Below the pieces are notes generated by a model, which saw nothing but the letters and a program-made list of their open reading frames with translations, was not told where the DNA came from and did no database searches. Below, one piece after another: positions 1-31,691 of a DNA stretch of 31,691 bases. This DNA is from a virus, in the IMG/VR virus record IMGVR_UViG_3300042905_004909, positions 1 through 31,691 of that record. The stretch is one strand, 5' to 3'. Both the position numbers and the translations under genes were made by a program. Every line of letters starts with the position of its first letter. Within the stretch, counting starts at the first letter, position 1.

Positions 1-45
1 TCCTTCGAAGAGGACGACTGGCCCATTCCCCATGGGAATTGCTAA
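1..45 (+). CDS. 3' end of upstream gene, probably the PHP-domain part of a split DnaE
   Basis: An open frame enters from the left edge in frame 1 and stops at TAA 43-45, giving SFEEDDWPIPHGNC. The stop shares its last base with the ATG of the polymerase gene (TAATG). In full-length DnaE proteins the stretch joining the PHP domain to the palm reads like 'FP(x)PEG' followed directly by the residues with which the next gene begins. WPIPHGN fits that position, so I infer that the upstream gene encodes the N-terminal PHP portion. Only 14 residues are visible, so this rests on a short match and on position. An acidic C-terminal tail of some other replication protein is an alternative. Confidence 0.45.
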   Translation, partial: SFEEDDWPIPHGNC

Positions 46-2570
46 TGTCGGAACAAGACTTATATCTTAGATTTAAAGCCGAGAAGGGTCTCGAGCAAAG
101 AGGTTTGGCGGGCAAGGAAGAGTATGTTCAGCGACTCAAGGTTGAATTAGAAGACATCTCAGTAATGAATTTTACTTCTTACTTCTTGGTCGTAGCTGAC
201 TATGTGGGCTGGGCGAAGAAGCAAGGTATCCCAGTTGGGCCAGGAAGAGGTTCTGGTGTGGGCTCTCTTGTAGCTTATTGCTTGAAAATCACAGATGCAG
301 ATCCAATAAAGTATGGGCTCCTTTGGGAAAGATTTTTGAATCGTGGTCGGATATCAATGCCAGACTTTGATATTGACTTCTGTATGCGTAGACGCGGCGA
401 GGTTATCGAATACGTTGTCAACAAATATGGTAGCGAACAAGTAGCTCAGATTGGCACTACTGGTACAATGAGGGCTCGTCTTGCAATTAGAGATACGGCC
501 AGAGCGTTAGGACTCGATCCGGAAACTATTGATAGATATGGGAAGCTTGTTCCCGATGAAGCTAGAGGTGGCCAAGGAGATCACGCTGTTACTCTTGCCA
601 AATGTTTAGATCCCGATCCTCTATTCATCCAGTCGCACAAGGAGCAACTTGATAAATTCAAGATGGCCTATGACAGAGACAAGAGCTTTCACGAAGTCAT
701 TAATCGTGCTGTAGAAATTGAGGGAGTGCCAAAGTCAATAGGCACTCATGCAGCAGGTGTAGTTATATGGGATCGACCATTAGCAACTGTTGTCCCCCTT
801 GCTCGAACAAAAGAAGGCCTCCCTGCGACTCAGTGGTCTGATAAAGGGGTGGAGAGTATCGGGTTGGTCAAATATGACTTTCTTGGACTCCGGACACTTA
901 CTGTAATCGACGATACGATAAAGAATATTAAAGCTCGTACGGGTATCGAGATTGATTGGGATAAGATAGACGAGAATGACCCTGCTACTTTTGAGATGTT
1001 GTCTGAAGGGGATACTTTTGGTGTGTTCCAACTTGCTGAAGATGGTATGCGTGGGTTTACTAGAGATTTTAAGCCATCTTCTATTGAGGACATCGCGACT
1101 ATCTCGGCACTTTTCCGTCCTGGTCCTCTGGACAATGGTATGGTGTCTCAGGTCCTTAAAGTACGTCGAGGAGAAGTTGAGCCGTCTTACCCTATTGCCG
1201 GAATAAAACATATTCTTGAACCAACTAATGGTGTTCTTACTTACCAAGAACAGGTTCTTGCCATAGCTCGAGCAGTAGCTGGCTACAGCTTATCTGAAGC
1301 CGATCTTCTCAGAAGAGCTATTGGTAAGAAGCAACCTGTTGAGATGGCTGCTCAAAAAGAGAAGTTCATTACAGGGATGCTAGCTTCTGCGTATACTAGA
1401 TCCGTAGGAGCGGAGCTCTTCGGAGTCATCGAGCGGTTCGCCGACTATTGTTTGAATAAGTCACATGCTATTGCCTACAGTATCATCAGTTTTAGAACTG
1501 CTTATTTGAAAAGGCATTACCCTGCAGATTTCTTTGCGGCGAATATGTCTAACTGGGATGAACTAGACAGAATTAGACCATTCATTGTAGATGCTAAGAA
1601 ACATGGTGTTAAAGTTCTTTGTCCGGATATAAATGAGTCTGGACTAAACTTCACCGTGGTAGATAAGAACACAATTCGTTTTGGTCTAACTGCCATTAGG
1701 GGATGTGGAGACTCGGCAATTGCTGATGTTTTAAGATGGCGCACCCATTATGGAAAGTTCCAAAACCTCATAGGTTTCTGTAAGAGCATCAATCCAACCT
1801 TGGTAAGAAAGAACAATATTATTGCTCTTGCCCAAGGTGGGGCTTTCGATGAGATCGAACCAAGTATGAATCGTCTTGAACTCTGTGAGTACATCCCTCT
1901 AGTTATGGATGCTGTCAGAGCAGAACAAGAAGCTTTGAAAACGGGGCAGACAACTCTATTTGGAGATTTGTTTTCAGATGACTATGGAGGAATCGTTATC
2001 TCTAAGCCTAAAATCGACCTAGACAAAAGGAAGGTCTTAGATGCTGAGAAAGAGGTTCTTGGGCTGCATCTTTCTGGCAGTCTGTTGGACGAGCTTGCTC
2101 CTATCAAGGAAGCTCGAAATATCGATGAAATCGCGAGTATTGAACTTCCTGATTTATATGTAACATTGCTGGCAACAATTTCTGAAGTTGTTATTCGCAA
2201 TGGGCAAAAAGGTCAATTCGCAATGCTTACTTTAGATGATGAGTCAGGGACAATCCCTGCTAAAGTTTGGAGTAATATATATGCAAACTGTGCGGCTGAT
2301 ATTTATGAAGGCGCGTGTGTCGTCATAACTGGACGTACTAATATATATCGTAGCTTGGAGATTGTTGTAGATAGTATTTCTTTAGCTTCTAAAGAATTGG
2401 ATCGTACTTCAAAACCAGTTACGATTAATAGATTGACTTTTCCTATGGTGAATAAGATAACTTCACTTCCGCAAGGGAAAGTACCAATTGATTTAGAGAT
2501 TGGAAATTTTCGATATCGATTGGGGCATTTTAGTTTGCCACAAGGATTTGTTAGTCAACTAGAGAGGTAA
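45..2570 (+). CDS. dnaE: DNA polymerase III alpha subunit (C-family), palm to C-terminus, lacking the PHP domain
   Basis: This is a replicative C-family DNA polymerase of 841 residues from ATG 45; a TTG at 39 is an in-frame alternative. The palm is complete: the GPGRGSG loop at about 65-71, the catalytic pair in PDFDIDFC (D109, D111) and the third aspartate in LVKYDFLGLRT (D278). Fingers motifs follow (ALFRPGPL, LEPTNGVLTYQEQ, RRAIGKK, LNKSHA), then helix-hairpin-helix material, a QTTLF clamp-binding type motif at 635-639 and an OB fold at about 702-773. About 68 residues follow the OB fold, so the tau-binding tail of bacterial alpha is shortened. The roughly 270-residue PHP domain is absent, and the protein begins exactly where the palm linker starts in full-length DnaE. 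The TAATG overlap with the upstream frame suggests translational coupling. It heads a replication operon with a phosphoesterase and a primase-helicase. Identity is very secure; the split is discussed in the findings. Confidence 0.95.
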   Translation: MSEQDLYLRFKAEKGLEQRGLAGKEEYVQRLKVELEDISVMNFTSYFLVVADYVGWAKKQGIPVGPGRGSGVGSLVAYCLKITDADPIKYGLLWERFLNRGRISMPDFDIDFCMRRRGEVIEYVVNKYGSEQVAQIGTTGTMRARLAIRDTARALGLDPETIDRYGKLVPDEARGGQGDHAVTLAKCLDPDPLFIQSHKEQLDKFKMAYDRDKSFHEVINRAVEIEGVPKSIGTHAAGVVIWDRPLATVVPLARTKEGLPATQWSDKGVESIGLVKYDFLGLRTLTVIDDTIKNIKARTGIEIDWDKIDENDPATFEMLSEGDTFGVFQLAEDGMRGFTRDFKPSSIEDIATISALFRPGPLDNGMVSQVLKVRRGEVEPSYPIAGIKHILEPTNGVLTYQEQVLAIARAVAGYSLSEADLLRRAIGKKQPVEMAAQKEKFITGMLASAYTRSVGAELFGVIERFADYCLNKSHAIAYSIISFRTAYLKRHYPADFFAANMSNWDELDRIRPFIVDAKKHGVKVLCPDINESGLNFTVVDKNTIRFGLTAIRGCGDSAIADVLRWRTHYGKFQNLIGFCKSINPTLVRKNNIIALAQGGAFDEIEPSMNRLELCEYIPLVMDAVRAEQEALKTGQTTLFGDLFSDDYGGIVISKPKIDLDKRKVLDAEKEVLGLHLSGSLLDELAPIKEARNIDEIASIELPDLYVTLLATISEVVIRNGQKGQFAMLTLDDESGTIPAKVWSNIYANCAADIYEGACVVITGRTNIYRSLEIVVDSISLASKELDRTSKPVTINRLTFPMVNKITSLPQGKVPIDLEIGNFRYRLGHFSLPQGFVSQLER

Positions 2571-2574
2571 AACG

Positions 2575-3672
2575 ATGGAATGGACAGAGGAACAAAAGAA
2601 GTTTGTTCGTCAGGTACTTGGCAGGCTTGGCCAGAGGACTAGTGCTCAGCATATGAGCTTCCTCCTAAAGAGGCATCTAAAGTTAGATGTGGCCCCTGAT
2701 CCGGTGGGTGCACTGATGAGAGAGCTGGAGGAAGCCCCACCACAAGCTTCTTTGGCTCCAATTCCACCACAACATAAGCCGCGAGATCTCAGAGGTGTCT
2801 GTGCCGATATCATCAATGAAGCAAAAGAGATTTTGCGGAAAGATGGTCTGCATAAGGTCGAAGTAAAACATAAGCTGAATGGCCTTTCGGCCTTGCTTTG
2901 TCTCTCTGATCTCCACTTCGGTGAAGTCATCCGAGTTAACGACCATGTTGTTTTTGACCTGGATGAAGCAAATGAAAGGCTTAGTAGTATCGTAGATCAA
3001 TTCATTGCTGCTCCTGAATTAGATGGCTACGATGTTGATGAATGTGTTGTTCTTCTTGCTGGTGATATTATTGATGGTGAGATGATATACCCGGCGCAAG
3101 CGCATGAAACTCAAGGTCATGCCTTTGATCAAATAAAAGAAGCTACCATTTCCATATGGAATGTCTTAGTTAGACTGGCTGAGAAGTTCCCTGTTGTCAG
3201 GGTCCATTGTGTGCCTGGCAATCATGGACGAACAACAAAGTACCATCACCAAATGACCAACTGGGATAATGCTTTGTATTTTGGTCTACAGCTATTAGCT
3301 AATATGGCTGAAGGAAATATTGAAGTTCACACACCACTGCAAATGTGGACAGACTTTAAGGTCAGGGGGTGGAAGATTCACTCTCGCCATATTGGTGTTG
3401 TTCAGGCCAGCACGGCTGGTCCAGCAAAGCGTGTGATGACTTGGCTAGATAGTCACAATGCAGATCTGTTCTTCTATGGGCATTTTCATTGTCCGGAAAT
3501 GTTCTCCAGTGGAACACGTCGTATTTTTAAGAACGGAGCATTGCCTCCAATAAATGATTTCGCGGAAAACTTAGGTTTTCCTGATGGCACAGGTCAGTGG
3601 ATGGTTGGAATCTCAGATAAAGAATCTGTTGCTTTCTCAAAAATCCTAATACCTATTGCCGAGGTAGATTAA
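2575..3672 (+). CDS. Calcineurin-like metallophosphoesterase with helical N-terminal extension
   Basis: A 365-residue protein with the full two-metal phosphoesterase signature: SDLHFGE (D112, H114), AGDIIDGE (D164, D167), VPGNHGR (N216, H217), an IHSRH segment near 268-272 and the closing YGHFH (H303, H305). About 100 residues precede the catalytic core, including a predicted helical stretch and a proline-rich linker near 54-68. The family hydrolyses phosphomono- or diesters, and some members (Mre11/SbcD, the small subunit of archaeal PolD) are DNA nucleases. The substrate cannot be read from the sequence. It starts 4 bases after the polymerase stop with an AGAGAGG-type ribosome site overlapping that gene's end, so the two are probably co-expressed. 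A role in DNA metabolism or proofreading is inference. No SbcC-like partner is seen beside it. Confidence 0.88.
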   Translation: MEWTEEQKKFVRQVLGRLGQRTSAQHMSFLLKRHLKLDVAPDPVGALMRELEEAPPQASLAPIPPQHKPRDLRGVCADIINEAKEILRKDGLHKVEVKHKLNGLSALLCLSDLHFGEVIRVNDHVVFDLDEANERLSSIVDQFIAAPELDGYDVDECVVLLAGDIIDGEMIYPAQAHETQGHAFDQIKEATISIWNVLVRLAEKFPVVRVHCVPGNHGRTTKYHHQMTNWDNALYFGLQLLANMAEGNIEVHTPLQMWTDFKVRGWKIHSRHIGVVQASTAGPAKRVMTWLDSHNADLFFYGHFHCPEMFSSGTRRIFKNGALPPINDFAENLGFPDGTGQWMVGISDKESVAFSKILIPIAEVD

Positions 3673-3674
3673 CA

Positions 3675-4007
3675 TTGGCAAATAAGTTTGAACTAGATTT
3701 TGATAAGACGGGTCCTAATGGTGAATTGATTGCTAGATTACAAGTACAACTTGATGCTCTAAAGCAATGGGCTCGCGTTGTCGAGATGAGACAGAATCAG
3801 CTACAGCAAGGAATCCTTACAATGGTAGGGAACTTTGAAGCTCTTGCTGCTATATTAGTTAATAAGCAGGAAGTAACTGAACAGGCTATAACCGAAGGCC
3901 GAGATGCATTTATGCAGAAAGTACGAGAACTTCAGGAAGAGCAAATGGCTGCAGCTCAGAAGAAGCCTGAACTCTGGACACCAAATAAGATTGTACCGGT
4001 GGACTAA
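3675..4007 (+). CDS. Small helical protein of unknown function in the replication operon
   Basis: A 110-residue protein starting at TTG 3675, two bases after the phosphoesterase stop, with GAGG at 3661-3664 as the likely ribosome site. I do not recognise a family. From about residue 17 to 95 it is rich in Gln, Glu, Leu, Ala and Met and looks almost wholly helical, with heptad-like spacing that would suit a coiled coil or helical bundle. The C-terminal 15 residues are Pro-rich (ELWTPNKIVPVD). The position between the phosphoesterase and the primase-helicase suggests an accessory replication role, perhaps a small oligomerising or loading factor, but nothing in the sequence proves this. Confidence 0.75.
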   Translation: MANKFELDFDKTGPNGELIARLQVQLDALKQWARVVEMRQNQLQQGILTMVGNFEALAAILVNKQEVTEQAITEGRDAFMQKVRELQEEQMAAAQKKPELWTPNKIVPVD

Positions 4008-4010
4008 AGA

Positions 4011-6611
4011 ATGAAAGTGGAAAATGTCGAAGAGGCTCTAGGTAGTCTCAGGTCCCATCTCTTTACCTATATGATAGAAGAGGGGATTTATCAGTCTGAT
4101 AGTCCGAAACCTCGAGACTATTTCCTATGTCCCAATCCCAATCATAAGGAAACAGGTGCATCAGCTCATCTTTTAAGCTCAGGCATAAAAGGTTATTGCC
4201 ATGGATGCAACAGGACTTTTGATATACTGACACTAAATCATTGGAAGAATGGCGCTCCAATTTCTGGAGCTGGTTTTATTACCAATAATTTAATGCCATT
4301 ATGCCAGCGTTTCAATGTACCCTTTGAGCTTGGTGATCTGACAGAAGAAGACAGATTCAAGATTGATGCTTATCATGCATGTCGTATTGCTGCTGACTAT
4401 ATAGCTAATCAGCCATGGTCCGATCCTCTCAAAGCTTATGTGGAAGAACGTGGGTTGACCATCCCGTTCTGTAAATCCATGGGGATCGGTACAATTCCTG
4501 ACTATCAAAAGTTTGAAGACTTTATGAAGGAGAAGTACACGACTGTATTTCTTCGGGAAGCAAGCTTTCTAAGACCAGGAATGTTTGGGGCCAATAATGT
4601 AATCTTCCCGATTAAGGATACTTCTGGTGCCCCTGTAGGCTTTATTTCCAGGGATCTTAAATGGGAAGAGAAGCATAAGGCCTGGGTCGACAAGGGCAAG
4701 CTTGGAGCCCCTCCACGAAAGTATGATTCTACAAGTGAAACAAATAGAATTTACTTTAAGCGTGATCTCCTCTTCGGCTTGTCTGATGCAATACAGTCCA
4801 AGAATGAAGATGAGCCTCTTTATATTTTTGAAGGACAATTTGACTGGGCTATTGCTTTGGCAAATGGTCTGAAGAATTGTATTGCCCTTGGTGGCAAAGT
4901 TCTGACTCCACAACATCTGACCATCTTGAGGAAGTATAAGTTTAGCCACTTAGTTCTCGTTCTTGATGGTGATAATAGTGGGCGGACGGCAACACGAGAG
5001 CTGCTATTAGGGACCAAAGAAGCTCCGGGGATGTTGACATCAGCAACCTTTTTCAAGGTATCAGTTGTAACTCTCCCAGAGAATGAAGACCCCAATTCGT
5101 TTATTCGAGTTAAGGGTATTGAGGCCTTTACTGCTCTCCCCCTGGTTGATTCTTTCACTTGGGCTCTTGGCAATCAAGATGCCGACCAAGATCCTGTCAA
5201 GACTTGCGAAATAATGATTCCATTCATCCTCTCTGAATCTAATGTGATTCGCAGAGAGCAAATGATTCGAGTCCTCTCGGAGGCCACTGGCAGCTCGATA
5301 AGGGCGATTGAAGATGAGTTGATACGCCGTGCTGATGTATCTGCTTCTGAGGTCGAGAGAGAGAAGCAGGCTATCGCAGAAGACCTGATTCGACAGCTTC
5401 AGTATAAAGATGGAGCCAGTGAGCAAATTCTCCGAGTAGCGCTAGAGCGAATGGAAGAAGTCGATAAGATTCGGACGTTGGATCCGTTGAGTGTTGATGA
5501 AACTCTTTCTGCTCTTGATATGCAAATTGAACAAGAAGCTACACTCGAAGGTCCTTCAGGATTTAGATTCAAGCGTCTTACTAATTTGCAAACTGCTTTG
5601 AATGGTGACGTGAAGGGAACTGTTCTGGCTATTGGTGGTGTCCCGAATACTGGCAAGTCAGCCTTGATGTCTCAATTGGCAGATGAGTTGGTTGAGTGCA
5701 ATGAAGATAGCGTAGTCATTCTGCATACTATTGACGACAACCGTATTCAAATGAATAGACGGTTAGCTGTACAGTTTGCAGTGCAGGAAGCTATCCGCAT
5801 CGGTTCTCCAATGGCAGAGAAGCTTACTCTGAATAAGATGGCCAATCCGAAATTCTGGATTGAGCAATATCCAACTGAGCATAAGGACCTGATGGAGTTG
5901 CGTGACTTTGGCTATGACAGACTTCGTCACTTCATCAAGGAGGAGCGCCTTCATATCAAAGACATGACTCATGGTGCGACTATTGTCTTCTTAGAGAAGA
6001 TGGTGAAGAGGGCTGTTGCTGATTATCCTGGTAAACGGATTGTTGTCATTTTAGATAACTTCCATAAGACGCAAGACTTTGCCACTCAGGATGAACGTAC
6101 AGCCACTAAGCGCAAGTCTCAGTTCTTGAAGACTAATATAGCACAGGGATATGGTGTGACTATTTTCTCTACCTTTGAATATAAGAAGATCGAGACTGGC
6201 AATCGCCCAACGAATAATGATCTGAGAGAAGCTGTTAATATTGAATACGATATTAACTACTTGGAGCATTTGTTCAATCCGCTGAAGGCTGCCAGAGATA
6301 CAGGCAATGAGGAGAAGTGCTTATTGTGGCATGGACATCCTTTGAATAAGCTTCCTATTATCGAGGGGAGTGTGGGTAAGAACAAGGTTAATGACTTAAC
6401 GCCAACTCATTACTATAAGTTCTATCCGGCACAATCTAGATATGAGGTAGTAAGTCCAGAAGAAGCTATGGCAATTATAGAATCAAATAGAATTGATGTA
6501 GCTCGAGAGGAAGGAAGGTCTGTGGTTTGGAAGGGCGGAAAGAAGATTGAAGTCCCCCAGGAAACAGGCCTCACACGTTTAACGGGGATGGACGATGTCA
6601 TTCCATTCTAA
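4011..6611 (+). CDS. Bifunctional DNA primase-helicase (T7 gp4-like architecture)
   Basis: An 866-residue protein that should synthesise primers and unwind DNA at the fork. The N-terminal zinc-binding primase domain has C40, H45, C63 and C66 (CPNPNH and CHGC). A TOPRIM fold follows, with YIFEGQFD near 270-279 (catalytic Glu) and LVLDGDNSGR near 316-324 (metal aspartates). After a linker comes a RecA-like DnaB-class helicase domain, with Walker A GGVPNTGKSA near 542-551 and a Walker B ending in ILDN near 678-682. Primase and helicase on one chain are known from T7 gp4 and relatives. The extreme C-terminus is GMDDVIPF, strikingly like the SSB C-terminal peptide. It starts 3 bases after the preceding stop in the replication operon. 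Function is secure. Confidence 0.93.
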   Translation: MKVENVEEALGSLRSHLFTYMIEEGIYQSDSPKPRDYFLCPNPNHKETGASAHLLSSGIKGYCHGCNRTFDILTLNHWKNGAPISGAGFITNNLMPLCQRFNVPFELGDLTEEDRFKIDAYHACRIAADYIANQPWSDPLKAYVEERGLTIPFCKSMGIGTIPDYQKFEDFMKEKYTTVFLREASFLRPGMFGANNVIFPIKDTSGAPVGFISRDLKWEEKHKAWVDKGKLGAPPRKYDSTSETNRIYFKRDLLFGLSDAIQSKNEDEPLYIFEGQFDWAIALANGLKNCIALGGKVLTPQHLTILRKYKFSHLVLVLDGDNSGRTATRELLLGTKEAPGMLTSATFFKVSVVTLPENEDPNSFIRVKGIEAFTALPLVDSFTWALGNQDADQDPVKTCEIMIPFILSESNVIRREQMIRVLSEATGSSIRAIEDELIRRADVSASEVEREKQAIAEDLIRQLQYKDGASEQILRVALERMEEVDKIRTLDPLSVDETLSALDMQIEQEATLEGPSGFRFKRLTNLQTALNGDVKGTVLAIGGVPNTGKSALMSQLADELVECNEDSVVILHTIDDNRIQMNRRLAVQFAVQEAIRIGSPMAEKLTLNKMANPKFWIEQYPTEHKDLMELRDFGYDRLRHFIKEERLHIKDMTHGATIVFLEKMVKRAVADYPGKRIVVILDNFHKTQDFATQDERTATKRKSQFLKTNIAQGYGVTIFSTFEYKKIETGNRPTNNDLREAVNIEYDINYLEHLFNPLKAARDTGNEEKCLLWHGHPLNKLPIIEGSVGKNKVNDLTPTHYYKFYPAQSRYEVVSPEEAMAIIESNRIDVAREEGRSVVWKGGKKIEVPQETGLTRLTGMDDVIPF

Positions 6612-6620
6612 GGTGGCTTA

Positions 6621-7568
6621 ATGAATGTTAATTTACTTTATAAGTTCATTGCTCTTATTGGTTTTGTTTTGTTGTTGGCTGTTGTTGCTAGTCTGTATCT
6701 TCGTAATGAACGTCTCGAACGAGTCGTCGAAACTATGGCGAAGGTTTCGGAAACGCAGGCTACAACGTTCAATCAGGCCTTAGGCAGAGCTGAAACAAAA
6801 ATTGATGCAACTGGCGAACTTATAAAAACTTTGGCTCAAACTATCCCAGAGGATATTAGGAGAGACCTAGATGAGCGAGATGCAGAAATTATTACTATCG
6901 CAACAGCTCGTTTTGGAACAAGCTCTCGAGGCAGCGGACGAGCAAGTGTCGTTTTGGCGACGCCTGAAAGAGCAGGACCCACAGCGGTATCAGGAACTCA
7001 AGGAACGCTTGAAGCGCCGTTACAAGGAGCTTGCGATACCGGACCGTATAAGTGGACCTTTGGAGACTGGAGAATCACAGGAAACTTAATGGCTTACTGT
7101 GGTGGGCCTGGTAAGTTTGAGTATGAACTTAATCAAAAGTTTGAACTGGTTCAGGTATCTGGAGATGATGACAGCAGCTATATAAACCTCTATGAACTCG
7201 ATGCTGATGGTAAGCGATTACCAAAAGCAACAGTCGAGAAATTCAATGTGTTCAAGAAGGCGCCACAACTAGACCAGTTCTATTGGTGGGCTCCACACTT
7301 GGATATTGCTGGGAGCGTGAATCATGAAAGAGCATTGGGTGGTGAAATGGCTGTCAGCTTTATGGGTTACGGCAAAACTACTAATGATCTTTCTTGGCGC
7401 TTTCTTAGAGGTGGTGCTGTCTATAGCTCTGATATTGGCGCTGTTCTGTGTCCTGTATCTTATAATGTAGGTGAGCCTCTCCCCCTGCTAAGTAACGTTT
7501 GGTTGTCTCCGTGTTATCAATACTTGAATGATCATGGAGTCTCTTTAAGTGTAGGAGCTCAACTGTAA
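6621..7568 (+). CDS. Membrane-anchored protein with coiled coil and unknown C-terminal domain
   Basis: A 315-residue protein of unrecognised family. Residues about 5-27 form one strongly hydrophobic segment followed by RNER, a likely N-terminal anchor with the rest outside the cytoplasm, or a signal anchor. Residues about 28-95 are heptad-like and charged. Residues about 96-137 are a Gly/Ser/Thr/Ala/Pro linker. From about 138 a folded, aromatic-rich domain begins (KWTFGDWRITG, then YELNQKFEL) and ends in a beta-like SVGAQL. Cysteines at the start of the domain and near the end could form disulfides if it is exported. The linker is read in another frame by the nested ORF at 6871-7089. A weak GGTGG lies upstream of the ATG. 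A cell-surface or lysis-related role is possible but unproven. Confidence 0.75.
   Translation: MNVNLLYKFIALIGFVLLLAVVASLYLRNERLERVVETMAKVSETQATTFNQALGRAETKIDATGELIKTLAQTIPEDIRRDLDERDAEIITIATARFGTSSRGSGRASVVLATPERAGPTAVSGTQGTLEAPLQGACDTGPYKWTFGDWRITGNLMAYCGGPGKFEYELNQKFELVQVSGDDDSSYINLYELDADGKRLPKATVEKFNVFKKAPQLDQFYWWAPHLDIAGSVNHERALGGEMAVSFMGYGKTTNDLSWRFLRGGAVYSSDIGAVLCPVSYNVGEPLPLLSNVWLSPCYQYLNDHGVSLSVGAQL
6871..7089 (+). CDS. Nested out-of-frame small gene encoding a charged helical protein
   Basis: A 72-residue ORF lying wholly inside the 6621-7568 gene in the +1 frame. It begins at ATG 6871, preceded by AGGAGAG at 6858-6864 with a 6-base spacer, a better ribosome site than that of the enclosing gene. 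The product is Glu/Gln/Arg/Lys/Leu-rich and looks helical throughout its first 55 residues (for example RRLKEQDPQRYQELKERL), ending in a short flexible tail. The ORF spans just the low-complexity linker of the enclosing protein and ends as the C-terminal domain starts, which is where dual coding would cost least. The function is unknown. Chance is possible, but the start signal and the protein-like composition argue for a real gene. Confidence 0.5.
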   Translation: MSEMQKLLLSQQLVLEQALEAADEQVSFWRRLKEQDPQRYQELKERLKRRYKELAIPDRISGPLETGESQET

Positions 7569-7584
7569 AGGAGCAAGGATTCAT

Positions 7585-7725
7585 ATGAACTTTAAAGATT
7601 TGTTAATTGATTCAGCGATACAAGCTGGTTTGGAAGTTCTTAAAGAACTGGGACAGCAACGCAAACAGCCAAGAGAGCCAAAGCCAAAGAAGTATAGAGT
7701 TAAGAAAAAGCCGGAGAAGAAATGA
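7585..7725 (+). CDS. 46-residue basic protein of unknown function
   Basis: A short ORF from ATG 7585 to TGA 7723-7725 fills the gap between two neighbours. AAGGAG at 7568-7573 and AAGGA at 7575-7579 provide ribosome sites, and its stop overlaps the next ATG (ATGA at 7722-7725). The first 20 residues form a likely amphipathic helix (MNFKDLLIDSAIQAGLEVLK). The last 22 are extremely basic, with alternating Lys, Pro and Arg (KPKKYRVKKKPEKK), and would suit binding to nucleic acid or to acidic surfaces. No family recognised. The overlap-coupled position makes a real gene likely despite its size. Confidence 0.65.
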   Translation: MNFKDLLIDSAIQAGLEVLKELGQQRKQPREPKPKKYRVKKKPEKK

Positions 7726-7955
7726 CTGCTTATATTATCCGACGAGACTCGAAGTTAGAGATTAAGCTTTGGAACTACACAGTTGCTCATGGAGTAGATG
7801 GCGTATTCTCTGTAGAGAACTTTGATATAAACGTTGGGCTATATGACATCCTAGTAGTCAATGGAAGTTCTGCTAAATTAATAGAAGGTTGTCATAATCT
7901 TTCGTGTGATGGCACGACGTATCACTTTAAAGGAGTTCGTGTTAAAGATTTATGA
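7722..7955 (+). CDS. Small unknown protein
   Basis: A 77-residue protein whose ATG overlaps the stop of the basic 46-residue gene and whose stop overlaps the ATG of the zinc-ribbon gene, so it sits in a tightly coupled run. The sequence alternates hydrophobic and polar residues as a small beta-rich fold would (LEIKLWNYTVAHG, then LYDILVVNG). There are two cysteines (CHNLSC) but not enough for a clear metal site. I recognise no family and assign no function. Confidence 0.65.
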   Translation: MTAYIIRRDSKLEIKLWNYTVAHGVDGVFSVENFDINVGLYDILVVNGSSAKLIEGCHNLSCDGTTYHFKGVRVKDL

Positions 7956-8152
7956 GATACGATTTTGAATGTGCCGTCTGTAAAGCAGCTGCAGAACTTG
8001 ATGTAAAGCTTGCTGATGCCCCAAAGGTTGGCGAGCGCCATTTAGTCTCTACTGATACCTTGGCTTGCCCTTGTGGCTCACGAGCTTTTACCCGCGTAAT
8101 GGATCGGAAGACCGGTGGCTTTAAGCTTAACTTCCGCCAGACAGGACTATGA
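7952..8152 (+). CDS. Small zinc-ribbon protein (FmdB-like)
   Basis: A 66-residue protein that begins MRYDFECAVCKAAAELDVKL and later carries ACPCGSRAF. The first pair is CxxC and the second CxC, and the arrangement (an aromatic-rich strand, CxxC, a 20-30 residue insert ending with a Pro/Gly-containing loop, then a second Cys pair before a basic strand) resembles FmdB-type zinc ribbons. These are common in phages and bacteria, with no firmly known biochemical role. The ATG overlaps the previous stop and its own stop overlaps the next ATG. DNA or protein binding is the usual guess and is inference here. Confidence 0.65.
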   Translation: MRYDFECAVCKAAAELDVKLADAPKVGERHLVSTDTLACPCGSRAFTRVMDRKTGGFKLNFRQTGL

Positions 8153-8715
8153 CGATTCCGATTTGGTTGTATATTGCTTCATTCATTATGTCGGTGATAG
8201 GTTTTATCTTTTCAGTAATAGTACTAAAGAGAGTTTTGACTGCACCTAAGGTTGAAATGATAGAGGGCTTATCTGTGAGCTCATGGCAAGATCCTATTGT
8301 AGAGGCTGTCAAAGATTTGAAGACTGATATAGTTGATCTTCGCATAGCTCAATCAAAGACAATACTTGAGCAGGCTAAGGTTGATATGTCCCTCATGAAA
8401 TCTATTCAAGAGCTTCCTGTGAAGACATTGAATACTATTCAGGGGAGTGCTAATACGACTACTGGCAAGTTGGGCGAGCTTATTAAATTCATTGAGCTCC
8501 AGAGAGCCTATGATCGCATCTTCCCTGTTGGGGATATCATAGACTTTATTGGGATACGGTTTCCTAATGGAGATGATAAGGGCGCAATTGATCTGATAGA
8601 AATCAAGACTGGAGACAAGGCTGTGTTAAACACCGACCAGAAGAAACTTCGGGATATGATTGCTAGTTCTAAAGATACTATAAACTTCAAAGTTGTTAAG
8701 GTTGAGATAACTTAA
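8149..8715 (+). CDS. Membrane-anchored endonuclease related to archaeal Holliday junction resolvase
   Basis: A 188-residue protein. Residues 4-28 are a hydrophobic membrane segment, residues about 45-95 are helical and charged, and residues about 106-188 form a PD-(D/E)xK nuclease fold. Motifs seen are GELIKF (E110), VGDIIDFIGI (D129, D132), DLIEIKTG (E151, K153) and a conserved Gln in NTDQKKLRD (Q164). This order, including the N-terminal membrane helix, matches the Endonuc_Holl family ('endonuclease related to archaeal Holliday junction resolvase'). All catalytic positions look intact. The ATG overlaps the stop of the zinc-ribbon gene. Substrate and purpose are not known. A nuclease tethered at the membrane could act on incoming or packaged DNA, but this is inference. 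Confidence 0.75.
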   Translation: MTIPIWLYIASFIMSVIGFIFSVIVLKRVLTAPKVEMIEGLSVSSWQDPIVEAVKDLKTDIVDLRIAQSKTILEQAKVDMSLMKSIQELPVKTLNTIQGSANTTTGKLGELIKFIELQRAYDRIFPVGDIIDFIGIRFPNGDDKGAIDLIEIKTGDKAVLNTDQKKLRDMIASSKDTINFKVVKVEIT

Positions 8716-8717
8716 GT

Positions 8718-9416
8718 ATGAAAGCTTCTGTTCTAGATGTTGCCAGATATTCTTTCTGCCCCAAGTTCTATGAACAGAAGGGCACGATTCCGGTTGTTGA
8801 CCCAGAATGCCAAAGAGACTTTGCTTCTCTTTTGACATATGTCTTTAGAAGAGAATTCGAAAATGAAAGTAAGATTCCTTGGAAGCCAATCTTAGATAAG
8901 TGGACTAAGATATTCTGGGAGCATTATGAAGAGAAGAATGAGGAAGATAGAGCAAAATATAACCGCTCTCTTATAGCCTTAAAGCAATTCCACAATTGGT
9001 ATATTGAGCTTGATGCCTCTATCCTTGCTGTGAATTTTTCTTTAAGCGCGTCACTTTATAATCATCAGTTGCAAGGGGAGATACCCGTCATCCTGAGCAA
9101 TGGTGATGGTTCTGTTACTCTGGTCATATCTGAACAATTTCAAAAGGCGGGCTTAGTTAAGTGGGCGCCAGTTGTTAGATATTTATCAATTGCAATGGAC
9201 CAATCTATTCCTGTTAGCAAAATCATTGTCCTGTCTTTCATTAATTATCGTGCTTTTACCACACATACCATAGAGCCCAACGCACGCTTTTGGGAGACTG
9301 CTATGCTTGACTTGCTTAATATTCTCCAATCAATGCAAGATGGCGTATCGTATTCGAATACGTTGGCATGTGGATTCTGCCCTTTGGCTAGCACATGTGA
9401 GGCTCTTAGTGAATAA
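8718..9416 (+). CDS. Cas4/AddB-like iron-sulfur protein with degenerate nuclease site
   Basis: A 232-residue protein with one N-terminal cysteine in YSFCPKF (C14) and three near the C-terminus in ACGFCPLASTCEAL (C218, C221, C227). The Cx2Cx5C spacing plus a distant N-terminal Cys is the [4Fe-4S] arrangement of Cas4- and AddB-type PD-(D/E)xK nucleases. The expected catalytic stretch is altered: LQGEIPVIL stands where 'GxxD' is usual, and LVISEQF replaces the (D/E)xK strand, so cleavage activity is doubtful. It could serve as a DNA-binding or structural relative of the active enzyme encoded at 14303-15397. It starts 2 bases after the resolvase-like gene. Family membership is inferred from cysteine spacing and overall pattern, not from a search. 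Confidence 0.6.
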   Translation: MKASVLDVARYSFCPKFYEQKGTIPVVDPECQRDFASLLTYVFRREFENESKIPWKPILDKWTKIFWEHYEEKNEEDRAKYNRSLIALKQFHNWYIELDASILAVNFSLSASLYNHQLQGEIPVILSNGDGSVTLVISEQFQKAGLVKWAPVVRYLSIAMDQSIPVSKIIVLSFINYRAFTTHTIEPNARFWETAMLDLLNILQSMQDGVSYSNTLACGFCPLASTCEALSE

Positions 9417-9754
9417 TGAAAGAACCGGTCATTTTATCCCCTGATGATGATCATGTTTGGACCGCTGATGAGATGCTATCTCTCGTGGATTCCATTCGAT
9501 GGTTTCGTGGTATCGGCACTGAAGTCCGTAAAGCTCAGTTTATTGCCGACGAAGTTCCTAGATATAATTTGTCTGATGAGTTGTTCAATGTACTCGAGAG
9601 CCTCCAATCTATGGATGGAGTTGATGAAGAGATATTGGTCTACGCCTCTGACTATGATGAGCATTGGACATGGAAGATACTTCCGAGTCCTTTAGCTTTT
9701 GCGGTATGGCAAAATGTCAATCGGTGCCGATCTTCTTCGGATCCAGCTGCTTAA
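9416..9754 (+). CDS. Small acidic unknown protein
   Basis: A 112-residue protein whose ATG shares a base with the stop of the iron-sulfur gene (TAATG at 9414-9418). Its 3' 41 bases overlap the next gene in another frame. It is acidic and Asp/Glu/Trp-rich (SPDDDHVWTADEML near the start, YASDYDEHWTW near 76-86). No family recognised. Other frames across this stretch are also open but less protein-like. The overlap-coupled start favours this frame. Confidence 0.6.
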   Translation: MKEPVILSPDDDHVWTADEMLSLVDSIRWFRGIGTEVRKAQFIADEVPRYNLSDELFNVLESLQSMDGVDEEILVYASDYDEHWTWKILPSPLAFAVWQNVNRCRSSSDPAA

Positions 9755-10232
9755 TATTTTTGGCAGCGGTTTACGTATAGAGCCTGAATTCCAAGTAGGG
9801 GAAAGTCTCCGTCTTGATTATTATCTCCCTGATTATAAACTAGGGATTGAGTGGCACGGGCGCCAACATAAAGAGTTCGTAGAACACTTCCATAGAACTG
9901 CCGATGGCTTTAGAGATGCACAGAGAAGAGATAGACGTAAGTTAGAACTCTGTGCAGAAAAAGGAATTGCTGTAGCAGTCTTTTGGGATGACGAAGAAAT
10001 AACTCAAGAGATAATAGTTGAGCGCATAAAGGGTGCAACTTCAGAAGAGAATACTCTGGAAGAAGAAACGATAAAGAATCCCCTGAGGGAAAAGATTCGC
10101 GAAGCAGCCAAAGCTCAATATCAGAAGTATAAACAATCTGAAGCTCATAGAGCTTATTTAGAGAAGGCCCGTAAAGCCAGGAAGGAACAGTATGAATATT
10201 CCAAGCAAAGGAAAAATAAGGATAAAAATTAA
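9714..10232 (+). CDS. Vsr/DUF559-like PD-(D/E)xK endonuclease, possibly a free-standing homing endonuclease
   Basis: A 172-residue protein from ATG 9714; a TTG at 9699 is an in-frame alternative. Residues about 30-95 hold a very-short-patch-repair-like nuclease core: LRLDYYLPDYKLGIEWHGRQ with D35, D40 and E46 followed by WHGRQH, then a basic helix (RRDRRKLELC) and the hydrophobic strand AVAVFW. Such cores occur in DUF559-type proteins and in the Vsr-related homing endonucleases of phages. The C-terminal 60 residues are extremely charged, rich in Lys, Arg, Glu, Gln and Tyr, and would form long DNA-contacting helices. The start overlaps the preceding gene by 41 bases without a strong ribosome site. 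The nuclease call is fairly firm; mobility is inference. Confidence 0.7.
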   Translation: MSIGADLLRIQLLNIFGSGLRIEPEFQVGESLRLDYYLPDYKLGIEWHGRQHKEFVEHFHRTADGFRDAQRRDRRKLELCAEKGIAVAVFWDDEEITQEIIVERIKGATSEENTLEEETIKNPLREKIREAAKAQYQKYKQSEAHRAYLEKARKARKEQYEYSKQRKNKDKN

Positions 10233-10542
10233 TACATTACATATGTATGCTCCAATAATTAAATCTATTGTAGCTTCTTTTTATCCTGTCCAAGATGTTG
10301 ATTATCCCTGGGGCCCCTGGATAGCATGGCCATATGGATCTTTCGAACGTGGTCAGAAAGTTCTTATTTCTACTCCTTCTGCCCTTGGTCCAGAGGATCA
10401 TGAATCTATAGAAGGTGTTTTTGATTCTGAAGAAACGCCAACCGAAATTACTATGAAGATTGGCGAAGAGATTGGTCGGCACTATGGGGTAACCCCGTGG
10501 GGGGCTGATCGCGTCTGCTCTATTGAGGTTAATAGGACGTAA
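10192..10542 (+). CDS. Unknown protein
   Basis: A 116-residue protein. I chose ATG 10192 because AGGAAGGA at 10179-10186 lies 5 bases upstream, although this start overlaps the preceding gene by 41 bases; an ATG at 10243 has no such site. The N-terminus is basic (SKGKIRIKI). The middle is aromatic (DVDYPWGPWIAWPYGSF) and the rest is mixed, with an acidic loop (DSEETPTEITMKIGEEIG). The Trp/Pro/Gly-rich middle suggests a small globular beta fold. No family recognised, and the neighbours give no specific clue. Confidence 0.6.
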   Translation: MNIPSKGKIRIKINTLHMYAPIIKSIVASFYPVQDVDYPWGPWIAWPYGSFERGQKVLISTPSALGPEDHESIEGVFDSEETPTEITMKIGEEIGRHYGVTPWGADRVCSIEVNRT

Positions 10543-10545
10543 GCT

Positions 10546-11031
10546 ATGGAAATCAAAGGCTGGCATCGTAGATTTTTAGGAAATACTTCGTCAGCTATTT
10601 GGCATGTTGATCGTCGAATGGGTAAAGACTTTATTACGGTCTTAGATCTGGTGAAGTATCAGAGACCTGTTGTTGTATTGCCCGATGAATCTTTTAGAGT
10701 GTTTCAGGCGAGATGTACTCTCCTCTACTCTACCATTAAGAATATGCAGATTGAATTGGTCCCTGCATCACATCTTGATGATCTAACATTAGCAGATGCG
10801 TATAAAACAGCGGATGCTTTGTACTTCCTCGAATACTCTTTGTATCCGAAAGAGATCCGAAAATTCATTCTAGAGAGCGCAAAGGACATAGAGTTCTCTT
10901 ACAGTCTCTTGAAGATCCGTGCTCAAAATTTATTTCCTGTCCATATTGTAGGTTCTCATAATGAAGAAGAGCTGAAGACTCTTTCTGAGCTTTTGAATAT
11001 GCCAGTGAACAGAGTGTTAAAAGATTACTAA
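10546..11031 (+). CDS. Small degenerate P-loop-like protein (terminase/helicase-like core)
   Basis: A 161-residue protein starting 3 bases after the previous stop. Residues 16-30 read SAIWHVDRRMGKDFI, resembling the deviant Walker A of terminase or helicase ATPases (R-x-x-GK[T/S]) but with Asp where Thr or Ser is needed. The strand PVVVLPDESFRVFQA at 41-55 resembles the next core strand of such ATPases. ALYFLEYSLYP at 91-101 sits where a Walker B (hhhhDE) would be, but keeps only the Glu. At 161 residues it is far shorter than a terminase and has no nuclease part. I read it as an inactivated or highly derived ATPase fold; that is a pattern judgement. It may be an unrelated protein. Confidence 0.5.
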   Translation: MEIKGWHRRFLGNTSSAIWHVDRRMGKDFITVLDLVKYQRPVVVLPDESFRVFQARCTLLYSTIKNMQIELVPASHLDDLTLADAYKTADALYFLEYSLYPKEIRKFILESAKDIEFSYSLLKIRAQNLFPVHIVGSHNEEELKTLSELLNMPVNRVLKDY

Positions 11032-11273
11032 TGGAATTTGAACTCATAACAAGAGAGAGCGAAAGAGATCCCTACTGGGTTCACTGTACCTCTATGAATT
11101 TCCTTCAGCCTCAAGGGGTAAATACCTTCTGGCTTAGTGGCAAGCCTTACTACCGTACATCAGATTTAAATATGCTGAATAAAATAGTCCCTAGAGAAGC
11201 TTCTTACGCTTGGGTCAATAGTGAGAATTGTGCATATTCATTTTTGGTAGGACATGGGTGGTCAAAGATATGA
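11031..11273 (+). CDS. Small unknown protein
   Basis: An 80-residue protein whose ATG shares a base with the previous stop (TAATG). It is aromatic-rich, with Trp, Tyr and Phe spread throughout (DPYWVHCTSMNFLQ, then FWLSGKPYYRTSDL and YAWVNSENCAYSFLVGHGW). No membrane segment or metal site is clear. No family recognised. Its stop overlaps the ATG of a 19-codon ORF. Confidence 0.6.
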   Translation: MEFELITRESERDPYWVHCTSMNFLQPQGVNTFWLSGKPYYRTSDLNMLNKIVPREASYAWVNSENCAYSFLVGHGWSKI

Positions 11274-11329
11274 AGTGTGCCAAATGCAATATGCCTATTG
11301 TAGATAGAGGCCGGGAATTGGATGATTGA
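11270..11329 (+). CDS. 19-residue CxxC mini-ORF, possibly a truncated zinc-knuckle gene
   Basis: ATG 11270 overlaps the stop of the preceding gene (ATGA), and the frame reads MKCAKCNMPIVDRGRELDD before TGA 11327-11329. The CxxC start looks like the first half of a small zinc-ribbon protein whose second half is missing. This may be debris of rearrangement around the neighbouring homing endonuclease, or a functional micropeptide coupled to translation of the gene upstream. There is no evidence of expression beyond the overlap. Confidence 0.3.
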   Translation: MKCAKCNMPIVDRGRELDD

Positions 11330-11366
11330 ATTTCTACTTGAGATAGATCCTATTCCACAGCCATAA
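11322..11366 (+). pseudogene. Orphan 5' fragment of a rusA gene
   Basis: ATG 11322 to TAA 11364-11366 encodes MIEFLLEIDPIPQP. The intact RusA that follows the endonuclease gene starts MIQFDLQVTAIPQPRPKARR. The two share M-I-x-F-x-L-x-(I/V)-x-x-I-P-Q-P, ending at the same Pro, after which the fragment runs into a stop. RusA proteins characteristically begin with a strand leading into IPQPRPR-type sequence, so I read this as a remnant 5' end separated from the rest by arrival of the GIY-YIG gene. The DNA of the two copies differs at many positions, so it is not a recent exact duplication. Confidence 0.55.
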
Positions 11367-11408
11367 TCTCTGTTATTGTAATATTGATACTTTAATGGAG
11401 GTTAGCTA

Positions 11409-12101
11409 ATGGCAAGTGGTGTCTATATCATTCGATGTTTTTCTAATGATAAATTCTATGTTGGAAGTGCAGTAGATTTGGAAGATCGTTTTAAGCGTCA
11501 TAAAAGAATGTTGATGGGGAATTACCATCATAATAAACATCTTCAAAATGCCTGGAACAAGTATGGAGAAGAGGTCTTTGCCTTCGAAATACTAGAAGAG
11601 GTTCCTAATTTTCTAGAACAAGAACAATACTGGATTGATAAATTAGAAGCTTGTTTATTGGGTTTCAATATTTTGCCAACTGCGGGATCTACATTAGGTC
11701 ATCAACATAGTGAAGAAACTAAAAGATTAATTTCTGAGAAAAATAAAGAACGTAATTTAGTTGGTGAGAACAATCCCTTTTATGGACAAATGCATACTGA
11801 AGAGAAGAAAGTGCATTGGTCTAAGGCTAGAAAAGGTCAGCAGGCTGGTGAAGCAAATCCCTTTTACGGACGACACCATACTGATGAGTCAAAAGAGAAA
11901 CGCCGTCAAACTTTTAAAGATAGAGGCATCTCTTATCTAGGCGAGAAGAATCCAGCTGCAAAATTAACCTGGACTACAGTTGGTGAACTTAGAGAATTAT
12001 ATTCTTCTGGTTCTTATACTTATAAAGATCTAGCTACTAAATATGGTATTTCTGTTGATCTGGTCGGAAAGGTTATTCGTGAGGAGAAGTGGGTTAAGTG
12101 A
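11409..12101 (+). CDS. GIY-YIG homing endonuclease with NUMOD3 repeats
   Basis: A 230-residue protein of the free-standing Seg/I-TevI class. The GIY-YIG nuclease domain covers about 1-95: GVYIIRC at 4-10, KFYVGSA at 15-21, an Arg in the DRFKRH helix, and a Glu in FLEQEQYW. It is followed by NUMOD3-type DNA-contact modules (GHQHSEETKRLIS, GENNPFYGQMHTEEK, GEANPFYGRHHTDES, GEKNPAAKL) and a C-terminal helix-turn-helix (YKDLATKYGISVDLVGKVI). A GGAGG at 11397-11401 lies 7 bases before the ATG. The stop overlaps the GTG start of rusA. It probably cuts a specific site in related phages lacking the gene and promotes its own copying. All catalytic features look intact. Confidence 0.9.
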   Translation: MASGVYIIRCFSNDKFYVGSAVDLEDRFKRHKRMLMGNYHHNKHLQNAWNKYGEEVFAFEILEEVPNFLEQEQYWIDKLEACLLGFNILPTAGSTLGHQHSEETKRLISEKNKERNLVGENNPFYGQMHTEEKKVHWSKARKGQQAGEANPFYGRHHTDESKEKRRQTFKDRGISYLGEKNPAAKLTWTTVGELRELYSSGSYTYKDLATKYGISVDLVGKVIREEKWVK

Positions 12102-12565
12102 TACAGTTCGATTTACAAGTTACAGCGATTCCTCAGCCCCGCCCCAAGGCTAGACGCATTGGTCCAGGCATACAAATCTATACACCCAATAGTGGCCCTA
12201 TTAAGCTCTATAAGGCTGCTATCGCTGAAGCCTTTAAACGGGTAGCGGGAGAGGACTTTGGCCCCTTAAAGGGGCCTTTACTGCTCTCTGTTCTATTTGT
12301 CTTTGAGAGACCCTATGCTCGTATGAAAGAAGAGGCACATATTATAAAGCCTGACTTGGATAATTTAGCCAAGGGGGTAATGGATGCCTTGAATGGAATT
12401 GCGTGGCATGATGACTCGCAGATTGTTTCTCTTACATTAGGTAAGGATTGGGCGGCGACTCATCTCGGTGGAAAGTCTGGACGCAAACTAGAATCTGGTG
12501 TGTCTTATATCTTTGTAGAGATCAAGACAAAAGAAGAAGCGGTAAATACCTTGACTGATTCCTAA
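12098..12565 (+). CDS. rusA: RusA-family Holliday junction resolvase
   Basis: A 155-residue protein starting at GTG 12098, which overlaps the stop of the homing endonuclease (GTGA); GAGGAGAAG at 12081-12089 is the ribosome site. RusA hallmarks are present: the N-terminal IPQPRPKARR, then KPDLDNLAKGVMDAL (D86, D88, N89, K92) and the acidic WHDDSQI (D105, D106). These match the metal-binding aspartates and the lysine of E. coli RusA. The family resolves four-way junctions as a dimer, in phages usually to debranch replicating or recombining DNA before packaging. The length is slightly above the usual 120-130 residues because of a C-terminal tail. A second, truncated rusA 5' end lies upstream of the endonuclease gene. 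Confidence 0.9.
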   Translation: MIQFDLQVTAIPQPRPKARRIGPGIQIYTPNSGPIKLYKAAIAEAFKRVAGEDFGPLKGPLLLSVLFVFERPYARMKEEAHIIKPDLDNLAKGVMDALNGIAWHDDSQIVSLTLGKDWAATHLGGKSGRKLESGVSYIFVEIKTKEEAVNTLTDS

Positions 12566-12604
12566 CCCATTGATATTCTTGTCGTTGATGCGGCAAGGAT
12601 ATAT

Positions 12605-13408
12605 ATGGAATTAGTCAAAGAAAAAGATAAAGCCCTAAATAAGCCTGTCCATAATGTGGACATTCAACGCGTTGACGAACTTGTTGCCATTTACATTAAT
12701 GGTTCCAAGAAGGAACGCGCACAAGCTCAGAAAGAGATACTTGAATACTTCAACGAGTATTTGGAGAAGTACGTGAATCTCTTTGCTGGGTCTCAAGTTG
12801 ATTTGAACAATTATGACACTAAGGGCTTTCTGGCTATGTTTCTTACAGGCCGCCCAAAGACCCCCTCGAATCTCGCACAACAACGTTCCTATATAGCTAA
12901 TGTAATGAGCCGGTTCACTCGTGATGACATCAAGAACGAACTTATTGTTTTGTTCTTGGGTGTATTAGACAAGTACCGTATCTATCCTGGAGTCAATGCT
13001 CTTAACCCCCTGACGAAATTCTTTCGGTACAGAACCAAGGATTGGTTTAATCGTATCGTTAAAGATGCTTTGTTCAGAGTCGTAGACATCGAACAAATTT
13101 CTGGGACTAAAGATGACTCAAGAGATAAGTTTACTTTAGAAGGTTGGCTGGATATCTTGGACCCCATTACTGTTGATTTTGAAGAGGGTTTAGCTCAGTT
13201 AGATATAACTTGGGTGCGTAATCCTTCGCAAAAAATGTATCAGTCTCTTTCAACTTATGAACGCTATCTACTGTTCTTAACTTTTAATCAGGACTTGGGA
13301 GTAGCCCAAATTGCTGAGAAGTTAGAAAGAGATAAGGACACAATTAAGAGGCATCTTGCTACTATCTTGGAAAAGATAGGAGGTCTATACAAGGATGGAT
13401 CAAAATGA
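12605..13408 (+). CDS. RNA polymerase sigma-factor-like protein
   Basis: A 267-residue protein with AAGGA at 12595-12599, 5 bases before the ATG. The C-terminus (about 213-258) is a sigma region 4-type helix-turn-helix: LSTYERYLLFLTFNQDLGVAQIAEKLERDKDTIKR and onward has the usual pattern in which an ERxxLxL helix is followed by (I/V)AxxL and a recognition helix. Residues about 105-158 (DDIKNELIVLFLGVLDKYRI, then FFRYRTKDWFNRIV) resemble region 2, which binds core polymerase and the -10 element. If this is right, it would redirect host polymerase to phage promoters, perhaps the late virion operon. No matching promoter consensus was identified in the window. A non-sigma DNA-binding protein is the alternative. 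Confidence 0.6.
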   Translation: MELVKEKDKALNKPVHNVDIQRVDELVAIYINGSKKERAQAQKEILEYFNEYLEKYVNLFAGSQVDLNNYDTKGFLAMFLTGRPKTPSNLAQQRSYIANVMSRFTRDDIKNELIVLFLGVLDKYRIYPGVNALNPLTKFFRYRTKDWFNRIVKDALFRVVDIEQISGTKDDSRDKFTLEGWLDILDPITVDFEEGLAQLDITWVRNPSQKMYQSLSTYERYLLFLTFNQDLGVAQIAEKLERDKDTIKRHLATILEKIGGLYKDGSK

Positions 13409-14306
13409 TCAGGATGAGCTAACTGCATCTAGAGTGAAGATAGATCCACATATTAAACTTAACCATGTGGTCGGGCAGCCGGAGGCGATAGCCCATTTAA
13501 GAGATTTGGTTAAGCGTATTAAGTGGCCTGAAATTTATCAGTCATGGGGCGTGTCCAAGCCTAAGGCGATAGCTTTAGTCGGACCACCTGGGGTTGGCAA
13601 AACATTCGCGATCAGAGCTCTAGCAAATGAGGTTGCATGTCCTCTATTGGAACTGAAATATGAGGATGTTGCGACGCATTTGTATGATGAAGCTATCCGC
13701 CGATTGTCTATGTTTAAGAGCCAAGCAGAAGCAATTGCTAAAGAGTTTGGTCATGTCTTGATCTTGATTGACGAGGCAGATGTTTTCTTCCGTAGTCGCT
13801 TTGATTCAAATACCCACAATAGTGATGAGAAGAAAACGAATTTCTTCTTACGTTGGATTGATGGTGATCTAGAGGGTTCTGATGGTTTCACGATCATCGC
13901 TTCTTCGAACGCTTGGGATATTGTTGATCCTGCTATCCGTAGGCCAGGGCGTTTTGTCAGAATAGATTTTAAGACGTTGTCTCCTGAAGATGTTCTGACA
14001 GCTATTGAAGTACATATGGATTTAGCGGAAGCTAAAACCGGAAGAAGAATGTTTGACAGATCTGATTTGGCCGAGCTTAAAAGTATCCTTCCTGAAATTA
14101 CTGGGGCTGATGTCAAAGAAATTGTCGATGAGACATTGTTGAATAAAGCCAATGAGCAACTTGATCTTCTACTATCTCAAGACTCAGGCGATGTAATAGA
14201 ATTTTCAAATTTAGGAATTGGATTAGTTTCAGCTGCGAATGTTGCTTCAGTTCTTGAGAAGTATAAGAAGCAAAATAAGCTTGTGAAAAAGGGAGTCGGA
14301 TTTTGA
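13395..14306 (+). CDS. AAA ATPase of the FtsH/proteasomal-ATPase type
   Basis: A 303-residue single-module AAA protein. Walker A is GPPGVGKT at 63-70, Walker B is LILIDEAD at 122-129, sensor 1 is SSN at 170-172, the arginine-finger region is AIRRPGRF at 180-187 and sensor 2 is ITGADVKEIV near 233-242. The RRPGRF and ADVFFRSR patterns are those of FtsH, Vps4 and proteasomal ATPases rather than of clamp loaders. No protease zinc motif or membrane segment is present, so it would remodel or unfold a partner. The ATG overlaps the end of the sigma-like gene by 14 bases, with AGGAGG at 13378-13383. The TTG of the next gene overlaps its stop. The partner is unknown; the Cas4-like nuclease and the sigma-like protein are the obvious candidates by context. 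Confidence 0.88.
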   Translation: MDQNDQDELTASRVKIDPHIKLNHVVGQPEAIAHLRDLVKRIKWPEIYQSWGVSKPKAIALVGPPGVGKTFAIRALANEVACPLLELKYEDVATHLYDEAIRRLSMFKSQAEAIAKEFGHVLILIDEADVFFRSRFDSNTHNSDEKKTNFFLRWIDGDLEGSDGFTIIASSNAWDIVDPAIRRPGRFVRIDFKTLSPEDVLTAIEVHMDLAEAKTGRRMFDRSDLAELKSILPEITGADVKEIVDETLLNKANEQLDLLLSQDSGDVIEFSNLGIGLVSAANVASVLEKYKKQNKLVKKGVGF

Positions 14307-15397
14307 GCCAAAGTATAATCGAGAATATCAATCTCCTTGGAATTGTTAAGAATGAAGTTTGCCGCGCGAGACATCCTGGTGTTCGTAGACTTCCAACATT
14401 TTATCCTAGCTCTGCGTCCGTGGAGTTGGCTGATGGAAGAGTAGAGGGTGGCTGCTGGAGGGCTGATTGGTACCGAGTAAAGGGCGTCGAGCCTTCTAAT
14501 GGGACTGAATTTTACATCTCTATGATCCATCGTCTTGGGAAAGCTGTAGAGAATGTTGTAGTTGACTCAATGAAAGAGGCTGGAGTCTATGAAAGCTCTG
14601 CAGTTAAGTTCTATGACCCAACTATCAATGTCTCTGGTGAGTTAGATATTGTTGGCCGTTTTAGGGACAAGGGGTCTAATTTAATTAGATACTTTGGGGT
14701 CGAAGTAAAGAGCGTCTATGGAATGGGCGCGACTGAAACTATTACAGGACGTTCTAGAGCTTATAAAGGTCAGCTCCCATTTAGACCAAAGCCAAAGCCA
14801 TCTAACCTTATGCAGGTAATGGTTTACCTAGATCAGTTCGGCAAACATAGAGGAGATAAGTTCTTCCTTGAAGGCTTTAAGCTTATCTATATCCCTCGAG
14901 ACAAGCCCAATGATGGTCGTGAATACACGATTGTTTTAGCCACTAAGAATGACCTGAAGCAGGGGAGTATGAGTGATGCGGAATTTGCCGAATGCAAAGC
15001 TGCAATGAGAGCAAATGAACGCTATGCCCTAATCTCAACTGAAGATTTTCATGATTATGTCGAGACGGCTTTTTCTCTAGAGGATCTCTATAAGCGGTGG
15101 ACAGAAGAGAAACGCTTGTTTGAAGCTGATACCGCTCCCCCTCGTCCTTTCAAAAGATTTTATTCTGAAGAAGAGGTCGAACATCTATATAGTATAGATG
15201 AATTATCTAAGACAGCTTACGAAGGTTTCAAGGCTGGCAAGGAGAAACCTGGACATTACTTATGTCAAAGTTATTGTGAATACAGGGATTTCTGCTATAC
15301 GCGTCAGGGAACTCCACGCAAAGAAGCAGATGCCTTGGGAAAACAATTAGTACAGGTAGTTGAACCTGCCAAGAAGGAATTAGATGAGAAAGGCTAA
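14303..15397 (+). CDS. Cas4/RecB-type PD-(D/E)xK nuclease with iron-sulfur cluster
   Basis: A 364-residue nuclease starting at TTG 14303, which overlaps the AAA gene stop (TTGA), with GGGAG just upstream. The nuclease motifs are complete: IHRLGKAVE (H76), SGELDIVG (D115), FGVEVKSV (E134, K136) and NLMQVMVYL (Q171). C20 plus C321, C325 and C331 (LCQSYCEYRDFC) form the one-plus-three cysteine pattern that binds [4Fe-4S] in Cas4 and AddB. The last spacing is Cx3Cx5C rather than Cx2Cx5C. Related phage nucleases are exonucleases or single-strand nucleases used in recombination. Coupling to the AAA gene suggests a shared function. The same window encodes a second, degenerate member at 8718-9416. 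No CRISPR genes are nearby. Confidence 0.82.
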   Translation: MSQSIIENINLLGIVKNEVCRARHPGVRRLPTFYPSSASVELADGRVEGGCWRADWYRVKGVEPSNGTEFYISMIHRLGKAVENVVVDSMKEAGVYESSAVKFYDPTINVSGELDIVGRFRDKGSNLIRYFGVEVKSVYGMGATETITGRSRAYKGQLPFRPKPKPSNLMQVMVYLDQFGKHRGDKFFLEGFKLIYIPRDKPNDGREYTIVLATKNDLKQGSMSDAEFAECKAAMRANERYALISTEDFHDYVETAFSLEDLYKRWTEEKRLFEADTAPPRPFKRFYSEEEVEHLYSIDELSKTAYEGFKAGKEKPGHYLCQSYCEYRDFCYTRQGTPRKEADALGKQLVQVVEPAKKELDEKG

Positions 15398-15920
15398 ATT
15401 AGATATGAAAACTGTAGAGGCAATGTCGGAGGATACTATCCGTCCCATTGACCTGAAGATTTCTGACATTGCTCGGAACAGAGCACATGTAGTTACGAAT
15501 GGGAAGGATGGAGTCACTTTGAAGTTCCATGATGGAAGTGGAAAGAATAAGATTCCTACTCCTACCCATATAAGAGTTATACGTGAAGGAGGGGATAATT
15601 ATCGACTCCTTCTATTTTATCTTCCTGGAGAAGCCCCTAGTGTTCCGCACAAAGATGGACGTATGATTAATACGTCCATGTACGACGGGAACACTTTGAT
15701 TGTGCAAACTGGGATTGATGAAGCAAGTGGCAAGATGCGCGGGAAACAGTACAAGAATTTGGTCTGTACAGGTTGGTGCTATCAAAATGGACTTACTCCA
15801 GATGATGACCAGCGCTATGAACAGATAACTTGCTTGACTGTGAATGTCGCTGATTGGGATTCTAAGCCCATAGATTTAAAGACCCTAGGTCTTACCAGGG
15901 AACAGCTCTTACGCAGTTAA
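15384..15920 (+). CDS. Unknown protein, last gene of the plus-strand operon
   Basis: A 178-residue protein whose ATG lies 14 bases before the end of the nuclease gene, with AAGGA about 6 bases upstream; M8 at 15405 is an alternative start. After a basic N-terminus, residues about 35-150 look beta-rich (HVVTNGKDGVTLKFHDGSG, then YRLLLFYLPGEAP and NTLIVQTGIDEASGK) and could form an OB-like or other barrel. The C-terminus has LKTLGLTREQLLRS. No family recognised. Its position after the Cas4-like nuclease makes a DNA-binding accessory role conceivable but unproven. The stop overlaps the stop of the opposing gene. Confidence 0.7.
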   Translation: MRKAKLDMKTVEAMSEDTIRPIDLKISDIARNRAHVVTNGKDGVTLKFHDGSGKNKIPTPTHIRVIREGGDNYRLLLFYLPGEAPSVPHKDGRMINTSMYDGNTLIVQTGIDEASGKMRGKQYKNLVCTGWCYQNGLTPDDDQRYEQITCLTVNVADWDSKPIDLKTLGLTREQLLRS

Positions 15921-16126
15921 GCGAGACCGTTCACTGTAGTCTCTAGCGTAGAGACTCTGCTCTTTAGAGCATTTACAGAGGAGGTCAAATCGCTGACCTC
16001 CTTTTCTAGTAACAACGTTACTCCATTCATTTGAGTGGTTGATACAGCATTCCTGAGAAGTTTCTCAATCTGATCCAACCTCTTGCTCAAAGTGTTATAG
16101 GCTGTCGAAAGTTCTTCTACAGTCAT
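15917..16126 (-). CDS. Small coiled-coil protein
   Basis: A 69-residue minus-strand protein that is almost entirely heptad-like: LSTAYNTLSKRLDQIEKLL, then repeated leucine and valine positions around SDLTSSVNALKSRVSTLETTV. It probably forms a parallel coiled coil. AAGGAGGGAG (complement of 16131-16140) lies 4 bases before the ATG. It follows the holin-like gene by 12 bases, so a lysis or virion-accessory role is possible. The terminator hairpin of the opposing operon is embedded in this coding sequence. No family recognised. Confidence 0.65.
   Translation of the reverse strand: MTVEELSTAYNTLSKRLDQIEKLLRNAVSTTQMNGVTLLLEKEVSDLTSSVNALKSRVSTLETTVNGLA
15938..15970. other. Two adjacent inverted repeats near the convergent junction
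   Basis: AGTCTCT (15938-15944) pairs perfectly with AGAGACT (15950-15956) around a 5-base loop, and GCTCT (15959-15963) pairs with AGAGC (15966-15970). Neither is followed by a T run, so they look like RNA structures preceding the terminator rather than terminators themselves. They could slow polymerase or protect the transcript end. They lie within the coiled-coil coding sequence. Confidence 0.5.
15980..16005 (+). terminator. Rho-independent terminator of the plus-strand operon
   Basis: GGAGGTCA (15980-15987) and TGACCTCC (15994-16001) form a perfect 8-bp stem with a 6-base AATCGC loop, directly followed by TTTT (16002-16005). An A/T pair can extend the stem by one. The T run is on the plus-strand side only, so it should stop transcription from the accessory and replication genes, 60 bases past the last stop codon, inside the opposing coiled-coil gene. 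Confidence 0.75.
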
Positions 16127-16138
16127 GTAACTCCCTCC

Positions 16139-16450
16139 TTATAACTGGTCCTTAGCGCCAGCGAGATTTTCCTTCACATTGATAGTAGATTGCGGTGTAT
16201 TTCTTTGTGTTGTGATTGTTCTAGCCACTGCTGCCGATGCGGTAGGAATAGCTGCTCGCGCTGCCGAGATACCACAGTATCCTAAGACCAATGTAGTTAT
16301 ATTATCCACTACCGTGTTAAAGATAACAATGTTCCATAGGGTAGAAGCCCATAGGATACCTAGCCCTATTGTGCTAATTATAGCCATAAGGATTAGCAGG
16401 AACTTCCTGCTTTTTATTCCGTTATCTAGAAGGTAGTCTTTTATATGCAT
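16139..16450 (-). CDS. Two-helix membrane protein, holin-like
   Basis: A 103-residue protein with two hydrophobic segments, at about 16-38 (KFLLILMAIISTIGLGILW) and about 41-66 (TLVLGYCGISAARAA), a short basic N-terminal tail (DNGIKSRK) and a polar C-terminal tail. Size and topology fit small phage holins, and the gene sits at the end of the virion operon, where lysis genes often lie. No endolysin or spanin pair is visible in the window, so the holin call is inference. A small virion or superinfection membrane protein is possible. The ATG overlaps the stop of the Pro/Glu-rich gene (TAATG). Confidence 0.5.
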   Translation of the reverse strand: MHIKDYLLDNGIKSRKFLLILMAIISTIGLGILWASTLWNIVIFNTVVDNITTLVLGYCGISAARAAIPTASAAVARTITTQRNTPQSTINVKENLAGAKDQL

Positions 16451-16926
16451 TATTCTTGAGGGGCCTCAACCGAGGTATTCTCAGCTTTGTCGACCAATTC
16501 CAAGACGATTGGCTCTGCTGGCTGAGATGGTTCATCTGTAGTCTCTGAGAACTTTCTTCTCTTCTTTGGCTTAACTACTTCTACTGGAGCTTCTAGAGGA
16601 AGCTCTTCCGTCACTGGGGTTTCTTCTACTGGAGCAGGGGAAGGTAGGAGTTCATCTGGGAAGGTGAAGTCTACTGGAGCTGCTTGAACCGCTGGTGTCG
16701 GGGAAATTTCTATAAAATCCGCGCTGGCCGCCTCGACTACCTTGGAGGGTGTCGGCTCGAATACTGGCTCTGGTACAGGAAGGCGAACCTCTTCTGCCAT
16801 TAGGCGAGCGCGGAGCCTGTCTACAGCGCCGAGACGAATCTCTTCCTTGGGGGACTTGCCACGTCTCCATTTCTTTGTACTCTGTGAAGCTCCCGTGAGC
16901 TGCTGAAGTTGAACTACGTCTTTCAT
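16450..16926 (-). CDS. Pro/Glu/Val-rich low-complexity protein
   Basis: A 158-residue protein. The first 50 residues are basic and Gln/Arg-rich (QSTKKWRRGKSPKEEIRL), and a helix follows. From about 49 to 155 it is an extended Pro, Glu, Val and Ala-rich chain with recurring APVE/APVD units near 81, 99 and 115 and a short basic island KPKKRRK near 119-125. Such chains are usually unstructured spacers. The recurring unit is visible in the DNA as repeated TCTACTGGAGC. It begins 1 base after the stop of the upstream virion gene. No family recognised. A virion-associated or scaffold-like role is inference from position. Confidence 0.65.
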   Translation of the reverse strand: MKDVVQLQQLTGASQSTKKWRRGKSPKEEIRLGAVDRLRARLMAEEVRLPVPEPVFEPTPSKVVEAASADFIEISPTPAVQAAPVDFTFPDELLPSPAPVEETPVTEELPLEAPVEVVKPKKRRKFSETTDEPSQPAEPIVLELVDKAENTSVEAPQE

Positions 16927-16927
16927 C

Positions 16928-18595
16928 TTATATAACCCTCAAATCAATTGTGATTGTTTCTGTTGGCGAGCCCCATTGAGATGTTCCTGTGTCCCATTCG
17001 AAGACTCTAAATTTAAACCCGGTATGTTGTTCGTCGTAAAAAGATACAAGATATGGCCGTCCGTCTACCCCCTTTACCGAACCTGAAATTGTCCCCATGG
17101 GCCCATTGGTTGCAGACTCTAAAGGAGCGAGATAAAAGATCTCTCCGATCCCTGTCGTCGGGATATAGTAGGAATGGCTATGGTCTGTGTTGGAGGTAAT
17201 GAGGCTCCATCCATCTGCGCCGAGGGAGACATTCAGTGACGTGATCATATCTTGATCCTCTAGCCCTTCTCTGGCCTTACTTGTGGAGACCTGGAATGAG
17301 GCTAAGCACTTTACTGTACTTTCTTTGTAGATGCCGTGAATGCTTGGTGCGATTACTTCATTTGATACTCTATCTGCAACGCTGTTCCCATCACTATCGA
17401 ATGTTCCTTTTGGCGCACTCCCTGAAATGGTTACTATCTCACTATAGATGACCTGGGCCGAGGCGCCTAGCCCCTGCCCATCATCCTGCGCATTCGTCAC
17501 AGCCGTAAAGCCCATTCTGTATTCATCGGTCTCAGAGTTTTTTATTCTTATTCCATGTTGATCTGCTGGGACGGATGCACTTAATGGAGTGGTTTCAAAA
17601 TCGTGAATGGTGCCTAAATAATAGCTAGAGCCTGCATCATTACCAAGACGTAAAGCTTTAGAATTTCCCTGCCTCAGGACTAACTGAGAATCAAGCCCCG
17701 CCGGACCGATGTAACCAACCTGAGTTGCATCTATATATTCGCCAGCATAAAAGACGGTGTTCCCCAAAATGTGCTGGGCGACAGCGTCGTCGGAGGTGAC
17801 GACGACAAAGGGGGCAGCTGCATCTGATTCTGCTGAAATGATTATTGGTCGTATGCTATTTACGGTTACTGTGTTCCCTTCGTCATAAGCATCTTGAAGA
17901 GATGGGGCCCCTGAGTTGGATATCCGATCATCAAGCTCAACTAGCGCGTCTAATATGTCCATATCGTCGATGTAGTTCGTTCCGCTAAAGCCAGGATTAG
18001 TAAGACCATAATCTGCTTCGTCGATACCAATAAGCGTACGGAGATTCACATCTCTTTGGTGGAGAGAGTACTGGACAGTCTTGGTGGGATCCCCAAAGTA
18101 TCCTGCTCCAAATGGATCTCCTTGCTCCAAATCTGAAATTGTATCTGCCGCAAGTCTCCTAATCCAATTCCTTAAATCTGTATCGTCGTATGTTGTGTCG
18201 GCAAGGTCGATGGCATCCACGAGAACCTTAAGCTTGCTGATCTCAGATTGCAGAGAGATGTGCGAGTCGACAACTACTTCTTTGATTGTCTTTGGGCGCT
18301 TTGCTCTCGAGTTATAAAGGAAGCCGCTTAAGATTTGTGGTGTGGACGTTAAGTCCATAAAGACCTGAGATCCGTCGCACCCATTTTCCACTGGGTTGAT
18401 GTTTGCGCTGCGATCTGCCGGAGTTAGTCTTCTTCTGCCCCCTGGTAAAGAATCAATTAGAGGCTGTAGGGTTTCGTTCCATTGACCAATAATGGCATTT
18501 ATATCGACCAGGACTTCTTGGAAGCCAGCTCTGATTTGTTCGTTTGTAGATAAGTTCTGTGGAACTATTGCTACTGGGTGCAGTTTTTTGATCAT
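16928..18595 (-). CDS. Virion structural protein, probably tail fiber or appendage
   Basis: A 555-residue protein. The N-terminal 150 residues are mixed helical (NEQIRAGFQEVLVDINAIIG, then LQSEISKLKVLVDAID). At about 225-245 LDDRISNSGAPSLQDAYDEGNTVTV carries the SLQDAYDxGN signature often found where a shaft meets a repetitive beta region in phage and bacterial appendage proteins. The rest is Gly/Ser/Thr/Asp-rich and beta-like, ending in a small domain with Trp residues. This suggests a trimeric fiber or spike. The ATG overlaps the stop of the preceding 714-residue gene (TAATG). The exact virion location is not known. Confidence 0.65.
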   Translation of the reverse strand: MIKKLHPVAIVPQNLSTNEQIRAGFQEVLVDINAIIGQWNETLQPLIDSLPGGRRRLTPADRSANINPVENGCDGSQVFMDLTSTPQILSGFLYNSRAKRPKTIKEVVVDSHISLQSEISKLKVLVDAIDLADTTYDDTDLRNWIRRLAADTISDLEQGDPFGAGYFGDPTKTVQYSLHQRDVNLRTLIGIDEADYGLTNPGFSGTNYIDDMDILDALVELDDRISNSGAPSLQDAYDEGNTVTVNSIRPIIISAESDAAAPFVVVTSDDAVAQHILGNTVFYAGEYIDATQVGYIGPAGLDSQLVLRQGNSKALRLGNDAGSSYYLGTIHDFETTPLSASVPADQHGIRIKNSETDEYRMGFTAVTNAQDDGQGLGASAQVIYSEIVTISGSAPKGTFDSDGNSVADRVSNEVIAPSIHGIYKESTVKCLASFQVSTSKAREGLEDQDMITSLNVSLGADGWSLITSNTDHSHSYYIPTTGIGEIFYLAPLESATNGPMGTISGSVKGVDGRPYLVSFYDEQHTGFKFRVFEWDTGTSQWGSPTETITIDLRVI

Positions 18596-20739
18596 TATCT
18601 AACTCTTATTTCATAGCCGTCCAGAGAAGCTGTTCTTCTCGGGTTGGTCGTTTTGAATGTTGCTTTGAAGACTAGCCCCTCTGCAAAATCTCCAGTTTTA
18701 TTTACTAAGAGAAATTGTTCTCTTGGTCCCTCATTGTCGTACTGGGCCCACTTGACCATAACTCTTGGAGCAAGGTTATCAGTTACTCTCGTAAAAGAGA
18801 ATATATCATAATCTGTAGCTTGACTAAATAACCCCATGTCACTTTCTGAAATCAGCTTAGGTAGGTAAGCGGCGAATCGGCTCATGCCTCTGTAGACCTT
18901 TGGACCTTGATATGATACAGCGTAGTCGAGCCCTTCGATAAGGAGCTTATGATTATAAGGATACAGGGGGTCAATAACCGTATAGTCGTCTGTCTCTGTT
19001 ACTGTGTCTGAGGCCGTGACCAAGCCTTCTGCCCCGCAAGTTGCTTGGCACCCTTTAAGTCGCTTGATAGATGGCTCTACAGATAGGACCTGACGAATAC
19101 CTCTAAGGGAATACCAGTTCTGTTCCTGGACCCGGAAGCGATGAATTCCTGGGCTAAGGATAACGCGGCCGTTTGTATCGACTCCATCAATCTCAATCGA
19201 GCTGGGCCCGAAATCTATTGTCATGCCAGCCAACGAGTCCACTAGACCATATGTAATATAGTAAGGACCGTCTCGATGCCAACCAGCTTCTAGTGCTTTT
19301 CCATCTGGCTGCACAATAGCGAAGAGCCTATCATTGAATCCAATGTTCCTCCAGACTTGAGTCTTCTCATTCCCCATCTCGACTCCATCAAGAAGTCGAT
19401 TACTTGTATCCAGTCTGAAAGAAAAATCTTCGTCTTCAGTGCTGATCTCGACACTGCTTGTCAGCTCAGAAGAACCTGCAACAGAGAGTACTCTCGGGCC
19501 TACAACGTTCTCTCTATTAAGAGGGAGAACAGGAAAGAATTCCGTCTGTTCGTACTCTTCGCCATCTGGTAATAGGAATGCAATTGCGTATTCAATATTA
19601 GTGCTTGGCTCGATGTGCTCGCAAGCCTTCGAAAGAGATACTTGCGTAAATTGTATTGGCGAACCATCCGTGTTTACTGGAGTTAGTTGCTTGGAAACGA
19701 GCACGGATTCCTCGACAAAGACATCCTTAACTCCGTAAAGCCCTAAATGACGAATGCCAAATTTATAGACAAAGGTATTGGACTGGACATTTTCGTCATA
19801 GATATCCTTGGCGATAATGAGCTTAAGGAATCTTAAATTGATACTCTCGAATAGATATGCAGTTGGGCCGCTTAGTTTTCTAATTGGGTCGCTTACAGGA
19901 ACATCATTCCAACTTACTCCGTCCATCGAGTGCTGGATCGTCAAGAGCAATGAGTTGTTGGTGATGTATGGGTCGAAAGCAATCTTACTGATAGCTATAC
20001 TATCTCCAGGAGCTACCACGGCTCTAGATAGATTGATGATGATTTCTATTCCTGCTGATGCTAATGGTTCTAAGCTATCAAGTCTGTAGAGCCATGGCTG
20101 GTCCCCTTCGTGGAGCATGTCTATTAGCTGGCTGTCATGTGTCCCCGGATTGCGTCTCAGCGCAGTATCGAGTGGCGTTACGATGATGTCCCTATTCTCT
20201 ACCTTGCTCAGGTCGAGCTCTGTATCCAGATTGATAGCATCTGTGACTAGGTAATTCCCGTGAACAGCGTGAGAAGCAGTGTCGACAAATGCTGTTGTGG
20301 CGTCCATGTCTACGTTTGACGTGTCTTGGAAATTATCACCCACAACCTGAAGGAGACCCTCGGTCTGGTCTGCGACTAGAAGCAATCTGTTTGCCCGTTC
20401 TATTAGAGAAGAGACCTCCTTTTCAATCCGTTTCAGTTCAGCCTCTGTTCTGGCTGAGCCCAATGAGAGCTCCTGTTCTGTCTCCAAGGCCGTATCGTAA
20501 AGGACATCGATGTCGTCCCAAATTCTACTAAAGATATCATTGAATTTTGAGGCACTCGCTCTCTCTCTGAATTCGATAGTCGGCTTGTCTTGACTAATTA
20601 ATGGCTTGCCTAAATCTTTGCCAGCCGTCTTTGCTCTTACCAATTCAGTTAGAACAACTGAAGACGGGATGATTCCATCTCTTAGCATTTCGAGTAGAAC
20701 GTGCTGGGCGATCTTCTTTAGGTATAATGTTTCTATCAT
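18595..20739 (-). CDS. Virion protein with helical N-terminus and discoidin-like domain (paralog C)
   Basis: A 714-residue protein. Residues about 60-135 are helical with coiled-coil character (EAELKRIEKEVSSLIERANR). Residues about 200-335 resemble a discoidin (F5/8 type C) fold: an LID..W entry near 206-216, a strand pair 'IEIIINLSRA ... IAISKIAFDP' near 231-257 and the SMDGVSWNDV turn near 271-280, which matches the 'S-x-DG-x-x-W' of that family. Beta-rich domains follow, including two cysteines in GCQATCG. The same plan occurs in the next two upstream genes. It starts with an ATGA overlap on the 944-residue gene. A baseplate or tail-surface role is inferred. Confidence 0.65.
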   Translation of the reverse strand: MIETLYLKKIAQHVLLEMLRDGIIPSSVVLTELVRAKTAGKDLGKPLISQDKPTIEFRERASASKFNDIFSRIWDDIDVLYDTALETEQELSLGSARTEAELKRIEKEVSSLIERANRLLLVADQTEGLLQVVGDNFQDTSNVDMDATTAFVDTASHAVHGNYLVTDAINLDTELDLSKVENRDIIVTPLDTALRRNPGTHDSQLIDMLHEGDQPWLYRLDSLEPLASAGIEIIINLSRAVVAPGDSIAISKIAFDPYITNNSLLLTIQHSMDGVSWNDVPVSDPIRKLSGPTAYLFESINLRFLKLIIAKDIYDENVQSNTFVYKFGIRHLGLYGVKDVFVEESVLVSKQLTPVNTDGSPIQFTQVSLSKACEHIEPSTNIEYAIAFLLPDGEEYEQTEFFPVLPLNRENVVGPRVLSVAGSSELTSSVEISTEDEDFSFRLDTSNRLLDGVEMGNEKTQVWRNIGFNDRLFAIVQPDGKALEAGWHRDGPYYITYGLVDSLAGMTIDFGPSSIEIDGVDTNGRVILSPGIHRFRVQEQNWYSLRGIRQVLSVEPSIKRLKGCQATCGAEGLVTASDTVTETDDYTVIDPLYPYNHKLLIEGLDYAVSYQGPKVYRGMSRFAAYLPKLISESDMGLFSQATDYDIFSFTRVTDNLAPRVMVKWAQYDNEGPREQFLLVNKTGDFAEGLVFKATFKTTNPRRTASLDGYEIRVR

Positions 20740-23570
20740 AGTGACTCTAGTGTGCCGAGACGGGGGTCTGCTCCGACTCCGACAATGGTAATGTCTCTCA
20801 GAACAGGGGAGTAGAAGCGGGCGCGGTCTGGGTCTTGGATTGTTGTTCCTGGTCTGTAATCATATCGAACAAGAAGCTTGCTTCTGTCGGGGCGATTCCT
20901 GGCTGTTTCACTATATGTATGGATGAAGCTTGGTGTCAAGTCAGCAACCAACTCGTTGGCGGTGTAGTCTTTGGGGGCATTTAGTTTCCTGCCAAAGCCA
21001 TAGCTTATTTCCGCTGCGACATACATGAACCGAATCTTACCTGCGGGGAATGTAATTCCTGGCGGCAGGAATATTATCCCATTCCTATAGTCGACAGAAT
21101 AAAAGCCCTCAAGGTTATCTTGCTGCAGACTGATGAACTCTGTCGCGCCATTGATGAATGGGACCTCGTTCTCTAAAACTCGGTGCAAGCCGCTTCCGGT
21201 GATATCGATGGGGACGATGCTCCCTTTGACAAGAGTAACACCGTTATAATGGAATGGGTCCAATCCTTCTGTCAGGTAGATTGCCCGGTCTTCAATGTCC
21301 TCAGCTATATTGTGGATCTCTGTGCGTGGAGTGAATCTGTCTGAAATAATGATAATCTTGTTCTCAGTTGGGTGGTACTTCCACTCGTCATCTTCCAATA
21401 CTAGTCGTTCGATGTATGTGTATGTGACCACCATCTGCTGCTGATTATTATTCGCTGGGGAGAAATACAATTTCCCATTCGACCAATCTGTACCATAGAG
21501 ATTGCCCTCAACTGTAATAAACTCAAATCTTCCATTTCGGAATCCGTACTGTTCGAAATGAATCCCGAATTGATCTATTGTTTCAGGGAATGTATCTGCT
21601 GCAAATATCGGCTCATATGCCACCCCGTTATCCACACTCATAATTTGAGTGACATGGTGGTTCTCGGGGAATGTAACGAATGACTGTCCAGGACCTGCAT
21701 ACACTGTCCCTGTCTTGATTGCGAGATCTCTGAATGTGACTCTAGTCGTCTCGCGGATCTTATCTGACTGTGTAGACAGTTCCGCATAGTATGGACCTTC
21801 GCCAGAGAAGATAGCCTTCTTATCAACATCAAGATAGGCGTATACCTCTGCCCCAATCGGAGGAACCCTTCCCTTTAGCCCATCATCGCTTCCATCACCG
21901 AAGACCAGCTGTGGCGGGGTGGATGTCTCGTCATACAAAATTCCTGTTGTACTTGCATCTTCAAAGCTATCGAGAATTGGCCAGCTCTCACCATTTACGA
22001 GGACTCGTAGTCTGTCTCTACTAAATCCAGATGGGAGATAAAAGACTTGAGCTTCCTCTCTTGAGCTTACTGTCCCGAGAAATAGTGGGTGCCCTAGATC
22101 TCCTGCACAGCCAAGACCAATCTGAATTAGTTCTAGATAAGAATCGGGCTTAGATTCTAACGAGATGCGAGTTGATGGCGAAGAGATGCTCGTCAATAGT
22201 TCTGCGTCTTTGATTAAATCCTTAGGTAGCTTCTGCTCGAAATTACTATTGTCTCTTACTATCTTCCCCTTGAGGATTAGAGACTGTATAGGATCTTCGA
22301 ATGTAAGCGCCTCCTTCTTATTGAAGTCAACATTCTCCAATGGAGAAATTGGGAGCCAAGTAACGCCTCCGTCAGTCGATACTTCATAGCTCATTGTTAC
22401 AAACTTTGGGTTGTATGGAGCTATGTTGTTTAATAGACCAATTGTCCTTACTGGGCTTTTGAAAACCACTGGCTTAAGGAGGAAGTCTCCTTCTGTCATG
22501 AATGGAACCTGGAGAATATCAATCTCTCTCAGCCCAATTGCATATCGCAACTTACTCCCATTCTCAACAGAGTATGGTTCAGATTGGATAAATGTAATCT
22601 GAATTGTCTTGGCCATAACAGGGGAGAATGTGTAAAGCCCCTGGCCTGCATATTTTGAAGTCGCTGGCGAGAGCTGAAATGGATCTTGGTCTGCATCCCA
22701 AGATGTAGTGCTTATGTCGCTCTTAACACTTACGATACCATCTTCAGTTTGAATCTTAATATCCTCGATTCGTACCCAGGCTCTTGTACCAAAGTTCACA
22801 GGATCTATGCGGATTCTGTTGACGACTGATGGCTCTTTCAGCGTGAAGCGGAGAGCTAGACGTAGTTCATCACCTCTTACATTCTGGATTCTTTCATACT
22901 CAAACCAAGAGTGTGTCTGCCCATCCAATACAACCTCTGGAAGTAAGTTCCTTGGGCGTGTTTTGTCACTGTTGTTTCCTGGAGTACCAGTGCTGTCTTC
23001 TGAGACGATTTCTACTTTTGCTATTTCTGGTCTTGTGACACTGCCAGTCTCAATAGGCAGGAGAAGAGCGCCCTCCTCTTCTGAATAGGTTGCCACATTA
23101 GCTGAGTCGGGAAGACCTATCTGCTGACCATCACTGAATGTGAATGTGATGTATTGGTTATCTGATGCAATGCTTCTTGAGTATAACTTTAACGTCGAGA
23201 GCCTGTCCCTTAGTGTTTTGAGGTTCCCAATGATGTTAGCTTCTTTTGTCGCAATCGAATTATAACGAGCGAGCATCCCCTTTCGGATGGACTGATTTAT
23301 TCCGTAGAGACTTCGAAGATCGTCCTCAGCCGAGCTGAGGAATTTATTCAGTGGCTCTGGATTAGCAATTGTGCCAGGGATTATTTTTAACTTCTCCGTT
23401 ACTGGCTCTACATCTTCGGCCTCTAATGCCGCTAATGCTCGTCTAGCGCCCTCTCCCGCTTCGAGCTGGAGATAGTCATCGCTATTGGACCTGGGGGCCT
23501 CAGAGAGGATCCTAGCCTGTTCAGAAAGGATTGACGAATTTACAGCTGGCTTGAGTTTGTTAATCTTCAT
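20736..23570 (-). CDS. Large virion protein with helical N-terminus and discoidin-like domain (paralog B)
   Basis: At 944 residues, this is the largest protein in the window. Residues about 75-135 are helical (IRKGMLARYNSIATKEANII, then LKTLRDRLSTLKL). A discoidin-like domain runs from about 205 to 355, with LDG..HSW near 215-222, 'LRLALRFTLKEP ... VNRIRIDPVNFG' near 236-261 and an Ile-rich closing strand. Shortly after lies VSTDGGVTWLPIS, a clear Asp-box-like turn. The remaining 500 residues are several beta-rich domains (TRVTFRDLAIKTGTVYAGPG and others) typical of baseplate or tail-surface proteins. It lies 4 bases downstream of the 602-residue paralog. The exact virion position cannot be told from sequence. 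Confidence 0.68.
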   Translation of the reverse strand: MKINKLKPAVNSSILSEQARILSEAPRSNSDDYLQLEAGEGARRALAALEAEDVEPVTEKLKIIPGTIANPEPLNKFLSSAEDDLRSLYGINQSIRKGMLARYNSIATKEANIIGNLKTLRDRLSTLKLYSRSIASDNQYITFTFSDGQQIGLPDSANVATYSEEEGALLLPIETGSVTRPEIAKVEIVSEDSTGTPGNNSDKTRPRNLLPEVVLDGQTHSWFEYERIQNVRGDELRLALRFTLKEPSVVNRIRIDPVNFGTRAWVRIEDIKIQTEDGIVSVKSDISTTSWDADQDPFQLSPATSKYAGQGLYTFSPVMAKTIQITFIQSEPYSVENGSKLRYAIGLREIDILQVPFMTEGDFLLKPVVFKSPVRTIGLLNNIAPYNPKFVTMSYEVSTDGGVTWLPISPLENVDFNKKEALTFEDPIQSLILKGKIVRDNSNFEQKLPKDLIKDAELLTSISSPSTRISLESKPDSYLELIQIGLGCAGDLGHPLFLGTVSSREEAQVFYLPSGFSRDRLRVLVNGESWPILDSFEDASTTGILYDETSTPPQLVFGDGSDDGLKGRVPPIGAEVYAYLDVDKKAIFSGEGPYYAELSTQSDKIRETTRVTFRDLAIKTGTVYAGPGQSFVTFPENHHVTQIMSVDNGVAYEPIFAADTFPETIDQFGIHFEQYGFRNGRFEFITVEGNLYGTDWSNGKLYFSPANNNQQQMVVTYTYIERLVLEDDEWKYHPTENKIIIISDRFTPRTEIHNIAEDIEDRAIYLTEGLDPFHYNGVTLVKGSIVPIDITGSGLHRVLENEVPFINGATEFISLQQDNLEGFYSVDYRNGIIFLPPGITFPAGKIRFMYVAAEISYGFGRKLNAPKDYTANELVADLTPSFIHTYSETARNRPDRSKLLVRYDYRPGTTIQDPDRARFYSPVLRDITIVGVGADPRLGTLESL

Positions 23571-23574
23571 TTTG

Positions 23575-25383
23575 TTACCCTATACAAAGCGTGACTTCAT
23601 CAATCACTGCTGTGTGGGTTTGATTCTCGCTGCCTCTCATTATGATTAACAGATTGACTTGAGACTCGGTGGCCCTCGAACTTGAAGGTCTCTCAATATT
23701 GATGGAGTTGTCCATATTGTATCGAATGAGACCTGTTGCATCCGTGAACTTTACTGGAGCTATCGCTTTCACATGGAGTGGCTTATAGCTTGCAATTAAT
23801 TCACGTTGCTCATTGAATGCGCCAGGAATTACTAATTCGGTTTCCTTAACCTCCGCTGCTTCAGCTTCAAGTAATCTCTGGCTTAAATTGTAATCTAATG
23901 GTCTGTTTATTAGTACTCTTCCTCTGTAGACTAATAGATCGTCAGGATCATGGTCCTCATCATCGAGATGCGGATCGACCATAAAGTTTAGACTGGCCGT
24001 CGAATCTACCCTCAGGTCGAACCTCTCCCTTATCGTCTCTGTCCCAATTGGGGCAATTGGGAGGAACTTGGAAAAGACAAGACTGCCGTTAGGATCATAT
24101 TCTCTAAAGTGAATCCAGTATTCGATTGTGGGGAGGAGATTGGAACTAAGCTCCACGTCCTGGCTGCCAAAGGCGTTGACGCGCAAATTCTCTTTAGTGA
24201 TTAATTGGATCGTAGAAATCTGTTCTGCCGTCAAAGTCTTTGTTACGTAGTAGCCTCTATTCAGATAGTCGAGCTGTCCCGCCAAAATGTTGTCTAGTCC
24301 AAAGACGTATTCAGAAACAAATTTATCATTCGCTCTCTTGATCGAAGAAGCAGGAGTCCTTTGGGTAAAGAGGACTAAGATCTTAGATGCAAAGACTGGA
24401 TTAAAGAATACTCTTGTCTGCTCCTTCAACATGAGCACTGCAGGGAGCTCTATCTCCCGAAAGATAGAATCCTCTCCTTGATAATATAAGCCGGTTAGCT
24501 CTAATGGATTAGGACCAAAGGGCTGGATCTCAACAAAGTTTATTTCTTTTGGGGGGCCGATAGAGAGTAAGAGATTCAACTTGGCCCCATCTGGAAGGAT
24601 CCTCGCTGTCTGAATCTTCTTTATCCAGAAGGTCCCCTTCTTTCTGTCGATGATGTTGTTGATATTCCCTTCGACTGACAATGGACCTATGGACTGACTG
24701 CTTGGTTCTATCTCACGGGGAATAGAGAACCTCTCCGAGAGGTCGCGAACGTCTGAGCTCTGCTGGTCTCTAATGGCGGAGAACACCAATGTGTCCTGAC
24801 TTTTGATTGGCAAGACTAGTCCGTCAGTCGTTGCTTCAATGGCCATATCATAATCAGGGGAGAACACAGTATTTAGCTTTGGGTCTTTATAGACTAGTTC
24901 TGCTACTGGATCTGTTCTTGGAAGTCTAGAGTTTGAGTCACGGAATTTTTCCACTAACGCATTCGTGAAACCAATAGTATTGCCAGTCAATAGCTCAACA
25001 CGATCAAGCTCTGAGCTGGCCTCGCTTACGGCTTGACGAAGTCTATTGATAATTTCATCTCTAAAGATTACCGATTGCGTATCCGCTAGAGAAAGCAACA
25101 TATCGCTTTCAGCGAACATAGCGAATAGATCATCTGTTATCAGTGAGATCATTGAGTTAATAAGCTCAGAGCTTCTTGTCTGGTCTACAAGCAGTTCTCT
25201 CATCTCGTAACGAAGAGCTTCATCGCTGTCGAGCAAAGCCCTTAGCTTCTCCTGGAATGCCTCCCTGAAAGCCTGGACGCTACGAATTTCCCTATTGGCT
25301 TTAGAATGAAGAAGCTCCTTCTGAATACTGTCAGCTTGTAGTTTTGGGAGTTGCTGTATGAACTTATCGAGTATGCGGCCCAT
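23575..25383 (-). CDS. Virion protein with helical N-terminus and discoidin-like domain (paralog A)
   Basis: A 602-residue protein. Residues 1-150 are almost entirely helical and charged (REAFQEKLRALLDSDEALRY, then INRLRQAVSEASSELDRVE), consistent with a coiled coil or helical bundle used in assembly. A discoidin-like domain covers about 235-360, with VEGNINNIIDRKKGTFW at 237-253 followed by 'LNLLLSIGPP ... INFVEIQPFG' at 269-290, the classical order for that fold. Beta-rich material follows. It directly precedes the 944- and 714-residue genes with the same plan, suggesting ancient tandem duplication and a shared heteromeric structure. Confidence 0.65.
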   Translation of the reverse strand: MGRILDKFIQQLPKLQADSIQKELLHSKANREIRSVQAFREAFQEKLRALLDSDEALRYEMRELLVDQTRSSELINSMISLITDDLFAMFAESDMLLSLADTQSVIFRDEIINRLRQAVSEASSELDRVELLTGNTIGFTNALVEKFRDSNSRLPRTDPVAELVYKDPKLNTVFSPDYDMAIEATTDGLVLPIKSQDTLVFSAIRDQQSSDVRDLSERFSIPREIEPSSQSIGPLSVEGNINNIIDRKKGTFWIKKIQTARILPDGAKLNLLLSIGPPKEINFVEIQPFGPNPLELTGLYYQGEDSIFREIELPAVLMLKEQTRVFFNPVFASKILVLFTQRTPASSIKRANDKFVSEYVFGLDNILAGQLDYLNRGYYVTKTLTAEQISTIQLITKENLRVNAFGSQDVELSSNLLPTIEYWIHFREYDPNGSLVFSKFLPIAPIGTETIRERFDLRVDSTASLNFMVDPHLDDEDHDPDDLLVYRGRVLINRPLDYNLSQRLLEAEAAEVKETELVIPGAFNEQRELIASYKPLHVKAIAPVKFTDATGLIRYNMDNSINIERPSSSRATESQVNLLIIMRGSENQTHTAVIDEVTLCIG

Positions 25384-25965
25384 TTAAATCTCGTTTGAAA
25401 TTAGGATGTCTTGAAGTCTTTCTGGGATTTCCACGAACATAATATCTACCCCAAAACAATATTTGGCTGTCTCTACAATTTGCTTTTCGCTAGCACTTGG
25501 TGTCACCAAGTAGAAAGTGACACGAATTCTTTCGTCGATATTTAATACAGAATCCTTATGACCAGTGTAAGCAATTGGAGTATTCACTGTATCACCGAAG
25601 CCACTTCTAAAACTTATCAGCGTATCTTCTTCAGAGGCGTAGTCCTTGTACATCACAGATAAGCCAGCTCGATCTGTTGCTGTCAACTCAGATGCGTAAT
25701 CGTCTCCCCATCTAATGATCTCTGCAGCATCGACAAAAGGTTTTCTACTACCAAGGTATATTGTAGGGTCTACGTCTAATAGATAAAAGCCAAGTACCTT
25801 TATCGGATTGACCCCTCTGTACTCAAAAGTAAGAGTGATAGACGTGATAGAACTTGGCTCAACATTAGAGAAATCGATGTGGGTGACAACATGGCCGTCG
25901 TCATCTCGCACAAGCCAAGATGATTCGCCAATTGCGAATCCTGCGTTAGATAAAGATTGTCCCAT
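25384..25965 (-). CDS. Small beta-rich virion protein
   Basis: A 193-residue protein whose ATG directly follows the stop of the 732-residue gene (TAAATG), with GAGGG just upstream as the ribosome site. It looks almost entirely beta (SSITSITLTFEYRGVNPIK, then RIRVTFYLVTPSASEKQIVE) with a short helix near 150-160. It sits between two large virion genes with no gap, so it is very probably a structural or baseplate-wedge component. No family recognised. Confidence 0.6.
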   Translation of the reverse strand: MGQSLSNAGFAIGESSWLVRDDDGHVVTHIDFSNVEPSSITSITLTFEYRGVNPIKVLGFYLLDVDPTIYLGSRKPFVDAAEIIRWGDDYASELTATDRAGLSVMYKDYASEEDTLISFRSGFGDTVNTPIAYTGHKDSVLNIDERIRVTFYLVTPSASEKQIVETAKYCFGVDIMFVEIPERLQDILISNEI

Positions 25966-28164
25966 TTATCCCTCAATAATTTCCGCATTTAAATCAAATG
26001 TGAAATTTGGAGCCGAAGTGATGCTAGCTGACAAAAGCAAGTTTATAGAATTGCTGTTGTGAGTCAAGTCTATAGCTGCTATTTCACTAGCAGGCCATTC
26101 GTGTCCGTTCCTCAATGGAGCTATGTATACATAGATCTTATCAGCAGGTGTCAATTGAATCAGGGGAGTGTTGAGGCTGCCTACTAATGGTATTGTCGCA
26201 GTAAGTGAGTTCGGGAGGAATGAATCAACTTCTGGGGTTACGTCCGTGAAACCATAACCACCATTCTTCTCTCCGCTAATATAAATCCTATACTGATCTG
26301 CATGAGCGACACCACTCCAACTGAGTAAGAGGGCCACAGTGTCCTCGATGTAAACTGCTCTTTCTATGATTGGTGTTTCAGCGTAGTAGTTGATTATCGG
26401 GAAAGCTCCTAAGGACATATGTCTTTCAACAATCTTTTCTATATCGACCTTTGTGAAGTTTCCTCCTGCCTCTTCTAGTAGAGAGAAGGGGAGATCAATA
26501 GTAAAGCTTCCAAGAAGCGGGATAGAGCGTCCGGAGACAGAATCATCCGAGAGCCACTGAAGCTCTGGATAATCTTCTAAGAGCTTCGGAAGATTGCGCT
26601 CTATCTCGTCAGTAAGTCCCCCGCCCTTTTCTCTGACATCAATAAAGGTTAAATCATTAAGAGACGCTTCTCTGCTGATTGAGATTACACCAAGAATTAA
26701 TACTTTGTTATATAGATTCTTGAATCTATCGAAGGCCGTACCTTCTCCTTCGGCCAGTCCTTCTATTAGGCCAGGATCTCCAAGCCTAGAATCAGACCAA
26801 GCAACAATATTGTCATCTATGTCAAGTATGAGGTGGTGAATGGCGACCCTTGATTCGTCCAATTGAGAATCGGGAAGAATATAAACCACTGCTCTTCCTG
26901 TTAGCAGCTTCCTGTTATGAAGAGGATTCAAGTTGAGAGACATATATGTAAAGTCTCGGACTTCACGGTAGGCTCTGATGAATACTCTGTCTGTTGGCAA
27001 AAGATCAATTGGGAGACTGATGATCCCCTCTGCTTTATTAATTGAGATGTCGGAATCAGAGAAGCTCGATAGTGGGAATTTTATGATGCCCCCTTGCGCC
27101 TTCCACTTTCCAAAACGATCCACCCAGAAGCGTCTTGGTCCCGATGCGGCAGACGTGTATCCGGACTTTGGCGCCAAGGTGTCATCTGTCACTAAGAACT
27201 CAATACGATGCTGAGAGTCGACAAGTAGATTTCCGAATGGAGATAGTACGAGCCTGTTCGTAATGACCTTACATTCTTGTGTCCCACTGTATTGTATGGG
27301 CTCTACTGGAGTGAAGGTCTGAAAGTGATACTCTGGGATACTATATTTTTCCCATGATCCATCAAAAACAGAGACTAGTTCGCCATCAGTGATGCGCAAA
27401 TACCATGGCTCTGTTGAACGGGCGAGTACAGGCTTCTTCAATTTTATCTGAGAGTCATGATTCAGCTTTAGGTAGAACGGACCCACCCCACTGTAGAGAA
27501 TTCTGAATCTAAACTTAGAGCCGATCTGTCTTACTGTGTATAGTCTTTTACTACCTAGAGGCCAGTCGAATAGAGTGGCTTCTTTGAATGCTGGAGTCGT
27601 CTCAAGCAAAGAGAATACCGGAACCCCAGCATTCGTTGTGTAGCGGATGTAATAGACTCGAACCCGGTTAGAGATTGGATCTATGTCAGGATAGAAGTTG
27701 TGATAGACAGCAACTTCTGAGTCCTGGACGATAACTCTGAAGGTATCTGGCCTGACTGGATTCATATCCTGATCCACTATTTCCGGGCTAGCGGAGAAAC
27801 CTTCGGGCAGGATGTGCTTATAGAATAGTGGATGGGGCTCGCCGGTCGTGTCCGTAGTAGTAATATCGGTAATGAGAGCGTAACGACTTGTTAAGTCAAA
27901 GACCTTATCTGTGAACCTTTGCAAGAAGCGAACTGCATAAGAATTCTCGAGAATAGAAAACCCACCAGGAATTTCATATAGATCCTTGATCTGAATATTC
28001 TTAGATGATGTCTCTGGCATCCCAACAAAAGATATGGGGACCTGATGTGGCTGTGGTTTACCAACATAGACCAGATGTCTGTAATCTTCCTGTATAGCGA
28101 TTTGGATATCGCATACTTGTCTTGTGGTGGTGACATCAGTGATGCCAAATCTGATTGGAAGCAT
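25966..28164 (-). CDS. Large virion protein with C-terminal fibronectin III-like domain
   Basis: A 732-residue protein, beta-rich throughout. The C-terminal part (about 625-715) reads like a fibronectin type III domain: VALLLSWSGVAHADQYRIYI supplies the 'L.W....A..Y.IY' strands, and a later strand pair with KIYVYIAPLRNGHEWPASEI follows the 'Y...V.a.n..G.s..S' pattern. Such domains are common surface adhesion modules in phage tail proteins. An acidic helical stretch with NLPKLLEDYPELQWL lies near 525-540. GGAGAG precedes the ATG by a few bases. It probably forms part of a baseplate or fiber network with the following genes. Confidence 0.65.
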   Translation of the reverse strand: MLPIRFGITDVTTTRQVCDIQIAIQEDYRHLVYVGKPQPHQVPISFVGMPETSSKNIQIKDLYEIPGGFSILENSYAVRFLQRFTDKVFDLTSRYALITDITTTDTTGEPHPLFYKHILPEGFSASPEIVDQDMNPVRPDTFRVIVQDSEVAVYHNFYPDIDPISNRVRVYYIRYTTNAGVPVFSLLETTPAFKEATLFDWPLGSKRLYTVRQIGSKFRFRILYSGVGPFYLKLNHDSQIKLKKPVLARSTEPWYLRITDGELVSVFDGSWEKYSIPEYHFQTFTPVEPIQYSGTQECKVITNRLVLSPFGNLLVDSQHRIEFLVTDDTLAPKSGYTSAASGPRRFWVDRFGKWKAQGGIIKFPLSSFSDSDISINKAEGIISLPIDLLPTDRVFIRAYREVRDFTYMSLNLNPLHNRKLLTGRAVVYILPDSQLDESRVAIHHLILDIDDNIVAWSDSRLGDPGLIEGLAEGEGTAFDRFKNLYNKVLILGVISISREASLNDLTFIDVREKGGGLTDEIERNLPKLLEDYPELQWLSDDSVSGRSIPLLGSFTIDLPFSLLEEAGGNFTKVDIEKIVERHMSLGAFPIINYYAETPIIERAVYIEDTVALLLSWSGVAHADQYRIYISGEKNGGYGFTDVTPEVDSFLPNSLTATIPLVGSLNTPLIQLTPADKIYVYIAPLRNGHEWPASEIAAIDLTHNSNSINLLLSASITSAPNFTFDLNAEIIEG

Positions 28165-28175
28165 TCATCTCTCCG

Positions 28176-29618
28176 TTAAGGTGCATTTGTGTCGGGTGCA
28201 TAGCCTAGTCCTCTGAATGTATAACAAGGAGGAGCTTCGTTCAAGCCATTTCTATATGCTACCCAGGCTACCGCCGCAGTTCCGGTTGCTGTGGTTGTCC
28301 CTAGGCTAAAAGCTCCAGCAGCCCCCTCATTCGAACCAGAAGAGGCAACAAGCGCCGAGCAAACTGCTGTCCCAGCATAAACTTCTCCGAGCCATAGTTC
28401 ACACGTAACTTTGCTCGTCGTTGGCGCAGTGTTGTCCGTATCTGGAGAATAAACCCTTAGGGTAATCGTAGTCCATTCGGATATGATTTGCGCTGTCATC
28501 GGATAGCCAGCGATACCCCCGGTTGATCCATATAGACCTAAACCATTTGTCCCAAAACAGAGTCGGAATAGTTTTCCAAATGCTGTAAACATGATCCATG
28601 AACCTGGATCGTTAGAAGCATGCGCCACTGTTAATTGGACCTTGGCTCTTATCTCGAAGCTATTCGATGGAGCACTTGCCGCTAATGTTCTATAGGCAAA
28701 GGCTGAGCTAGAAGATGTCGTGACAGTCCAGGCTGACACACTGTCAAATGTGGAAATAGCGTTTGTTGTTGCGCTTCCGCTTGTTGACCATCCGGTACTG
28801 CCATCTGCGGCTTCCCACACTTCGGTCCATTCATCTGATGCATATGGTGAGCCTGCAGAAATCCCAGTCAATAGGCTCCCGTCTACTGCTGGAAGTTTTC
28901 CAGTATCGTTTAGTTGGGGGATATTGTTCGCACCCGTTCCTACATTTAGAGTGGCAGCTGTCCCGAGACCCAGGGTGGTCCTTTGTGCAGCAGCATCTGC
29001 ATCGTCTAATAAGGCTCTACCTGCCGCCGTCAATGTTCCAAAAGTCCAGACTCCTTCTGCTACACTATAAATGAATTTATCTGCTGCAGAGACAACACCT
29101 AAATCAGATATATCGGTTAGTGCTGCAGATGCTGCCTGCCCACTTCCAGTGGCGCTTCCAAGCATTCTCGTGAAAGTTAACGTAGTGGTATCTAGCGTAA
29201 TGGAGCCAGGGGTGGAGAGTGCGAATCCGTTATCAGCATTCGTACTTCCCTCTGTTACCCAGAACCAATCCCTCTCCTCTGTCTCTGTAGACGTGTCCAT
29301 ATCTGGTGAACGAGTCAGGACCCAAGGAGTAGAACCGTCTCCGACTGTTGTTACGATGTACAGACCATTCTGAGAGCCGGTCGATTGATTCTTTACTAGA
29401 ACCTTGTCTTCTGCAGATAGGCTCACGCCATCGATAGACAGAGCTGCATTGGCCCCCGAGTTGGTGAGGGTCTTTCCCTCTGAACTATATGTGGCTGTAA
29501 GATTTGCAGTAGTGGCAACGCGAACAAAATAGATATTGCTCAAGCCGCTAATGTTAGTCAGCGGCTCTATGAGTCCCGTGCTCGGATTTATTCCATAAGG
29601 TTTTCCAGAAAATGACAT
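28176..29618 (-). CDS. Tail fiber protein with C-terminal jelly-roll-like domain
   Basis: A 480-residue protein with two modules well known from phage tail fibers. Residues about 30-150 (VRVATTANLTATYS, DKVLVKNQSTGSQNGLYIV, WVLTRSPDMDTSTE, TLTFTR) form the 'KNQ...NGIY' module of many tail fibers. Residues about 195-255 (AGRALLDDADAAAQRTTLGL and GTAATLNVGTGAN) form the 'LGLGTAA' collar repeat followed by LPAVDGSLLTGI. The C-terminal 220 residues are Ser/Thr/Gly/Trp-rich (FEIRAKVQL, WIMFTAFGKLFRLCFG, WTTITLRVYS) and resemble a concanavalin/LamG-like jelly roll, a possible receptor-binding tip. It is separated by 9 bases from the upstream fiber-like gene. Confident as a fiber; the receptor is unknown. 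Confidence 0.85.
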   Translation of the reverse strand: MSFSGKPYGINPSTGLIEPLTNISGLSNIYFVRVATTANLTATYSSEGKTLTNSGANAALSIDGVSLSAEDKVLVKNQSTGSQNGLYIVTTVGDGSTPWVLTRSPDMDTSTETEERDWFWVTEGSTNADNGFALSTPGSITLDTTTLTFTRMLGSATGSGQAASAALTDISDLGVVSAADKFIYSVAEGVWTFGTLTAAGRALLDDADAAAQRTTLGLGTAATLNVGTGANNIPQLNDTGKLPAVDGSLLTGISAGSPYASDEWTEVWEAADGSTGWSTSGSATTNAISTFDSVSAWTVTTSSSSAFAYRTLAASAPSNSFEIRAKVQLTVAHASNDPGSWIMFTAFGKLFRLCFGTNGLGLYGSTGGIAGYPMTAQIISEWTTITLRVYSPDTDNTAPTTSKVTCELWLGEVYAGTAVCSALVASSGSNEGAAGAFSLGTTTATGTAAVAWVAYRNGLNEAPPCYTFRGLGYAPDTNAP

Positions 29619-29627
29619 GTCAACCTC

Positions 29628-31691
29628 TTAAAAGACGTAACGAGACTTTAGCTGGAGAGATATTGATTTTGGCTTGAAATCTGCTGGTGCAGGCTGGTCT
29701 GTACTAGAGTCATAGATCCTAACTGCAAGGCTATCTCCGTTAGAAAGGTTGAGCTCAATTGGCTCGACCAGATCGATCCATGTGTCAATATCCGCATTTG
29801 CAATATTTACTGTTGTGGTATCCCCTTCATCGTTGGTTAAATAGACAACAGCGTCATCGAGCGTGTCGATTCTTGCCTTTACCGCCGTGACATATACGAT
29901 TGAATCGTCTTCGCTAAGTGCGGAAGAAGGAGAAGTCCATCTACTGTCCCAATATGAAATAGACAACTCTTCGACTCTATCCTGGAGCCTACGGAATCCG
30001 ACTGTTGCAACTTTTCTAAACCAGTCTGTCTCATTGTCTCCGGTCTCTTCTACGACTAACCTACCCGTCTCAAAATAACGAGTATATATTTCGTCAGTGA
30101 TGATCCTTGTATAATCTGTGTCAGGGCCGGAATAAAAATTGAACACTCCATACCAGACAGATTCATACTCCTCATCATCAGGATCCATCTGCCAGTCCCT
30201 GCCTAATTCAGAGGCTATGCTAATCTCTCCTTTTCGGTCAGCCCATGTCTCTCCTCCGAATCCAATTCCATGACCAGATCCAGTTGAGCCTGCAACATGA
30301 AATTTCGAAGAGGCAACAACTGCTCCGCCTACTTCAGTATCTCCTTCAGCGCCAAAAGAGAAATACGCGTCCTCGGCATTAATCCATCCACCGTTGTTCT
30401 TGTCTCCAACAAATAAATCTCCGCCAATTCTGACAGACCTCCCCCCAAGGAAAATCTTTCCACTATCTCCGCCATCCCCCTGAGACGTACTTGTGTCTGT
30501 TACGTCAAAGAATAGGTTGGGCGCTTCATCCCCAAAACTGCCAAGATATATTTTATGAGAGCTTTCACCATCATCATTTGGAGAGTTTGTGTTGTTCGCT
30601 GTAGCAGTTGCTGCCCCAATCAGAAGTGCACCTAAGAATGCATTATCTCTATTGAGAGTGTCGTCATCTTCAAGGAATCCGGCCCTCAATAGATATTGCG
30701 GAAAGGGGCTCCATGGGGTTTGAGACTCTGTGTATTGTGATGGGTTGAATCTATTGGATATAGAGGCGGCATAAATAAGACTATCTTCTCCGGCCCCGTC
30801 ATGAGCATGTTTGGCCACCCTGGCTCTTACATGGGCTATAGCATCTGCGAGACCGACTCCCGCAAACGCAATAATATATCTTACAGATAAGTCCTCCTGC
30901 CCTTCTATTTGGTGAGGAAGAGTATAGCCTTCTGGAAGCTCAATTCTGACGTGGCGACGATCGCCCTCATCAACAAAGAATCGGATTTGTTCTTCTGAGT
31001 TCTGGTTGACAAGACGGATTATTGTCGATCCGTTTGCGATCCAAAGACTGCAAAGGCCTTCTGGGATTTGACCAGATTCATCAGCAACTCCAAGTTCAAA
31101 GATGTACGGGGGGACTGTATATCTAGGCGCGTGGTCTTCGACCCATTGTACGGTTCCTGAGATCAGATTGAGTGGAGTGCTGTTTGACGTGTCAAATGGA
31201 AGTGATGGGTTCATAGCACGTCTTATTGTTGGCATCTCAACCCATAGTTCTGAATCTTCTTCTTCAATCGTACATAGGGTTGTCAGAACATCATCGCCAG
31301 CGCCACCTGTAACGACAGATGCAATCTCATATATATTTGGTACAACATTTGCCCCAGAGCTAGGGCCATAGGTGTCGTAATAGTCGGTGGCATTATTTGG
31401 GGCGCTGTCTGGATCTATCTCATATTGAATTTGGGCATCAACTGGAAGCATGGTCGTTGTGTATATCTTGCGAGACCAGTGAGTCCATTGGTTGGTCCCA
31501 GTTAGATTAGCACCAGGATTTGACGCAGATCCCACGTTCTTTTTTGTCCATCCACTTATAGTCCCCGCCCCCAATGTTGTTACGGTTGAGTCAGGAATGA
31601 AACTCAGAAGCGCCTCTTTCCCTCCTGAGATGGACTCAACTACTCTTGGTAGGTTCTCGTCAAAATCCGCAAGACCATACTTCAATCCTCG
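29628..31691 (-). CDS. Large virion protein, probably tail fiber or appendage (5' end at window edge)
   Basis: At least 685 residues. A TTG at 31683-31685 could start it, but its GAGGA is only one base away, so the gene more likely begins beyond the right edge. The beta-rich N-terminal half includes ARVAKHAHDGAGEDSLIYAA near 290-309. The middle (about 340-470) is a Gly/Asp/Asn/Ser-rich repetitive stretch (KIYLGSFGDEAPNLFFDV, then KIFLGGRSVRIGGDLFVGD and FSFGAEGDTEVGG), as in extended beta-helical or shaft segments. The C-terminus is a separate beta domain (IRIYDSS, ISLQLKSRYVF). It belongs to the minus-strand virion operon transcribed from beyond 31691. Confidence 0.65.
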   Translation of the reverse strand, partial: RGLKYGLADFDENLPRVVESISGGKEALLSFIPDSTVTTLGAGTISGWTKKNVGSASNPGANLTGTNQWTHWSRKIYTTTMLPVDAQIQYEIDPDSAPNNATDYYDTYGPSSGANVVPNIYEIASVVTGGAGDDVLTTLCTIEEEDSELWVEMPTIRRAMNPSLPFDTSNSTPLNLISGTVQWVEDHAPRYTVPPYIFELGVADESGQIPEGLCSLWIANGSTIIRLVNQNSEEQIRFFVDEGDRRHVRIELPEGYTLPHQIEGQEDLSVRYIIAFAGVGLADAIAHVRARVAKHAHDGAGEDSLIYAASISNRFNPSQYTESQTPWSPFPQYLLRAGFLEDDDTLNRDNAFLGALLIGAATATANNTNSPNDDGESSHKIYLGSFGDEAPNLFFDVTDTSTSQGDGGDSGKIFLGGRSVRIGGDLFVGDKNNGGWINAEDAYFSFGAEGDTEVGGAVVASSKFHVAGSTGSGHGIGFGGETWADRKGEISIASELGRDWQMDPDDEEYESVWYGVFNFYSGPDTDYTRIITDEIYTRYFETGRLVVEETGDNETDWFRKVATVGFRRLQDRVEELSISYWDSRWTSPSSALSEDDSIVYVTAVKARIDTLDDAVVYLTNDEGDTTTVNIANADIDTWIDLVEPIELNLSNGDSLAVRIYDSSTDQPAPADFKPKSISLQLKSRYVF

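Follow-up and report, generated by a model that had tools for sequence, protein, structure and literature searches.

A free-standing GIY-YIG endonuclease gene that probably invaded the 5′ end of a phage rusA and brought a replacement for it

How can an endonuclease gene come to lie between two versions of the 5′ end of one gene and leave that gene complete? The locus raising this question lies in a 31.7-kb DNA-phage fragment (the window, meaning the whole stretch of DNA analysed), in which a rusA stub, a GIY-YIG endonuclease gene and a complete rusA follow one another in this order:

11270–11329, + strand: 19-codon ORF, MKCAKCNMPIVDRGRELDD, read from the sequence; its 3′ end, with the stop codon, shares 8 nt with the beginning of the stub
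11322–11366, + strand: rusA stub, MIEFLLEIDPIPQP, ATG at 11322 and TAA at 11364–11366; 8 of 14 residues as in the RusA N-terminus
11367–11408, + strand: left edge of the insert, 42 nt, non-coding, with the ribosome binding site GGAGG at 11397–11401
11409–12101, + strand: GIY-YIG homing endonuclease, 230 aa (Pfam, PHROG, repeats, alignment with homologues)
11762–11895, + strand: two NUMOD3 repeats within the endonuclease (repeat analysis)
12098–12139, + strand: the putatively rebuilt first 14 codons of rusA, with a GTG start, reading MIQFDLQVTAIPQP (comparison with the stub)
12098–12565, + strand: complete rusA (Holliday junction resolvase), 155 aa (Pfam RusA, E = 9.2e-22)
12605–13408, + strand: sigma-factor-like gene 3′ of rusA, the synteny anchor, 47–55% identical in the related contigs L013, L016 and L019

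The GTG of rusA at 12098 overlaps the TGA of the endonuclease gene (GTGA, 12098–12101). Two more contigs have the same arrangement, with an identity of 99.98%, so that they represent the same phage and add no independent support.

The ORF at 11409–12101 is a GIY-YIG homing endonuclease whose cleavage activity is predicted. It carries the catalytic domain (PF01541, E = 5.9e-13), and an alignment with intron-encoded and free-standing homologues shows that GVY...YVG, R27, E72 and N87 are kept in them. The two repeats provide the DNA-binding module (NUMOD3, PF07460, E = 3e-14) and are accompanied by a helix-turn-helix-like region at the C-terminus; in this alignment the protein resembles the intron-encoded enzymes of the I-TevI type. 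The downstream gene encodes a RusA domain (PF05866, phrog_140) and retains its full-length reading frame despite the insertion.

The two N-termini share 8 of 14 residues with a BLOSUM62 score of 43. Although 14 codons make a short comparison, the next best of the 1608 open start sites that the two strands of the window contain scores 32, and shuffling of residues reaches 43 with p about 1e-5. The initial annotation had proposed that two versions of the rusA 5′ end flank the endonuclease, and the coordinates, the shared residues and the gap between these two scores confirm it. At the DNA level 21 of 42 nt agree, with 10 of 13 in the last third at ATTCCnCAGCC; past CAGCC the sequences part, the stub running into its TAA and rusA into the conserved RPKARR. 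This level of agreement points to an old or foreign pair and makes a fresh duplication an unlikely reading. Compared with the RusA proteins of three relatives both ends show equal resemblance, as the stub matches 5, 5 and 5 of the 14 residues and the rebuilt end 4, 4 and 6. The donor of the rebuilt end was not found, and the stub joined to the rusA body as a single query retrieved distant RusA only.

Relatives were found via the primase-helicase and the sigma-like gene and fall into three lineages (L013/L014, L016 and L019/L021). Their genes follow one another as nuclease-like gene, small gene, rusA, sigma-like gene and AAA ATPase in each case, and in all three rusA is single and uninterrupted, with neither a GIY-YIG gene upstream nor a stub. 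The uninterrupted rusA that the initial annotation had suggested looking for is thus found between the same neighbours in each lineage, and the arrangement it had named as contrary to its proposal, a 14-codon ORF and a complete rusA as separate genes in an uninvaded relative, was looked for in these three lineages and not seen. The window RusA is 41–48% identical to the syntenic RusA of L013, L016 and L019, and with relatives about 40–55% identical the empty site is visible at the level of the gene, not of the base. A search of the two long relative contigs for a relative of the window GIY-YIG protein gave nothing. In L013 and L019 the start of rusA overlaps the stop of the preceding gene, and since the stub overlaps the 19-codon ORF in the same way, it seems to lie where rusA started ancestrally. 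The sigma-like gene, conserved across the clade, has no match among annotated phages, and RusA queries against bacterial genomes returned no relative.

The neighbourhood has further features of its own. Directly upstream, 10546–11329 comprises two genes and the 19-codon ORF, which contains Cys; this region is missing from the syntenic relatives, and its 161-aa gene is carried by the near-identical contigs only. A Vsr/HNH-endonuclease-like ORF (phrog_559) at 9699–10232 of the window lies upstream of rusA in all relatives too. In L013 (3771–8343), and also in L014, DNA polymerase III alpha is interrupted twice, at 4667–5427 and 6020–7210 of L013, the first gap containing a weak group I intron match (RF00028, 5070–5419, 27.6 bits, below gathering).

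A scan for GIY-YIG relatives yielded 80 loci, each of which was tested for likeness between its two flanks, and the matches were then read. In an unrelated phage (L101, L102, L104 and L105) the GIY-YIG frame begins MMQIDLPYPPSSNR, a stub of the RusA N-terminus in frame with the endonuclease. A RecT-like gene precedes this frame, and a complete rusA (MITIELPYPISSNRYW...) follows the endonuclease with a 4-base ATGA overlap. The break in RusA is no more than about three alignment columns away from that in the window, and the endonucleases of the two phages do not group in a tree that is itself poorly resolved. By these sequence comparisons the four loci are an independent second RusA case. Together with the uninterrupted rusA of the relatives, this repeat near the same position gives good support to the earlier proposal of an insertion just behind codon 14 or so and of a new rusA start 3′ of the insert. 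Separately, the annotated endonuclease gene of phage ctjLE16 (L119, 986–1848) overlaps the rusA start by 13 nt, and no stub was seen there.

Other genes show the same layout. At L044 and L049 a stub of 30–31 codons is followed by the GIY-YIG gene and a complete Holliday junction resolvase gene, 46% identical to that of Streptococcus phage Dp-1. A 10-residue PTH2 stub is found at L065 (the score is borderline, the gene correct), and at L050/51/53 a stub of ~40 codons belongs to a gene of unknown function. Mirror-image loci, in which the complete gene precedes the endonuclease and the stub follows it, are L070/75 and L045. The L070/75 stub comprises 62 codons from the gene of an SbcC-like ATPase and starts at the ILDEP Walker B motif; the L045 stub comprises 22 codons from that of a 5-hmdU DNA kinase. 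The SbcC stub has no match among annotated phages. At L056, L057 and L079 related endonucleases lie behind the same SbcC-like ATPase and no stub accompanies them, as though it has since disappeared; the L056 and L075 endonucleases start with LFILDEP or LFIVDEP, a small remnant of the target ATPase. The left edge of the L075 GIY-YIG gene (2944–2985) bears a tandem pair of 19-bp sequences, TATTTATTTTAGATGAGCC and TATTTATTGTAGATGAACC, both degenerate copies of the ATPase target. Among 253 control ORFs of the same loci five reach the borderline score of 39, and the sole one above 45 is glycine-rich. The flank pairs at L063, L078, L092 and L096 were set aside as low-complexity or chance matches, and the GIY-YIG or RusA genes of Segz_1, U9, CP1, Mx4, XapPhi1 and a Klebsiella phage are unrelated to the arrangement.

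The resolvase loci also bear on which of the two ends is the replaced one. The uninvaded resolvases of Dp-1 and MS1 read GGKVQPNSGATDYYKGDV; the stubs of L044 and L049 both keep PNSGA, with L044 going on with T, whereas each of the complete copies has VANSGAP where the junction lies. The stub hence matches the uninvaded sequence at the diagnostic residues and the complete copy differs, as is expected of a target-proof replacement. The endonucleases of L044 and L049 are related (100/100 support) and the two loci are counted as one event.

The succession of stub, endonuclease and intact rusA, the uninterrupted rusA of the relatives and the lack of an intron (see below) point to an insertion in the rusA 5′ end with a rebuilt start. 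We consider it likely that a free-standing GIY-YIG gene invaded the 5′ end of rusA and left a stub, with rusA rescued by one-sided homing that supplied a replacement end. In such a model the endonuclease would cut a rusA that is still uninvaded, close to the conserved codons for its N-terminus; GIY-YIG enzymes are able to cut at a distance from the insertion site. Homology on the side of rusA would then allow repair to copy the endonuclease gene and the adjoining rusA end of the donor, and the other end of the break would be joined without homology. Cut and rescue would thus take place in a single event with stub, endonuclease and complete rusA as its outcome, and the replaced end, divergent in its DNA, would probably no longer be a target. 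The donor DNA could include all of rusA, and one-sided homing would give such structures in either orientation.

Three other histories would produce a similar layout. The 14 codons might be the first exon of rusA, with a group I intron or an intein spliced out behind them, and both the resemblance of the endonuclease to I-TevI-type enzymes and the RusA reading obtained when MIEFLLEIDPIPQP is joined to RPKARR would fit. However, cmscan of 10400–13400 gave no group I intron match and no credible RNA family, the stub ends in a stop codon, and the downstream rusA is complete alone. With 42 nt between stub and ORF, and an ORF that overlaps rusA, there is no room for a ribozyme core; a group I intron is accordingly rejected, as was an intein carrying the endonuclease, and we regard a spliced first exon as most improbable.

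It is also conceivable that rusA was once present in tandem, that one copy decayed to 14 codons and that the endonuclease entered between the two later, with no cut in rusA. The 21 of 42 nt common to the two ends are what old paralogues would show, but no relative has a tandem rusA, the RusA stub of the unrelated phage stops at the same conserved motif, and stub and complete gene surround GIY-YIG genes at five other genes as well, which makes this history unlikely. Alternatively, mosaic recombination may have replaced the native rusA with a donor block of endonuclease and whole rusA, the endonuclease being a passenger. The whole of rusA could indeed come from the donor, and a codon-level mosaic comparison gives a weak hint in this direction, as codons 12–31 are closer to L013 (12/18 identical) and L019 (10/19) than the remainder (19/48 and 18/49). 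This reading leaves unexplained why stubs flank GIY-YIG genes in unrelated phages and genes, and not the 253 control ORFs, and we think it improbable. Invasion of rusA with a replacement end remains our preferred explanation.

Such an invasion combines elements known from other systems. In phage T4, where one-sided homing is described, homology on one side only leads to illegitimate repair at microhomologies on the other side (PMC2988022, citing Parker et al. 1999). In fungal mitochondria endonuclease ORFs carry a foreign gene end, in a 3′ version (PMC3630166): in the mobile-ORF gene hybrids of Allomyces atp6 and of Glomus atp6, atp9, cox2 and nad3 the ORF brings a divergent end of the invaded gene and a stub remains of the native end, as is proposed here, and the atp9 hybrid involves a GIY-YIG enzyme, as in the window (PMC3630166). 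Like these hybrids, the window has two versions of a gene end flanking an endonuclease ORF and a full-length host frame that is kept. The fungal hybrids have their carboxy-terminal (3′) end replaced in a mitochondrial genome, whereas the window, a phage sequence, differs in that the 5′ end is concerned (3′ versions being those of L070/75 and L045) and that the start codon of the rebuilt gene overlaps the stop of the endonuclease gene; the locus therefore works like a fungal hybrid and is not one of them.

Among phage systems, the seg GIY-YIG endonucleases of T4-like phages can be likened to the window, being intron-less, located beside recombination and replication genes and spread by co-conversion, and the review passages on them describe neither a stub nor a rebuilt gene end (PMC2988022). 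The same passages place Aeh1 mobE in nrdA and T4 mobA in gene 60, inside a functionally critical part of the gene, as here; the host gene stays in pieces in those cases, in contrast to the complete gene restored in the window (PMC2988022). A functional analogy only exists to the home-and-rescue (HomeR) gene drives, whose cassette both cuts an essential gene and supplies a copy of it that resists cutting; unlike the window, they are engineered and Cas9-based (PMC7968924). In the openly accessible literature searched, we found no description of a phage case of an endonuclease-borne gene end.

Whether natural cut-and-rescue elements are numerous among the free-standing GIY-YIG endonucleases of phages is in our estimate an even bet; such elements would break conserved genes, in many cases those of recombination, at catalytic codons, with a target-proof replacement of the gene end on one side and a stub on the other. 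Several of the invaded genes act in recombination (RusA in two cases, another type of Holliday junction resolvase and an SbcC-like ATPase), and homing itself depends on recombination. The stubs would mark the insertion points, and the proposed repair route is testable in phage crosses. The locus would thus offer a general answer to how a selfish gene that has neither intron nor intein may insert itself into the coding sequence of a conserved gene in a phage, namely by bringing the replacement with it.
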